58,656 nt of DNA, from NCBI GenBank assembly GCA_903824675.1, contig CAIJXV010000067.1, positions 1 to 58,656 of the forward strand. Reading direction: 5' to 3'. Both the position numbers and the translations under genes were made by a program. Positions 1 to 58,656 of the stretch are shown piece by piece. The DNA comes from an uncultured bacterium (GTDB lineage: Bacteria; Verrucomicrobiota; Kiritimatiellia; CAIKKV01; CAIJXV01). The number at the start of each line of letters is the position of its first letter. The stretch's first letter is position 1. The notes below the pieces were generated by a model that was given only the letters and a program-made list of their open reading frames with translations, was not told where the DNA came from and did no database searches.

Positions 1-2
1 CA

Positions 3-155
3 GAATTTTTACGGGCCGAAGGCTTTGATCCCGCGGCCTTGCTGCTCGATCCCCTTGACCTCGACGCCCATTTCCGTACTATCTCTTCCGCCCCGCCTTC
101 CCCCAGCCGGGTGGGTCAGGAGGTACCTGCCTTGCCCGAAAAAAGCTTTTTTTAA
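3..155 (+). CDS. C-terminal end of an unidentified protein (5' partial)
   Basis: The frame starting at base 3 is open to a TAA at 153-155 and gives about 50 residues, beginning EFLRAEGFDPAALLLDPLDL and ending ALPEKSFF. The composition (Leu/Asp/Ala rich, then a Pro/Ser tail) looks like the end of a real protein and unlike the low-complexity reverse-strand reading of the same bases. The start lies outside the window. I do not recognise the family. The stop is 53 bases before the deacetylase start, so the two could be cotranscribed, although a promoter-like sequence lies between them. Confidence 0.5.
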   Translation, partial: EFLRAEGFDPAALLLDPLDLDAHFRTISSAPPSPSRVGQEVPALPEKSFF

Positions 156-174
156 GTTCCTTTTGAAAAAAAGA

Positions 175-202
175 TTGCGATGCAGGCGACTCCGCCTATG
201 AT
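175..202 (+). promoter_or_regulatory. Putative sigma70-type promoter of the surface cluster
   Basis: TTGCGA at 175-180 and TATGAT at 197-202 are separated by 16 bases, a reasonable match to a housekeeping promoter. The predicted transcription start, about seven bases after the -10 box, falls at or next to the ATG at 209, so the transcript would be leaderless or nearly so. No Shine-Dalgarno sequence is present before that ATG. This is inference from sequence only. Confidence 0.35.
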
Positions 203-208
203 GCCGGA

Positions 209-994
209 ATGCGTAACATGATTTCAAGCGTCCTGAAGGTGGGGTTATGGTGCACGGGATTGATCGCGGGGCTGGTCGCTTGCAGTCCCCGCGCTCAAAC
301 GGTCCCGATTTTAATGTTGCATCGCGTGGCCGACGAAGCGTCCGGTGACATGTGGACCCTCAAAACGGCTGAATTCGAGCGGCTCTTGGGGGAGTTGACG
401 CATGCGGGATTCCACTCCGTTTTTGCCGATGAGATTATTTGGCGGGGATTGGGGCGGAAATCGCCTGTGTCAAAGCCGTTGATTTTAACCTTTGATGATG
501 GTGATTTATCCCTTTTGACGACCGTCGAGCCGATTTTGCGACGGCGGGGATTTAAGGCCATGGTCTATGTGTCCACAGCGAATATCGCGGATACCCCCGA
601 CCATCGTATTCACGCTGAAGGGCGGGACTATTTGACGTGGACAGAAATCCGATCCCTGCGCGCCGGTGGTGTCTTTGAATTCGGTGCGCATGGTCACCGA
701 CATATACGGGCTGACCAACTGATCGATCCGGATGCTGAAATTCGAGACTGTCTGGCGGCATTCGAAACTCTCGGCGGTTTCCGGCCCACGTCCTATTCCT
801 ATCCCTTTGGGGTTTATACCAAACCTTTAGTGGCTGTCCTGCGGCGTGCGGGCTTCACTACGGCGGTGACCTGTACCGAACGAACGGCCCGAATCGCCTT
901 TGGCACCAAACCCCTCAAGCTTCCCCGGATCTGGGTTCGGGGTGTAGGGCCGTCCCTCGATGGGGCGGAGTGGATCAAGGGGGATTCTCCATGA
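209..994 (+). CDS. Polysaccharide deacetylase (NodB domain), lipoprotein
   Basis: This 261-residue protein has an N-terminal hydrophobic segment ending in a lipobox (LVAC, cysteine near residue 25), so it is probably a lipoprotein facing the periplasm. The NodB-type fold is marked by TFDDG at about 94-98, which carries the catalytic and metal-binding aspartates. HGHRH at about 161-165 supplies the metal histidines, and SYPFG follows. Known family members remove N-acetyl groups from chitin-like polymers, peptidoglycan or exopolysaccharide; the substrate here cannot be read. Its stop overlaps the next start by four bases (ATGA), so it heads a translationally coupled cluster with a DUF2079 membrane protein, a glycosyltransferase and an ATP-grasp protein. 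ATG at 218 is an alternative start. Neither start has a good ribosome-binding site. Confidence 0.85.
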   Translation: MRNMISSVLKVGLWCTGLIAGLVACSPRAQTVPILMLHRVADEASGDMWTLKTAEFERLLGELTHAGFHSVFADEIIWRGLGRKSPVSKPLILTFDDGDLSLLTTVEPILRRRGFKAMVYVSTANIADTPDHRIHAEGRDYLTWTEIRSLRAGGVFEFGAHGHRHIRADQLIDPDAEIRDCLAAFETLGGFRPTSYSYPFGVYTKPLVAVLRRAGFTTAVTCTERTARIAFGTKPLKLPRIWVRGVGPSLDGAEWIKGDSP

Positions 995-2604
995 ATGTCG
1001 TCGAACCGGTTCCACCCCTTCGCCGTATCCAGGATGATTCCCGACTTTGGGTCTGCGTGCTCGGCGGCCTGTGGGCCCTGGGACTCTTTCTGGGGCCGGC
1101 CTTCGCCATCGGAAAAACTCCCGTGGGTTTGGCGGAAGGGATGGGATTGCTGCTGCTTCTGGGAGGGTTGTGGGCGGTACGAACGCCCCAACGGGCGGAA
1201 GCCGTGGTGGGGCGCATTGAGGATTTTTGGGTTCGGTCTGACGGTGTGGCCTGGCTGATCGGGGTGGGGGTGATGACCCATGGGGTTACCCTGATCTTGC
1301 GGCATTGGGCTTTTGAAACATCGGCTTTCGATCTCCGTCTCCATGAGGAACTCATTCGCAATAGCGGCTTTGGGAAACTGTTATATTCGGATTTGTTGGG
1401 CCGGCCGTTTTGGGATCACCATGTGGTGCCCCTGTTTGTCCTGCTCGTCCCGTTTTATTGGGTGTGGCCTTCGCCCTATCTCCTGTTCGTTCTGCAATCG
1501 GTTTGCGTCGGCGGATCAGCCTGGATGATCTGGCGATTAGCCGGTGTTCGGGGCTTGCGTCCTTTTTGGGCGGGGTTGACGGTTTTTATCTTTCTGACGT
1601 ATCGCGGAGTGTGGTCTGGATTTTATTTAGGATTCAACCAGGAGGTGATGGCGATTTTTTTTCTGCTGGGCTTCATCGTGGCGGAGGCGACGGGAGCCTA
1701 TCGTCAGGCCTGGATTTGGGCCCTGTTGAGTCTGATGTGTCGCGAAGATATCTCTGTGTTTTTAGCCATCGCCGGGGTCTGTATGATGGGGCGTCCCGGT
1801 CCGGCCCGACGGTGGGGCGCGGTGATCACGGGTGCGGCGCTTCTGTGGGGCGTGATCTGTTATGGGGTTATCCTCCCGGCCTATAGTTCGTCCGGCTTGA
1901 TGGCGGAGATGAACCGGTGGTCGGCCTGGGGATCTACGCCTGGGGCGGTTGTGTCAGGCTGGCTGACCCATCCTCTGGAGGTGTTGAAGCGAATGATGGC
2001 CTGGTCCGCCCTGAAACACCTCGCCCTGCTGGCGTTTTTACCCCTGCTCGAATGGCGGACGGTGGCCATTATCGTCCTGCCCTGGCTGGTAAATACTACG
2101 AGCGCATTTACCCTGCAGGCGCGGTTGGGCGGTGCCTATATGGCCCTGTTTGTTCCCTGGCTGATGGACGGATGGATCCGGCAATCGGGTCGGGCGTGGG
2201 TTCTGCGGGCGTTGGGTTCTCCCCGTCGGCTGATTCTGGTGGCGGTCATTTTGGGAGTGGTCAATTTGCGGAATCCACCCCATCCCCACTTTCCTTCGGG
2301 ATGGCGCGCGGCGCACGCGGCCCTGAAGACGATTCGCGCTGGAGGACGGGATGAATTTGTGATTGCCCAGGGCTGTATTCTGCCGCATGTCGGATGGCCC
2401 CGTTCCTCCTCCCTCCTGGGGGCGCCCGGCGCGCCGGATCCGACCGAGGGGGGGTATACGCAGGTCCTGCTTGCCCCCACTCTCAATCCCTGGCCCTTAC
2501 GTCGTGAAGATATCGAACGAATCGACGCCGACCTGGCCCGCAATCCGGCCTGGAAACGTCAGGTGGCGGGGCCTTTGGTGATTTGGCAAAACATCCACGA
2601 TTAG
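991..2604 (+). CDS. DUF2079-type polytopic membrane protein
   Basis: A 537-residue protein with about ten hydrophobic segments across its length. The stretch around residues 110-180 (FDLRLHEELIRNS, then FWDHHVVPLFVLLVPFYWVW) resembles DUF2079, a family of predicted membrane proteins related in architecture to lipid-linked sugar transferases. I chose ATG 991 over GTG 970 because AAGGGGGA sits just upstream and because it gives a four-base ATGA overlap with the deacetylase. The C-terminal 100 residues (GGRDEFVIAQGCILPHVGWP onward) are less hydrophobic and probably periplasmic. Position in the cluster suggests transfer or export of a surface glycan. The biochemical role of the family is not established as far as I know. 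Confidence 0.75.
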   Translation: MNVVEPVPPLRRIQDDSRLWVCVLGGLWALGLFLGPAFAIGKTPVGLAEGMGLLLLLGGLWAVRTPQRAEAVVGRIEDFWVRSDGVAWLIGVGVMTHGVTLILRHWAFETSAFDLRLHEELIRNSGFGKLLYSDLLGRPFWDHHVVPLFVLLVPFYWVWPSPYLLFVLQSVCVGGSAWMIWRLAGVRGLRPFWAGLTVFIFLTYRGVWSGFYLGFNQEVMAIFFLLGFIVAEATGAYRQAWIWALLSLMCREDISVFLAIAGVCMMGRPGPARRWGAVITGAALLWGVICYGVILPAYSSSGLMAEMNRWSAWGSTPGAVVSGWLTHPLEVLKRMMAWSALKHLALLAFLPLLEWRTVAIIVLPWLVNTTSAFTLQARLGGAYMALFVPWLMDGWIRQSGRAWVLRALGSPRRLILVAVILGVVNLRNPPHPHFPSGWRAAHAALKTIRAGGRDEFVIAQGCILPHVGWPRSSSLLGAPGAPDPTEGGYTQVLLAPTLNPWPLRREDIERIDADLARNPAWKRQVAGPLVIWQNIHD

Positions 2605-3723
2605 ATGGTCGCGGAAAACATTATGGAAAAATTAGCCTGTTTTGTGACACCCCATGGATTCGGACATGCCGCCCGCTCGACGGCGGTGATGGAGGCGCTA
2701 TTGCAGCGGGTGCCCCATCTCCATTTTGAAATTTTCACCCAGATCCCGGAGTGGTTTTTCAAGCCGACCTTGGGCACGTCCTTCACCTGTCATCCCGTGG
2801 CCTGCGACGTGGGTTTTGTGCAGCCGGATGCCTTGACGGAAGATCTGCCGGCTACGCTGCGAAAATTGTCCGACTTGCTCCCGTTCCGGGCGGAACTCAT
2901 TGCCGCCCTGGCGCAACAGGTCGAATCCACCGGATGTCGCGGAGTGATTTGCGATATTGCGTCGCTGGGAATCGCCGTGGCCCTGAAGGCGGGGGTTCCT
3001 TCGATTTTGCAGGAGAATTTTACCTGGGGCTGGATTTATGCCGGTCATTTCGGGCATTGTCCCGCCTTGCGCCCTTATGCGGAGGCCTTGGATGAATGGT
3101 GCGGTCGGGCGACCTGGCGGATCCGGACCGAACCCGCCTGTGATCCGACTGCCCGGGTGGACTTGATCGTCCCCCCCGTTTCCCGGCCTCCCCGCCAGAC
3201 TCGGGCGCAAATGCGTGCGCAATTGGGGGTCAAGCCTGACCATCCGACGGTTTTATTGACCATGGGCGGAATGAATCATGCCCATGGTTTTTATGGGCGG
3301 ATGGCGGCCCGGTCAGATGTTCAATTTGTGATTCCCGGCGAGACCGCGGGATTTCCTTGTCCGGACAATTTGTTATTTTTGGAGCGAAACAGCGGGCATT
3401 ATCATCCCGACTTGGTCGGAGGGATGGATGCGGTGATTGGGAAGGCCGGCTATAGCACCCTGGCAGAGGTCTTTCAGGCCGGACTTCCTTTTGCCTGTGT
3501 CCTCCGTCCCGGATTTCGCGAAAGCCGGGTGTTGGAATTCTATGTGGAGACCGCGATGAAAGGGTTTTGTTTGAGCCCTGCGGAGTTTAACGGCGGGCTT
3601 TGGTTGGATCGGCTGGATGAACTTCTAGCCCTGCCGCATCATCCTTCTCCATCCGTTAATGGAGCCGATCTGGTCGCCGATTTTATTCTATCAAAAATCA
3701 AAATAACCCAGGCCGAATTATGA
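2605..3723 (+). CDS. Glycosyltransferase-like protein (GT-B fold, MurG/arabinokinase N-domain type)
   Basis: A 372-residue soluble protein. The N-terminus has the glycine-rich PHGFGHAARS loop typical of GT-B transferases of the MurG/GT28 kind and of the N-terminal domain of L-arabinokinase-like proteins. The mid segment (CDIASLGIAVALKAGVPS, then ENFTWGWIY) is a hallmark of that subgroup. The C-terminal half holds LLTMGGMN and GKAGYSTLAEVFQAGLP, the nucleotide-sugar binding region. It starts directly after the previous stop (TAG-ATG). ATG 2623 is a possible alternative. It overlaps the ATP-grasp gene by four bases. Probable role: transfer of a sugar from a nucleotide donor in the surface-polymer cluster. 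Donor and acceptor are unknown. Confidence 0.7.
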   Translation: MVAENIMEKLACFVTPHGFGHAARSTAVMEALLQRVPHLHFEIFTQIPEWFFKPTLGTSFTCHPVACDVGFVQPDALTEDLPATLRKLSDLLPFRAELIAALAQQVESTGCRGVICDIASLGIAVALKAGVPSILQENFTWGWIYAGHFGHCPALRPYAEALDEWCGRATWRIRTEPACDPTARVDLIVPPVSRPPRQTRAQMRAQLGVKPDHPTVLLTMGGMNHAHGFYGRMAARSDVQFVIPGETAGFPCPDNLLFLERNSGHYHPDLVGGMDAVIGKAGYSTLAEVFQAGLPFACVLRPGFRESRVLEFYVETAMKGFCLSPAEFNGGLWLDRLDELLALPHHPSPSVNGADLVADFILSKIKITQAEL

Positions 3724-4679
3724 ATTCCATTTACACCACGACCCTGACGACGGAAGCCCGGCGACGCGGATGCCGGATCAAGGTCTGCGATCCGCAACTC
3801 CCCATCTTCGAATTGGCGCGCGGGAAAGTGCGGATTCGGTGTTACAACGCATTGACCGACCGGGTGGGGGCGGCGACGTTCTTTCTGGCGCAGAACAAGG
3901 GCGCGGCCAATCGGTTTCTTCGAAGCCGGGGTTTCCCGGCGCCGGACCAGATTTTATTCACCGGGCCGGAAACAGCCGAGCGCTTTGTTGCGCGCCATCG
4001 AGCGGTGGTGGTCAAACCCGCCAGTCAATGGGGGGGGCGGGGGGTTTCGGTGGATGTGCGAACCCCGGCGGAATTGCGAAAAGCCGTGGCCTTCGCCCAT
4101 CGCTACGAGGATGAAATCCTGATTGAGCAGAAAGTGACCGGGATCGATTATCGCCTGATTTTTATCGACTATCGGTTTGTCGCCGCCATTCGGCGTGATC
4201 CCGCACGGGTCACCGGTAATGGCCGGGATACGATCCGCCAGTTGATTCGCACACAAAACCGGATCGAGACCCGGACCGATCCCAGCCATCGCATCCCGTT
4301 GGATCGGGAAACACTTCGGGCCCTGGATGCCCAGGGGTTGGGCTGGGAGACGATTTTGCGGGAGGGGCATGCGGTGGCGGTGCGGCGAACCTCGAATTAT
4401 CATACCGGCGGGAGTGTGGAGATGGCGACCGACGTTGTGCCGCCAGCCTTGATTCGTCTGGCCCGACAAGTGGTGCGTCTCTTGAAAATTCCGGTGATGG
4501 GGATCGATTTCTTGTATGATCCTCGACGGCGTCGGGGGTGGATCATTGAATTGAGCCCGGATTTGGCGATTTCTCCTCCCGAAGGGGATGAGGTGGCCCG
4601 GCGGTTTATGGATTATCTTTTTCCGACGGGGAAGCGGCCGGCAGGTGTGCGATCAGGTCGGCAATCGTCGGGCAGATGA
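3720..4679 (+). CDS. ATP-grasp ligase, cyanophycin-synthetase/RimK-like
   Basis: A 319-residue protein with ATP-grasp features: AQNKGAANRFLRSRGFPAP near residues 60-80, a nucleotide lysine segment (VVKPASQWGGRGVSV), EQKVTGIDYRLIFID, a lid-like NYHTGGSVEMATD and a final metal-binding IELSPDL. The order and wording match the ATP-grasp domain of cyanophycin synthetases and related amino-acid ligases, which form amide bonds through an acyl phosphate. It stands alone, without the Mur-ligase domain of true CphA, so it is more likely an amino-acid or peptide ligase acting on a cell-surface or glycan-linked substrate. The final ELSPD replaces the more usual E-x-N motif. Its 3' end overlaps the convergent transporter gene by 74 bases. 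Confidence 0.75.
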   Translation: MNSIYTTTLTTEARRRGCRIKVCDPQLPIFELARGKVRIRCYNALTDRVGAATFFLAQNKGAANRFLRSRGFPAPDQILFTGPETAERFVARHRAVVVKPASQWGGRGVSVDVRTPAELRKAVAFAHRYEDEILIEQKVTGIDYRLIFIDYRFVAAIRRDPARVTGNGRDTIRQLIRTQNRIETRTDPSHRIPLDRETLRALDAQGLGWETILREGHAVAVRRTSNYHTGGSVEMATDVVPPALIRLARQVVRLLKIPVMGIDFLYDPRRRRGWIIELSPDLAISPPEGDEVARRFMDYLFPTGKRPAGVRSGRQSSGR

Positions 4680-5883
4680 GCGCCCCCTGTTTGACCAGAT
4701 CCTCCAGTCGGCGCGAGGCTGTCCGCCCGGGCGAATAATCCCGGCTTTCGATGCCGGCCAGAGCCAGGACCGGATGGCCGCGACGCAGGGCATCTTCGAG
4801 AATATCCAGGTTGGGCAGGTTCCCGGGGCCGAAAGGCACGTCGGTCAACACCACGACCTGGGCCGCTTGGGCCAGGGTCAGGGCTTTTTGAATGGCTTCC
4901 GGCCCGATGGGCGAGAACGGTTTCTCGCAGGCGAGTTCGGCGCCGAGCGTTTCGGCAATTTGCGTGTCGCTATCACCCCGATTGAGGACCCCGGCGGAAA
5001 AAGAATAACCGGCGAGGGCCAGGTGGCGCATCAATTCTTCCCCGGCTCCGCCGCCGGCGACGACATGCACCCGGATTCCGCGGCCGGCGCGGCTGGTATT
5101 CGGACGCCGGGCCGGCTGGATATTCAGCGTGCCGGTTTGAGAATCCTGTCGGACGTGGATGGGACAATGGTAGACCGATTTAAGGAGTTCATCGGTTAAT
5201 ACCGCGGCGGGGACGCCATCGGCGGCGATCCGACCGTGATCGAAAAGCACCAGGCGTCGGCAGAAATCAGCGGCCAAACCGAGATCATGACTGATCATCA
5301 CGACGGTGACGCCGGATTCCTGATTGAGGCGTTCAACAATCTGCATGACTTCGAAACGATGATTGATATCCAGGTGGGAGGTGGCTTCGTCCATGAGGAT
5401 CAGGCGGGGTTCCTGGGCCAGGGCCATGGCGATAATGGTGCGTTGTTTTTCTCCGCCGCTCAAATCGGAAAAGGGTCGATCCTTGATCCCGGCGACATCG
5501 GTGTAAACCAGCGCGCGGTCAACCACCTGAAAGTCATGGGCGGAAGGCTGGGTCCATCGGGGCAGGATGGCCGTGCGGCCCATGAGGACGATTTCCGCGA
5601 CCGAAAAGGCGACCGGGGTTTCGACTTCCTGCGGGACCACGGCGATCAAACGGGCGCGCTCTGCGGAACTGAGCCGATTCAGGGGATGTCCAAACAGGCT
5701 GATCTCGCCCGCCTGAAGAGGGTGCAGGCCGGTCAGGACTTTAAAGAAGGTGCTTTTCCCTGCGCCGTTGGGGCCGAGGATGGCGAGTAAATCGCCTTCG
5801 GGAATCGCCAGGTTGACATCCTCGAGGATCATCTGGCGGCCATACCCGGCCCGGACTCCACGACATTCGATGGCGTATTTCAT
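4606..5883 (-). CDS. btuD: Corrinoid/iron-chelate ABC transporter ATPase with extra C-terminal domain (BtuD-like)
   Basis: The N-terminal 250 residues form a FepC/BtuD-type ATPase: Walker A GPNGAGKS at about 37-44, signature LSGGE, Walker B LILMDEA and switch histidine in VVMISHD. About 170 further residues follow, starting near RGIRVHVVAGGGAGEELMRH. This extension is like the one seen on BtuD proteins of haloarchaea and some anaerobes, and it may bind a ligand or regulate transport. I chose ATG 5883 because it gives an ATGA overlap with the permease gene. Together with the permease and binding protein it should import cobalamin or another corrinoid; an iron siderophore is the alternative. 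The 3' end runs 74 bases into the opposite-strand ATP-grasp gene. Confidence 0.8.
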   Translation of the reverse strand: MKYAIECRGVRAGYGRQMILEDVNLAIPEGDLLAILGPNGAGKSTFFKVLTGLHPLQAGEISLFGHPLNRLSSAERARLIAVVPQEVETPVAFSVAEIVLMGRTAILPRWTQPSAHDFQVVDRALVYTDVAGIKDRPFSDLSGGEKQRTIIAMALAQEPRLILMDEATSHLDINHRFEVMQIVERLNQESGVTVVMISHDLGLAADFCRRLVLFDHGRIAADGVPAAVLTDELLKSVYHCPIHVRQDSQTGTLNIQPARRPNTSRAGRGIRVHVVAGGGAGEELMRHLALAGYSFSAGVLNRGDSDTQIAETLGAELACEKPFSPIGPEAIQKALTLAQAAQVVVLTDVPFGPGNLPNLDILEDALRRGHPVLALAGIESRDYSPGRTASRRLEDLVKQGALICPTIADLIAHLPAASPSEKDNP

Positions 5884-6872
5884 CCGATCCATCCCGGTCC
5901 GCGTTTACGCCGTAAAATAAAAAGGAAGAAGGGTCCCCCCAGGAGAGCGGTGATGACTCCGACGGGGATTTCAACCGGGGCTAGGATCGTTCGCGCCGCA
6001 GCGTCGCAAATGACGAGGAACAAGCCTCCGCCGAGGGCCGCGGCGGGGAGCAGGCGGCGATGATCGGGGCCCATCAGGGAACGCATGGCATGCGGGACGA
6101 TCAGGCCAACGAATCCGATCAAGCCCGATAAGGCCACACAGGACGCGGTCATGAGGGTGGCCAGAACCAGCCCGATCCGAACGATTCGCTGGGTGCGCAC
6201 GCCGAGATGGTGGGCCATTTCAGTGCCGAGGGTGAGAGCGTTCAGTTGCGGGGCGAGCGACCAAACCGCAAAAAAGGATAAAGTGGTCAGCAGTCCGGCT
6301 ATCATTAATTGATTGTTGGAGGAGGCCTGGAGATTGCCGAGCATCCACCAGAGAATACTGTGCAAGCCTTCGAGGGGGGCAATTGAAATCATGAACATCA
6401 GCAGGCTGGAACAGATCGAGCTGACGATCACTCCGCTTAGGATCAGCCCATAAACTGAAGGTTCATCGGCGCCGCGGCAGGCGAGAAAATAGACGAGCGT
6501 CAGGGTCACGCAGGCCATAACAAAGGCGAATAGCGGCAGGGCCAAAACCCCGATGGCGGCTCCCAGTCCGGTCAGGATGGCCAGGGCGGCTCCCAATCCG
6601 GCGCCACTGCTGACTCCCAGGACATAGGGCTCGGCGAGGGGATTGCGGAGGAGGGCCTGAAGAACCACCCCGGAACCGGCCAGCCCGGCCCCGACAATGA
6701 ATCCCGCGAGGACCCGGCCCAGGCGGAGTTTTAAAATCGCCATCCCCGCCGGAGTCTGGAGATCGGGGAGCCCGGCACCGGAAGCGCCCAGGAGCAGACA
6801 GACCACCAGGATCGGCAAGGTGCCGGCTACCAGTCCCCAAAAGCACCAGGATTTAAAGCGGGGGGTACTCAT
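5880..6872 (-). CDS. btuC: FecCD-family ABC permease (BtuC-like)
   Basis: A 330-residue polytopic membrane protein of the FecCD/BtuC family, usual length for the family, with about ten hydrophobic segments. Typical stretches are RLGRVLAGFIVGAGLAGSG, QALLRNPLAEPYVLGVSSGA and LIGFVGLIVPHAMRSLMGPD, which includes the conserved region near the ATPase contact loop. It forms the inner-membrane channel of the BtuFCD-type importer. It is coupled to its neighbours by four-base overlaps at both ends, so all three genes belong to one operon. Corrinoid specificity is inferred from the ATPase extension. Family membership itself is clear. Confidence 0.88.
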   Translation of the reverse strand: MSTPRFKSWCFWGLVAGTLPILVVCLLLGASGAGLPDLQTPAGMAILKLRLGRVLAGFIVGAGLAGSGVVLQALLRNPLAEPYVLGVSSGAGLGAALAILTGLGAAIGVLALPLFAFVMACVTLTLVYFLACRGADEPSVYGLILSGVIVSSICSSLLMFMISIAPLEGLHSILWWMLGNLQASSNNQLMIAGLLTTLSFFAVWSLAPQLNALTLGTEMAHHLGVRTQRIVRIGLVLATLMTASCVALSGLIGFVGLIVPHAMRSLMGPDHRRLLPAAALGGGLFLVICDAAARTILAPVEIPVGVITALLGGPFFLFILRRKRGPGWIG

Positions 6873-7765
6873 GGGGTGGGTGGGGGCTGTTGGCGGGCTT
6901 GATCGATGGCTTGGCGCAGGGCCGATACCGCTTCGAGTACCCGGGGGCCGGGGCGCAAAACGACATTGTTATCGAATCCACTGAAAACGCATTTGTTTTT
7001 TACCGCGTCGACGCCGTTCCAGCCATCGCGTGTTAATTGAAAGGCACCGGGTTGGTGGTTAGGCGTCATGTAAAAACAGAAGATCACTTCAGGATTACGG
7101 GCGATAACCCATTCCGGGGAAACCTGAAAATAGTCCTTGTTCACGTCGTCGGCGATATTGGTGCCACCGGCGAGATTGACCAGTTCGGAAAGGTAGGATC
7201 CGGCCCCCGCCGTGTTGAGGGGGTCGTTCCAGATTTCGATGAAAACGCGGGGGCGTTTGGAAAGCGTTCGATTGAATTCCCTTAACCGGTTGATTTCGGT
7301 GGTGAGGGATTGGGCCAGAGGCTCGGCGCGTTCCGAGCGGCCGATCAGTGAGCCGATTTGGCGGATAGCTCGGGGAATATCATCCAGATGCAGGCAGGGA
7401 ACCCGCTGGCGGTTCATTCCCATTTGGGTTAGCCGGGAGCCGACCGTTTCATCAGACAGATCGAGGTCGATGATCAGGGTCGGATGTGTCGTGAGGAGTA
7501 ATTCCATGGAAGGATCGCCGAAATCGCCGATGATTGGAACAGGGGCGACTTCCGGCGGATAATCGCAAACCCGGGTTCGTCCGACCATCAGGGGAAGTCC
7601 GTCGACGGCGCAAATGATTTCCGTAAGGCTGGGGGCCAGGGATACCACCCGGACAGGTGCAGGTCCCGATTTCGACGTTGTGGGTTCGGATTTCCGACAA
7701 CCCCAGCCGAGACAGAGAATGACGGCCCAGAGAAGTCGCGTAAAGGCTCGGATAGTTAAGTGCAT
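6869..7765 (-). CDS. btuF: Periplasmic/lipoprotein substrate-binding protein (BtuF-like)
   Basis: A 298-residue exported protein. The N-terminus has a hydrophobic segment followed by a cysteine (GWGC, about residue 23), which suggests a lipoprotein although the lipobox is atypical. The body matches the cobalamin/iron-siderophore binding fold: RVVSLAPSLTEIICAVDG, then VGRTRVCDYPPE, VPIIGDFGDPSMELLL, and later SYLSELVNLAGGTNIADD. The RVVSLAPS...C.YP..V pattern is typical of BtuF-like proteins. First gene of the importer operon. The 150 bases upstream show no cobalamin riboswitch that I can recognise. Confidence 0.82.
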   Translation of the reverse strand: MHLTIRAFTRLLWAVILCLGWGCRKSEPTTSKSGPAPVRVVSLAPSLTEIICAVDGLPLMVGRTRVCDYPPEVAPVPIIGDFGDPSMELLLTTHPTLIIDLDLSDETVGSRLTQMGMNRQRVPCLHLDDIPRAIRQIGSLIGRSERAEPLAQSLTTEINRLREFNRTLSKRPRVFIEIWNDPLNTAGAGSYLSELVNLAGGTNIADDVNKDYFQVSPEWVIARNPEVIFCFYMTPNHQPGAFQLTRDGWNGVDAVKNKCVFSGFDNNVVLRPGPRVLEAVSALRQAIDQARQQPPPTP

Positions 7766-7917
7766 ATATTCCTAATGAGTAAGCCCCCGCTATCTACCAT
7801 CAATTGCGTTCGCTACCAATCATATTTTTAAGAACGGACTCTCTTCACGTGCTCGACAAGAGCGCCAAACAAACCAGACTACTGCCCGAATGCCGCTGAA
7901 TGGACCGGGAGAAAATC

Positions 7918-9039
7918 ATGAGCGAAAATCGGGTTATACGCGTGGGAATTGCCGGCCAGGGCCGGAGTGGATACAAAATCCATGCGCATTGGCTGCGCCA
8001 GGACTTGGAAAAATACCGGATTGTGGCCGTAGCCGATCAGTTGCCAGACCGGCGCCGGGATGCCATCAACGAATTGGGCGCCCGGGTGTTCAAGGACTAT
8101 CGGGACCTGCTCAGGGCCGGCGGTTTCGATCTATTTATCAATGCTCTGCCGACGCCCCTGCATGTGCCGGGAACTTTGGAGGCTCTTAACGCCGGTTATG
8201 ATGTGGTGTCGGAGAAGCCGATGGCCGGGACGCTCAAGGATTTTGACCGGATGGTGACCACGGCCCGCCGCGCGCGGCGGATTCTGGCACCCTTCCAAAA
8301 CAACCGGCTTCAGCCCTTTTTTCTTAAAATGCGCGAGATTCTCGAAAGTGGAATTCTGGGTAAAATCCTTTATATTCGGAGCCAATGGGGGGCTTATGGT
8401 CGGCGGTGGGATTGGCAAACTCTTCGGCGCAATATGGGCGGGGTATTGTTCAATACCGGACCCCATGCCATCGATCAGGCCTTGATGCTGTTCGGGGATC
8501 AGGAAGATCCGAAGGTGTTTTGTAAAATGATGTGCCATAACCCGTTTGAAGGAGACGCGGATGATTTTTGTGCCTTGAGTTTACATGGCCGGAAATCGCC
8601 GTTGATCGAGATTTTGATTTCGCAATATCAGACCTTTCCCCAAGGCGAGATGTATAATGTGAGTGGAACATTGGGCGGCCTGACGGCCAACTGGAATTCA
8701 ATTCACTGGAAATATTATGATCCCCGCAAGGCGCCCAAACAGAAAATGTGGCGGAAGTGGTCGGTCAACCGGGCCTATCCATCGGAAACCCTGCCCTGGG
8801 AAGAGGGGACATGGAGCCTCGACATGGATCAGGCCAAGCATGTGGTGGGCTATACGCTCAAGTCGCTGCCGACCGGAGTCGCACTTTTTTACAGCAACCT
8901 GCATGACGCCATCACTACCAATGCGGAATTACTGATCAAGCCGGCTGAAGTTCGTCGCCAGATCGCCATTTTCGAGGAGTGCTTTCGTCAGAATCCCGGC
9001 CCCTTGAAATCCAAAGTTCAACGCAGAAATACCAACTGA
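7918..9039 (+). CDS. Gfo/Idh/MocA-family NAD(P)-dependent oxidoreductase
   Basis: A 373-residue protein. The N-terminal Rossmann fold starts VIRVGIAGQGRSGYKIHAHW (GxGxxG variant), followed by VVSEKPMAG, the family EKP motif whose lysine is catalytic. The C-terminal domain carries GGVLFNTGPHAIDQALMLFG, with the conserved histidine that takes part in substrate binding. Known members oxidise or reduce sugars and sugar derivatives; the substrate here is unknown. I chose ATG 7918 over ATG 7900 because CGGGAG lies seven bases ahead. It is divergent from the btuF-like gene and stands alone. It is one of three paralogue-type proteins in the window. Confidence 0.85.
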   Translation: MSENRVIRVGIAGQGRSGYKIHAHWLRQDLEKYRIVAVADQLPDRRRDAINELGARVFKDYRDLLRAGGFDLFINALPTPLHVPGTLEALNAGYDVVSEKPMAGTLKDFDRMVTTARRARRILAPFQNNRLQPFFLKMREILESGILGKILYIRSQWGAYGRRWDWQTLRRNMGGVLFNTGPHAIDQALMLFGDQEDPKVFCKMMCHNPFEGDADDFCALSLHGRKSPLIEILISQYQTFPQGEMYNVSGTLGGLTANWNSIHWKYYDPRKAPKQKMWRKWSVNRAYPSETLPWEEGTWSLDMDQAKHVVGYTLKSLPTGVALFYSNLHDAITTNAELLIKPAEVRRQIAIFEECFRQNPGPLKSKVQRRNTN

Positions 9040-9111
9040 GTTTGCAGAGAAATGGAGGGTCGCGCTCTGTCGCGACCGTCGGAGGCCCCGCGGCCTTGTT
9101 CCGACCTGTTT

Positions 9112-10212
9112 TTATTGTCTATTGGGCGCCCGCCAGGTGAATCCCAAAGGTTGGTCCGCGAAAGGATCGATATCATACGGGCGGGATAGGGGCGCCCGTC
9201 CGAATTGGCCGTCGGTGAAATCGAGAAAAGCCATCCAATCGTCCCAGCCATGGGTGTGATTTCCTTCCCGGAACCAGATGCCGAGTTTTTTTTCAACACC
9301 CAGGAAACGGTAGACCTCCCGGGCGGCCAGATGGGTTTTTCGAGTGCCGGTCGGGTTGGCCCATAGATCGCCCAGCGCCTCGCACGTTAACAGCGGGCGG
9401 GGGGCGATGAGGGCTTTGAGATAATGTTGGTCAAAGGGCAGGTCGGCTTCGCGCCCGATAAACTCCTTCAGGTGGGGGCCGAACCAGTAATCGATGATAC
9501 CGGTCAGATCCTTGATGGTTTCGGATTGGGGGCCTTGAAACCGGAAGCATCCCGCGCCGCCGGCGCCGGAGTCGTTGGCGCAGGTCAGGGCGATACGGGG
9601 ATCCGTGGCTCCGGCGAGGAGCGTTGTTTTCCCCCCCCGCGAATGGCCGACAATGGCGATATGGGCCGCGTCCACGAAATCGAGACCCGAGAGGACATCG
9701 ACACACCGATGATACCCCCAAGCCCAGGCGGACAGAGCGCCGTAGTCCCGCTCGGGATAAACCGGGTAAAGCCCCGAAGTCCGGTCCGGACGATAGACAT
9801 CGGTCGCGATTTCGACGCGGTTGAACTGGGCCAGTATATAGCCACGGCGAATGACTTCCAAGGCCACGGCATCTGTGGCGTAGCGCCAACAGGCGTCGCC
9901 GGTTAGGATTACCGGGTAAGGTCCTTTACCGGCTGGAACCAGCAGTGTCATAAGGAAAGCAAAGGGGCGATCCGGTCCTGTTTGCACCCGGCAGGTGATG
10001 AATTGGGCTTCCTGTGCGGTCTGAATCGTTACCGTGTGGATAATTTCGCAGGTAGTGACTTGCGGGCTGGGGGGCAATCCCCCATATTCGAGCGGGAGGA
10101 TGGCATTGGCGATTTCAAGCCGGCGTTGCGACCAGTCGGAGATCGAGCGCACGGGGCGTCCAGTATTGAACAGGAAGGGATTGGGCAGTTCGGGCGAATG
10201 AAAAGCGGGCAT
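9112..10212 (-). CDS. Alpha/beta hydrolase, CE15/acetylxylan-esterase-like
   Basis: A 366-residue protein with the nucleophile elbow GHSRGGKT near residue 186. It is followed by CANDSGAGGAGCFR and, near the end, REGNHTHGWDDWMAF with the likely catalytic histidine. The Ser-Arg-x-Gly-Lys elbow and the SGAGGA segment resemble CE15 glucuronoyl esterases and the related S9/acetylxylan-esterase hydrolases, but the elbow has GHSR rather than the CE15 GCSR. There is no obvious signal peptide, so it may act on imported oligosaccharide esters in the cytoplasm. It is monocistronic, convergent with the preceding oxidoreductase. GGAG lies about ten bases before the ATG. Confidence 0.7.
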   Translation of the reverse strand: MPAFHSPELPNPFLFNTGRPVRSISDWSQRRLEIANAILPLEYGGLPPSPQVTTCEIIHTVTIQTAQEAQFITCRVQTGPDRPFAFLMTLLVPAGKGPYPVILTGDACWRYATDAVALEVIRRGYILAQFNRVEIATDVYRPDRTSGLYPVYPERDYGALSAWAWGYHRCVDVLSGLDFVDAAHIAIVGHSRGGKTTLLAGATDPRIALTCANDSGAGGAGCFRFQGPQSETIKDLTGIIDYWFGPHLKEFIGREADLPFDQHYLKALIAPRPLLTCEALGDLWANPTGTRKTHLAAREVYRFLGVEKKLGIWFREGNHTHGWDDWMAFLDFTDGQFGRAPLSRPYDIDPFADQPLGFTWRAPNRQ

Positions 10213-10603
10213 GTTTATGCATCTCCGGTTGGCGGTTCAAATGCTCGCTGAATACTGAACCGCAGACACGCAAAGTCAATTCCAAATCGTCCACATGGGG
10301 TCAGGTGTGTCGTCGCCCGCCCGCCTTTTACGGCAGGGCGAGCGCTCCGAGCGAGCCGGGGTGGGGAGAGGAGAAGGAGACGGCTCGCTCGGGCTTACTC
10401 CGTCACGCCAAGGCGTGACTCCGAAGGCTGGAAGATTTCGCCCTACCCGTTGTCATCCCGAGCGAAGTCGAGGGAACTATTGGGTTGCACAGTTTCTGGA
10501 TTTCACGCGAGATCGCCTTGCATTTTCGAAGGGAGCGGGTACGATTTGTGGTGTGTCCATCAACATACACTCCCATTCAGGGATAATTCCGGAAAGGGTC
10601 CCG
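10213..10603 (+). repeat. Non-coding region with three palindromic or dispersed elements
   Basis: No credible gene lies here. Three elements are visible. A perfect 12-bp inverted repeat occupies 10347-10358 and 10381-10392 (CCGAGCGAGCCG with its complement; 22-base loop). A perfect 8-bp palindrome with a two-base loop sits at 10402-10419 (GTCACGCC-AA-GGCGTGAC), flanked on both sides by CTCCG. A 25-base element at 10451-10475, starting TGTCATCCCGAGCG, recurs at 47306-47330 and, inverted, at 47353-47377. Reading the downstream rhaM frame back through this DNA gives a long N-terminal extension of no family resemblance, which I reject. Confidence 0.7.
10518..10545 (+). promoter_or_regulatory. Putative promoter of rhaM
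   Basis: TTGCAT at 10518-10523 and TACGAT at 10540-10545 with a 16-base spacer, about 58 bases before the rhaM ATG. The match to sigma70 consensus is moderate. It lies downstream of the palindromic elements, so these would be outside the transcript. Inference only. Confidence 0.3.
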
Positions 10604-10918
10604 ATGATTCGTAAAGCATTTGTCATGCAAGTCAACCCGGATCAATACGACGAATATCAGCGCCGTCATAATCCGATCTGGCCCGAATTGGAAGCGGTAT
10701 TAAAATCGCACGGAGCGCACAACTATTCGATTTATCTGGATCGCGCTTCAGGGCGGCTGTTGGCCTATGTGGAGATAGAGAGCGTCGAACGATGGAACAG
10801 CATCGCGCAGACTGAAATCTGCCGCAAATGGTGGCGCCATATGCGGGACATCATGCCGTCCAATCCAGATAACAGCCCGATGTCTCTGGAGTTGGAAGAA
10901 GTCTTTCATATGGTTTAA
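10604..10918 (+). CDS. rhaM: L-rhamnose mutarotase family protein
   Basis: A 104-residue protein of the RhaM (DUF718) family, close to the usual length. Signatures: [20 protein letters not shown] at the start, then [33 protein letters not shown]-like LLAYVEIE, and [11 protein letters not shown]. Family members interconvert the alpha and beta anomers of L-rhamnose (or fucose) and act in the cytoplasm in deoxy-sugar catabolism. I chose ATG 10604 because it gives the family N-terminus and is preceded by GGAAAGGG. It is monocistronic. No rhamnose isomerase or kinase is visible nearby, but GDP-deoxymannose synthesis genes lie 22 kb away. Confidence 0.88.
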
Positions 10919-11079
10919 CTGTCGGGGATGCTGTGAAATAATCGGCCGAATGCGGTCGGGGTGACACCCGACCCTCCCAATACTTAATAAAAACCGCCTG
11001 TTTTTCACACGGGCAGATTTTATCACACGTTCAAAACTCTGGCTCGCCATAGTCCGACTGATTTCAAAAACACCAATTC

Positions 11080-11093
11080 TTGACCTTCGTCAA
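11080..11093 (+). promoter_or_regulatory. FNR/DNR-like operator upstream of the Fe-S repair gene
   Basis: TTGACCTTCGTCAA is a perfect inverted repeat (TTGAC-N4-GTCAA) of the shape bound by FNR/CRP-family regulators, including the NO-responsive DNR/NnrR group (TTG-N8-CAA). Its centre lies about 87 bases before the chosen start of the iron-sulfur repair gene, a plausible activator distance. The gene's family is commonly controlled by NO or anaerobiosis, which supports the call. No such regulator is encoded in the window. Confidence 0.5.
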
Positions 11094-11173
11094 GGCGCTG
11101 GATCTCAAGTGGTCGTATTCTCCTCTGCATCATGAGAACCAGATACGGTTCTTAAACGATCGGGAGAATGACG

Positions 11174-11953
11174 ATGAAAGACATAGCAAAAGACCCGCAC
11201 CGGCAATACAACGAAATTCAGCCGGATACAACGGTCGGCGATCTTGTGGTTCGCCATCCCCTGCTCAGGCCCTACCTGGAGCAGTTGGGACTCGACTACT
11301 GCTGTGGCGGCAAAAAGTCACTCCTCGAAGCGGCTCACCAAGCGGGGCAGAATTGGCCGACGGTCATGGCCGTGCTGCAACGCGCGCTGGAGTTGGAACC
11401 TGAGGGTAATGTTGGAACGAACTGGAATACGGCACCACTCATCCGGCTCGCCGACCATATCGTGGCGAAACACCACGCTTTCACGAAGGAACAATTGCCC
11501 CGACTGGACGGCCTGCTGTCCAAGGTGCAGAACGCGCACGGGGCGCAACAGGGCGAAATGCTCGGCCACCTGCGGCGCGTCTATGGCGCCCTGCGAGCAG
11601 AACTCGAGGCGCACTTGATAAAGGAAGAACAGATTCTCTTCCCGGCCATCAAGGGCATTGATGCGTTTATGTCGGGGATCGGGGACCGGCCGGTCTTTCA
11701 CTGTGGCAGCATCTTCAGCCCGATCCGGCAGATGGAATATGAACACGATAGCGCCGGTAAAGCGCTGGCCGAACTGCGCCAGATAACGGACAACTTTCGA
11801 CTTCCAGCAGATGCCTGCCCGACCTTTGAGGCCCTGTACGATGGGCTGAAAGATCTGGAGGCCGATTTACATGAGCATATTCATCTGGAAAACAACATTT
11901 TCTTCCCCAGGAGCGTGGGACGGGAAGAAGAAATGAACAACAAAGATCGATGA
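11174..11953 (+). CDS. Iron-sulfur cluster repair di-iron protein (RIC, ScdA/YtfE family)
   Basis: A 259-residue protein with the two-part RIC architecture. The N-terminal ScdA_N (DUF542) segment holds GLDYCCGG at about 40-46. A hemerythrin-like four-helix domain follows, with histidines and glutamates in HIVAKHHAFTKEQ, LEAHLIKEEQILFPAI, MEYEHDSAGKAL and LHEHIHLENNIFFPR, which would bind a di-iron centre. Known members repair Fe-S clusters damaged by nitric oxide or peroxide. I chose ATG 11174 because GGGAG lies seven bases ahead; ATG 11168 would be too close to it. Monocistronic, with an FNR/DNR-like palindrome upstream. Confidence 0.92.
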   Translation: MKDIAKDPHRQYNEIQPDTTVGDLVVRHPLLRPYLEQLGLDYCCGGKKSLLEAAHQAGQNWPTVMAVLQRALELEPEGNVGTNWNTAPLIRLADHIVAKHHAFTKEQLPRLDGLLSKVQNAHGAQQGEMLGHLRRVYGALRAELEAHLIKEEQILFPAIKGIDAFMSGIGDRPVFHCGSIFSPIRQMEYEHDSAGKALAELRQITDNFRLPADACPTFEALYDGLKDLEADLHEHIHLENNIFFPRSVGREEEMNNKDR

Positions 11954-11991
11954 CCCGATGAGTTGGAACTGCCCCCATCAACGTGGAAAAG

Positions 11992-12042
11992 AGCCCTTTT
12001 GCGAGCGGCTGAATACATTATGCAAACCGCTCCAGAAGGGCT
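11992..12042. other. Imperfect hairpin downstream of the Fe-S repair gene
   Basis: Bases 11992-12008 (AGCCCTTTTGCGAGCGG) can pair with 12027-12042 (CCGCTCCAGAAGGGCT) with one bulge and one or two mismatches, around an 18-base loop. It begins about 38 bases after the gene stop. There is no U-run after it on the plus strand, so it is not a standard terminator. It could stabilise the mRNA end or be a small palindromic repeat. The rest of 12043-12240 shows nothing I can name. Confidence 0.4.
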
Positions 12043-12240
12043 GTGTACTTGAGGGGAAATTCAAGATGGTCGGTGGATCCCCTCCGATTTCGCAAGGCTC
12101 CGGAGAGATCTCGAAGAAACCGGATGCCCGGCGTTGAACGACGTTGTGGAATATGGAAATCGAATCTGGTTCTGATTTGGTCAGGAACGCTTTGCCGGAA
12201 CCGCTTTTGAGGTAGATCTCGAAAGTAAATGCCGAGATGG

Positions 12241-12470
12241 TAAACGAAGGCAGGCGTGCCGAGCCGAAGTTCGCTGCGGTGGTGGTAAACGAAGGCTGGC
12301 GTGCCGAGCCGTAGCTCGTCGCGTTGGTGGTAAACGAAGGCAGGCGTCCCGCGCCGAAGTTCGCCGCGGTGGTGGTAAACGAAGGCAGGCGTGCCGAGCC
12401 GTAGCTCGTCGCGTTGGTGGTAAACGAAGGCTGGCGTGCCGAGCCGTAGCTCGTCGCGGCTGCGACGAGC
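12241..12470. repeat. 45-bp tandem repeat, five copies, next to tRNA-Pro
   Basis: Copies begin at 12241, 12286, 12331, 12376 and 12421, each opening TAAACGAAGG, with an exact 45-base period. Two versions alternate: one with GCCGAAGTTCGC (copies 1 and 3) and one with GCCGTAGCTCGTCGCG (copies 2, 4 and 5). The second contains a short hairpin (CGAGC-TAC-GGCTCG on the minus strand). The last copy runs into a perfect 9-bp hairpin (12449-12470, GCTCGTCGC-GGCT-GCGACGAGC) seven bases from the end of the tRNA. Because the period is a multiple of three, the minus strand is open and would encode a 15-residue repeat, but nothing else supports a protein. Confidence 0.9.
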
Positions 12471-12476
12471 GAAGGC

Positions 12477-12553
12477 TGGTCGGGGCGGCGGGATTTGAAC
12501 CCGCGACTTCCAGCGCCCAAGGCTGGCGCGCTACCAGGCTGCGCTACACCCCG
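12477..12553 (-). tRNA. tRNA-Pro (anticodon UGG)
   Basis: The reverse complement folds as a complete 77-nt tRNA. It has acceptor CGGGGTG paired with CGCCCCG, a D-arm GCGC-AGCCTGGTA-GCGC, an anticodon arm CCAGC-CTTGGGC-GCTGG with anticodon TGG, a variable AAGTC, a T-arm GCGGG-TTCAAAT-CCCGC, discriminator A and an encoded CCA end at 12477-12479. The CCA tail leads into a perfect hairpin and the 45-bp tandem array on the 3' side, so the array occupies a position often used by integrating or repeat elements. No integrase or duplicated tRNA end is visible. Confidence 0.97.
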
Positions 12554-12693
12554 TATTCCGAGCGGGGATACGGTACACCAGCTTTCGCGATTTTGCAAGG
12601 ATACCTCGTATTTTCGTGTGGCCCCCACGCCAAAATATGCGTATTATTCAACGTTTAACCCCAAAGTTCTTTTGCGCGGTTAGCGGAGAGACC

Positions 12694-13944
12694 ATGAATC
12701 AACCCGTGCGTGTGGCTATTATCGGGATGGGCGGCTTTGCCGGATCCCATCATAATGTGGTGATGGAATTGGAAAAGGAAGGGTTGTGCCGTCTGGTCGC
12801 CGCCTGTGATCCCGCCTGGGATGCCTTTAGCGACCGCCAGAAGGAATTGGATTTTACCGGGCGAGGGGTGCGGTGTTTTGACGATTACCGCGCGCTGATC
12901 GAGACCTGCCGGAATCAATTGGACGTCATCACCATCCCCACGCCGATTCACTTGCATGCGCCCATGCATCGGGATGCCGTTCGGGCCGGGCTGGCGGTCT
13001 ATCTCGAAAAGCCGCCAACCCTGGATTTCCAGGAACTCCAGGCGATGGAAGCGGTTGATTCCGGGGCGCGTTTCAAAACGAATGTGGCTTTCAATTTTAT
13101 TGTCGATGCGGATCGACAGGCCCTCAAGGCCCGATTGATGACGGGCGAATTCGGACGATTGCTCCGGGTTTGTTACTGTGGGCTTTCACCGCGATATACC
13201 CGGTATTATGAGCGGGCGCCGTGGGCCGGCCGGTTGAAGATCAAAGACTCGCTGGTGCTCGATTCGCCGATCGGCAATGCCATGGCGCACTATGTTCACA
13301 ATGTCTTATATTGGGCCGGACTTCGGGATCTGCAAGACTGGCCCGAATTGAAAACCCTTTCCGCCGAATGTTACCGGGCCCATGCCATCCAAGGGATGGA
13401 TACGGTTTTGATCCGGGGCTGGACGGCCTCGGATGTTGAATTACGTCTGGCGGTATCTCACGCCTCGGACACCCCCCGGATCCAGGAGTGGTTTGAATGC
13501 GAAAAGGCCCGGGTGGTTTACGGGGTGGATGGCTCGCTGGATATTCACTGGGATGATGGGCGGAGAGAGACCGGGGGACCTCATCAACGAAATTTATTCC
13601 AGGATAACTTCCGGGCTTTTTTTGACTATATTCAAGGCCGTCGGACACGGCCAGTGACCACCTTGAAGGATTCCGAACCTTTTGTTCTTTTAAATGATCT
13701 GGCGTACATCTCGTCCGGCCAAATCGGAACCATTTCTCCGGGACAGGTTATCCGCACTCCGTTGGCCGAGGGGGGCGAAAAACTGGCGATTGTCGGGTTG
13801 GACAAAATGGCGGATGAATTTTTAGGGACCGGTCGATTATTGGGCGAACAGGGGGTCGCTTGGGCGAATCGTTCGATTCGGCCGGTTGGCCCGAACGCGG
13901 TTAACGGGTTGAAACAGGTGATTGATCAAATGGCCGGCGGATGA
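12694..13944 (+). CDS. Gfo/Idh/MocA-family oxidoreductase
   Basis: A 416-residue protein. The Rossmann start is RVAIIGMGGFAGSHHNVVME, with the dinucleotide-binding GxGGxxG. IPTPIHLHAPMHRDAVRAGL and VYLEKPPTLDFQEL carry the EKP motif with the catalytic lysine. The C-terminal domain includes DSPIGNAMAHYVHNVLYWAG, where the family histidine sits. I chose ATG 12694 because GCGGAGAG lies just upstream and the fold starts three residues later. It is longer than the family norm through an extra 60 residues at the C-terminus. Substrate unknown. An SDR gene follows 169 bases later, a common pairing in sugar or polyol metabolism. Confidence 0.85.
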   Translation: MNQPVRVAIIGMGGFAGSHHNVVMELEKEGLCRLVAACDPAWDAFSDRQKELDFTGRGVRCFDDYRALIETCRNQLDVITIPTPIHLHAPMHRDAVRAGLAVYLEKPPTLDFQELQAMEAVDSGARFKTNVAFNFIVDADRQALKARLMTGEFGRLLRVCYCGLSPRYTRYYERAPWAGRLKIKDSLVLDSPIGNAMAHYVHNVLYWAGLRDLQDWPELKTLSAECYRAHAIQGMDTVLIRGWTASDVELRLAVSHASDTPRIQEWFECEKARVVYGVDGSLDIHWDDGRRETGGPHQRNLFQDNFRAFFDYIQGRRTRPVTTLKDSEPFVLLNDLAYISSGQIGTISPGQVIRTPLAEGGEKLAIVGLDKMADEFLGTGRLLGEQGVAWANRSIRPVGPNAVNGLKQVIDQMAGG

Positions 13945-14113
13945 AAAGTGAGAACGTCATCCGGACAAAGCACGGCGCTCTTGCGCGCCTACTACAAACG
14001 ACTTTTCGATGCGTTGGTAAATGCGCCGCAGGTGGCGCGTTGTTTCGAGACGGGTGCCGGGCTGGCGGGGTGAGGCGCCGCCGCACTATTTTGAATGATG
14101 AAGGAGAATGACA

Positions 14114-14884
14114 ATGCGTAAAGTGGCTTTAGTGACGGGTGGAGCGCGGGGCATCGGGTATGGAATTGCCGAATGTCTCGCCCAGGATGGTTGTGATCTG
14201 GTGATTGGCGATATCCAGGAGGAGAGTGCGGTGGCGGAGGCCTTGGCCGGTTTGAAAAAGCTGGGCGCCGAGGTTTTGTATTGCCGGGCCGATGTGTCCA
14301 ATGCCGCGGCACGGGCGCAGATGTTGGAGGCCATCCAGGCGCGATTTGGCCGGTTGAATGTCCTGATCAATAATGCCGGCGTGGCGCCGAAGGTTCGGGC
14401 GGACATTTTGGAGGCGACGGAGGAAAGTTTTGAGCGGTTGATCAAGATCAATCTGCAAGGCCCGTATTTTTTAACCCAGGGCGTGGCCAACTGGATGGTG
14501 TCACAGAAAAAGTCCGACGCGGCTTTTGTCGGATGCATCGTGAATATTTCATCGATTTCGGCAACCGTCGCCTCGGTCGGACGCGGGGAGTATTGTATTT
14601 CCAAGGCCGGGGTCAGTATGGCCACCCAGCTTTGGGCGGCGCGGATGGGCGAGTTCGGCGTGCCCGTTTACGAAATCCGGCCGGGGATCATCAAGACCGA
14701 TATGACGGCCACGGTTCAGGCTAAATACGATAAAATGATTGCAGAGGGATTATTGGTCCAACCGCGGTGGGGGGTGCCCGAGGATATTGGGCGGGCGGTG
14801 GCCATGATGGTCCGGGGCGATATCGCCTATTCGACCGGGCAGGTGATCATGGTGGATGGCGGGTATTCCGTCGCGCGCCTGTAA
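14114..14884 (+). CDS. Short-chain dehydrogenase/reductase (FabG-like)
   Basis: A 256-residue classical SDR. It has cofactor motif TGGARGIGYGIAE at residues 9-21, NNAGVAP, the catalytic serine in VNISSISA, and YCISKAG with the catalytic tyrosine and lysine. The C-terminal end is GQVIMVDGGYS. The length is typical. ATG 14114 is preceded by AAGGAG at the right distance; ATG 14108 is too close. Members reduce 3-oxoacyl-ACP or oxidise sugars and alcohols. Placement after a Gfo/Idh/MocA gene and away from fatty-acid genes suggests a sugar or polyol dehydrogenase, but the sequence alone does not decide. Confidence 0.88.
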   Translation: MRKVALVTGGARGIGYGIAECLAQDGCDLVIGDIQEESAVAEALAGLKKLGAEVLYCRADVSNAAARAQMLEAIQARFGRLNVLINNAGVAPKVRADILEATEESFERLIKINLQGPYFLTQGVANWMVSQKKSDAAFVGCIVNISSISATVASVGRGEYCISKAGVSMATQLWAARMGEFGVPVYEIRPGIIKTDMTATVQAKYDKMIAEGLLVQPRWGVPEDIGRAVAMMVRGDIAYSTGQVIMVDGGYSVARL

Positions 14885-14965
14885 TTTGTATTTTGGGCTG
14901 TGCGATACATCTTGCATTCCACAGGTGAAAAGGCTAAAAATACTAAACATTTTGATGAAGAACGA

Positions 14966-15100
14966 AGTCTTCGGGACGGGGTGAGTTGTGTTTGGCGCAA
15001 CAAGTCCCCACCGGCGGTATAGCCCGCGACTCCTGCCTGGTGGTAGGATTGACACGATGTGATTTCGTGGCCGACAGTAAAGTCTGGATGGGAGAGGACT
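14966..15100 (+). promoter_or_regulatory. FMN riboswitch (RFN element)
   Basis: All the conserved blocks of the RFN aptamer are present in order: TCTTCGGGACGGGGTGAG, CCCACCGGCGGTATAGCCCG, a variable arm, GTGTGATTTCGTGG-type block (GATGTGATTTCGTGGCCGAC), then AGTAAAGTCTGGATGGGAGA. The outer P1 stem pairs AGTC at 14966-14969 with GACT at 15097-15100. It is followed 30 bases later by an intrinsic terminator that ends at the ribBA start codon. By known RFN behaviour, bound FMN should lower expression of the riboflavin operon. Bases 14885-14965 upstream should contain the promoter, but no clear boxes stand out. Confidence 0.95.
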
Positions 15101-15129
15101 GCGACGGGTGACCGTTGCCGTTATGATCT

Positions 15130-15160
15130 CCGCCGAAGCCTGTTTTTCGGCGGTTTTTTT
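15130..15160 (+). terminator. Intrinsic terminator of the FMN riboswitch, abutting ribBA
   Basis: An 8-bp perfect stem (CCGCCGAA at 15130-15137 with TTCGGCGG at 15146-15153) around an eight-base loop is followed by seven Ts at 15154-15160. The ATG of ribBA begins at 15161, directly after the T-run. The only Shine-Dalgarno-like bases before that ATG (GGCGG) are inside the 3' arm, so forming the hairpin would also hide the ribosome-binding site. The element may therefore act on both transcription and translation. Confidence 0.9.
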
Positions 15161-16384
15161 ATGACTGAAAACGAACAGAATCAAGCGAACGATTTCGCGC
15201 CGATCGATGAGGTGTTGGACGCCATTCGACGCGGCGAGTTGGTGGTGATCACCGACGATGCCAACCGAGAAAACGAAGGCGATTTGATCGTTGCTGCGGA
15301 GTTGGCGACACCGGAAGCGATCAATTTCATGGCCCGATTCGGGCGCGGACTCATTTGTGTAGCCCTGACCCGGGAACGGCTGGCCGCATTGAATATTCAA
15401 CGCATGCCGCCGCGCGGCGGAGGCGACTCGTTCTCCACCGCGTTTATGGAATCGGTTGATGCCCGGCACGGGGTGACCACCGGGATCAGCGCATTTGACC
15501 GGGCGGAAACGATTCGGGTTTTGCTGGCCGAGACCAGTCGTCGCGATGACTTGGTCAGCCCGGGACACACCTTTCCGTTGGAAGCCAAGGAAGGGGGCGT
15601 TTTGCGACGGGCCGGTCATACGGAGACGGCGGTGGATTTGGCGCGCTTGGCGGGATTGAAGCCGGCGGGGGTGATATGCGAAATCCTTCGCGACGATGGA
15701 CAAATGGCCCGGCTTCCCGAACTTCAGCGGTTTGCCCGCGAGCATGGGCTGAAAATGACTACCGTATCGAATCTGATTGCCTATCGGCGTCGCCGTGAAA
15801 AGCTGGTGGAGTTCATTAGGACCATTGAAATGCCCACCCGGTTCGGCGCGTTTCAGCTCAAACTTTATCGTTCGCTTCTTGATAACGAAAATCACCTGGC
15901 CCTGGTGATGGGCAATCCGGCGCGGGTTCCCGCACCGCTGGTCCGTGTGCATAGCGAATGCCTGACCGGCGATGTATTTGGTTCGTTGCGATGCGATTGC
16001 GGTCTCCAACTTCAGTCCGCGCTTGAACAGGTGGCGCAGTCGGGGGCCGGGGTGGTACTCTACATGCGGCAAGAGGGGCGGGGCATAGGACTGGCGAATA
16101 AAATCCACGCCTACGAGCTCCAGGAAAAAGGATTAGACACGGTTCAGGCCAATCAGGAATTGGGGTTTGATGCTGATTTGCGCGATTATGGCGTGGGGGC
16201 CCAGATTCTTTCCGACTTGGGCTTGACCCGTATCCGGCTGTTGACCAACAATCCTCGCAAGGTGGTGGGGCTTGAGGCCTACGGTTTGACGATCGAGGAA
16301 CGGGTCCCGTTGATCTGTCCGACGACCCCGCACAGCGCCCGCTATTTAAAAACGAAAAAGGACAAACTCGGCCACCTGCTCTAA
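15161..16384 (+). CDS. ribBA: Bifunctional DHBP synthase / GTP cyclohydrolase II
   Basis: A 407-residue two-domain protein. The N-terminal RibB half has DDANRENEGDLIVAAEL at about 32-48 and HGVTTGISAFDR, and makes 3,4-dihydroxy-2-butanone 4-phosphate from ribulose 5-phosphate. The RibA half has VRVHSECLTGDVFGSLRCDC, which carries the zinc cysteines, and QEGRGIGLANKIHAYELQ, and opens GTP to the pyrimidine precursor. The usual length is 400. First gene of the riboswitch-controlled operon, with its ATG directly after the terminator. It supplies both branches of riboflavin synthesis. Very confident for the function, slightly less for the start because no free Shine-Dalgarno is present. Confidence 0.96.
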   Translation: MTENEQNQANDFAPIDEVLDAIRRGELVVITDDANRENEGDLIVAAELATPEAINFMARFGRGLICVALTRERLAALNIQRMPPRGGGDSFSTAFMESVDARHGVTTGISAFDRAETIRVLLAETSRRDDLVSPGHTFPLEAKEGGVLRRAGHTETAVDLARLAGLKPAGVICEILRDDGQMARLPELQRFAREHGLKMTTVSNLIAYRRRREKLVEFIRTIEMPTRFGAFQLKLYRSLLDNENHLALVMGNPARVPAPLVRVHSECLTGDVFGSLRCDCGLQLQSALEQVAQSGAGVVLYMRQEGRGIGLANKIHAYELQEKGLDTVQANQELGFDADLRDYGVGAQILSDLGLTRIRLLTNNPRKVVGLEAYGLTIEERVPLICPTTPHSARYLKTKKDKLGHLL

Positions 16385-16443
16385 AGGCGATGGAAGGTAT
16401 CCGTCACCGGTGGAGTGGAGAGAGCGAAACCCAGGAGGATCAG

Positions 16444-16920
16444 ATGAGTGCAGTACGCGAATTATCGGGCAATCTAATCGGCAAGGGTTTGCGAGTAGGG
16501 ATCGCCATCAGTCGGTTCAATGATTTTTTCACCAAGGAACTCAAAGGTGGCGCCTTGGATGGATTAATCCGTCATGGCGTGATGGAAAAAGACATCGTTG
16601 TGGCGTGGGTTCCCGGCGCCAACGAATTACCCCTTGTTTTACAAAAAATGGCCGAATCGGGTAAATTTGATGCCTTGATCGGGCTGGGCGTTGTGATTCA
16701 AGGGGCGACGGCCCATGCTGATCTGATTAACGGGCAGGTTTCGCGTTCGTTAGCCAAGGTCGCGATGGACACCCATTTGCCGGTGATCAATGGAGTCGTG
16801 TGCGCTGGAAATTTGGAACAGGCGATCGAACGGTGTGGGAGCAAAGCCGGAAACAAGGGCTGGAGTGCGGCTGAAGCCGCCGTTGAAATGGCTAATCTCT
16901 ACCGTGAAATGGGGTCTTGA
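16444..16920 (+). CDS. ribH: 6,7-dimethyl-8-ribityllumazine synthase
   Basis: A 158-residue lumazine synthase of normal length. Motifs: VGIAISRFNDFFTKEL, WVPGANELPLVLQKM, IGLGVVIQGATAHADLI and GNLEQAIERCGSKAGNKGWSAA. It condenses the ribBA product with the pyrimidine from RibD and forms the substrate of RibE. I chose ATG 16444 because AGGAGG is eight bases upstream; an in-frame start at 16390 would add residues of no family similarity. It overlaps nusB by one base (TGATG). The GAT-AHADL segment, where GATPHFDY is more usual, is a mild variation in the substrate-binding loop. Confidence 0.95.
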   Translation: MSAVRELSGNLIGKGLRVGIAISRFNDFFTKELKGGALDGLIRHGVMEKDIVVAWVPGANELPLVLQKMAESGKFDALIGLGVVIQGATAHADLINGQVSRSLAKVAMDTHLPVINGVVCAGNLEQAIERCGSKAGNKGWSAAEAAVEMANLYREMGS

Positions 16921-17360
16921 TGTTGATGCAGAGTCGCCGTCAGGCCCGCGAATGGGCGGTCCAGATTCTTTTCCAGCTGGATTTTAATCCCGCGGATCTC
17001 CAGCCAACCCTGGACGCCTTCTGGCCGGAGCCTGCACCGAATGACAAAAATCGCGCTTTCACCCGGGAATTAGTGGAAGGCGTATTGGCGCACCGGGCCG
17101 AGATTGACGCCCTTATTCGGCGGCAGGCGGAGAATTGGGATCTCGATCGGATGGGAGCGGTTGAGCGTAACGCCTTGCGGTTGGGGGTTTTTGAGATGTT
17201 GTACCGAAAAGACATTCCGCCGGTGGTTACCATCAATGAGGCCGTATCGACCGTGAAGGAGTTGTCGGATGAAAACGCGGGTCGTTTCGTGAATGGGATT
17301 CTCGACCGGTTCCGCAAGACCCTGAAGCGTCCGGCGCGGACGGCTGCGCCAGCCGATTGA
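16920..17360 (+). CDS. nusB: Transcription antitermination factor NusB
   Basis: A 146-residue all-helical NusB: SRRQAREWAVQILFQLDF at the start, then FTRELVEGVLAHRAEID, WDLDRMGAVERNALRLGVFE, and PPVVTINEAVSTVKELSDEN with ARFVNGIL-like GRFVNGILDR. It binds boxA RNA with NusE (S10) in rRNA antitermination. ribH-nusB adjacency is common in bacteria. The start ATG shares its A with the ribH stop codon, so translation is coupled. ATG 16926 is also possible. It sits inside the FMN-controlled operon, which would tie an antitermination factor to flavin status unless an internal promoter exists. Confidence 0.95.
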   Translation: MLMQSRRQAREWAVQILFQLDFNPADLQPTLDAFWPEPAPNDKNRAFTRELVEGVLAHRAEIDALIRRQAENWDLDRMGAVERNALRLGVFEMLYRKDIPPVVTINEAVSTVKELSDENAGRFVNGILDRFRKTLKRPARTAAPAD

Positions 17361-17399
17361 GCCGCGGAGAATTTTCAGGATCGATACGAAGGAACGCTT

Positions 17400-18287
17400 A
17401 TGTCAGGTTGGTTGAAAGCATTATCCCGAACCCGGGAGGTACTCCGGGGCGTGACCCGCTTTGTGTTGGGGGGGCGGGCACTGGATGGCGCCACATTGGA
17501 GGAATTGGAGATGGCGCTGATTCGGGCCGACGTCGCTCCGCGTCTGGTTGCCGGTTGGGTTGAAGAATTACGGCGCCCGGGGTCTGTGACCGACCCGGCT
17601 GTCCGTTTGGAAGAGTTGTTACGCCGTCAGATTCCGGAGCGTCCGGCTTACTCCTGGCCTGATCGCCAGCCGACCGTGATCCTGATTCCGGGCGTAAACG
17701 GATCGGGCAAGACGACGACGGCGGCGAAACTGGCCTGGCAGATTCGCCAGGCCGGCAAGGTTCCGTTGTTGGCGGCGGGAGACACCTTTCGTGCCGCCGG
17801 GACCGATCAATTACGAATTTGGGCCGGACGCGCGGGATGCGAGATTGTATCCGGAAAGCAGGGATCGGATCCCGCCGCGGTGGCTTTTGACGCGGTACAG
17901 GCGGCCGTGGCCCGTCGATGCGATGTGGTCCTGATCGATACCGCCGGGCGTATGCACACCAAGACCCATTTGATGGATGAATTACGCAAGGTCCAACGGG
18001 CCATCGCCAAGGCGATGCCCGGAGCACCCCACGAAGCCTGGATCGTGCTGGATGCGATGCTCGGTCACAACGCCGTGGTCCAGGCCCGGATGTTTCAGGA
18101 GTGCATTGGGTTGACGGGGGCGGTGATCAGTAAATTGGATGGATCATCGAAGGCAGGTTTCGTGGTGACGATCGAAGCCGAGTTGAAGATTCCGGTTTTA
18201 TTTGCCGGTTTGGGCGAGGGGTTGGAAGACCTGGAGCCCTTCAATTCCGGTGAATTCATCCGGGCGCTATTGGCCCCTCCGGGTTGA
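17400..18287 (+). CDS. ftsY: Signal recognition particle receptor FtsY
   Basis: A 295-residue NG-domain GTPase with P-loop GVNGSGKTTT near residue 98, then DTFRAAGTDQL, DTAGRMHTKTHLMDEL and SKLDGSSKAGFV, closing with GLGEGLEDLEPF. It receives SRP-bound ribosomes at the membrane for cotranslational insertion. The acidic A domain found in E. coli FtsY is absent, as in many bacteria. The G4 motif reads SKLDG where TKLDG is usual. The LDA-MLGHNAVVQA segment is conserved. It lies 39 bases after nusB and 26 bases before ribD, inside the riboflavin operon. Confidence 0.96.
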   Translation: MSGWLKALSRTREVLRGVTRFVLGGRALDGATLEELEMALIRADVAPRLVAGWVEELRRPGSVTDPAVRLEELLRRQIPERPAYSWPDRQPTVILIPGVNGSGKTTTAAKLAWQIRQAGKVPLLAAGDTFRAAGTDQLRIWAGRAGCEIVSGKQGSDPAAVAFDAVQAAVARRCDVVLIDTAGRMHTKTHLMDELRKVQRAIAKAMPGAPHEAWIVLDAMLGHNAVVQARMFQECIGLTGAVISKLDGSSKAGFVVTIEAELKIPVLFAGLGEGLEDLEPFNSGEFIRALLAPPG

Positions 18288-18313
18288 ATCGCTGAAGGAG
18301 GACAAGGTCGCTG

Positions 18314-19417
18314 ATGAAGCAGATCACCATAGCCGACGCGAAATTTATGCGGGAGGCGCTGTGTCTGGCGAAACGGGGTGAAGGATTGACGCGCCCCAAT
18401 CCTCCGGTGGGTGCCGTGGTGGTCAAAAACGGACGGACGATCGGGCGGGGTTGGCATCGGAAGGCCGGGGGGCCGCACGCCGAGATTTATGCGCTACGTC
18501 AAGCCGGAGTGAAAGCGCGCGGTGCCACTTTATATGTGACCTTGGAACCTTGCAGTACGACCGGTCGGACGGCCCCCTGCACGGGTGCGATTCTCGAAGC
18601 CGGAATTCGACGAGTGGTTTTTGCCTTGAAGGATCCCAATCCCCGTCATGCCGGCCGCGCGACCACCCTTTTGAGACGGGCTGGACTCGAAGTTCTGACG
18701 GGCGTGGAGCAAGAAGCGGCCGGTGAACTACTGCAACCATTCACGCAATGGATCACCACCGGACATCCCTGGCTGACACTCAAATTGGCGCAAACCCTTG
18801 ACGGTCGGATCGCAGATGCGACGGGGACCTCCCGGTGGATCAGTTCTCCGGCGGCGAGAACACGGGTTCAGGATTTGCGCCGGCGGAGTGACGGGATTCT
18901 GGTCGGAGCCGGAACTGTGCTCGCTGATAATCCCTCGCTGTTGCCGCGACCGAGCCGGGGTCGCCGGCCGTGGCGGATTGTGGTCGATAGCCGCGGACGC
19001 TGTCCGCTGGGTTCCCGGATATATTCCGATGAGGTGGCTAACCGGACGATTTTGGCGACCACCCGGCGTTGTTCCCAAAAACATCGATTGGCGTTGGAGG
19101 GACGGGGTGTGTCGGTTTGGATACTTCCGGCGACCCATCGGGGCCGGGTGGATTTACGGGCCTTATCCACCCGTTTGGGGCGGGCGGGGATGTTACGGGT
19201 CTTGTGTGAAGGCGGCGGAGAATTGGCCGGCGAATGGCTCCGGCTGAATCGGGTGGATGAATTGATTCTCTTTGTCGCCCCTAAAATACTTGGGGGTGCC
19301 GGAGTTTCCGGAGTGGCTGGCTCGGGTTGGCGGTTGGCGGCGGCACCGATTTGGCGCTGGTCGATATTGCAACGGGTTGGGGATGATCTGATGGCGCGGC
19401 TGGTGCGCGGAAGTTGA
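18314..19417 (+). CDS. ribD: Bifunctional riboflavin deaminase-reductase
   Basis: A 367-residue RibD. The N-terminal deaminase domain carries the zinc ligands in GPHAEIYALRQAG and TLEPCSTTGRTAPCTGAI. The C-terminal reductase domain has TLKLAQTLDGRIADATGTSR, DGILVGAGTVLADNPSLLPR and LCEGGGELAGEWLR. It deaminates then reduces the pyrimidine intermediate to the ribitylamino-uracil used by RibH. Length is normal. GAAGGAGGA-like bases (AAGGAGGAC) precede the ATG. The stop lies eight bases before the chosen ribE start, so the two are coupled. Confidence 0.95.
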   Translation: MKQITIADAKFMREALCLAKRGEGLTRPNPPVGAVVVKNGRTIGRGWHRKAGGPHAEIYALRQAGVKARGATLYVTLEPCSTTGRTAPCTGAILEAGIRRVVFALKDPNPRHAGRATTLLRRAGLEVLTGVEQEAAGELLQPFTQWITTGHPWLTLKLAQTLDGRIADATGTSRWISSPAARTRVQDLRRRSDGILVGAGTVLADNPSLLPRPSRGRRPWRIVVDSRGRCPLGSRIYSDEVANRTILATTRRCSQKHRLALEGRGVSVWILPATHRGRVDLRALSTRLGRAGMLRVLCEGGGELAGEWLRLNRVDELILFVAPKILGGAGVSGVAGSGWRLAAAPIWRWSILQRVGDDLMARLVRGS

Positions 19418-19425
19418 GGCAACCT

Positions 19426-20085
19426 ATGTTTACCGGATTGATTGAAACCATGGGGCGGCTTGCGGGCCGCGAACCCCGTGGCGAAAGCATTCGCTTGATT
19501 GTGGAGGGAGGACACTGGAGTGCCCCTCTGGTCCTCGGCGAGAGCATTGCGGTCAATGGGGTCTGTCTGACCGTGGCGGAATTTGAGGGTGCGCGATTTG
19601 CCGCTGATCTGCTGGATACGACTCTGGCGCGAACGGCTTTGGGGGTGAAGCCGCTGGGGTCGCTTCTGAACCTGGAACGCGCCCTGCGGGTCGGAGACCG
19701 GATGGGCGGGCATTTCGTGACCGGGCATGTGGATGGGACGGGAACGATCGAAACCATTCAACCGACTGGTCCTGACTGGTTGATCCGGGTTCGAGCAAGG
19801 GCCGCCTTGCTGCGCGAGATGCCGCCCCGGGGTTCTGTGGCGTTGGACGGAATCAGTCTGACGCTGGCAGAAACGGGTTCCGATTTTTTTGAGGTTCACC
19901 TGATCCCGCATACCTTGCGGAACACCGCCTTGTCCGATGCGCGACCGGGGGATCCCGTCAATCTGGAAACCGATCTGATCGGAAAATATGTAGCCCATCT
20001 ATTGGGCGAGGCTTCCGGAAAAACGTCGGTGACCTTGGATTCCTTGCGCCAGGCCGGTTTTGCCGTGAATGGGGTGGCTGAATAG
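19426..20085 (+). CDS. ribE: Riboflavin synthase alpha subunit
   Basis: A 219-residue protein of two similar lumazine-binding barrels, each opening with the family pattern: MFTGLIETMG at the N-terminus and HFVTGHVDGTGTIE at the second. ESIAVNGVCLTVAEF and RGSVALDGISLTLAET are the paired internal repeats. It dismutates two lumazines to riboflavin. I chose ATG 19426, with GAGG seven bases upstream and the family start MFTG, rather than the TTG at 19414. It is the last recognisable gene of the operon. The next gene follows after 20 bases without a terminator. Confidence 0.95.
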   Translation: MFTGLIETMGRLAGREPRGESIRLIVEGGHWSAPLVLGESIAVNGVCLTVAEFEGARFAADLLDTTLARTALGVKPLGSLLNLERALRVGDRMGGHFVTGHVDGTGTIETIQPTGPDWLIRVRARAALLREMPPRGSVALDGISLTLAETGSDFFEVHLIPHTLRNTALSDARPGDPVNLETDLIGKYVAHLLGEASGKTSVTLDSLRQAGFAVNGVAE

Positions 20086-20105
20086 AAGCGATCAACTCAA
20101 TTCGC

Positions 20106-21170
20106 ATGAACTCTTTTGAGTGGCTTAAACTTAAGAATGGCGAATGGCGTGCGGGGGGCCAATTCGGGCAATTTATCCGGTTTGTTTCAGATGGTCCGGG
20201 CACTTATGAAATTCCCTATCTCCAGACCGAACGCACATTGGAATTCGAGGTCTCGCCCTGGCCCGTCGGCGTGATGAGTCTGGAATGGGAATTGGTCAGT
20301 CCGACGAAGGGCCTCCACTACTCGGGCCGGATTGAGCCGGATTCGCCCCGGGGACGGATCGACGGATTAGTTCCGTCTGAATATTCCTGGAGAGTGACTC
20401 CGGCGGGGAACGGCCCGACCTACGAGTTTTCGCCGATTGGAGTGGGGACCGTCATTGCCGCCTTGGGGGACAGCATTACGGAGGGGTATTGGGGCCGAGG
20501 ATATGCAAGTAATCCCACCCGTCTGGCAGCTCATTTGTTTCCGATGGAATCGGTTTCACGGGATACCCGGAATTTCCCTCAATATGCGCCGACGACATCG
20601 GTGTATGCACCGGGAATCACCTGTTTTGAGAGTTGGATGAGCCGATTAAACGACCAACTGTCGGCAGCCTGGAATTCCCCTGTTTTTATTGCCAACGAAG
20701 GATGGGGTGGTTATACGACGGCCGATTATCTGCGCCTGATCGATCGGGATCAGCAATGGCAGGATCGACTCCACCGCCTGGCTCCCCAGATTTGGCTGAT
20801 TCATCTGGGCGTAAACGACGAGCGCGCCCACCGGTCGTCGACCGAATTCGGCGGGGATTTGCGGACGCTGGTTGACCGGCTGGGTACGAACTATGGCGCG
20901 GATCCGAGTCGGATTTTTATCGCCCGTCCCTGTTATGATTATTGGGAACAGGCCACTGAATTTCTGATGGCCTATATCGGTGAAATTGACCGGATTCGGG
21001 CTGATTTCGGTCTGCCGGAAGGTCCGGATTTTTATGCCGCGTATGCCGAGGGAAAAGAGCGCTGGTATGGGGCCGACCCGGTTCATCCGAACGTGGCCGG
21101 GATGGATTACATGGGAGATCTGTGGGGGCGGGCGATGTTGCGGAGTTTGCCGACAGGAGTGGGCAATTAA
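20106..21170 (+). CDS. SGNH/GDSL-type esterase with N-terminal beta domain
   Basis: A 354-residue protein. After about 110 residues of probable beta-sandwich (DGLVPSEYSWRVTPAGNGPT), the hydrolase domain begins with block I IAALGDSITEGYWGRG (nucleophile serine near residue 123), then block III IWLIHLGVNDERAH, and block V GADPVHPNVAGMDYMGDLW with the Asp-His pair near the end. This arrangement resembles carbohydrate esterases of the CE2/CE3 kind, which deacetylate sugars. No signal peptide is apparent. It follows ribE by 20 bases and could be read through from that operon. The start has no Shine-Dalgarno sequence. Confidence 0.8.
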   Translation: MNSFEWLKLKNGEWRAGGQFGQFIRFVSDGPGTYEIPYLQTERTLEFEVSPWPVGVMSLEWELVSPTKGLHYSGRIEPDSPRGRIDGLVPSEYSWRVTPAGNGPTYEFSPIGVGTVIAALGDSITEGYWGRGYASNPTRLAAHLFPMESVSRDTRNFPQYAPTTSVYAPGITCFESWMSRLNDQLSAAWNSPVFIANEGWGGYTTADYLRLIDRDQQWQDRLHRLAPQIWLIHLGVNDERAHRSSTEFGGDLRTLVDRLGTNYGADPSRIFIARPCYDYWEQATEFLMAYIGEIDRIRADFGLPEGPDFYAAYAEGKERWYGADPVHPNVAGMDYMGDLWGRAMLRSLPTGVGN

Positions 21171-21196
21171 CTTTTGGTAACGAAGAAAAGGGAAAA

Positions 21197-23407
21197 ATGA
21201 ACCGTGACCGACAGGTGATGCGCAGGATGATGCGATGGCCTGTCCTGATGGCGGTTTGGGCGTTGTGCCTCTGTGGCCATGCCGAGGCCGAGGATGCGGT
21301 CCGGAAGATTGACGCCTTAAATCTATCGCCCCGGGAGATAGACTGGCTTGCCCGGCACCCGGTTGTAAATGTTGCATTTGATCCCGCTTGGACTCCCATC
21401 GAGTATTTCGATGCGAAAGGGGAACCATCGGGAATTTCGGCTGAATATCTCAGGCATCTGGAGCGGATACTCAAAGTCCAGTTCAAGCCGCTGCAAAATC
21501 TATCCTGGTCGCAGGCGGTGGACGGGTTGAAAGATGGCACCATCGAAATGGCGTCGGCTGTACAAGAGACCGAGCAACGGAGGTCGTTTCTTCTGTTCAC
21601 CGCGCCGTATATGTCTTTGCCGATCGCGATTTTTACAAAAAATGCAGTTGCCTATGCAGACCTCAGTATGTTGAGGGGCAAGCCGGTTGCCGTAATCCAA
21701 GGGTTTGCCGTGCACGACTTTTTGGCGCTTCATCACCCGGAGATTCCCATTGTGCAGGTGAAAAGCATCCAGGATGGCCTTGATTTGGTCAGGCGGGGCA
21801 ATGTCTTTGCGTTCATCGAGGTGTTCGCAATCGGGAGCCATGGGATCAACGATCTTGGATTCTTTGATTTGCACGCGGCCGGAGCGATCGACTTCCGGTA
21901 CGCGGTGGCCATGGGCGCCTCGGTCAAGCATCCCGAACTGGCTTCCATCCTGCAGAAGGTCCTGGCCGCGGTTCCGGAGACCGAACGGGCCGGTTATTAC
22001 CAGCGATGGTTTGCGGTGCCGTTTGTCTATAAAACCGATTACTCGGTCGTGTGGTGGGTCGTGGCGGGAGCCTTGTCGATGCTCCTGTTGGTGCTCTACT
22101 GGAATCATCGACTTGAGCAGCGAGTGGTCCAGCGCACAGCCGAACTGGCCCTGGCGAATACGCATCTGAAGACCGAACTGGCCGAACGTCAGCGGGTGGA
22201 GCGGGAGTTGTTGGACGTTAATGAACGACTGGAGGGTCGGGTGGCCGAGCGAACGGCCGAACTCAAAAAAGCCTACGATGCCCTGGAACTGCGGGCCCAA
22301 AAATTCAGGGCCCTTGCGGCGGAACTCGTTCAGACGGAGAACCGGGAACGTCACCGCATTGCCCAGTTGCTTCACGACAACCCCCAGCAACTTCTCGTGG
22401 CCGCCAAGTTCCATATGGCCTCCCTGATAACCCACTTGCAGGATCCGGGGGTGAAGGGTTCGGCCGAACAATTGATGACTATCCTGGATCAATCCATTGA
22501 TGCCTTGCGCTCACTGACCCTGGAAATCTCTCCGCCCATCCTTCGCGATGTGGATTTCATGGCCGGATTGAATTGGTTGGCGCGGTGGATGGCGGCAAAA
22601 TATAAACTGACGGTCCATGTGTCGGATACCGTGCTCCAGGCCCCGTTGTCGGATGATTTGCGCATTCTGCTCTTTCTGTCCGTGCGAGAACTGTTGTTCA
22701 ATGTCGTGAAACATTCGGGGGTACAGGAAGCCTGTGTCGTTGTCGGGCCCCGGAGCGATGGGTTGCGTATTTCGGTCGAGGACAAGGGGAAAGGCTTCGA
22801 TGCGACTCGCGAGTTGGCGGAAATGCCCATGACTTTCGGTCTGTTCAATATGAAGGAGCGATTGGGATTGATCAATGGACGGCTGGACATTGTCAGCACC
22901 CCGGGGCAGGGCACGAAAGCCGTCATAGAGGTTCCCTTGCCCGCTTTGCCCCTTTTCCGGGCAGCGGTGTCGTCCGGACCCAGAGGAGAGACGACGGGTG
23001 TCGTCCCGGTCGCGGCATCGGACCGGGGCCGCATCCGCCTCCTGGTGGTGGATGACCATGCGGTGGTGCGCCAGGGAATGGTCGAGTTATTGAGCCGGGA
23101 ACCTGACTTAGATATCATCGGCCAAGCCGTTGACGGGCTGGATGCGATTGAAAAGGCGCAGACCCTGCGGCCGGACGTGATCCTCATGGATGTATCGATG
23201 CCGCGTTTGAACGGCTTGAAGGCAACCCAACGTATTACCGCAGCGATGCCGGAAATTCATATTATCGGGCTTTCCCTGCATGAATCGGAAGTCATGATGT
23301 CTCGAATGCAAGCGGTGGGGGCAAAACGGTTTCTTGAGAAGACCCGCCCCATCGATGAAATCATTGCGGCCATCCGGGCGGTGGCCCAGGCAAATGGTCG
23401 GGCATAG
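21197..23407 (+). CDS. Hybrid sensor histidine kinase with periplasmic binding domain and receiver
   Basis: A 736-residue membrane-bound signalling protein. In order it has a signal segment (residues 14-30), a periplasmic SBP_bac_3-type solute-binding domain (about 35-275; PVVNVAFDPAWTPIEYFDAK), a membrane helix at about 283-303, a coiled coil with two VxxRTAEL heptads, a HisKA_3 domain with phospho-acceptor histidine about 393 in RIAQLLHDNPQQLL, a HATPase domain (ELLFNVVKHSG; EDKGKGFD), and a C-terminal receiver (about 611-730) with phospho-aspartate about 665 in LMDVSMP. HisKA_3 kinases usually pair with NarL-type regulators, yet no HTH follows the receiver. ATG 21197 is preceded by AAGGGAAAA. 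Ligand and output are unknown. Confidence 0.9.
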   Translation: MNRDRQVMRRMMRWPVLMAVWALCLCGHAEAEDAVRKIDALNLSPREIDWLARHPVVNVAFDPAWTPIEYFDAKGEPSGISAEYLRHLERILKVQFKPLQNLSWSQAVDGLKDGTIEMASAVQETEQRRSFLLFTAPYMSLPIAIFTKNAVAYADLSMLRGKPVAVIQGFAVHDFLALHHPEIPIVQVKSIQDGLDLVRRGNVFAFIEVFAIGSHGINDLGFFDLHAAGAIDFRYAVAMGASVKHPELASILQKVLAAVPETERAGYYQRWFAVPFVYKTDYSVVWWVVAGALSMLLLVLYWNHRLEQRVVQRTAELALANTHLKTELAERQRVERELLDVNERLEGRVAERTAELKKAYDALELRAQKFRALAAELVQTENRERHRIAQLLHDNPQQLLVAAKFHMASLITHLQDPGVKGSAEQLMTILDQSIDALRSLTLEISPPILRDVDFMAGLNWLARWMAAKYKLTVHVSDTVLQAPLSDDLRILLFLSVRELLFNVVKHSGVQEACVVVGPRSDGLRISVEDKGKGFDATRELAEMPMTFGLFNMKERLGLINGRLDIVSTPGQGTKAVIEVPLPALPLFRAAVSSGPRGETTGVVPVAASDRGRIRLLVVDDHAVVRQGMVELLSREPDLDIIGQAVDGLDAIEKAQTLRPDVILMDVSMPRLNGLKATQRITAAMPEIHIIGLSLHESEVMMSRMQAVGAKRFLEKTRPIDEIIAAIRAVAQANGRA

Positions 23408-23525
23408 AGTTCTGCGTGCCCGCCATTTTGGGGATGATAGTCACTAAGGAAGTACCACTTAAAAAAACGTGTATCTTTTGCGGAAACGTTATAAATTTTG
23501 AGGATTCAAACGAAAGGATCCGACC

Positions 23526-24488
23526 ATGCCCCTAGTTGATATGCCGTTGAGCCAATTAAAGACCTATGCCGGCCGCAGTCCCAAGCCCAAGGATTTTGAT
23601 AAATTCTGGGATAACCAACTGGCCGGGATGTGGGCACTGGATCCGCGAGTGGAGTTGAAACCCGCGGAATTCCAGACCTCATTTGCCGACTGTTTTGATC
23701 TCTATTTCGACGGCGTGGCGGATTCCCGAATTCATGCCAAGTTTTTGCGTCCGCGGAAGTCAGCCGGGAAGGGGCCGGCGGTGTTGCTGTTTCATGGGTA
23801 CTCCGGAAATTGCGGGGATTGGCAGGACAAACTCGGGTATGTGGCCGCTGGGTTCACCGTGGCAGCCTTGGACTGCCGGGGACAGGGAGGCCTTTCAGAA
23901 GATCGCGGTGGCGTACCGGGGAATACGCTCCGGGGGCATATCATTCGCGGGCTGGATGGTGAAACGCCGGACCAACTTTTGTTTACCCGGATTTTTCTAG
24001 ACACAGCGCAACTGGCCCGGATCGTGATGGCGATGCCTGGAGTCGATTCCCGTCGGGTGGGCGCAACGGGGGGAAGCCAGGGAGGCGGGTTGACCCTGGC
24101 CTGCACAGCCTTGGAGCCCCGGATTGCCCGGTCGGCCCCGGTATTCCCGTTCTTGAGTGATTATCGCCGGGTTTGGGAAATGGATCTGGCCAAGGATGCC
24201 TATGATGAATTGCGGACCTATTTCCGACTCTTCGATCCCTTGCACCAACGGGAGGATGAGATCTTTACCCGGCTGGGGTATATCGATGTGCAGAACCTTG
24301 CCCGGCGGATCAAGGCACAGATGTTGATGTCCGTCGGCCTGATGGACACAATTTGTCCTCCATCCTCCCAGTTTGCCGCTTACAATAAAATCAAATCTAA
24401 AAAAGAGCTGGTACTCTATCCCGATTTCGGACATGAAGGATTGCCTGGCGTGAATGATCGAATCTTTCAATTCATGATGGGTTTGTAG
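23526..24488 (+). CDS. Acetyl xylan esterase / cephalosporin-C deacetylase (CE7)
   Basis: A 320-residue protein of standard CE7 length with all family motifs. RGQGG at about 118-122, nucleophile elbow GGSQGG near 181-186 and the catalytic histidine in DFGHEG near the C-terminus form the set RGQ-GxSQG-HE. The N-terminus (LKTYAGRSPKPKDFDKFWD) is also typical. These cytoplasmic hexameric enzymes remove acetyl groups from short xylo-oligosaccharides and related sugars. AAAGGA lies ten bases upstream. The next gene starts nine bases after the stop, so the esterase, the unknown protein and the cupin form a three-gene unit. Confidence 0.93.
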   Translation: MPLVDMPLSQLKTYAGRSPKPKDFDKFWDNQLAGMWALDPRVELKPAEFQTSFADCFDLYFDGVADSRIHAKFLRPRKSAGKGPAVLLFHGYSGNCGDWQDKLGYVAAGFTVAALDCRGQGGLSEDRGGVPGNTLRGHIIRGLDGETPDQLLFTRIFLDTAQLARIVMAMPGVDSRRVGATGGSQGGGLTLACTALEPRIARSAPVFPFLSDYRRVWEMDLAKDAYDELRTYFRLFDPLHQREDEIFTRLGYIDVQNLARRIKAQMLMSVGLMDTICPPSSQFAAYNKIKSKKELVLYPDFGHEGLPGVNDRIFQFMMGL

Positions 24489-24497
24489 CGCGCGACC

Positions 24498-25946
24498 ATG
24501 TATAGCTATCGCAGTTGCTACGTTAATTTCGCCGGGCATTTGCTGAATGCCTATAATCCGAATATGCTCCATCCAAAATTGCGGCATCGATGGTCCGATT
24601 CGGATTGGATTCAGTTCGTCGATATGATCGCCGATTTTGGGTATAACGTGTTTGAGTTCTGGCTGGAACCCCAGTTTTTCAGCCGGAACGGGCTGAAATC
24701 GGATTATGGGCGGGAATTGGCGAGGCAGATGCAGATCGTGATCGAGCAGGGGCAGCAGCGGGGTGTAGCGGTCAAGCTCCTGGCCGCCTTGTCTACGGTA
24801 GGGGCGGATTGGCATACCCACTGTCCGAACGATCCCGCTGAATGGCACGAAGTGCGGACGCTTTGGGGCGAGTGGTTGGGGCGTTTTGAAGGATTGGGGC
24901 TGGTCGGAATTTTCCCAGGCGATCCGGGGGGCTGTTCCCGGAACGGATGCACGGCCGAGACGTTCATCGATAAATCACTGGAATTGGCAGAACTCGTGCA
25001 GCGTTTTCAACCCCGGGCTGTGTTGGAACTGGGGACGTGGGGCGCCCCCTTTTTCGGGTGGGGCAACATTCAGGGGCCCCCGGGCTGGCGCGGGGAATTT
25101 ATTCCATCGATTCAAGGTACAGCCTGGCAATTCGATGCCGCGCGGGCGGATCGCGCGATGGGGCATTTGTTAAACCGTCTGCCGGATTTCCCGTCGACGA
25201 CCCAGGTGGCAATCAACTTGGGATTCAACCCGGACGGGGATCCCGAGGTTCCGGAATGCGCCCAGGATGCGCGACCCTGGGCCCGTGAAATCGCCAAAAC
25301 TCATCGGATCGTCACCTGGGATTTCAGTCTAACGGAAGGCGAAAATGCGATTTTTCCGCACTACCGGTTCAGCCGTTTATATGCTCAACGCCGGCGGGAA
25401 CACGAGGCGGCGCCTTATGACGGGGGAATCTGCTTTACGATGACCCCACGGCTCAATCAGCTTTCGCTTTACCAGGCGGCACAGTCAATGATTGCGCCTG
25501 AGCGCGATCCGGCAACGGTGACATGCGGCTTTTATACCAAGTTATGGGGTGAGGGGGCCGGCGATCTGGCGGAGGTCTTGCCGGTATTTGAGGTTTATCA
25601 GGATTGGGGTAACCACGAAAACATCAAGATTACCAAGACCGATTTTCACCAGGCGATGTTACGGGGGGTGGAGATTCTGAAGAGTTGTTCGTCCAGTGCA
25701 ACGGCGGACAGGGCATTTTTCCCGGATTCTGAAACATATCGTCAGGAATTAATCTTTTTCTTTAAGCTATTCCGGGACTTGAGTGTGCCCGGGGCTGATT
25801 TTGATACCATACGGACAGTTTATTGGAATCGGGTGTATGCGATTTACGATCAACTCGCAGATCATGTCGATCCCCGACCCAAGGCGAATACGGACCGCCT
25901 GATACATTTTTTCAGCCGTTCGGATTGGGAGGGAACCCATGAGTAA
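24498..25946 (+). CDS. Unrecognised protein, probable TIM-barrel sugar-active enzyme
   Basis: A 482-residue protein that I cannot assign. It has no signal peptide or membrane helices. The run of features (FVDMIADFGYNVFEFWLEPQ near 40, GVAVKLLAALS, GLVGIFPGDPGGCSRNGC near 140, HRIVTWDFSLTEGENAIFPH near 275) looks like alternating strands and helices with acidic and aromatic residues at strand ends, as in glycoside hydrolase barrels. The GDPGGCSRNGC loop is striking and may bind a metal or ligand. It is encoded between a CE7 esterase and a cupin and overlaps the cupin by eight bases, so a role in acetylated oligosaccharide turnover is likely. Function not established. Confidence 0.6.
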   Translation: MYSYRSCYVNFAGHLLNAYNPNMLHPKLRHRWSDSDWIQFVDMIADFGYNVFEFWLEPQFFSRNGLKSDYGRELARQMQIVIEQGQQRGVAVKLLAALSTVGADWHTHCPNDPAEWHEVRTLWGEWLGRFEGLGLVGIFPGDPGGCSRNGCTAETFIDKSLELAELVQRFQPRAVLELGTWGAPFFGWGNIQGPPGWRGEFIPSIQGTAWQFDAARADRAMGHLLNRLPDFPSTTQVAINLGFNPDGDPEVPECAQDARPWAREIAKTHRIVTWDFSLTEGENAIFPHYRFSRLYAQRRREHEAAPYDGGICFTMTPRLNQLSLYQAAQSMIAPERDPATVTCGFYTKLWGEGAGDLAEVLPVFEVYQDWGNHENIKITKTDFHQAMLRGVEILKSCSSSATADRAFFPDSETYRQELIFFFKLFRDLSVPGADFDTIRTVYWNRVYAIYDQLADHVDPRPKANTDRLIHFFSRSDWEGTHE

Positions 25947-26451
25947 GCGCCGGTCGATGGTAAACATGCCACCGAAAAGAAAAGTCTTTGAGGTGTCTGA
26001 GCCTGAACGGGGACGAGCATTAAGGGCTTGCCGGTCGCAAATGCGGAAATGGCAAATAGCTCTTCCTTCCATAGATCCACTGGTGTTGGATTTCGGTCTG
26101 AACGACTTTATGCGGGTCGGCGAGATTGAGTTTTGGATTGCGAATGAAATCCGGGCCGGTTATTGCGGGAAATACATGTTCGTGTTTGATGGCCAGACGT
26201 GTCCCCTGCATTCACACCGACGCAAACACGAGACGTTCTTTGTGGTCAAGGGGCGGATTTGTTTGAGGGCCGGGAGAAAGACCTTGCGGCTGAGCGAGGG
26301 ATCAGTTGTTCCGGTTGCCCCGGGCGTGGTGCATTCTTTCATGGGGGAGGGCAACGCCCTGTTGCTGGAATTGTCGACGCCCTGTCAGATCGCGGACAAC
26401 GTGTTTGTTGAACCGCGAACGGATCGATGGTTAAAGAAATTTGCCGGTTAA
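25939..26451 (+). CDS. Cupin protein, D-lyxose-isomerase-like
   Basis: A 170-residue single-domain cupin. Metal ligands are suggested by CPLHSHRRKHETFFVVKGRI (His, His, Glu pattern) and by APGVVHSFMGEG for the final histidine. The preceding LDFGLNDFMRVGEIEFW with PLHxH resembles the D-lyxose ketol-isomerase type of sugar isomerase, which would fit the CE7 neighbour, but small cupins are easily over-assigned. ATG 25939 has GGGAGGG ahead. It overlaps the upstream gene by eight bases and the convergent sulfotransferase gene by four. Third gene of the esterase unit. Confidence 0.65.
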   Translation: MSKRRSMVNMPPKRKVFEVSEPERGRALRACRSQMRKWQIALPSIDPLVLDFGLNDFMRVGEIEFWIANEIRAGYCGKYMFVFDGQTCPLHSHRRKHETFFVVKGRICLRAGRKTLRLSEGSVVPVAPGVVHSFMGEGNALLLELSTPCQIADNVFVEPRTDRWLKKFAG

Positions 26452-27191
26452 TCGATGTGCGATGTCGGTTCGGAAGTCTGAACATCATTGGACAAGAGTT
26501 CTGGTTTTGGGGCGCGTCGGCGAGGGGGCAGACGCTGGGGATCTATCAGGCCGTCGAAATCATAACCGAACGCCTCGATGTCGCGTTTCCAATGGTGGGC
26601 GACTTTCTCCCGGGTTTCATCGGTGTAATAAGATCGATAATCGGCATGGGGCCGTTGAGTTTTAGCGTGAAGAAGTTCCATCGGGGCGATGCCAATGGTT
26701 AGGCAGAGCCGGTTGAAGTCATTATGTAAGTTTTCAAACCGGCCGATGAAATCCACCATCAGTCGGCCGTCGGGATCGGTGACAAAACGGGAAATCGATC
26801 TTTTGTTGCGCCGGATTTCCCAGTCGACATATTCCGGAAAACCGGACATACAGGCAACGCGGGATTGGTGACGGTGTCCTTCCGATTTTTGGATGGCATT
26901 ATAGAGCGCGACGATCCAACTGAAGGGGTTTCGGACAAATGCGGCGGAGAGATATTCATCAAAAAGCCCCCGGGGGAGTCTGGTTTCAAGCATTCGGGCG
27001 GTGAGATGGGGTGGAAAATTGGCTCGTTCGAGATGTCGAATGATGTGGTAGCGAGTCAGGAAACGGGTCCAGGCCGACCGGACGGGTTGGGTTCCGAAGG
27101 GGCGAAGGGTTTCGGAAATACTGCCGCCGCCGGTGCGGTTGATATGGAGAAAAATGAAGCGGTACCGGGTTGAAATAATCATGTTTGCCAA
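26448..27191 (-). CDS. Sulfotransferase-family protein
   Basis: A 247-residue protein with RFIFLHINRTGGGSISETLR near residue 12, which corresponds to the 5'-phosphosulfate loop (FLHIPKTGGTS) of PAPS-dependent carbohydrate sulfotransferases. SAAFVRNPFSWIVALYN near 83 corresponds to the 3'-phosphate motif. The first motif reads INRTGGGS, an arginine replacing the usual lysine, so activity may be altered. The C-terminal 35 residues are low complexity. It is the only sulfation gene in the window. Probably transfers sulfate to a surface glycan. It is convergent with the cupin gene and lies 23 bases beyond the PilZ gene start region on the same strand. Confidence 0.7.
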   Translation of the reverse strand: MANMIISTRYRFIFLHINRTGGGSISETLRPFGTQPVRSAWTRFLTRYHIIRHLERANFPPHLTARMLETRLPRGLFDEYLSAAFVRNPFSWIVALYNAIQKSEGHRHQSRVACMSGFPEYVDWEIRRNKRSISRFVTDPDGRLMVDFIGRFENLHNDFNRLCLTIGIAPMELLHAKTQRPHADYRSYYTDETREKVAHHWKRDIEAFGYDFDGLIDPQRLPPRRRAPKPELLSNDVQTSEPTSHID

Positions 27192-27215
27192 TCGGAGCGG
27201 GTAAGATTCATAAGA

Positions 27216-27605
27216 TCAATGGATAAAATCTCGAATTTCATCAAGGGTGGAAGCGGCCCATACTTGCATCGCCGGGGACGATAGATGGGTTAATTTGATG
27301 CCCGCGAGGAAGGTTCCGGGGTCCTGTCCGGGTTTGGACCACATCACTTCTCCGCGAAGGATGAGGTTGTAAACTTTTGACTGGTATTCCACTTGCACCC
27401 AGATTTTTAAAGATGCGCCCTGGGGGATGGGCTGTTTGAGCGTCAATTGCATGCCTTGAACAGAAATGTCGGACAAGGAACCGGAAAATTCAGGGCGAAG
27501 CAGAAACAACCAGAACGGTTTTTTGCTGATCGCCACTTTAACGGGAGCCTGGGTGTGGATGCGTTGGCCGATTCTTCGATTATCCGGTGCGTGAAAATGA
27601 AGCAT
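27216..27605 (-). CDS. PilZ-domain protein (probable c-di-GMP binding)
   Basis: A 129-residue stand-alone PilZ protein. The two binding elements are both present: RxxxR in RRIGQRI near residues 9-15 and (D/N)xSxxG in SDISVQGMQL near 44-52. The rest forms the beta-barrel (ILRGEVMWSKPGQDP; FLAGIKLTHLS). Stand-alone PilZ proteins relay c-di-GMP levels to motility, polysaccharide synthesis or secretion. The gene precedes the sulfotransferase on the same strand by 24 bases, which hints at joint regulation of surface polymer. No diguanylate cyclase is in the window. Confidence 0.85.
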   Translation of the reverse strand: MLHFHAPDNRRIGQRIHTQAPVKVAISKKPFWLFLLRPEFSGSLSDISVQGMQLTLKQPIPQGASLKIWVQVEYQSKVYNLILRGEVMWSKPGQDPGTFLAGIKLTHLSSPAMQVWAASTLDEIRDFIH

Positions 27606-27829
27606 ATGGCCTATCCTCTTAATTCCGAAGTTGTCCCGGATATCGGATTTCCGGGGACCCTCTTATTCCTCGTTGCCTTCCATTTGCTTGCCTTTACGAT
27701 AGGATGGAGAGGGTTGGTTTTCAAGCGGCAAATAGAGGTGTGAATAGAGGTGTAACCTCCGCGGCATGGGGGATGTCTGCCTGTTTCGATCGACTTGCTT
27801 TGGGCCGTGGCGATTGGTAGAAGAGGGTT

Positions 27830-29836
27830 ATGCAATTCGGATCCTGTTATGTTCATGTTGAGAATGACGTACTCACGCTAGGTAATTCGCGGATTGAGCG
27901 GGCATGGTCCATCACCCCTCAGGGGTTGGTGTCTCTGACCTTGGTCAATCGGGAAAGCGGCCGTGTGTGGTCTGTCCGGCCGGCCACCCAGCCGGCATTG
28001 GATATCACTGCCGCCGGCATCGGGGCGCCCGTGGTGACGTGTCATGTCGCCGCCCAGAGTCCGGTTGAAGAACCCGCCTTGATCGTCGAATTACGCAGTC
28101 CCGCCGATGGGGGGGTGTCGGTTACCCGCCGACTGTGGATTTACGAGCACGCGTCGAGTATCACCCTGCAGGTTGTCGTATCCGGGGCGACGGAGATCCC
28201 GGCCGTAACCCCTGACGGGGTGGTTGGTCCCACGGGAGTCGAGACGACGGCTGCGTCCACGGCCCCCGGCATTCCACGGGGTGACGTGGTGGATCTGCTT
28301 GAACTTTGCACGTTACACCATCGCTTGACCGCAGTGGAACTGGTCGACCAGACGGATGTTCATGACACTCTGGTATTTGAACGATCCTGGATGCTCCAGC
28401 CCGCGGAGCCCTGTATCTCTGCGGTTGGAAACGTTTTTTTTATCGAAGACCCGCTGACGGGTCAGGGCGTGCTTTGGCTGAAACAAGCGCCCTTGCCTCA
28501 CTCCCGTCCCGTCCGTACCGCTGTTGATATGTGGGTGGAGGGGGAGACGTGTGCGGTGGTCGGGCACGGCTTGGATGCGAAGGGGGGAGGGGGCTACCCG
28601 GTGGCCTGCATGGTTTACGCCGGAGGTCGTGCGGGACGCATTGCCGCCTTACAGCAACACCAACGCCAGTTTCGGGCTTACGTGCCCGGGCGCGACGGTT
28701 TGTTCCTCTCCAATACCTGGGGGGATCGTTCGCGCGATGAACGGGTCAACGAGTCCTTCATGTTGCAGGAGGTCGAGGCGGGCGCGGGGATCGGCGTCGA
28801 TGTGATCCAGATCGATGATGGCTGGCAGCGTGGGCACACCGCCAACTCTGCGGCACCCGGCGGCGTGTGGAATGGTTTTTGGGCTGCCGATAGTCATTTC
28901 TGGGCGCCGCATCCGCAGCGATTTCCCCAGGGGCTGACGCCCATCCTCCTGTCCGCCCAGGCCAAAGGGTTGCGTTTGGGGCTGTGGTTCGCACCGGACT
29001 CGTCCGACAACTTTTCCAACTGGGCGCGCGATGCCGCGCAAATCCTCAAACTCCACCGCGAGTGGGGCGTCGATTACATTAAGATTGATGGCGTCAAGAT
29101 GCACACTCGTACCGGTGAAGCCAATCTGCAATCCTTTTTTGCCCGTGTTCTTGCGGAAAGCGAGGGGCGGGTGGTGTTCGACCAGGATGTCACCGCGGAG
29201 ATTCGACCGGGATATTTCGGGCTCATGGGCGCGGGGCCGATTTTTGTTGAGAACCGCTATACCGACTGGCATCGTTACTGGCCGCACGCCACCTTGCGGA
29301 ATCTGTGGATGTTGGCGTCGTATGTGGATCCGGTCCGGTTGCGGATGGAGTTTCTCAATCTCGCCCGTCATCCCGAGAACTATCTGAATGACCCGCTGGC
29401 GCCGATCCATTATACCCCGGGCTATTTATTTGCGACGGTGATGATGGCCAATCCGCTGGGATGGTTTGAAGTGTCGAATCTGCCGGAGACCTATCGCGCG
29501 GAATTGCCGGACTTGGTGCGAACGTGGAAGACCCATCGGGCGGCTTTGCATGCCGGCCCGATCCTGCCCGTGGGAATGGAGCCGAGTGGCCGGAGTTGGG
29601 CGGGCTTTATTTCCGGCGCGGCGGAGGGGGCTTGGTATGCGCTGGTCTTCCGCGAACTGAACGAAGTGGAGACGTTTCATTTTGAGGCGCCCATGGCCCG
29701 TGCCGGCCAGCGAGCGACATTGCTCGCCGGTGCAGGAACCGTGCAGGTGGGGGATGGAGGGTTCGATGTTACGTTGCCGGCGGCACGGAGTTTTGCCCTG
29801 GTACGGGTTGAAGCCGGAATATCGGATTTTAGGTGA
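27830..29836 (+). CDS. GH36-type alpha-galactosidase-like glycosidase
   Basis: A 668-residue protein with an N-terminal beta-domain (about 1-290), a central (beta/alpha)8 barrel and a C-terminal beta domain. Barrel motifs are VIQIDDGWQRGH, RLGLWFAPDSSDNFSN and WGVDYIKIDGVKM, whose KxD aspartate (about residue 420) fits the clan GH-D nucleophile. The usual GLWxEPE glutamate is replaced (FAPDSS), and the segment VENRYTDWHRYWPHATLRNL stands where the acid/base region is expected, so it belongs to a divergent branch and substrate is uncertain. No signal peptide, so it is probably cytoplasmic. GAGGG precedes the ATG. Confidence 0.8.
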   Translation: MQFGSCYVHVENDVLTLGNSRIERAWSITPQGLVSLTLVNRESGRVWSVRPATQPALDITAAGIGAPVVTCHVAAQSPVEEPALIVELRSPADGGVSVTRRLWIYEHASSITLQVVVSGATEIPAVTPDGVVGPTGVETTAASTAPGIPRGDVVDLLELCTLHHRLTAVELVDQTDVHDTLVFERSWMLQPAEPCISAVGNVFFIEDPLTGQGVLWLKQAPLPHSRPVRTAVDMWVEGETCAVVGHGLDAKGGGGYPVACMVYAGGRAGRIAALQQHQRQFRAYVPGRDGLFLSNTWGDRSRDERVNESFMLQEVEAGAGIGVDVIQIDDGWQRGHTANSAAPGGVWNGFWAADSHFWAPHPQRFPQGLTPILLSAQAKGLRLGLWFAPDSSDNFSNWARDAAQILKLHREWGVDYIKIDGVKMHTRTGEANLQSFFARVLAESEGRVVFDQDVTAEIRPGYFGLMGAGPIFVENRYTDWHRYWPHATLRNLWMLASYVDPVRLRMEFLNLARHPENYLNDPLAPIHYTPGYLFATVMMANPLGWFEVSNLPETYRAELPDLVRTWKTHRAALHAGPILPVGMEPSGRSWAGFISGAAEGAWYALVFRELNEVETFHFEAPMARAGQRATLLAGAGTVQVGDGGFDVTLPAARSFALVRVEAGISDFR

Positions 29837-29889
29837 TTGGAGCGGTGTCACAGTGAGAGATCTGCATTAGATTAGCAGGAGTCATAACC

Positions 29890-31197
29890 ATGAAGTATCC
29901 CTCGATCCCCGATTTGAAATCACTCAGCGAACAACTCGCACTCTATGCCCAGCTTAAGCATGAGAAAGGCGCATCCGGCATTGAGCCCATTTTCAGGCAG
30001 GCCCAAAAAGCTCTTGAGACCTGCATCCGTCAGGTGAGAGCCCTTCCCGAAAGTTCAATCCGATCGGCCCGTGAACCCGATTCCCTTCATAAAATCCGGT
30101 TGCTCCGTCCGTCGGGCCCGCGCCAGATCTGGAAAACGTTCGACAAGGCCGCCTATGCCGATCGAATTCAGGGGGCTTTGCTCGGTCGATTCGCCGGATG
30201 TACTCTGGGGGCGCCTGTTGAGTTTTGGACGGTTGACCAGATGGAGAAATGGGCGGCTGAAATCGGCGAAGTTTTTCCTCCCGTTGATTATTGGCGAGCG
30301 ATTCCCCATCCGCATCAGATTCGATATAATACCGCCCGATGTGATGCCTATACCCGTTCCAAAATGAAGGGTGTCCCGGTTGATGATGATATCACCTATA
30401 CGTTGCTGGGCCTCCTTATTCTGGAAGATTACGGACCGGATTTCACGGTGGATGAGGTCGGGAAAGCCTGGATCAAATACCTGCCCATGGCCTGTACGGC
30501 CGAAGATATAGCCCTCAAGAATCTCAAAAAGGGGATTCCGGCTGCAAAAGCCGGCGCCATCGATAATCCGTACTGCGAGTGGATTGGCGCCGACATTCGC
30601 GCCGATCCGTGGGGATATCTCGCCGCCGGCTGGCCCGAGCGTGCCGCCGAGATGGCCTGGCGTGACGCCTATCTCAGTCACCGCCGGCAGGGGATTTATG
30701 GCGAAATGTTTTTTGCCGCCGCCATCGCGGCCGCCTTTACCGTTAAACACCCCGTGGACGCCCTTAAAATTGCCCTTACCGAAATTCCAAAAGAATGCGC
30801 TCTGGCCCAAGCCGTCCGCTGGGCACTTCACATCGCTCCGCGCATTCGCAATTACCGGCAAGCGCGCGCAGCCGTGGATCGGCATTTCGCCGGCATGAGT
30901 CCGATTCACACCATCAATAATGCCTGTCTGTCCATCTGGGGCTTGACCATCGGTGGAACGGATTTCACCAAGGTTATCTCGGAAACGGTTGCCATGGGGC
31001 TCGACAACGATTGTACCGCCGCCACGGCCGGCAGTATCTGTGGAGTGGTCGTTGGGAAAAAGGGGATTCCCGCCCGCTGGACCCGTTCATTCAACAACAC
31101 GGTCTATAGTTATATGATTCGCCGGGAGAAATTCGCGATCGACAATCTCTTTGCCCGGTTCACAAAACAAGCCCAGCGCGTATTCCAGGGCCGATAA
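29890..31197 (+). CDS. ADP-ribosylglycohydrolase-family protein
   Basis: A 435-residue protein. After a 90-residue N-terminal region, the DraG-type fold begins YADRIQGALLGRFAGCTLGAPVEFW. VPVDDDITYTLLGLLIL carries the first metal-binding acidic cluster, and GLDNDCTAATAGSICGVVVG carries the second (canonical GDxDTxAAxAG, here LDNDCTAATAG). Members hydrolyse ADP-ribose from proteins or related N-glycosidic substrates. The change of GDTDT to DNDCT is also common in a broad family of secondary-metabolism relatives. AGGAG sits eight bases ahead of the ATG. It follows the GH36-type gene by 53 bases, so joint transcription is likely. Substrate unknown. Confidence 0.85.
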   Translation: MKYPSIPDLKSLSEQLALYAQLKHEKGASGIEPIFRQAQKALETCIRQVRALPESSIRSAREPDSLHKIRLLRPSGPRQIWKTFDKAAYADRIQGALLGRFAGCTLGAPVEFWTVDQMEKWAAEIGEVFPPVDYWRAIPHPHQIRYNTARCDAYTRSKMKGVPVDDDITYTLLGLLILEDYGPDFTVDEVGKAWIKYLPMACTAEDIALKNLKKGIPAAKAGAIDNPYCEWIGADIRADPWGYLAAGWPERAAEMAWRDAYLSHRRQGIYGEMFFAAAIAAAFTVKHPVDALKIALTEIPKECALAQAVRWALHIAPRIRNYRQARAAVDRHFAGMSPIHTINNACLSIWGLTIGGTDFTKVISETVAMGLDNDCTAATAGSICGVVVGKKGIPARWTRSFNNTVYSYMIRREKFAIDNLFARFTKQAQRVFQGR

Positions 31198-31213
31198 ATA
31201 ACGACGATACGGT

Positions 31214-32266
31214 TTAAGTCGGATCGATGGGCTGGATCGGTTGGGAATTTTCGGGATCCTCCCCCGGTTTACCCTTTGAGCCGGCGGCATAAAAGATGAA
31301 AATCAGGCCGCCGCACAAGCCCCAGAACAGCATGCCCAGATAGGGCAGATCCATGATGAAAAAGGCCTTGCCTTGGGGAATGCCCAGAAGCGCGAACAGA
31401 TGGATGGACAGTCCTTCCCGGATACCCAGCCCGCCCGGGGTCAGGGGAATCGATCCGGCGATGGAGATAATCGGAACCAGCGAGATGAAATCGATATACG
31501 GCAAATTCACCTCCAGCGCCCGCGCTGCACAGTAGGCCGAACTGATGATGAGGAAGTGGTTGAAAGCGGAAATCGTCACCGTGCGAAGGAGCAGGCCGGG
31601 GTTTTGGCGGCAGGTGTAGAAGGTGGTATATGCCCGGGCGAGGATATCCAGGGGTTTCGATAATCGGGAATTCTGACGCCAGCGTGACCAGCAGGTTCCG
31701 TCCCGGAATAAATCCTTGCTGAACAATAAGATCAAACCCACCCCGGCGGCGAGGCAAATGCCGCCGGCAATTCCCGCCGCCCACTGGGTTAAACGGTAGG
31801 AAAGAAAAAAGCGGCATCGGATCAGAATCGTGGCGAGGACGATGACGATCAAGGCCACCAAGCCGGTGGTTCGGTCGATGAAAATAGTCGCGACCGCCTC
31901 GGTTTTGCGATGGTGGGTTTCGCGGGCGGTATAATAGGCTTTGATCAAATCTCCGCCCGTACCCCCGGGCATAAAGCTGTTGAAAAAATGACCGATAAAA
32001 AAAACGGCCGTGGTACGGGGCCAGGAGAGGTGCTGGTCCATCGCCTCAAGAACCAGTTTCCAGCGAATGATACAGAGGATGAGGGCGGTCAGGAGGATCG
32101 CCAGGCCGGCTACCAACCAGGGCCAATGCGAAGCCGCCAGATGGAGCTCATTCAATAACGAATGGGGGTCGATGCGCGACAGGAGCCATGCCAGAATGCC
32201 GATGCCAATTCCCAGCCGGATCAAAATACCCGCGATTTTTTTTAATCGGTCGACAGGCTTTGCCAT
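31214..32266 (-). CDS. Flippase-like membrane protein (AglD/MprF-TM family, UPF0104)
   Basis: A 350-residue protein with about eight membrane helices. The family signature is HFFNSFMPGGTGGDLIKAYYTARET near residue 92, and it resembles the flippase-like domain of lysylphosphatidylglycerol synthases and archaeal AglD. The end is polar. Its first 25 bases overlap the start region of the downstream-strand reductase gene (they share bases 32242-32266). The company of GDP-deoxyhexose genes suggests movement of a lipid-linked sugar across the membrane. Direct evidence for transport is missing. Confidence 0.78.
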   Translation of the reverse strand: MAKPVDRLKKIAGILIRLGIGIGILAWLLSRIDPHSLLNELHLAASHWPWLVAGLAILLTALILCIIRWKLVLEAMDQHLSWPRTTAVFFIGHFFNSFMPGGTGGDLIKAYYTARETHHRKTEAVATIFIDRTTGLVALIVIVLATILIRCRFFLSYRLTQWAAGIAGGICLAAGVGLILLFSKDLFRDGTCWSRWRQNSRLSKPLDILARAYTTFYTCRQNPGLLLRTVTISAFNHFLIISSAYCAARALEVNLPYIDFISLVPIISIAGSIPLTPGGLGIREGLSIHLFALLGIPQGKAFFIMDLPYLGMLFWGLCGGLIFIFYAAGSKGKPGEDPENSQPIQPIDPT

Positions 32267-33174
32267 AAGTCCTGCAAGGTGGTGTCGAGTTCGATTTCAG
32301 GTGTCCACCCGGTTTCCTGGCGGATGCGCTGGGTGCTGACCCGGATGCTACTGTCGGTCGGTCGAATCAGATCCGGATTGGTTTCGCGTTTGAAGTTGAT
32401 CTTGGCGAGGAGGGTCAGTCGATCGATGATGTCACCCATCCGGACGAGTTGGCCGGAGGCGATATTATAGGCCTGGCCCGGCCGACCTCCCTCGAGCAGG
32501 AGGGCATAGGCTTTAACGATATCTCGGACATCGGTGAAATCGCGGAGGCTATCGGGATTTCCGGTCCGCAGGACGGCAGGAATTTCGCCGCGGACCATCC
32601 GGTGGATTTGATGGGCAAATGCGGGGACGGCGAATGCCGGCGATTGGCCGGGACCGGTGTGATTGTGGGGCCGGGCGGTTAGAACCTGAAGGTGGAATTG
32701 GCGGGCATACAGGAGCGCTGTCTCATCGGCTGCGGCCTTGGCGATGGTATAGAGGGAGTCCGGACGGAGAGGGGCGTCCTCCTCAACCGGGGTTTCACGC
32801 CCCATCTGGCCGGGCCCATAAATTTGGGCGGTGGTCACCACCAGGATGCGCAGGTCGGGTGCGCCTTGACGAGCGGCTTCAAGGAGATTCAGAACTCCGA
32901 GGGTGTTAAGTTCGAAGTTAACCCGGGGTTGGGCAACGCCTTGGGGCACGAACGCGAGCCCGGCGAGGTGCAGACAGGCGTCCGGTTTGGCATCACGGAG
33001 GCATTCGATGAAAATTTCAGGGCGGGTGAGATCGCCGATAAACCGGAGGGTTAACGGGAGATCGGTGGGCGCGGGAATGCGGTCCAGTCCGATGACTTCA
33101 TGTCCCCGCCGGACCAATTCGCGAGTCGCGTACCGTCCTGCAAAGCCTGCGACACCTGTGACGAGGACGCGCAT
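32242..33174 (-). CDS. rmd: NAD-dependent epimerase/dehydratase, GDP-4-keto-6-deoxy-D-mannose reductase-like
   Basis: A 310-residue extended SDR: VLVTGVAGFAGRYATRELVR at the start (GxxGxxG), HLAGLAFVPQG, VVTTAQIYGP (Ser/Thr) and YTIAKAAADE with the YxxxK catalytic pair. RPHNHTGPGQ is a hallmark of the RMD/GMD subgroup, so reduction of the GMD product to GDP-D-rhamnose is the best guess. I chose ATG 33174 because it gives the canonical MRVLVTG start and lies four bases from the gmd stop. The gene is followed by a flippase-like gene. GDP-L-fucose synthase is the alternative but is less well supported. Confidence 0.78.
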   Translation of the reverse strand: MRVLVTGVAGFAGRYATRELVRRGHEVIGLDRIPAPTDLPLTLRFIGDLTRPEIFIECLRDAKPDACLHLAGLAFVPQGVAQPRVNFELNTLGVLNLLEAARQGAPDLRILVVTTAQIYGPGQMGRETPVEEDAPLRPDSLYTIAKAAADETALLYARQFHLQVLTARPHNHTGPGQSPAFAVPAFAHQIHRMVRGEIPAVLRTGNPDSLRDFTDVRDIVKAYALLLEGGRPGQAYNIASGQLVRMGDIIDRLTLLAKINFKRETNPDLIRPTDSSIRVSTQRIRQETGWTPEIELDTTLQDLWQSLSTD

Positions 33175-33178
33175 GAAT

Positions 33179-34162
<984 letters not shown>

Positions 34163-35101
34163 TTACTGCGATACTTTCCGTTCCATCGAAGGAGTTTCCC
34201 AGGCGAGCCGAATGGCTTGAAGCCCGGCCGCAACTTCTTCGCGGGGAATCCGGGGACTGGGCTCCAAAACTTTGACACTATGCCCATTTACGAAGGGTTT
34301 TAACAAGCCGAAATTTACCCGGCCAAAAGAGGGCATGCGATGATCTTCCGCAGGGGGATTGACGTCATGGATATGAAAGCCCGCCAGGAAAGGGGAAAGC
34401 CTTTGGAGCCAGCGGCGATGGTTGCTGAATCCCAGGGTTTCGCGAATGGCGGCATGCCCGATATCATGCCAGTAGCGGAGATGGGGGCTGTTGAAATGGA
34501 GCAGAAGCGTTTCCATTTCCAATTCTGTCGGCAGGGCTTCCCAGGTGGGGAGGTTTTCGAGGGCGAGGGTTATGGAAAGGCGCTCCAGAACCGGGAGCAG
34601 ATCTTCGAGTTCCTGCTGGAGAAGTTCGATTTGGGCGGGCGCATTTTTTTCGCGGGTGGTCAACAGGGTTTGTCGGATCTTCTCATAGGTTCGGCCGAAG
34701 GCCTCGCCCTGCTCATAGAGGGCGATCAGTTCCCGGGTCAGGGAGGGCATCGCCACATTCCCGGAATGGACCACCACGCATCGGGCTCCGAGGTCGGCGG
34801 CGAACCGGAGGGTTTCCTCGGTATATTTTCGGGCCAGGGCGCGAATCTGGGGTTCCAGATGTCCCAAGGTGAAAATTTCGGGGTGGGGCGTCTCGGTCAG
34901 GGGCGGGGGGCAAAAATTGTGCACACTATTGACCGTGATTTCCCCGGCGGCGATGGCCGCCCGGATTCCGGGAATCAGGTCCGAAGTCAGGTCGTAGCCC
35001 AATTCCAGATGGGTGAACCCCAATTCACGGATTTCAGCGACCAAAGCTTCGCCGGAAGAATGTCGATGTGCATTCCAACGGGTTGAAAGAGCAAAATCCA
35101 T
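34163..35101 (-). CDS. Sugar phosphate isomerase/epimerase-type TIM-barrel protein
   Basis: A 312-residue protein of the AP-endonuclease-2/xylose-isomerase-like fold. FALSTRWNAHRHSS at the N-terminus, GFTHLELGYDL, VNSVHNFCPPP, GARCVVVHSGN, LALENLP (metal glutamate), RYWHDIGHAA (metal His/Asp) and AGFHIHDVNPP are the expected strand ends. Members isomerise or cleave sugars and inositols; the substrate is unknown. Its ATG stands two bases after the T-run of the rpsU terminator and no separate Shine-Dalgarno is visible, so it must rely on read-through or on an internal promoter. It lies on the same strand as gmd with 15 bases between. Confidence 0.8.
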   Translation of the reverse strand: MDFALSTRWNAHRHSSGEALVAEIRELGFTHLELGYDLTSDLIPGIRAAIAAGEITVNSVHNFCPPPLTETPHPEIFTLGHLEPQIRALARKYTEETLRFAADLGARCVVVHSGNVAMPSLTRELIALYEQGEAFGRTYEKIRQTLLTTREKNAPAQIELLQQELEDLLPVLERLSITLALENLPTWEALPTELEMETLLLHFNSPHLRYWHDIGHAAIRETLGFSNHRRWLQRLSPFLAGFHIHDVNPPAEDHRMPSFGRVNFGLLKPFVNGHSVKVLEPSPRIPREEVAAGLQAIRLAWETPSMERKVSQ

Positions 35102-35134
35102 ATAAAAAAGAACTCCCCGGTCAGCCGGGGAGTT
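35102..35134 (-). terminator. Intrinsic terminator after rpsU
   Basis: On the minus strand AACTCCCCGG-CTGA-CCGGGGAGTT forms a perfect 10-bp stem, followed by CTTTTTTAT. It is placed 24 bases after the rpsU stop. The T-run ends two bases before the ATG of the sugar-isomerase gene, so the hairpin sits where that gene's ribosome-binding site would be. The 3' arm contains GGGGAG, eleven bases from the ATG. Confidence 0.92.
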
Positions 35135-35158
35135 GGATGGTCAATTGAGCGAACCGGA

Positions 35159-35344
35159 TCAAACCGACAACGAGAGCGCGCGACTGCGAGCCCGGGCGGC
35201 TTTGCGGCGGCGTTTCTCGCTGGGCTTTTCGAAGTAACGATGGGCTCGAATCTCCTTCATCGTACCTTCTTTGTCCAGAATCTTCTTGAGACGCCGCAAG
35301 GCGCGGTCAATGGTCTCACCCCGACGAATTTTAACCTGTGCCAC
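35159..35344 (-). CDS. rpsU: 30S ribosomal protein S21
   Basis: A 61-residue basic protein: VKIRRGETIDRALRRLKKIL, then EIRAHRYFEKPSEKRRRKAA, with an Arg-rich C-terminus. This is the S21 family, of usual length. The start codon is GTG (35344), preceded by AGGTGA six bases away. A strong terminator follows, so it is expressed at least partly alone. S21 contacts the 3' end of 16S rRNA and helps initiation. It is divergent from argS, which starts 141 bases away. Confidence 0.95.
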   Translation of the reverse strand: MAQVKIRRGETIDRALRRLKKILDKEGTMKEIRAHRYFEKPSEKRRRKAARARSRALSLSV

Positions 35345-35485
35345 CGAATATCACCTGCCCTTTCCGGATTCGGGCCTGTAGGAATTAACTGGCCCTGCGA
35401 TCACTTTGTCGGTTATACATAAGGCGGCTTCGGGTGTCAAGCCCGGACAAGGCGAGCCGGGGCGGCCGGACATAAGAATCGGGGA

Positions 35486-37222
35486 ATGAGGACGTATATG
35501 ATTTTGGAAACGATGCTGACCGACTGGATGCGAAAGGTGTTTTCCGGAGTGCTGGAGGGGACGCCGATCGAACCCGGTCGGGTGGTGGTGGTGGCGACTG
35601 CGGATGGGGCTTTTGGTGATTATCAGTGCAATGCGGCGATGGGGTTGGCCCGGGTGGCCCGACGGAAGCCGGTGGAGATTGCGTCCCTGGTGAAAGAGCG
35701 GATTGACGCGGCCCGTTCCGATTTTCTGGAGCGGGTGGAAGTCGCCGGCCCGGGCTTCTTGAATTTATATTTACGCACCGACTGGTTGGTGGAGATCCTG
35801 GATCAAATCGCGGTTGATGTCCGGCATGGGGTTCCCCGGGTGGGAGAAGGACGGACAGTGCTGATCGATTATTCCAGTCCCAACGTTGCCAAGCCGATGC
35901 ACATCGGACATATTCGGTCCACCGTGATCGGCAATGCCCTGGACCGGTGTTACCGGTATTTGGGATACCGGGTGATTGCGGACAACCATATCGGTGATTG
36001 GGGGACGCAGTTCGGGATCCTGATCCTCGGCTACCGAAACTTTCTCGATCGTGATGCCTTGCGCGATCATCCGATTGAAGAATTGGAGCGGCTTTACGTC
36101 AAGAGCTACGAACAAGCCCGCCAATCGACCGAATGGATGGATCAGGCGCGGCAGGAGTTGGTGAAACTCCAGGCGGGTGATCCCGAAAACCGGCGGTTAT
36201 GGGCGGAATTCATCCAGTTAAGCCTGGCCGAATTCGAGACGATTTATCGGCGGTTGGATGTTAAATTTGACCTCATTCGCGGTGAAAGTTATTATCACGA
36301 TCAACTGGCTCCGATGCTGGCGCGCGTGATGGAGGCCGGCATCGCGCGTGAAAGCGAGGGAGCCTTGGTTGCCTTTTTGGAGGAGGAGAAACTGCCGCCG
36401 GCGATCGTCCGCAAAAGTGACGGGGCCTTCAATTATGCCGCGACGGATGTGGCGACGGTGCTGAGCCGGGTGGCGGAATTCAATCCCGACCGGATTGTCT
36501 ACGTCACGGACGAGCGCCAGCAATTGCATTTCAAGCAGTTTTTTGCGATTTGTCGCCGGCTGGGGGTGACCGTTCAACTGGAGCATGTCTGGTTTGGCCT
36601 GATGCGTTTGCCGGAAGGCACCTTTTCGACCCGGCAGGGGAATGTCATCAAGCTGGATCGACTGTTGGATGAGGCCGAAGCGCGGGCAGCGGCTCTGGTC
36701 AAGGAATTGACGCCCGAGATGGAGCCGGAACGGCAGACGCAGGTGGCGCGCGCGGTGGGGATCGGAGCGGTAAAATACGCCGATTTAAGCCAGAATCCGC
36801 AGAGTCTGGTGACTTTTTCATGGGACAAGGCGTTGTCGATGAATGGCAATTCAGCGCCTTATCTCCAGTATGCCTATGCCCGGATGGCCAGTCTCCGGGA
36901 CAAATACCGGGAACGGTTTCCCACGGGTAAACCGGAGACCTTTCCGCTGCAAATGACCGAACCCGTGGAGCGCGTATTGGCGTTGGCGCTGGTCCGGTTT
37001 CCCGAGACCCTGATTCGGGCGGTGGAGAGTAGCAAGCCGAGCCTGCTGGCGGATTACCTTTACAATCTGGCGGGGACTTACAGCACGTTTTATCAGAATG
37101 TACCGGTATTGAAGGCGGCGGAAGGGGTTCGGGAGAGCCGGGTACGCTTGGGCGGAGCGGTTGCGGATGTACTTCGGACGGGGCTGAATCTGCTCGGTAT
37201 CGAGGCACCGGAACGGATCTGA
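35486..37222 (+). CDS. argS: Arginyl-tRNA synthetase
   Basis: A 578-residue class I synthetase. The N-terminal Add1 domain starts near residue 12. IDYSSPNVAKPMHIGHIRST carries the HIGH signature at about 139-142, IADNHIGDWGTQFGILI is typical of ArgRS, and MRLPEGTFSTRQGNVIKLD stands in place of KMSKS, which ArgRS often lacks. The C-terminal DALR anticodon-binding domain begins near YAYARMASL. It charges tRNA-Arg. ATG 35486 and ATG 35498 both have purine-rich upstream bases, so the start is uncertain by four residues. The next gene follows within six bases. Confidence 0.96.
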   Translation: MRTYMILETMLTDWMRKVFSGVLEGTPIEPGRVVVVATADGAFGDYQCNAAMGLARVARRKPVEIASLVKERIDAARSDFLERVEVAGPGFLNLYLRTDWLVEILDQIAVDVRHGVPRVGEGRTVLIDYSSPNVAKPMHIGHIRSTVIGNALDRCYRYLGYRVIADNHIGDWGTQFGILILGYRNFLDRDALRDHPIEELERLYVKSYEQARQSTEWMDQARQELVKLQAGDPENRRLWAEFIQLSLAEFETIYRRLDVKFDLIRGESYYHDQLAPMLARVMEAGIARESEGALVAFLEEEKLPPAIVRKSDGAFNYAATDVATVLSRVAEFNPDRIVYVTDERQQLHFKQFFAICRRLGVTVQLEHVWFGLMRLPEGTFSTRQGNVIKLDRLLDEAEARAAALVKELTPEMEPERQTQVARAVGIGAVKYADLSQNPQSLVTFSWDKALSMNGNSAPYLQYAYARMASLRDKYRERFPTGKPETFPLQMTEPVERVLALALVRFPETLIRAVESSKPSLLADYLYNLAGTYSTFYQNVPVLKAAEGVRESRVRLGGAVADVLRTGLNLLGIEAPERI

Positions 37223-37228
37223 TTGTTT

Positions 37229-39193
37229 ATGGCCACCCTCAGACTCCGCAGACGATCCCTGACTGTCGACGGCCTTTTACGGGTTTTATTACTGATCACC
37301 ATCCTTGCGGTGTTTGTTCCATTTTTACCCCAAATGCCAGGGGTCAATCTGGATCAGTCATGGGTGTTTGGACTGAATCAAGCGACGGCGCAAGGGCTTT
37401 CGTTTGGTAGAGACATTATTTTTACGTATGGTCCCTACGCCTCGATTTTTACAAAAACATATCATCCCTCTACCGATTTTAGGATGGTCGGTGGAAGTCT
37501 TTATCTAGCCTTCTCCTATTGGGCCTGCCTGGTTTTGTTGATGCGAGGAGTGCCGCGGCGTTGGATTCTGTTGTTTGGATTGTTCATTGCGGGCGCCGTT
37601 ATTTCGCGCGATACCCTGTTCTTATCGTTCCCGCTCGTTGTCGGATTGGCCAGTTTTAAAATCATCGATCCACAAAAGGCCGCGCCGGATTCGCGCCAAT
37701 CAGCCCTCTTTTGTGGGGCATTGATATTTGCCCCCTTCGGGTTATTGGTCTTGGTCAAGGGCTCTCTCTTCATCCCGTGCTTCGCCATTGCGGCCCTGGT
37801 GGCCCTGTTCTGTGCGCTGAACAAGAGGCTGCTGTATGCCCTCCTTTGCCTGATTGTACCCGTGATTTCGATGCTCCTGTTTTGGATCGCTTCAGGACAA
37901 GCAGCGGTGAATCTGCCGGACTATTTAACGAGCATGGCACCCATGATTTTGGGCTACACGGAAGCCATGGCTCTGAATGGCAACCGCGGGGAAGTGATAT
38001 TATATCTTGTCACGTCAGCCGTTTTGGTTTTGGCCATCTTGCGCCCAAAGGCGCAAGCCCTGAATTCCAGGCTTTTTCTGGCCGGCACTTTCTCAGTGTT
38101 TTTATTCATCGCCTTTAAGAATGGATTGGTCCGGCATGATGCGCATGCCCTTATTGCCGGCACGTCCATTTTACTAGCCGCTTTCCTTCTCCCCTTCGTT
38201 GTTAATTCGCGGTTTCTGCTGTTGGTCATTGCGTTGTCCCTCGTTTCCTGGGGTGTCATCGAGCGCCATTATATGCCCCAAACGATGGGGCAAAGGGTTC
38301 GTCGTGTGGTGTCGACCTTTTCATCGGCGGGGAAGGGGTTTAACAAAAGAATCGCCTCCGTGGATGGGCTTAAGGCGGACTATGATTCAGCCCTCCGCTC
38401 GTTGCGCGATCAGGCGTCTTTCCCGGTTTTGCAGGGCCCAACGGACATCTACTCTTTCAATCAGTCACTTTTGATCGCTTCCGGAAATACCTGGGATCCA
38501 CGTCCGATATTTCAAAGTTATTCGGCCTATACCCCTCTGCTGGCCGAGAAAAATAAAATGCATCTGTTGGGGCCACAAGCGCCGGAAAATGTGATTATTC
38601 GGGTCGAGCCGATCGACGGACGGATTCCGGCTCTTGATGATGGCGCCAGCTGGCCTGTTCTTCTGGTGGGTTACCGGCCGACCGGGTTGCGGAACGATTT
38701 CTTGTTTCTCAAGACTCGATCCAAACGCATTGAACCATGGGAGTCGGCGCCGGTGACGGTTGCCAAGCATCGCCTGGGGGAAGTGGTCAGCATACCACCC
38801 TCGGATCGCCCCTTATTCGCTGAAATTGATATTGCGCCCACCTGGCTGGGCCGTTTTGCAAATACGGTTTTCAAACCCAGCCAGTTACAGGCTACATTCA
38901 AACTTAACAATGGAGATTCCAAACAGTATCGCCTGATCGCGGGTATGGCAAAATCGGGTTTTTTGATTTCGCCCCTGATCGAAAATACCACTGAATTCGG
39001 GAGGCTGTATGGAACCCTGGCCGATTTGCAGGGGAAAATGGTCCGGTCGATATCGATTGCCCCGCTAGGCGGAAAAAACCGGTGTTGGAAGGATGAATAT
39101 ACGATTGCTTTCAGACCCCTTCTCCGGGCCGTTTCGCAATCAGGGCATCAGGATACTGACATAAGCTTGCCAGAGGGTCTGGCCCCACAATAG
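37229..39193 (+). CDS. Large polytopic membrane protein of unknown function
   Basis: A 654-residue protein. Residues 1-380 hold about ten membrane helices, beginning LRVLLLITILAVFVPFLPQ; a soluble C-terminal part of about 260 residues follows. QSWVFGLNQATAQGLSFGRD and IFTYGPYASIFT look like the first extracytoplasmic loop of membrane glycosyltransferases of the PMT/ArnT kind, but I cannot see the metal-binding DD/ExD pair, so I leave the role open. It lies six bases after argS (ATG 37229). Its last 54 bases overlap the prepilin peptidase gene, which is convergent. Confidence 0.6.
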   Translation: MATLRLRRRSLTVDGLLRVLLLITILAVFVPFLPQMPGVNLDQSWVFGLNQATAQGLSFGRDIIFTYGPYASIFTKTYHPSTDFRMVGGSLYLAFSYWACLVLLMRGVPRRWILLFGLFIAGAVISRDTLFLSFPLVVGLASFKIIDPQKAAPDSRQSALFCGALIFAPFGLLVLVKGSLFIPCFAIAALVALFCALNKRLLYALLCLIVPVISMLLFWIASGQAAVNLPDYLTSMAPMILGYTEAMALNGNRGEVILYLVTSAVLVLAILRPKAQALNSRLFLAGTFSVFLFIAFKNGLVRHDAHALIAGTSILLAAFLLPFVVNSRFLLLVIALSLVSWGVIERHYMPQTMGQRVRRVVSTFSSAGKGFNKRIASVDGLKADYDSALRSLRDQASFPVLQGPTDIYSFNQSLLIASGNTWDPRPIFQSYSAYTPLLAEKNKMHLLGPQAPENVIIRVEPIDGRIPALDDGASWPVLLVGYRPTGLRNDFLFLKTRSKRIEPWESAPVTVAKHRLGEVVSIPPSDRPLFAEIDIAPTWLGRFANTVFKPSQLQATFKLNNGDSKQYRLIAGMAKSGFLISPLIENTTEFGRLYGTLADLQGKMVRSISIAPLGGKNRCWKDEYTIAFRPLLRAVSQSGHQDTDISLPEGLAPQ

Positions 39194-40042
39194 CCAAATC
39201 AGGGCGGCCAGCGCGAGGTAGGGGCCGTAGGGGATCCGGCTTTGCATTTTTTTCTTGCGGGAGAGGACCAGGGATAGGCCGACGAGGGATCCGGCGAACG
39301 ATGAGATCATGACCGTGAAGAGGACGGCCTGCCAGCCGAGAAAGGCGCCGATCGCGCCCAGTAGTTTGACATCCCCGAAGCCCATGGCATCCCGTTTAAA
39401 GATCATGCGCCCGATGATGGCGACCGCCCAGAGCAGTCCGAAACCGAGTGCCGCGCCTTCAAGGGAACGGAGCAGTCCCAACCCGATCGGGAAGGAGTTC
39501 GGGAAAGAGGGTGGGGCATGCAATTCCGGCCATACTCCGCTGAGGACCAAGCCCACGGCCATTCCTCCCCACGTAATGCGGTCCGGAAGGATCATGCGTT
39601 CGAGGTCGATGAAAGTGCCGATGATCAGGCCGCTGACCACCAACCACAGTGAGAAGATGACGCCCAGAGATGCAACGGGAGCCAATCCGAGAGGGCGGGG
39701 GTCCAAAGGGCGGCCGAATTTGAGCCAGACCAACAGGAACAGCACGGCGGTCAGTAGTTCGACCAGAACATAGCGGCAGGAGATTTTTGTGCCGCATTGA
39801 CGGCAACGGGCGCGCAGGATGAGAAAGCTGAGGATCGGCAGGTTGTCATACCAGGCGATGGGTTTTTGACATCGGGGGCAATGGGAGCGGGGATGAACGA
39901 CCGATAAATTGCGCGGGATGCGATAGATACAGACGTTAAAAAAACTCCCCCAACAGGCGCCCCAGGCGAAAACGACTGCGGAAAAATAGATCTGCCACGG
40001 GATGGCCATGTTGGACATCAAGATAAACAACGGCTGATCCAT
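39140..40042 (-). CDS. Prepilin peptidase / type IV leader peptidase
   Basis: A 300-residue polytopic protein. FAWGACWGSFFNVCIYRIPR begins the N-terminal peptidase-methyltransferase part. CPRC at about 55-58 with CRQC near 80-83 is the zinc/CxxC motif of the methylase domain. FIDLERMILPD and GFGDVKLLGAIGAFLG hold the two active-site aspartates of the aspartyl protease (GxGDxK). It cleaves and N-methylates type IV pilins and pseudopilins at the inner membrane. I chose ATG 40042 (MDQPLF); AAAGGAG is twelve bases upstream, slightly far. No pilin genes are nearby. Its C-terminus overlaps the preceding convergent gene. Confidence 0.9.
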   Translation of the reverse strand: MDQPLFILMSNMAIPWQIYFSAVVFAWGACWGSFFNVCIYRIPRNLSVVHPRSHCPRCQKPIAWYDNLPILSFLILRARCRQCGTKISCRYVLVELLTAVLFLLVWLKFGRPLDPRPLGLAPVASLGVIFSLWLVVSGLIIGTFIDLERMILPDRITWGGMAVGLVLSGVWPELHAPPSFPNSFPIGLGLLRSLEGAALGFGLLWAVAIIGRMIFKRDAMGFGDVKLLGAIGAFLGWQAVLFTVMISSFAGSLVGLSLVLSRKKKMQSRIPYGPYLALAALIWLLWGQTLWQAYVSILMP

Positions 40043-40325
40043 GGGTTGAATTGACTCCTTTGTCGCCGGTTTCGGGAGCGGGTAAAACCGCCGACCGAAG
40101 AACATTGCGGGAAATATGATACCTTGGCAAGCCCATTTTAAGGGAAACGCTTGGGAATTCCAGGGCTAGAGAAAAAACGGCCATCTGCGGTCATCTGATG
40201 ACTGGGAATTGACCGAAGTCCGGCCGTTATGGGTTGGACATAAGGCCAGTCCTCGACGGTACCCATATAGACGCCAGGTGTCGCAAACGGTTCGGTGCAT
40301 TATCCCCGATGGCTTGGCGGGCATA

Positions 40326-41324
40326 TCAATCGCCTCGCACTTTCACCCACTGACCACTGGTCTCGCGGGATTGTCGGGCCGCTTCACCGACCCTTAGCGT
40401 TGCCAATGCATCGTCCAATCCGCAGGTTGGCAGCGTCCCTGTTCTGACGCAATGGGCGAATTCACTGAGTTCAGGCACGTACCCGCGCAGATAGAGCTGC
40501 TGATTTCGCCCATACGGGATGGAAAAGGTAGTTTGGTAAAAGTCGCCTGATGCGTTCTCGAAAGAGAGTTTCATGGGATGTACGGCCTGAGCGCGAGGGG
40601 TTCGGTGAAACCGTAAGGTTCGCCCATCCTCGGCGATCAGCCATCCACTTTTATGCACGATCTCCACCTGTTCATAAGGTGGCGTCCAGTTGTTGAATCC
40701 GCAGTCTCGAATGCTCCCGATGTCGCCATTGGCAAACCGGAGAAGGGAGATCGTCCCCGCGCCCTCGGCCGCCGTCAGGTGGAGCACGCTGTCGATAGGC
40801 CCGCCCAAGTACAACATCAGGTTGTGAAAATGCCCGCCAGCGAAATAGTAGGAGGCGTTAAGTACCCGCGCTCCGGGCTCTTCTTCGCGCCACTGCCCCA
40901 GGAGCAACCGCATCTTCTGATACACTGGAGCGTAGCGGAGGCACGAGCCGACGAGGTAGGTTAGCTTATTTTTTGCCACGAGGTGTCGGATCCGCTCGGC
41001 CCCCGTTTCCGTGCGAATGGCAGGGGTTTCATTGAAAACGGGCTTGCCGGCTTCCAGTCCGGCGATGGCCACTGCTTCATGATCGCCATTGCTGGCAATG
41101 ATCACCGCTTCCACGTTAGGATCGGCGATCAGCCGGTCATGACCGACATGGCAGGGGAGCCGGTAGAAGTCGTGGGCGACCTGTGCGGTTTCCGCATGTG
41201 CGGTAGCCAGCGCCACCAGTCGCATGGCATCGGGGATCTGCTCGATCGCCGGGATCAGCACCTGGCGGGCGTGTGTCCCCACACCGATCAGACCGACTCT
41301 CAGCGGTGACTCAGAAGGTGTCAT
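40326..41324 (-). CDS. Gfo/Idh/MocA-family oxidoreductase
   Basis: A 332-residue protein. LRVGLIGVGTHARQVLIPAI is the nucleotide loop, VIIASNGDHEAVAIAGLEAG follows, and VFNETPAIRTETG replaces the family EKP lysine site with NETP, so the usual catalytic lysine is missing and activity may differ. GGHFHNLMLYLGGPID carries the conserved histidine region. I chose ATG 41324 because GGAG lies seven bases upstream; ATG 41336 is an alternative. Third Gfo/Idh/MocA gene in the window; no neighbour suggests a substrate. The gap 40043-40325 on its 3' side holds nothing I can name. Confidence 0.82.
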   Translation of the reverse strand: MTPSESPLRVGLIGVGTHARQVLIPAIEQIPDAMRLVALATAHAETAQVAHDFYRLPCHVGHDRLIADPNVEAVIIASNGDHEAVAIAGLEAGKPVFNETPAIRTETGAERIRHLVAKNKLTYLVGSCLRYAPVYQKMRLLLGQWREEEPGARVLNASYYFAGGHFHNLMLYLGGPIDSVLHLTAAEGAGTISLLRFANGDIGSIRDCGFNNWTPPYEQVEIVHKSGWLIAEDGRTLRFHRTPRAQAVHPMKLSFENASGDFYQTTFSIPYGRNQQLYLRGYVPELSEFAHCVRTGTLPTCGLDDALATLRVGEAARQSRETSGQWVKVRGD

Positions 41325-41716
41325 TGGTGTCTCCATTCGGATGTATAGGTGACGTGATCGACGCGTCCGCTTGCTGTTCCCCCCACCGGCGCACGACAAC
41401 CCTGGCATGGCCTTCTTGCCGGTTGCCAGCTAATGATCCGGAATACCGGATGTTGAACTCGGTGTTAGACCCGGCTACATCGCCCGAAGGCGATGGAGAA
41501 AGGGAGAGCACATAGCCCCGAACAACTGGTTGGGGGGAAGTTATCATCTCATCCAGATCCTGTAACCGTTTTTATCTCACCCTTTTCGCGAAGCGTTGGA
41601 GGGCGCCCCGCTGTCGGCGCCTCATGAGGATAGAATAACGGCGGCAACAGCGTGCCGCGCTCCAGAAGAAATTGTTCTAATAGCCTACAGCCTAACAACC
41701 TATGGCCTGTGCGTCC
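41325..41716. other. Non-coding stretch with a small hairpin
   Basis: I see no convincing gene. A short hairpin, CATCGCC-CGAA-GGCGATG (41478-41495, 7-bp stem), is the main structure. A GGCGCC pair at about 41613-41635 could form another. A 78-residue reading frame on the minus strand (41311-41547) has an uneven composition and no family resemblance. It contains the 3' region beyond aroE and the 5' region of the oxidoreductase. Confidence 0.4.
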
Positions 41717-42577
41717 CTATTCTTTATTATAAAGCGCGTTTTCCAGGGCTCGACGCATGACGTCGATCGGCGCTTCTCGTTCCGTCCAGATCGTAAAGGA
41801 TTCCGCGCCCTGATGTAATAACATCCCGAGCCCGTTGGCTGTTTTAGCACCCGCTTGGGCTGCAGCCGCCATCCAGGGAGTTTCTGCGACATGATAGATC
41901 AGGTCATAGGCCCATTGGCCACGATGAAAAGCCGAAGAGGGGAGGAGCGATGGATCGCCGGGTTTGAGGCCGACAGACGTGGCCTGGATGGCGAGTTGCG
42001 CGGAATGGCAGGCTTGGGGCGCATCGGTCAGCGTACTGGTCGAGACGGAGATCTGGGGGGCGAGCAAGCGGATTTCTTCGGCTACTCGTAGTGCGCGGGC
42101 AGGGGTCCGATCGGCGAGGCGAATTTGACTCGCGCCTTCGACTGCACACATCAGGGCCACGGCCCGCCCGGCGCCACCACAGCCGAGGATGAAGACATCA
42201 CAACCCCGGAGTTGCAGGTCAAAGGATTCCCGCAAGGCCCGCAGGATGCCCTGCCCATCGGTGTTGAAACCTTGAAACCCATCGGGAGTGAAACGGACGG
42301 TATTCACGGCGCGGAACCGCCGTGCGGTGTCGTCCACATCGGTCAAGCCGGCGAACGCTGTTTCCTTGAGCGGGATGGTCAGATTAACACCGCCAAACCC
42401 AAGACTCTTCAGTGCCGTCAGTGTGTCCATCAGACGTTCCGGCGGCACATCAAAGGCGAGATAGATCGCATCCATCCCGAGCGCCTCGAAGGCGGCGTTA
42501 TGCATCACGGGCGAGAGCGAATGACCGATGGGGTGGCCCAGCACAGCGTAAGGGCGGGTCTGTCCGGAAATTCGCAT
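41717..42577 (-). CDS. aroE: Shikimate dehydrogenase
   Basis: A 286-residue protein: YAVLGHPIGHSLSPVMHNAA (shikimate site), GVNLTIPLKE, AVNTVRF, FNTDGQGILRAL, GCGGAGRAVALM (NADP loop) and ANGLGMLLHQGA. It reduces 3-dehydroshikimate to shikimate in aromatic amino acid synthesis. I chose ATG 42577 over TTG 42583; GAGG lies ten bases ahead. It lies 25 bases after leuA on the same strand, so it is the last gene of the branched-chain amino acid operon, an unusual mixture of aromatic and branched-chain functions. Confidence 0.95.
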   Translation of the reverse strand: MRISGQTRPYAVLGHPIGHSLSPVMHNAAFEALGMDAIYLAFDVPPERLMDTLTALKSLGFGGVNLTIPLKETAFAGLTDVDDTARRFRAVNTVRFTPDGFQGFNTDGQGILRALRESFDLQLRGCDVFILGCGGAGRAVALMCAVEGASQIRLADRTPARALRVAEEIRLLAPQISVSTSTLTDAPQACHSAQLAIQATSVGLKPGDPSLLPSSAFHRGQWAYDLIYHVAETPWMAAAAQAGAKTANGLGMLLHQGAESFTIWTEREAPIDVMRRALENALYNKE

Positions 42578-42602
42578 GCGCAATTTACCTCGTCGAAGTC
42601 AA

Positions 42603-44159
42603 TCAGGCTTGCTTCTTCTTTTTGGGGGGAGGGGTTTGCCGGCTGATGAGCCGGTTTACACAGGCAAGATACGCCTTGGCGGCGGCGTCCACGATGTCCG
42701 TGCTGGCGGCCTTGGAACTGATCGTTTCCTTGCCGAATTCAACGCGGATCGACACTTCCCCCATGGCGTCCTGGCCGACTGATACCGCCTGCAGGCTGAA
42801 ATCGAGCAGGCGCCCGGGCCGCTGTGTGATCCGATCGATCGTTTTCAAGGCGGCATCGACCGGGCCATCACCGCAGGCGGCGTCTTGGAGGACCTGGCCC
42901 TCGTGACGCAGGCGGACCGTAGCCGTCGGAACGGTTCCAGTCCCGGCAGAAACGCAAAGATAGTCGAGCGTATAGCTGGTGTCGGTAACCTCGGACATTT
43001 CATCCCGGGCGATCGACATCAGGTCGTCGTCATAAATCAGTTTTTTCTTGTCGGCTAATTCGACGAATTTTTGATACGCCCGCTCGGCCTCTTCATCGGA
43101 GAGGATCAGGCCCATCTTGGTCAGTTTGTCGCGGAAGGCATGCCGACCGGAATGTTTGCCGAGAACCAGGTCGGAGCCTTCAATGCCGATATCTTCGGGA
43201 CGCATGATTTCATAAGTAGTGCGTTCTTTGAGGATCCCGTCCTGATGAACACCCGACTCATGGGCGAAGGCGTTGGCCCCGACGATGGCCTTATTCCGTT
43301 GAACCTGCATACCGGTCAGGCGGCTGACCAAACGGCTGATCCGGAAGATTTCCCGGGTTTCCACATGGGTGCACAGGTTAAAGTAGTCTGCGCGGGTGCG
43401 CAGGGCCATGACGACTTCCTCCAGCGAGGTGTTGCCGGCCCGTTCACCCAGCCCGTTGATCGAGCATTCGATCTGGCGGGCGCCCGCTTTGACGGCGGAC
43501 AGCGAATTCGCCACCGCCATGCCGAGATCATTGTGGCAATGAACCGAAATGATAACGCCGGGAACACGGGCTTTTACGCGTTCGCCGACATACCCGATCA
43601 TGCTGCCATATTCCGCCGGAATGGCATACCCGACGGTGTCCGGGATGTTGAGTGTGGTGGCCCCGGCTTCGGCCACGGCCGTGTAGAGATCCACCAGGTA
43701 TTCCCGGTCCGCCCGGGTGGTGTCCTGGGCGGAATACTCCACATCATCCGTGAAGGTGCGGGCGAATTTGACCGCCTTGACGGAACGCTCGATATTTTGA
43801 GCGCGGGTCATCTTCAGGATCTTCTCCAGATGAATGTCACTACCCGAACTAAAGGTGTGAATGCGTTTCCGGGGGGCCGGTGCAATGGCCATGCCCGCGC
43901 GCTCGATATCTTTTTCAATGGTGCGGGCGAGGGCCGCGATGGTCGGACCCTTGACGTTTTCGGCTATGGTGTGTACCGCTTCGAAATCGTCCGGCGAGGC
44001 GATCGGAAAGCCGGCCTCAATCACGTCGACTTTCAGCACCGCCAGGGCATGGGCGATCTCGAGTTTTTCGCGGCGATTCAGGCTGCAACCGGGCGCCTGC
44101 TCGCCATCCCGCAGCGTGGTGTCAAAAATGATGACCTGATCTTTTTTTTCAGCATTCAT
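42603..44159 (-). CDS. leuA: 2-isopropylmalate synthase
   Basis: A 518-residue protein of usual length. The N-terminal TIM barrel has IFDTTLRDGEQAPGCSL at about 10-26 and the HCHNDLG metal motif. The LeuA C-terminal regulatory domain starts near DYLCVSAGTG and would bind leucine as feedback inhibitor. It condenses acetyl-CoA with 2-ketoisovalerate, the first committed step to leucine. It follows ilvN by 36 bases, with GGAG ten bases before the ATG, in the operon headed by the attenuator-like leader. Confidence 0.95.
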   Translation of the reverse strand: MNAEKKDQVIIFDTTLRDGEQAPGCSLNRREKLEIAHALAVLKVDVIEAGFPIASPDDFEAVHTIAENVKGPTIAALARTIEKDIERAGMAIAPAPRKRIHTFSSGSDIHLEKILKMTRAQNIERSVKAVKFARTFTDDVEYSAQDTTRADREYLVDLYTAVAEAGATTLNIPDTVGYAIPAEYGSMIGYVGERVKARVPGVIISVHCHNDLGMAVANSLSAVKAGARQIECSINGLGERAGNTSLEEVVMALRTRADYFNLCTHVETREIFRISRLVSRLTGMQVQRNKAIVGANAFAHESGVHQDGILKERTTYEIMRPEDIGIEGSDLVLGKHSGRHAFRDKLTKMGLILSDEEAERAYQKFVELADKKKLIYDDDLMSIARDEMSEVTDTSYTLDYLCVSAGTGTVPTATVRLRHEGQVLQDAACGDGPVDAALKTIDRITQRPGRLLDFSLQAVSVGQDAMGEVSIRVEFGKETISSKAASTDIVDAAAKAYLACVNRLISRQTPPPKKKKQA

Positions 44160-44195
44160 AATTCGTATTCTCCGAGAAACAGGGATGGGTACCGA

Positions 44196-44684
44196 TCAGG
44201 CTGCTCCACTACGGGCGAGCACGATGATGCCGGATCGCGCGAGGTCGAGAATGGAGTACGGCTTCATTTGTTCGATAAAAGCGGCGACGTCCGCCTGTTC
44301 TCCGATGATTTGGAGCGTCACGGCTGCCGATTCCTCCGCGACCACGGTGGCCCCCGCGGTTTGGGCGGTTTTGATCAGAGCGGCACGTTCCGCCGGTGGG
44401 GCCGCCACCTTGAGCAGGACCAGTTCGCGATGTAAGAGGGGGGCCGTGGTAAGGTCATTGACTTGAATGACATCGACGAGGCGATTCAACTGCTTGGTGA
44501 CCTGTGCGAGCACCCGGTCATCGCCGGGGACCTGCATAGTGATCCGGGAGATGCCGGTTTCGTGGGTGGGTCCCACGCTCAGGCTTTCAATGTTGTACCC
44601 GCGGCCGGAGATCAGGCCCACCACGCGGGCGAGCACTCCCGGCTGATTTTCCACCAGTGCTGTAATAATATGTTTCATTGTCAT
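44196..44684 (-). CDS. ilvN: Acetolactate synthase regulatory (small) subunit
   Basis: A 162-residue ACT-domain protein: MKHIITALVENQPGVLARVV, GRGYNIESLSVGPT, ISRITMQVPGDDRVLAQVTK, QLNRLVDVIQVND, then RELVLLKVAA. This is IlvH/IlvN of normal length; it confers valine feedback on the catalytic subunit. Either ATG 44684 (MTMKHI) or ATG 44678 may be used; AAGGA precedes the first by four bases. It is 46 bases after ilvB and 36 bases before leuA on the same strand. Confidence 0.95.
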   Translation of the reverse strand: MTMKHIITALVENQPGVLARVVGLISGRGYNIESLSVGPTHETGISRITMQVPGDDRVLAQVTKQLNRLVDVIQVNDLTTAPLLHRELVLLKVAAPPAERAALIKTAQTAGATVVAEESAAVTLQIIGEQADVAAFIEQMKPYSILDLARSGIIVLARSGAA

Positions 44685-44730
44685 CTAGTCCTTACTTGAA
44701 GAGCCGGCAAACGCGTCGGCGGTCACCGAA

Positions 44731-46458
44731 TCACGCCATGTTTTGCACCATTTCCGTCAGCGAGGCGCCCGGCGGCACCATCGGGTAGACGTTTTCCTCG
44801 GGCTTCACAATGCACTCCAGCACCACCGGTCCCGGCTGAGCCAGCATCTTTTTCAATGCGGGGCCCACCTCCCGTTTGGAGTCGACCCGCAGGCCGGTGG
44901 CGCCATGGGCTTCGGCGAGCTTGACGAAATCAGGCAGGTACCCCTTTCGGCGGGTCGTATCGATTTGTTCGTTGGCGGCGCGGTCATCCTGGCGCAGGCG
45001 CACGGCGGAATATTCGCGTTTATAGAACATCTCCTGCCATTGCCGCACCATGCCGAGATGGCCGTTATTGAGGATCACGACCTTGATCGGCAGGTCGTGC
45101 TCCACGGCCACCACCAGTTCCTGGAAGTTCATCTGGACGCTGCCGTCGCCGGCGATGGTGACGACGGTTCGATCCCGGCAGGCGGCCTGCACCCCGATGG
45201 CGGCCGGGAGGCCGAAGCCCATCGTGCCCAGCCCGCCGGAGGAGATGAACGTACGGGGGTGGGTGTACTTATAGAAATGAGCGGCCCACATCTGGTGTTG
45301 GCCCACTTCCGTGGTGATGATGGCTTCGCCGCGGGTGGCGAGGTACACCTGTTCGATCACTTCCTGGGGAAGCAGTTCCTGGTCATCCCGGTTGAAGGTC
45401 AGCGGGAATTCCCGGGCCCAGGCCGAGACCTGGTTGAGCCAGTCCGTCCGTTTACGCGGTTCGACCTGCGGGATGAGGGCCTGCAGGACGGCTTTCACGT
45501 GGCCGATCACGGGGATATCGATGGCCACGCTTTTGGAGATCGCGGAGGGATCGATATCGATGTGGGCCTTAATCGCGTTGGGGGCGAAGAGCGCAATCTT
45601 GCCGGTCACCCGGTCATCGAATCGGGCCCCGATGGACACCAGTAGATCGCATTCGCTGACCGCGCGGTTGGCGGCGACAGAGCCGTGCATGCCCAGCATG
45701 CGCAGGGCGAGGGGATCGGTCTCCGGGAAGGCCCCGAGTCCGAGCAGGGTGGTGGTGACCGGGATTTGAGCCTTGCGGGCGAGGGTTGTCACCTCCGCGG
45801 CGGCCTCTCCGGCAATGACTCCGCCGCCCACGAGGAAGAGCGGTTTTTGCGCCTTGTTGATGGCTTCCGCGAGCGTTGCGATGTCGCGCGGCGAGGCTTC
45901 CGGGGTGGGCTTATATCCACGGATTTTCACGGGGCCGGAAAAGGTGGCCGAGGTTTTGGCCTGCTGGATGTCCTTGGGCACATCGACCAGGACCGGGCCG
46001 GGTCGTCCGGTTCGGGCGATTTCGAAGGCTTCGGCCAGAATGCGAGGCAGATCATCGACATTTTTGACCAGGTAATTATGTTTGGTCACGGCGCGAGTAA
46101 TGCCGGTGGTGTCGGCTTCCTGGAAGGCATCGTTGCCGATCATGTGTGTGGGCACCTGCCCGGAGACACAGACCATCGGGATGCCGTCCATATTGGCGGT
46201 GGCGAGGCCGGTCACGGCGTTCGTCGCGCCTGGACCGGAGGTCACGATGCAGACGCCCACCCGGCCGGACGCGCGGGCGTAGCCGTCGGCCATGTGCGTG
46301 GCGCCCTGTTCATGCCGCACCAGGAAAAATTCCAGGGGGGCATGGTACAGTTTGGCGAAAATATCGAGGACCGTTCCTCCGGGCAGGCCAAACACGGTCG
46401 TCGTGCCGGCTTGCAGTAATCCATCAATGATACAATCAGCCCCGGTTCTCATTTCCAT
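44731..46458 (-). CDS. ilvB: Acetolactate synthase catalytic (large) subunit
   Basis: A 575-residue ThDP enzyme. VFGLPGGTVLDIFAKL near residue 25 with the RHEQGATHMADGYARASG (catalytic glutamate) stretch, then TSGPGATNAVTGLATA, RFDDRVTGK and GDGSVQMNFQELV with the metal-binding aspartate. It condenses pyruvate (or with 2-ketobutyrate) in valine, leucine and isoleucine synthesis. The ATG 46458 has GGAGG only three bases ahead; ATG 46452 has ideal spacing. An intrinsic terminator and a Val/Leu-rich leader peptide lie upstream, so the operon is probably under attenuation control. Confidence 0.96.
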   Translation of the reverse strand: MEMRTGADCIIDGLLQAGTTTVFGLPGGTVLDIFAKLYHAPLEFFLVRHEQGATHMADGYARASGRVGVCIVTSGPGATNAVTGLATANMDGIPMVCVSGQVPTHMIGNDAFQEADTTGITRAVTKHNYLVKNVDDLPRILAEAFEIARTGRPGPVLVDVPKDIQQAKTSATFSGPVKIRGYKPTPEASPRDIATLAEAINKAQKPLFLVGGGVIAGEAAAEVTTLARKAQIPVTTTLLGLGAFPETDPLALRMLGMHGSVAANRAVSECDLLVSIGARFDDRVTGKIALFAPNAIKAHIDIDPSAISKSVAIDIPVIGHVKAVLQALIPQVEPRKRTDWLNQVSAWAREFPLTFNRDDQELLPQEVIEQVYLATRGEAIITTEVGQHQMWAAHFYKYTHPRTFISSGGLGTMGFGLPAAIGVQAACRDRTVVTIAGDGSVQMNFQELVVAVEHDLPIKVVILNNGHLGMVRQWQEMFYKREYSAVRLRQDDRAANEQIDTTRRKGYLPDFVKLAEAHGATGLRVDSKREVGPALKKMLAQPGPVVLECIVKPEENVYPMVPPGASLTEMVQNMA

Positions 46459-46500
46459 ATTCCTCCGTTTCAATCGTTTCGCATTATAGGGATAATCAAC

Positions 46501-46530
46501 AAAAAACCCACCGCTTTTTTGCGGTGGGTT
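46501..46530 (-). terminator. Intrinsic terminator in the ilvB leader (attenuator hairpin)
   Basis: On the minus strand AACCCACCGC (46530-46521), loop AAAAAA, and GCGGTGGGTT (46514-46505) form a perfect 10-bp stem, followed by a T-run (about six Ts, 46506-46501, some in the stem end). It lies 28 bases after the stop of the 37-codon leader peptide and 42 bases before ilvB. Its 5' arm is also complementary to GCGGTGG inside the leader peptide gene, as expected of an attenuator. Confidence 0.88.
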
Positions 46531-46558
46531 GATGAAGACGCGACAGGACTAATTTCGA

Positions 46559-46672
46559 CTACGCCTGTACCTCCACCGCCACCGCGCGAGGGCCGGGTAC
46601 AAGGTACAACCCGACTACCCCTACGACGAGGGTGACGATGACGAGTACAAGCATGTTCAGATCGAAACTCAT
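46559..46672 (-). CDS. Candidate ilv leader peptide (37 aa, Val/Leu/Ile-rich)
   Basis: A 37-codon open reading frame, ATG (46672) to TAG (46559), lies in the ilvB 5' leader. Eleven codons are Val, six Leu and one Ile (18 of 37), and ten of codons 8-20 are branched-chain (L-V-L-V-I-V-T-L-V-V-G-V-V). It is followed by an intrinsic terminator before ilvB, the arrangement of ribosome-stalling attenuators such as E. coli ivbL. The same residues would also form one membrane helix, so a small membrane protein is the alternative; position and RNA pairing favour a leader. GGATGGA bases lie just upstream as a weak ribosome-binding site. The frame is too short to be noticed in routine gene finding. Confidence 0.78.
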   Translation of the reverse strand: MSFDLNMLVLVIVTLVVGVVGLYLVPGPRAVAVEVQA

Positions 46673-46697
46673 TCTATCCATCCTTTGAACTTCTAAA

Positions 46698-46726
46698 ACT
46701 ATGCCACAGGGGGCTGAAGATGTAAA
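46698..46726 (-). promoter_or_regulatory. Putative promoter of the ilv operon
   Basis: TTTACA (46726-46721) and CATAGT (46703-46698) on the minus strand are separated by exactly 17 bases. Transcription would start near 46691, about 19 bases before the leader peptide ATG. This gives a short leader that contains the peptide, the alternative stems and the terminator. Four of six bases match in the -10 box. Confidence 0.5.
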
Positions 46727-46878
46727 GGGATTTTTCAAATGGATGGAAAACTTGCCGGAAACTAGTCGATTTGCAACTTGATGTGAATTACATTTGAAAC
46801 CCCGTCGGCAATTGGTAGATTAATAGAAATGAAAAACGAATTCGGAACCTGCGCGGGGCCGCAAGGGAGAAAGGAACC

Positions 46879-47256
46879 ATGAAAGTATCAGGCAAGCTGG
46901 TTGAAATTTTCAAGACTGTTCAGATCACCGACAAATTCTCGAAACGCGAATTTGTTTTGGAATATGCGCCCAATCCGAAATATCCGGAACTGGTGAAGTT
47001 TGAAATTGTTCAGGACAAGTGTGCCCTGTTGGATGACTTCAAGGTGGGGGATGCGGTGGAGGTTGACTTCGATCTCCGCGGGCGTAAATGGACTGACAAA
47101 CAGGGCGAAGTCCGCTATTTCACCACCGTCCAGGCGTGGCGATTGAGTTCGGCCGAGGGCGGGGCCGGCAATGCGCCTTCGAAGTCTTCGGGGCCGTCAT
47201 CCGATGAGGATTCGACGGACTACGGTGGCGGCAAAGAGAGCGATGATCCGTTTTGA
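46879..47256 (+). CDS. DUF3127-family protein with SSB-like acidic C-terminal tail
   Basis: A 125-residue protein. Residues 1-95 form a probable OB-type barrel (GKLVEIFKTVQITDKFSKRE; LVKFEIVQDKCALLDDFKVG; VEVDFDLRGRKWTDKQGE) that matches DUF3127. A Ser/Gly/Pro-rich linker follows, and the last residues are ESDDPF, much like the acidic DDxPF tip with which bacterial SSB recruits repair and replication proteins. By analogy it may bind single-stranded nucleic acid or dock with SSB partners; this is not shown. It stands alone, divergent from the ilv leader. The 200 bases upstream contain the ilv promoter and no clear box for this gene. AAGGGAGAAAGGA precedes the ATG. Confidence 0.75.
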   Translation: MKVSGKLVEIFKTVQITDKFSKREFVLEYAPNPKYPELVKFEIVQDKCALLDDFKVGDAVEVDFDLRGRKWTDKQGEVRYFTTVQAWRLSSAEGGAGNAPSKSSGPSSDEDSTDYGGGKESDDPF

Positions 47257-47305
47257 TCCAGCGGGCTTCGAACTCTCCGATTCACCAAACACCCGGTTCT
47301 CCGAT

Positions 47306-47377
47306 TGTCATCCCGAGCGAAGTCGAGGGATCTCAGACGTGCCGGATAGGGATCCCTCGACTACGCTCGGGATGACA
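47306..47377. repeat. Inverted pair of 25-base dispersed repeats
   Basis: A 25-base element (47306-47330, beginning TGTCATCCCGAGCG and ending CGAGGGA) and its inverted copy (47353-47377) differ by one base and can form a 25-bp hairpin with a 22-base loop. A further copy is at 10451-10475. It lies downstream of the DUF3127 gene, so the hairpin could act as an mRNA end or a transcription barrier for both converging genes. I recall similar palindromes in other bacterial genomes but cannot cite them. Confidence 0.88.
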
Positions 47378-47443
47378 ACATGCCTGAAAGGCACAAAAGA
47401 CACGAAAGGCGAAGTATTTCGCCGATCAGGGCATTTCTCCCGC

Positions 47444-47508
47444 TGTCATGTCGAGCGAAGTCGAGACATCTCAACGCGCCCGACCGGGATCCCTCGACTT
47501 CGCCCGGA
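47444..47508. repeat. Variant inverted repeat overlapping the radical SAM gene end
   Basis: TGTCATGTCGAGCGAAGTCG (47444 on) and, about 25 bases further, ATCCCTCGACTTCGCCCGGA in the opposite orientation form a second, weaker pair related to the preceding element. The minus-strand radical SAM gene stops at 47471, inside this unit, so its last dozen residues (RAKSRDPGRAR) are encoded by repeat DNA. Direct reading of both strands supports this. Confidence 0.75.
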
Positions 47509-49021
47509 CTTTCATGCAACCGAGCGCCATGAATTTTGACCGCCAGAGTAAGACTTCGGCCCGGCCCAGAATTTGATAGAGCAGGCGCCGCCCTATGGGA
47601 ACCCCGGCCAGGCGCTGGTTATCCCAGAACAGGCGCGGAATCCAACGAAAATTCGTTTCGTAACATTCCCGGAATAATGACAAATGGTCCCGGGTCATTT
47701 GGGCAAGAGTGAAGGGGGGATCTGCCGGTAGGGGGCCGGGCGGTTCGTGAAAGATGGGAAAGACCGTAAGGGGCCGGTGGCGCCAACGACGCAGCCAATC
47801 CCGGGCTTTGCGCGGATCGTCGGATGTTTCTCCCGGTAATCCCAGGATCAGGCTGACAACCGGGAAAAAGCCCGCTTCCAATAAGCGATTCACCGCTTCA
47901 TCGACCATGTGGGGCCATTCCTCGGCGGCGGGCGAACCGATTTTCCCGGGACAGATCTGATTCAGCAGCGGGCCATTCAATGTTTCCACACCCAAGTTGA
48001 CCCAAAGATATTTTGAGGACTCGGCGCCGGGAAGTTGTCGGCGGATGGTAGCCAGGTCTTTCGGGCTGAATTGGAGTACGGATCGGACATTGGCGTGATC
48101 GATCTGCATGAAATCTAAATTCGGTATTTGGCGCATGCGCCCGACCAGATCCAGTACCGCCTCGGGGTTGACGCGCGGTCCCTGTCCCCTATACCGAAAG
48201 AAATCTTCGCTGGTGCTGAGTGCTGCGGGCTGTCCGCTGGCGACATTGGTCCGGAGATCGGCAAGAATCAGGTCGGGTTCGAAATGGAACATGGGGATAT
48301 CGGCCATTACACAGAATCCACAACCAAACCCGCACCCTCGCGAGCATTCCACGGCGCCCAGAGTGGCAGGACCCAGCAGGGGCCGGACATCTGGACCGGC
48401 CGATCCTTCGGCACGGACCCGGCGGGGCCGGGATCGGCCATTGAGGAGATCTTGAAAAAAAGCGGGACCTTCCGCTTCGAAATAACCTTCAAAAAAATGA
48501 TCGATCCGGTCGGCAAAGGGATCTTGCGGTTCGCGGAACCATTGCCAGGCACCGGGCCCGCCAAAGACGATTTTGAATCCCCAGCGTTCACGCGCGGGGG
48601 TGAGGCTGGCGAGTAATTCGCGGGTGAAGAGGCGGGGATAGAGTTGGCCGGGATTGAACGCGGACGTGGTGGTGTTGCTCATGGCGAAACCGAGCGGGTC
48701 GCCGGATGAGATCGCGACGATTTTCACCCAAGGTCCGAGCAGGCGGGGAAGGGCTTCAGGGGTTGTGCAGACGACCTCGTCGGAACCCAGCCCGCCGGGC
48801 GAACGCAAGGCGGTCTCGATTCGGCGCAGACCCAGGGGGGCACGTAGCGCCCGTCCCTCCGGACTGACCGGGAGCGGAGGGGCAAGGAGGCGGGTTTCGA
48901 TCAGGCGGGGAATGAAGGACGTCTGCATCCCGGCAAGGATGCCCTCGAAAACACAGGCATAGTCGGCGGAGAGCGACCGCTCTGCAACCAGGATGACCGG
49001 CGGGTGCAATGCGGAAGTCAT
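47471..49021 (-). CDS. B12-binding-type radical SAM protein
   Basis: A 516-residue protein. The N-terminal half (VVCTTPEALPRLLGPWVKIV; FKIVFGGPGAWQW) looks like the domain that binds B12 in BchE/HpnR-type radical SAM proteins. The cluster motif is ECSRGCGFGCGFC (CxxxCxxC), and MQIDHANVRS, VNLGVETLN and SLILGLPGETSDD are typical of the radical SAM barrel. The final residues lie in a repeat (see 47444-47508). It overlaps the downstream ferredoxin gene by four bases (ATGA), so they are coupled. Its chemistry is unknown; candidates are methylation or rearrangement of a cofactor or lipid. Confidence 0.82.
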   Translation of the reverse strand: MTSALHPPVILVAERSLSADYACVFEGILAGMQTSFIPRLIETRLLAPPLPVSPEGRALRAPLGLRRIETALRSPGGLGSDEVVCTTPEALPRLLGPWVKIVAISSGDPLGFAMSNTTTSAFNPGQLYPRLFTRELLASLTPARERWGFKIVFGGPGAWQWFREPQDPFADRIDHFFEGYFEAEGPAFFQDLLNGRSRPRRVRAEGSAGPDVRPLLGPATLGAVECSRGCGFGCGFCVMADIPMFHFEPDLILADLRTNVASGQPAALSTSEDFFRYRGQGPRVNPEAVLDLVGRMRQIPNLDFMQIDHANVRSVLQFSPKDLATIRRQLPGAESSKYLWVNLGVETLNGPLLNQICPGKIGSPAAEEWPHMVDEAVNRLLEAGFFPVVSLILGLPGETSDDPRKARDWLRRWRHRPLTVFPIFHEPPGPLPADPPFTLAQMTRDHLSLFRECYETNFRWIPRLFWDNQRLAGVPIGRRLLYQILGRAEVLLWRSKFMALGCMKVRAKSRDPGRAR

Positions 49022-49794
49022 GGATGGGGAGGGCTTTCGGGAAGGGAAGAGTGGCGTCGGCGTTTCAATAAGTCGGCAATCCGGTTTTCGCCGGATCGGG
49101 TTGCCTGAATGTCGCGAAGGGCCTCGTCGGGATGATGGTCGCTGAAATTGACATCGCCGTTAATCGGCCCGGTGGGATGGCGGGGGAAGATGATGGCGGC
49201 GGACGGACAGAGCCGTGCGCAGGCGGGACAACGGTTTTTGCAATTCCAGGGTTGGACTACTTTAGGGATTTGTCCGGTCTCGCCGGCATAGACGCCGAAG
49301 AGGCAGAAATTAACACACTGGCCGCATTTTTTGCACCGGACCGGATCGAGCGTCGGAAACCAGGGATCCCACGGATGGGCGACTCCTGAAGCCCCGGGTT
49401 CCGGTTGGGCGACGACCTCCAGGCTGACCGGGGCCGGGGTGGGTGAAAGATTCGCCAGCAGGCTGGGCCATTGGTTCATCAACTCGGTTTCTGACAGGGA
49501 ACGCAAATCCACGAAGGACCATTGGGCGAGTGTCTGGGCTGTCAGGTCAGGGATTCGTTGGAGGAGTGACTGGACCGCGCGAGGGTGGCAAGCCAGAACG
49601 AGGACGCGTTCCCAACCCGCGAGATCGGTCAGAAGATCCGGCGCGACCGCGCTGATTCCACACAGCGAGGCCAGGGCACGGTAGGGGATGTGATCGGCTT
49701 GGAGACGAGCTTCAATGGTCTGCCATCGGGCGGGAGGAATGACCTCTGAATCGGGGCAGCGGCAGATCAGGACGCCTGTGAAGGGAGATGTCAT
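49018..49794 (-). CDS. 4Fe-4S ferredoxin-like protein
   Basis: A 258-residue protein. An unassigned N-terminal half (GVLICRCPDSEVIPPARW; VLVLACHPRAVQSLLQR) resembles a small nucleotide- or heterodisulfide-linked domain. Two ferredoxin motifs follow: CKKCGQCVNFC near 160 and CKNRCPACARLCP near 185, the second with an inserted residue. It is the first gene of a pair with the B12 radical SAM protein, joined by an ATGA overlap, so it likely supplies electrons to it. The 3' end is rich in Arg. Confidence 0.8.
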   Translation of the reverse strand: MTSPFTGVLICRCPDSEVIPPARWQTIEARLQADHIPYRALASLCGISAVAPDLLTDLAGWERVLVLACHPRAVQSLLQRIPDLTAQTLAQWSFVDLRSLSETELMNQWPSLLANLSPTPAPVSLEVVAQPEPGASGVAHPWDPWFPTLDPVRCKKCGQCVNFCLFGVYAGETGQIPKVVQPWNCKNRCPACARLCPSAAIIFPRHPTGPINGDVNFSDHHPDEALRDIQATRSGENRIADLLKRRRHSSLPESPPHP

Positions 49795-50098
49795 GGATGG
49801 GTTTTATCGTATTTCAGCATCACACACACGTTTTTTTAACCCAGGGAAACGCGCCTCACACGGCGCTACTACGAACCGGAGCGAAACGCTGTTTGTTGTG
49901 GGCACGCGCGAGTGCCATTCTTTCCCCCGGGGAAACGCGCCTCACTCGGCGCTACTACGAACTGGAGCGAAAGGGAGTTTGTAGTAGGCACGCGCGAGTG
50001 CCGTTCTTTCCCCCCAGGGAAACGCGCCTCACACGGCGCTACTACAAACTGGAGCGAGAAGGTGTTTGGAGTAGGCATGCAAGAGTGCCGGTAACGTC
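49795..50098. repeat. Three-copy 86/87-bp tandem repeat (49844-50096)
   Basis: Units start at 49844, 49930 and 50017, each with GGGAAACGCGCCTCAC, and run about 86-87 bases. Each unit has two hairpins: CTACTACGAACT paired with AGTTTGTAGTAG (11 of 12 positions in unit 2), and GGCAC-GCGCGA-GTGCC. The third unit ends at about 50096. The region separates the ferredoxin and PQQ genes, and nothing else is encoded. A ferredoxin promoter is presumably at 49795-49843 but no clear box is seen. Confidence 0.88.
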
Positions 50099-51322
50099 TC
50101 AAGGAGTGGCTGGCGTAGCGGACACGGAAATAGCCAGGAGGCGGCCGGCGTCATTCCGGCAATAGATCAAGCCGTTGGCCAGGATCGGCACGGTCCAGCA
50201 GGTTCCTTTAAGGATGGCGCGTTTGGCGAGTTCCTGGTATCCATCGGGCGAGGCCAGGGCGATGGCCAGTTCGCCGCGTTCGCTTTGGATGATCAGTTTG
50301 CCGTCGGCCATCGTCAGGGAGCCGAATCCGAAACCGGCATATTCCCACTTGACGGTTCCAGTGGCCCAATCGATGCATTTCAGAGTGCCGCCTCCGGCAT
50401 TGCCATCGAACCCATAGACAAAGCCTTTCCACAGGACCGGGGTTCCGAAATGACTGCGGAGGGCCTTGTTGTTCCAAATCACCACGGGTTTTTCCCCGTC
50501 GATTTTGAGTAATGTGGCGCCGACGCCGTAACCGGAGGAAATCAGCATGCGACCGCCTTCAATCAAGGGGTCGGCGGCGTTGACATCATAGGAGGTTTTC
50601 CAAGGGAATTGCCAGTGGGACGCGCCGGTTTTGAGATCCACGCCGACCACGTTCTGGGCGGAGAATAAGGCGACGATGGAGCGTCCGCCGACTTCGCTCA
50701 CGACGGGGGTGGAATAGCCACTTTTTCCGGTGCCGGAGGACCAGATCGTCGCGCCGGTTACTTTGTCGAGAGCGAGTCCCTTCTCGCCGACATTGAGCAG
50801 AAGCAGATTGCCCTGGATGCGAGGAGACCCGGCGAAACCCCAGCCCGGAAGGTCGGCCTTGAGTTCATGGGCGACGGAGCGGCTCCAGATTTCCGCGCCG
50901 GAATCGGCTTTGAGGCAAATGACACGGCCTTCGCGGCTGATCAGGTAGACCCGGTTATCGCTGACGGCGGGGGTCGCCCGGGGGCCCGGATAACTGCCGG
51001 CGGAACAGGGGTAGGAGAATTTCCAGACTTCCGTGCCAGATCGGGCATTCAAGCATTGAACGATGTCCTGATTGTTTTTATTCCCGGCGGTATACAGCTT
51101 TTCTCCGACGACGGCGACGGAGGAATATCCCTGCCCGACAGCGGCTTCCCAAACGGTTTCGAGCGTGGATCCGGTCTTGAACCAGTTGGTTTCGAGGGAA
51201 ATGCCGTTATAATCCGGCCCCCGCCAATTAGGCCAGTCGGCGGCGAATGTATGGGGCGCAGTCCCGATGGTAAGGAACAGGAATAGGGGGATGAATAGGC
51301 GGCAACGAACGGATAAATTCAT
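50099..51322 (-). CDS. Secreted PQQ-like beta-propeller repeat protein
   Basis: A 407-residue protein with an N-terminal signal peptide (hydrophobic at 9-24, ending HTFAA-DWP), followed by repeating blades of the PQQ/quinoprotein type (WPNWRGPDYNGIS; QGYSSVAVVGEKLYTAG; TGATIWSSGTG; TGASHWQFPW; TGTVKWEYAG). No cofactor ligands of quinoprotein dehydrogenases are visible, so a binding or scaffold role like BamB is more likely. I chose ATG 51322 because GGAGG is eight bases ahead and the signal peptide follows; 54 upstream residues lack family character. The gene is minus-strand and divergent from the LRR gene. Confidence 0.85.
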   Translation of the reverse strand: MNLSVRCRLFIPLFLFLTIGTAPHTFAADWPNWRGPDYNGISLETNWFKTGSTLETVWEAAVGQGYSSVAVVGEKLYTAGNKNNQDIVQCLNARSGTEVWKFSYPCSAGSYPGPRATPAVSDNRVYLISREGRVICLKADSGAEIWSRSVAHELKADLPGWGFAGSPRIQGNLLLLNVGEKGLALDKVTGATIWSSGTGKSGYSTPVVSEVGGRSIVALFSAQNVVGVDLKTGASHWQFPWKTSYDVNAADPLIEGGRMLISSGYGVGATLLKIDGEKPVVIWNNKALRSHFGTPVLWKGFVYGFDGNAGGGTLKCIDWATGTVKWEYAGFGFGSLTMADGKLIIQSERGELAIALASPDGYQELAKRAILKGTCWTVPILANGLIYCRNDAGRLLAISVSATPATP

Positions 51323-51424
51323 GATGTCGACCTCCTGATTGAATGGGGCCGGATTATAAGGGGTTATTCCGGGTATTTCAAGAAAGGGTTGAGTATCCAT
51401 CGAATGATCTGGTACCTTTGGACT

Positions 51425-52477
51425 ATGAACTCCCCAATTCACACCCGGCTTAATGGGCGCGCGAGCCATCCTTCCCGGAGGCAAGTCGGGCTCGTGCTGT
51501 GGTGGTTGGCGATTACGATGCTGGCAACCGTTGCGAATGCCCAGGTTGGAGATTTCAGATACAAATCAAAAGCCGGCACGATTACCATCACCAAATACAT
51601 TGGCACCAACACGGTGGTGAATATACCCGCCGAGATTGATGGGTTGCCGGTCACCACCATCGGGAGCCTCGCGTTTGATGGCCAGACGACTCTAACCAGC
51701 ATCACAATTCCCGATAGCGTTACCCGCATCAAGGAAAAAGCGTTCTATCGGTGCAGCAGCCTGACCAGCCTCGCGATCCCCCAGGGCGTCACCAGCATTG
51801 AGGATCATGCGTTTTCCGCCTGTAGAAGCCTGACTCAAATTACGCTTCCTGATTATGCTACCCATATGGGGGTTTCCGTGTTCTTCGCCTGTGACAGTCT
51901 GACCAACATTGCCCTTCCTAATGGCATTACCAGCATTGAGGATTGGTCGTTCCTGGATTGCTCCCGGCTGGCTAGCATCACCATTCCTGATAGCGTCACT
52001 AACATTGGAAGTTTGGCCTTCTGGGGGTGTTGCAGTTTGTTCAGCCTGATCATTCCGGAAGGCGTTGCCAGGGTCCAGGATTATGCCTTCGAGGGCTGTA
52101 GCAGTTTGGAAAGCCTCTATTTTAAAGGTGATGCACACATCCTTGGCACCTCCGTGTTCGCCCGGGCTAATGCTGCAACTGTTTATTATATGCCATCGAC
52201 CCGGGGATGGACTAATGCATGGGGTGGGCGTCCGGCCGTGTTATGGAACCCACTAGCACAGCCTAACGATGGGAATTTTGGGCCAAAATCACAAGGGTTT
52301 GGGTTCACTGTAACCGGTTCCAGCAACCTGGTTATTGTCGTTGAAGCCGCCACGAATCTGGCAAATCCGGTCTGGGTTCCCGTTTCAACCCTTACCCTTA
52401 CCAACGGCTTCTCGTTTTATAACGATACCCTCTGGACGAATTATCCGTCCCGATTCTACCGATTTCGCGCACCGTAA
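51425..52477 (+). CDS. Secreted BspA-type leucine-rich repeat (LRR_5) protein
   Basis: A 350-residue protein with a signal peptide (hydrophobic core around residues 20-35, cleavage after ANA). Five or six LRR_5 repeats of about 23 residues follow; each reads AFxxCxSLTxIxIPxxVTxI, for example RIKEKAFYRCSSLTSLAIPQ. A C-terminal domain (FTVTGSSNLVIVVEAATNL, NPVWVPVSTLTLTNGFSFY) resembles a beta-sandwich seen at the ends of secreted PVC proteins. Such LRR proteins mediate binding at the cell surface. The start is uncertain; ATG 51425 gives a clean signal peptide without a ribosome-binding site. No partner is evident. Confidence 0.85.
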   Translation: MNSPIHTRLNGRASHPSRRQVGLVLWWLAITMLATVANAQVGDFRYKSKAGTITITKYIGTNTVVNIPAEIDGLPVTTIGSLAFDGQTTLTSITIPDSVTRIKEKAFYRCSSLTSLAIPQGVTSIEDHAFSACRSLTQITLPDYATHMGVSVFFACDSLTNIALPNGITSIEDWSFLDCSRLASITIPDSVTNIGSLAFWGCCSLFSLIIPEGVARVQDYAFEGCSSLESLYFKGDAHILGTSVFARANAATVYYMPSTRGWTNAWGGRPAVLWNPLAQPNDGNFGPKSQGFGFTVTGSSNLVIVVEAATNLANPVWVPVSTLTLTNGFSFYNDTLWTNYPSRFYRFRAP

Positions 52478-52837
52478 TGCAGGGTGCATCCTTCGTTCCT
52501 GAAAGGTTCCCTTTTTTCGCGATCCCAACGCCCATGGGGGGTACGACAAATTCCGGAGAAACAAGAGGAGCCTCGTTTTTTGTTTGTGAGGAAAGATATA
52601 TTATAGATCAGTCACGTCTCTCTCCGGGCTGATCGCCCCGGAAGCCATCCCATAGGTCTGGCTTTACTGGCTGCCGCCTCCCCCCGTACAGCCACGCGTA
52701 TCGCGTGGCTGCTCTTGCAGGCGCAAGCAGCCTCAGAAGTCTTTCCGGGTTTCTCCAAAATTTCCCTTACCCCAGGCCCGTACTGGACGCCGTATTTTCG
52801 CTTTCACCTGCCGCCCGTTCCCGCTATCCTTGGTCTC
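52478..52837. repeat. Non-coding region with a 10-bp perfect hairpin
   Basis: No gene is convincing. CAGCCACGCG-TAT-CGCGTGGCTG (52689-52711) is a perfect 10-bp hairpin, followed by CTTGC-AGGC-GCAAG (52714-52727). The flank TAGGTCTGGCTTTACT (about 52652-52668) occurs inverted at 58405-58418, and the GTACAGCC..GCGTATCG..GGCTG core matches the 52-bp tandem repeat at the window end, so this is a single copy of that element. An AT-rich stretch at 52577-52607 may hold the promoter for the next gene. Confidence 0.75.
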
Positions 52838-53665
52838 ATGAACCCATTGATGATATCCATTCTGTGTGGCCTTTTCATTGGCGCCCTTCCCACTTTAGGG
52901 GCCGATACCCAACCCCCCCCAAAAAAACAAACGACCACCTCGGGCAAAGAAATATCCTTTGACCTTGGAGGCGGGGTCAAGCTGGAGATGGTGTGGATCG
53001 CGCCGGGAGAGTTTGCGATGGGAAGTCCGGAAAACGAGTATGGCCGCTTCGACAATGAAGGTCCACAGCACCGGGTGCGGATCAGTCGAGGGTATTGGAT
53101 GGGGAAGTACGAGGTGACTCAGGCGCAGTGGGAGCAGGTCATGGGACGCAACCCGGCAAAGTTCAAGGGTCCCCGGAATCCGGTGCATCAGGTGAGTTGG
53201 AACGATTGCCAGCAATTTGTGGTGAAGCTCAATCAGAAGACAGCGGACCAAAGGCCGGCCGGAACTGGCTCATTCGGGTTGCCCACAGAGGCGGAGTGGG
53301 AGTATGCGTGTCGCGCGGGGACGACCACGCGATTTAACTTGGGGGATGCGGATGCAGACCTTGAGCGGGCAGGATGGATTAATTCGAATAGCGGCAGAAC
53401 GACACACCCGGTAGGCGAAAAGCAGCCGAATGCGTGGGGTCTTTTCGACATGCACGGGAACGTGCTGGAGTGGTGCCAGGACTGGTATGGGAGTTATGAT
53501 GGCGAAATGGAGACCGACCCGACCGGTCCCACGTCGGAGACGTATCGAGTGCTTCGTGACGGGGACTGGAACCATAAGCACAGGTGTTGTCGTTCGGCGG
53601 TCCGGATCAACGGCGGCCCGGCCTTCGCGGGCGAAATCTTCGGCCTTCGCGTTGTTTGTCGCTGA
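52838..53665 (+). CDS. Formylglycine-generating-enzyme-family (SUMF1) protein, exported
   Basis: A 275-residue protein with a signal peptide ending near TLG-ADT. The SUMF1 domain has MVWIAPGEFAMGSPENE, RGYWMGKYEVTQAQWEQVMG, PVHQVSWNDCQQFV, LPTEAEWEYACRAGT and AWGLFDMHGNVLEWCQDWYG. The catalytic RGGSF...C...C region of true formylglycine enzymes reads RDGDWNHKHRCCRSAVR, so the usual copper-binding pair is not intact and a role other than sulfatase activation is likely. The start is chosen by the signal peptide; no Shine-Dalgarno. The next gene follows 16 bases after the stop. Confidence 0.85.
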   Translation: MNPLMISILCGLFIGALPTLGADTQPPPKKQTTTSGKEISFDLGGGVKLEMVWIAPGEFAMGSPENEYGRFDNEGPQHRVRISRGYWMGKYEVTQAQWEQVMGRNPAKFKGPRNPVHQVSWNDCQQFVVKLNQKTADQRPAGTGSFGLPTEAEWEYACRAGTTTRFNLGDADADLERAGWINSNSGRTTHPVGEKQPNAWGLFDMHGNVLEWCQDWYGSYDGEMETDPTGPTSETYRVLRDGDWNHKHRCCRSAVRINGGPAFAGEIFGLRVVCR

Positions 53666-53681
53666 AAAGAGGGGATCAATA

Positions 53682-54245
53682 ATGAGAAGCGTAATGGCCA
53701 TACTTGTTTTTGCCGTTATTCCAGGAATGGTCTTCTGCAGTGATATGCGTGACTTCGTTGCTTCCGATAGCGCTCCGTTTAAATCGGTCGTCATCGATCC
53801 CGACCAGGATGTTTATGGAATCCCTTGGGGCTCAACGGAAACAACTTTTACAAACAGGGTCGGAAGTCCATCCGGATATTTCCGCCTGCGGCAGGGTCGG
53901 ACCGCAATGATGTACGGGCGTGACCATTTATTCACTTTTACCGATGGCAAACTGAGCGGGTTGCGAATCAGTGGAGACCTCGTTGATACCGAGTTGAAGA
54001 AGGAATTGCCCCCAAACCAAGTGTTTGACGACCTCAAATGGCGACTCGTTAATGGAATCCTGCCGGAAATGAGTCTGCCGGATATCAAGAAAATCGTCGG
54101 CGAATCTCTCCGTAAAGGAGATAACCAATGGTATTCCTATAGGACTCAGCACGCCCGCGTGGAATTGCAATTTAACCGTTGGGGAAACAAAGGGACCGGG
54201 GACGATGCCTATTGGTTGCGGAATATTGTTATTGAGCGATACTAA
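53682..54245 (+). CDS. Exported protein of unknown function
   Basis: A 187-residue protein with a hydrophobic N-terminus (MRSVMAILVFAVIPGMVFC) and a cysteine at 19, so a signal peptide or lipoprotein. I do not recognise the body: DQDVYGIPWGSTETTFTNRV near 40 may be a secreted fold that begins with IPWGSTE..., followed by LFTFTDGKLSGLRISGDLV and, near the end, ARVELQFNRWGN. GWGTS-like openings like this appear in small periplasmic sensor or chaperone-type proteins. AAGAGGGG lies eight bases upstream of ATG 53682. It is the second gene of a pair with the SUMF1-like protein. Confidence 0.6.
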   Translation: MRSVMAILVFAVIPGMVFCSDMRDFVASDSAPFKSVVIDPDQDVYGIPWGSTETTFTNRVGSPSGYFRLRQGRTAMMYGRDHLFTFTDGKLSGLRISGDLVDTELKKELPPNQVFDDLKWRLVNGILPEMSLPDIKKIVGESLRKGDNQWYSYRTQHARVELQFNRWGNKGTGDDAYWLRNIVIERY

Positions 54246-54350
54246 CCCAAAACAAGCCCGTTTAAAAATAACCGGTCCAAAAAAAGCTTTACGAATGGGG
54301 CCGAATGGGGTATATATGTCGGTTCAATTTCGTTTTAAGGAGAAAAGGCG

Positions 54351-54557
54351 ATGAAAGCCACTGGTCACCCTGCTTATGCGGAAACAACGATTGTCTGCGC
54401 TTGCGGATCGTCTGTTCAAGTCCGCTCGACGGCGAAAAATCTGCATGTGAACGCCTGCTCGGCCTGCCATCCGTTCTACACGGGCAAAGCGGCCTTGGCT
54501 GATGCCAAGGGGCGCGTGGAGCAGTTCCGCAAGCGTTATCAGCAGCCCGCCAAGTAG
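54351..54557 (+). CDS. rpmE: 50S ribosomal protein L31
   Basis: A 68-residue protein: TTIVCACGSSVQVRSTAKNL, then VNACSACHPFYTGK. CxC and CxxC form the zinc ribbon of the zinc-type L31, and HPFYTGK is the family hallmark. The usual length. AAGGAG precedes the ATG. A terminator follows the stop at 54571-54605. It heads the conserved rpmE-prfA-prmC gene order. Confidence 0.96.
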   Translation: MKATGHPAYAETTIVCACGSSVQVRSTAKNLHVNACSACHPFYTGKAALADAKGRVEQFRKRYQQPAK

Positions 54558-54570
54558 TTTTTTCGCGAAC

Positions 54571-54605
54571 AGGCCAGGTTGGGGTTCTTCCCGCCTGGCC
54601 TTTTT
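54571..54605 (+). terminator. Intrinsic terminator after rpmE
   Basis: AGGCCAGG (54571-54578) pairs with CCTGGCCT (54594-54601), an 8-bp stem, followed by TTTTT to 54605. It lies 13 bases after the rpmE stop and 48 bases before the prfA start, so rpmE can be expressed alone with partial read-through to prfA. Confidence 0.9.
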
Positions 54606-54653
54606 GTGTCCACCGCCGGCGCGGCCCGCCGCCCCGACGGACCGGGAGGATCC

Positions 54654-55742
54654 ATGATCGACCGGGCCTATCTTGAACGTTTGGCGGACAAAATCCAGTC
54701 CGTCGAGCACGATATTTCCAATCCCCAACTCGCCGGTAATCCCCGTAAATACCGTGACGTTGTCCGGGAACATACCCGGTTACGCCGAATTTTCGAGCAG
54801 GCGGAATCTCTGGAACGCATCGAGCGCGAACTGGCCGAGAGCCGTCAATTGGTTCTGGCCGAGGGGCTGGACCCCGAGATGCGCGCCCTGGCGAAGGCCG
54901 AGATCCTGGAACTTGAAGCTCAGCTTCCGGTGGTTGAACACGACCTGCACCTGGCGATGGTGCCCCCCGATCCCAATGACGAGCGCAATGTCATCATGGA
55001 AATCCGCGCCGGTACCGGCGGGGAGGAAGCCGCCCTTTTTGCCGGCGATCTGTTCCGGATGTACAGTCGCTATATCGAGCGACAGGGATGGAAATTGGGC
55101 CTGATCGATGCGAGTTCCTCGTCGGCCGGCGGCTTTAAGGACATCGTTTTCACCGTCGAAGGCGCGGATGTTTATCGCGGGCTTAAGTATGAGAGCGGAT
55201 GCCACCGGGTCCAACGGGTGCCGGTGACCGAATCGTCCGGGCGCATCCATACCTCGGCGGCGACGGTCGCCGTTTTGCCTCAAGCTGATGAGGTGGATGA
55301 TTTGAAGATTCCCCCGGACGAGGTCCGGATTGATATATTTTGTTCGTCGGGCCCGGGAGGGCAGAGCGTTAACACCACGTATTCGGCGATCCGGGTTACC
55401 CATTTGCCGACGGGAATCGTGGCGCAGAGTCAGGATGAACGGTCCCAGGCGCGAAATAAGGAAAAGGCGATGGCCGTCTTAAAGGCTCGCCTCTTGGACG
55501 TGCGGCGACAGGCGGACGAGGAACGATCCGGTCAGACGCGGCGCTCCCAGATCGGGACCGGTGATCGCAGTGAGAAGATCCGCACCTATAATTTCCCCCA
55601 GAACCGGCTGACCGATCATCGGATCAATTTTACCCTCTACAGCCTGAACCGGGTCATGGAAGGCGAATTGGATGAGGTGATCCGGGCCCTTTACGAAAAC
55701 GATATCGGGGAACAGGTCAAACAGATCATGACCTCAGGCTGA
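54654..55742 (+). CDS. prfA: Peptide chain release factor 1
   Basis: A 362-residue class I release factor of normal length. RVQRVPVTESSGRIHTSAAT carries the PxT codon-recognition motif (PVT) that reads UAA/UAG, and SGPGGQSVNTTYSAIRVTH carries the GGQ that triggers peptide release. I chose ATG 54654 because GGGAGGA lies just ahead; upstream in-frame codons overlap the terminator. It is followed by prmC, its methyltransferase, eight bases later. Confidence 0.97.
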   Translation: MIDRAYLERLADKIQSVEHDISNPQLAGNPRKYRDVVREHTRLRRIFEQAESLERIERELAESRQLVLAEGLDPEMRALAKAEILELEAQLPVVEHDLHLAMVPPDPNDERNVIMEIRAGTGGEEAALFAGDLFRMYSRYIERQGWKLGLIDASSSSAGGFKDIVFTVEGADVYRGLKYESGCHRVQRVPVTESSGRIHTSAATVAVLPQADEVDDLKIPPDEVRIDIFCSSGPGGQSVNTTYSAIRVTHLPTGIVAQSQDERSQARNKEKAMAVLKARLLDVRRQADEERSGQTRRSQIGTGDRSEKIRTYNFPQNRLTDHRINFTLYSLNRVMEGELDEVIRALYENDIGEQVKQIMTSG

Positions 55743-55750
55743 GAGGACAC

Positions 55751-56638
55751 ATGACCGAGTCAACCGCCGGCGGATCCCACAAGCTGACTTTGTTGGAGAT
55801 TCTTAAGAAATCGACCGAATATCTGGCCGCCCGCGGGGTGGATCAGCCGCGTTTGGCGGCCGAACTACTGGCGGCGCAAGCGCTGGAGTGCCGCCGCTTG
55901 GAGCTTTACCTTCGCTTTGACCGGGTTCCGGCCGAGCCCGAGGTGGCCCGGATCCGGGCAGGTTTGACCCGGTTGGGCAGCGGTGAACCGGTCCAGTATG
56001 TTTTGGGCACGGCTGATTTCATGCGTGAACACCTGGTGATTGATCGGCGGGTACTGATTCCACGACCGGAGACCGAACAATTGGTGGAAAAAGTTTTGGA
56101 GACGACCGAACTGGGCGCCTTGAGTTCGCCGGCGATCGCCGATGTGGGGACGGGGAGCGGGTGCATTGCGTTGGCGCTAGCCCGGGCCTGGCCCACCGCC
56201 CGGATTTGGGCGGTGGATCGCAGTCCGGAGGCCATCGCGGTGGCGTCGGACAACATCCGTCGGGCCGGGGCGGTCGGCGTGCTGCCGACGGTAGGCGATC
56301 TGCTGTCCTCTTTTCAGCCCGACACCTTCGATGTGGTCATCGGCAACCTGCCCTATATTCCCAGCGCGGAATGCGAGACGTTGCCGCGCCACGTTCGGGA
56401 TTTTGAGCCTCGGTCAGCCTTGGATGGAGGGGCTGACGGCCTGGATTTAATTCGCCGATTGGTCGAAGAGGCGCGGGGGGTTTTGTGTCCCGGGGGCTGG
56501 CTGTTTCTGGAGATTGGCACCGGGCAAGGGGAGGCTGTGCGGGTGATCCTGTCTGGGTATGAAGCCGTGGAAATATTCCAGGATTATGCCGGGCATGAAC
56601 GAATGGTTCGGGCCCGGCGCGGGGGAAAACCGGCCTGA
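55751..56638 (+). CDS. prmC: Release factor glutamine methyltransferase
   Basis: A 295-residue PrmC/HemK. SAM motif VGTGSGCIALALAR at about 131-145, then AVDRSPEAIAVASDNIRR. The catalytic NPPY is NLPY here (VVIGNLPYIPSAE), a variation at the second position. The N-terminal helical domain (LAAELLAAQALECRRLELYL) is typical. It methylates the GGQ glutamine of PrfA and PrfB. It is adjacent to prfA, which fits. A 146-base gap (56639-56784) follows; it holds no credible gene. Confidence 0.95.
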   Translation: MTESTAGGSHKLTLLEILKKSTEYLAARGVDQPRLAAELLAAQALECRRLELYLRFDRVPAEPEVARIRAGLTRLGSGEPVQYVLGTADFMREHLVIDRRVLIPRPETEQLVEKVLETTELGALSSPAIADVGTGSGCIALALARAWPTARIWAVDRSPEAIAVASDNIRRAGAVGVLPTVGDLLSSFQPDTFDVVIGNLPYIPSAECETLPRHVRDFEPRSALDGGADGLDLIRRLVEEARGVLCPGGWLFLEIGTGQGEAVRVILSGYEAVEIFQDYAGHERMVRARRGGKPA

Positions 56639-56784
56639 GGGGAAGACCTTTTACCTGGTGTTAGGCACTTGGCTGTTAGGGAGTCTCCCGAAAAATAAAC
56701 TTGAAGAACCGGTGGGAAACGTAAGAATGCAGGATTATTCACGGGCGCGGGTGGGTTGACCGCGAGTCCCGTTCGAAAGGGCGC

Positions 56785-57381
56785 ATGATCATTTTTTTGG
56801 AAGGCATCCTGGTTGAAAAGCAACCGACATCCGTCGTGATGAATGTCGCGGGCGTCGGCTACCTGGTGCATATTCCCCTGAGCAGTTACGATGCCCTGCC
56901 GGCTGAAGGTGGCGCGTTTCGGATTTGGATTTACGATTGTGTGCGTGAGGATGACCACCAATTGTATGGGTTCATGAATGCGGCCGAACGGCGCATGTTC
57001 CTGATGTTGATGACCGTGAGCGGCATCGGCCCCAAACTCGCCCTGACGGCACTCAGCGGATTGACGGTTCGCGAGTTGACCCTGGCGATTTCCGGCAAAG
57101 ACGCCAAACGCTTGAGTTCGATTTCCGGGATCGGCCGCAAGACGGCTGAACGCATGATCGTGGAGCTCCAGGATAAGATCAGCACGGGAGATGCCCTGGA
57201 AGCCTCGACCTCGGGGGGCGCGTTGACGGAAGTGGAAATTCGTACGCGGGACGCCATTCTCGCTCTGATTTCACTGGGTTACAAGCGCACCGAAGCCGAG
57301 ACGCTGGTGCGGAAGGTGCTGGAGACCGCCGTCGCCGATGATACCGTGGAAACCCTTGTCCGAAAGGCGCTGGCCGGATGA
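56785..57381 (+). CDS. ruvA: Holliday junction branch migration protein RuvA
   Basis: A 198-residue protein: [20 protein letters not shown] (OB domain), [34 protein letters not shown], then HhH motifs in [16 protein letters not shown] and [19 protein letters not shown]. The C-terminal domain III ([20 protein letters not shown]) contacts RuvB. It binds Holliday junctions and loads RuvB. The stop overlaps the ruvB start by four bases (ATGA). Confidence 0.96.
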
Positions 57382-58385
57382 CTGAACATTTCGTCACTGA
57401 TACCCTGAATCGCCCCCCGACTGATTTCGACATTCGTTTGCGGCCTTCGCGGTTTGTTGACTTTATCGGACAGGAAAAGATTCGCGAGCGGATCGAACTT
57501 TTTGTCGAAGCCGCCAAACAGCGCAAGGATGTGCTTGAACATGTCCTGTTTTCCGGACCGCCGGGGCTGGGCAAGACCACGCTGGCCTTTATCCTGGCCG
57601 ATTCCATGGGCGTGAACATCAAGGTCACATCCGGACCCGTGATCGATAAACCAGCCGACCTGGCGGGATTGTTGACCAGCCTGGAGCGCGGGGATGTCCT
57701 GTTCATTGACGAGATCCACCGGATGCAGAAATCGGTGGAGGAATACCTCTATTCGGCGATGGAGGATTTCGTGATCGACATCATGATCGACCAGGGGCCG
57801 AATGCCCGCTCGGTCCGTTTGAATTTAAAGCCGTTCACCCTGGTGGGCGCAACCACCCGTAGCGGCTTGATTTCGGCACCCATGCGGTCGCGATTCGGCA
57901 TGGTGAGCCGGCTTGATTATTATCCCGCCGCCGAACTTCAGCGGATTGTCCATCGTTCGTCCCGGATTCTCGATGTGACCATCGACGACGAGGGGGCGTT
58001 GGAGATTGCGCGCCGGTCGCGCGGCACGCCGCGTATCGCCAATAATCTGCTCCGTCGCGTGCGCGATTATGCCCAGGTTAAGGCGGATAACCGGATTACC
58101 CGTGAAATCGCGGGCAAAGCTTTGGAATTGCTGGATATCGACAAGTATGGGTTGGACGAGATGGACAAGCGCATCCTCGAAACAATTTTGGATAAGTTCC
58201 ATGGCGGTCCCGTCGGCGTGAGCAGTCTGGCGGTTGCGGTGGCCGAGGAATCGGATACGATCGAAGAAGTTTACGAACCGTTCCTGATTCAGGAAGGTTA
58301 TCTCAAGCGCACTGCCCAGGGACGAATGATCACCGATCTGTGTCGGGAACGGCTGGGCCGGACCCTGCCCGACCGTCTGTTGTAA
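57378..58385 (+). CDS. ruvB: Holliday junction branch migration ATPase RuvB
   Basis: A 335-residue AAA+ ATPase: [20 protein letters not shown], Walker [13 protein letters not shown] near 59-70, Walker B FIDEIHRM, sensor [18 protein letters not shown], and [20 protein letters not shown], then a winged-helix end. It drives branch migration with RuvA. The length is usual. No terminator is obvious after it; a tandem repeat begins 32 bases after the stop. Confidence 0.97.
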
Positions 58386-58416
58386 TCAAGTTCATCGCGA
58401 GAAGTAAAGCCAGACC

Positions 58417-58656
58417 TACGGGCTGGCTTGGGAGAGAAGGATCAGCCGTACGATACGCCCGGCTGTACTACGGGCTGGCTTGGGAGAGAAGGATCAGCCG
58501 TGCGATACGCCCGGCTGTACTACGGGCTGGCTTGGGAGAGAAGGATCAGCCGTGCGATACGCCCGGCTGTACTACGGGCTGGCCTGGGAGAGAGGGATCA
58601 GCCGTGCGATACGCCCGGCTGTACTACGGGCTGGCTTGGGAGAGAAGGACCAGCCG
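58417..58656. repeat. 52-bp tandem repeat, at least five copies, running off the window
   Basis: Units begin at 58417, 58469, 58521, 58573 and 58625, each with TACGGGCTGGC, with an exact 52-base period and only one or two differences. The unit has hairpin CAGCCG...CGGCTG (read on the minus strand, around GGCGTATCGCA) and GCCCG/CGGGC. The core matches a single copy at 52687-52711. There are no variable spacers, so it is not a CRISPR array. The number of copies beyond base 58656 is unknown. Confidence 0.93.

Follow-up and report, generated by a model that had tools for sequence, protein, structure and literature searches.

A probable ribosome-mediated transcription attenuator of the ilvB-ilvN-leuA operon and its family in a class of Verrucomicrobiota

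The ilvB-ilvN-leuA operon of an uncultured bacterium is very probably preceded by a ribosome-mediated transcription attenuator, one of a class-wide family in the Verrucomicrobiota that would act also at separate leuA genes and, in one genome, at ilvC. A sequence-only reading of the window (the whole 58,656-nt stretch of DNA analysed here) had proposed such an attenuator, and comparison supports the proposal, namely through a conserved cassette, leader codons matched to the downstream gene, and alternative RNA pairings. The defining features of a ribosome-mediated attenuator that can be tested in sequence are present: a codon-rich frame, an intrinsic terminator, an antiterminator and suitably placed control codons. 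Stalling, termination, read-through and the amino acid sensed are what we infer from this anatomy. Anatomy alone can mislead, since ilvB of Streptomyces coelicolor has a similar leader, yet mutations of its regulatory codons were without effect (PMC1262725).

The DNA belongs to an assembly of 4.24 Mb in 124 contigs. The host had been guessed to be a PVC-type bacterium, which is right at the phylum level (Verrucomicrobiota); the Akkermansia protein Amuc_1100, used as a probe, matched with 100% identity a single-contig genome of 2.7 Mb from the same phylum and another class. Pfam matches place ilvB, ilvN and leuA in a row, followed by aroE. The promoter-like site, the 37-codon Val/Leu-rich frame and the 10-bp terminator all lie where the sequence-only reading had put them, on the minus strand before ilvB. 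The parts, in the order of transcription, are:

46726-46721 and 46703-46698, minus strand: promoter P1, with -35 TTTACA, a 17-nt spacer and -10 CATAGT (9/12 in a consensus scan, TG before the -10)
46681-46686, minus strand: Shine-Dalgarno-like AAAGGA, 8 nt 5' of the leader ATG (read from the sequence)
46559-46672, minus strand: leader peptide frame MSFDLNMLVLVIVTLVVGVVGLYLVPGPRAVAVEVQA, ATG to TAG, 37 codons
46631-46648, minus strand: region 1, GTACTCGTCATCGTCACC, pairing with region 2 as anti-antiterminator (leader fold)
46567-46587, minus strand: region 2, GCGCGGTGGCGGTGGAGGTAC, the final leader codons, with region 1 or region 3 as partner
46521-46530, minus strand: region 3, AACCCACCGC, the 5' arm of the terminator, with region 2 as alternative partner (antiterminator)
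46501-46514, minus strand: region 4, GCGGTGGGTT, and T-run, the 3' arm of the intrinsic terminator
46483-46488, minus strand: TATAAT 3' of the terminator, candidate -10 of P2, a second promoter that would escape attenuation
44731-46458, minus strand: ilvB, acetolactate synthase large subunit (Pfam TPP_enzyme_N/M/C)
44196-44684, minus strand: ilvN, acetolactate synthase regulatory subunit (Pfam ACT_AHAS_ss, ALS_ss_C)
42603-44159, minus strand: leuA, 2-isopropylmalate synthase (Pfam HMGL-like, LeuA_dimer)

Branched-chain residues occupy 18 of the 37 leader codons (11 Val, 6 Leu and 1 Ile), and translation may start instead at a later in-frame ATG at 46654. The leader stop codon lies 28 nt 5' of the terminator, a distance that is mostly 21-42 nt in relatives. 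The terminator itself reads AACCCACCGC-AAAAAA-GCGGTGGGTT-TTTT (46530-46501, minus strand). The first ATG of ilvB is at 46458, and the next one, at 46452, fits a conserved MRTGA start.

The combination of leader frame and terminator is not expected by chance in sequence of this composition. When the 300 nt upstream of ilvB were shuffled 2000 times with dinucleotides preserved, a frame with at least 9 Ile, Leu or Val in 12 codons arose in 10 shuffles (the real sequence has 10 in 12) and a terminator of at least 9 bp in two (the real one has 10 bp), and none of the 2000 had both. The minus strand from 46695 to 46460 folds with -91.9 kcal/mol (z = -4.5).

Most ilvB genes of the same order and class with 67-75% identity to the window's have upstream of them a short frame rich in Val and Leu, whose end lies about 22-31 nt from a terminator with conserved ACCCACCG...CGGTGGGT. 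The sequence-only reading had named conservation in relatives as the check on its proposal, and the outcome is favorable: short frame, terminator, antiterminator and spacing are kept in 20 or more families of the class, compensatory changes included, so an arrangement peculiar to the window is excluded. The class has two types of ilvB, about 70% and about 48% identical to the window's gene, and among 40 upstream regions of the divergent type in the same class none had terminator plus leader. These 40 are a natural negative control. The split is not absolute, as the model search described below found the cassette at two ilvB sites of the divergent type, L189 and L262. The cassette is usual at the first type (L002-L023), and genomes with the second type (L190-L229) often have it at leuA. 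By eye, one locus (L174) has an extra frame between attenuator and ilvB that resembles a four-helix 23S-intervening-sequence protein. Among viral contigs two distant ilvB relatives only were found, and matches in a broader contig scan were mostly distant ilvB genes.

A terminator pattern search had already located the cassette before leuA and ilvC. A covariance model (R1) spanning region 2 to the T-run was built from 21 sites (17 before ilvB, including the window's, three before leuA and one before ilvC), and a search of 288 genomes of the class with it added about 35 sites, almost every one of them followed by leuA or ilvB. The strong R1 sites were all before leuA, ilvB or 2-isopropylmalate-synthase-like genes, except for one truncated at the end of its contig; some of the weak ones are ordinary terminators. 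A refined model (R2), built from 59 sequences and run on 346 class genomes, found 61 sites at E<=2.5e-7, distributed over 60 genomes. Most of these site sequences had also trained R2, so that the fairest validation comes from the roughly 35 sites newly found with R1. By our own reading of the neighborhoods, the next gene at the 61 sites is leuA in 31, ilvB in 28 and ilvC in one, the last site being truncated by a contig end. Known false positives of R2 start at an E-value of about 1e-6. In 388 genomes sampled across the phylum the cassette was confined to members of the class, two matches outside it having been rejected as attenuators once their neighborhoods were read.

The shared terminator sequence is rare, with two sites in the window's own genome and none or one per relative. 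The second site in the own genome is the terminator of a 5S rRNA operon (G000:C99:28328-28351), a false match that shares the stem with the attenuator. Reading of the neighborhoods also led us to reject weak matches that look like ordinary terminators or chance (L146, L148, L150, L151, L184, L186-L188, L230, L231, L235, L240, L241, L245, L246, L249 and L261); the two matches from outside the class belong to this set. At L258 (G143:C149), a terminator of the same family and a Leu-containing leader precede what by eye appear to be an XRE/cupin-type regulator and a CoA-ligase-like gene; the genes downstream do not look like branched-chain genes.

Three mutually exclusive helices, 1:2, 2:3 and 3:4, are conserved with compensatory changes. 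The consensus is GCGGTGGG for region 2 (the last leader codons), CCCACCGC for region 3, and again GCGGTGGG for region 4. The alignment used (A4) was fitted to the 3:4 helix and not to 2:3. On it, 87.7% of the cells of the 2:3 helix are paired against 34-65% in slid controls, with 12 cells changed on both sides against a shuffled mean of 4.3 (0/500), and the 3:4 helix of the 59 sequences is 92.9% paired with seven doubly changed pairs (0/500); the sequences are related, and kinship inflates these helix and shuffle values, as it does the Fisher value below, by overstating independence. At some leuA loci regions 2, 3 and 4 change together, as in L163 (GCGATGGC/CCCATCGC/GCGATGGG). In relatives region 1 is CCATCGY, usually at codons 6-8; in 20 leaders CCATC[GC] keeps a single fixed spacing from the start codon, and 31 of 56 have xCATY. 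Its last base varies with the first base of region 2 (C-G 13, T-A 7, T-G 3, C-A 0; Fisher P=5e-4). Individual shuffle tests of the 1:2 helix are weaker, with P<0.05 in 15 of 55 loci and P=0.13 in the window, whose region 1 (46648-46631) is placed later than in relatives. Folds of single sequences gave all three helices among the loci examined, and the 2:3 fold often includes an inner hairpin around the leader stop codon.

The leader codons change with the gene that follows. Of the Ile+Leu+Val total, Leu contributes 65% in the 27 leuA leaders but 39% in the 28 ilvB leaders (Mann-Whitney P=2.8e-8), and Val accounts for 7% of residues in leuA leaders versus 20% in ilvB leaders. Examples are MNSVNTIVTLSTVAVVLVLRVLVLRLVPVRVAMGGSFH before ilvB (L178), MSSHKSIVARHAAGQKVLRTLLLSLSGNTRAAVGARC before leuA (L164) and MNRTTPQLTVPSQASFRENGTRAIIGIISSPGAVEMLAS before ilvC (L040), the last carrying IIGII. 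Such a switch of codons on one RNA scaffold is hard to explain except through sensing of the product amino acid. The Val/Leu run lies 5' of region 2, so a ribosome stalled there would leave region 2 free; the stop codon comes 14 nt after region 2 in the window and 9-19 nt after it in most loci.

The anatomy suggests the following scheme. Transcription would begin at P1. In an untranslated leader 1:2 would pair, region 3 would be available for the 3:4 terminator, and the operon would be off. When Val and Leu are plentiful, the ribosome would reach the stop codon and cover region 2, so that 3:4 would again form and the operon be off. With charged Val- or Leu-tRNA in short supply, the ribosome would stall on the Val/Leu codons and block region 1, 2:3 would form in place of the terminator, and the operon would be on.

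How much of ilvB expression passes through this switch would depend on P2. In the window a perfect TATAAT (46488-46483) follows the T-run at a distance of 11-12 nt; about ten relatives' loci have it too, at a near-fixed spacing (L002, L004, L005, L006, L014, L017, L021, L043 and L045), and some other loci have TATGAT or TATACT at the same place. Given this conservation, ilvB transcription could start downstream of the terminator, and transcripts from the window's TATAAT may bypass the attenuator. It is nevertheless unlikely that the attenuator, though real, tunes a minor share of expression and that most ilvB mRNA comes from P2: the -35 position, GTGGGT, is a poor match, and many cassettes with a short distance from terminator to gene are without P2. 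This would in any case be a quantitative variant of the attenuator reading and not exclusive of it.

The same TATAAT, together with a peptide hydrophobic enough to span a membrane, is what a quite different account would draw upon, in which the frame encodes an unrelated small membrane protein of 37 residues and a single span, the hairpin is a constitutive terminator that ends the peptide's own transcript, and P2 drives ilvB. We regard this as very improbable. The peptide sequences vary freely outside the positions that the RNA helices constrain, and among the leuA leaders are several that could not form a span, being too short or too rich in arginine. A tblastn search of 76 other genomes with the leader peptide alone found no relative at E<0.01, because leader peptides diverge too fast for such a search to be useful. 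A membrane protein, moreover, would predict neither the 2:3 pairing nor the change of composition, from Val/Leu to Leu, according to which gene follows. That the leader is instead a metabolite- or tRNA-binding element with an incidental short frame can scarcely be credited: T-box elements or ppGpp riboswitches do precede ilv genes in other bacteria (ppGpp: PMC10272879), but the Rfam 15 covariance models (T-box, Leu_leader and other leader and riboswitch families) gave no match beyond noise in the window and 19 relatives, at permissive E-values too, and what is conserved here is a frame, its codons matched to the gene, and three simple helices.

Among described systems the Corynebacterium ilvBNC attenuator (ilvB-II motif) comes closest; it is modelled with a leaderless leader and three hairpins, namely anti-antiterminator, antiterminator and terminator (PMC11857589, PMC10272879). 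By description the two are alike in the branched-chain-rich frame before ilvB, the three hairpins and the intrinsic terminator. They are set apart, also by description, by phylum and by the conserved sequence, here ACCCACCG...CGGTGGGT; in addition, the window's copy has a Shine-Dalgarno site, and the present cassette occurs also before leuA and ilvC with re-coded leaders. The ilvB-OMG and ilvB (Leptospira) RNA motifs likewise are conserved RNAs before ilvB with upstream frames rich in branched-chain codons, but those frames, compared by description, are also rich in threonine (PMC10272879). Actinobacterial ilvB and leuA leaders have been described as well, including at leuA the LEU element, a pseudoknot able to base-pair with the Shine-Dalgarno site of leuA (PMC1262725). 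It shares with the present leuA loci a Leu-rich upstream frame, whereas here a terminator/antiterminator pair precedes the gene. The enterobacterial leu, ilv and trp attenuators have in common with the present family a leader peptide rich in the end product, alternative 2:3 and 3:4 hairpins and an intrinsic terminator. Unlike them, the present family has no Rfam match, most of its members look leaderless, and region 1 is at codons 6-8. Enterobacterial leaders initiate at a Shine-Dalgarno site.

The sequence-only reading knew of no such attenuator in a PVC-type bacterium, and our search of the literature on Verrucomicrobia and Kiritimatiellota, incomplete in coverage, agrees in having found no published attenuator or leader peptide there; in the papers covered, amino acid attenuation is described mainly in proteobacteria, actinobacteria and firmicutes. 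The element is best called a new family, in a new lineage, of a known kind, the ribosome-mediated attenuator. Its approximately 60 members share a conserved, searchable sequence signature and offer a built-in natural experiment, in that one scaffold has Leu codons at leuA and Val/Leu codons at ilvB.

In most relatives the leader ATG or GTG comes 5-10 nt after the end of a promoter of the form TTGACN-16..19-(-10). A promoter score of at least 9/12 is found beside 70% of leader starts versus 9% of displaced positions. A 3-nt match to AGGAGG is absent at 48 of 56 leader starts, and a Shine-Dalgarno match is present at all 23 ilvB starts checked. The adjoining promoter and the lack of a Shine-Dalgarno site predict that most relatives' leaders are leaderless. 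The window's copy does not fit this pattern: its -10 sits 25 nt 5' of the ATG, its 5' UTR is about 19 nt, and it has AAAGGA. The family predicts about 60 short genes that annotation has likely missed, most of them with leaderless starts. More tentatively, a single cassette may have been duplicated or moved between leuA, ilvB and ilvC operons and re-coded for each pathway, being translated in most cases from the 5' end of the transcript; region 1 would then lie at the edge of the initiating ribosome, so that the switch would read 70S initiation as well as tRNA charging.

Elsewhere in the window, an 86-nt repeat occurs in three tandem copies with 81-86% identity (49832-50090), between a ferredoxin-like gene (49018-49794) and the large frame that comes after it (50099-51484).
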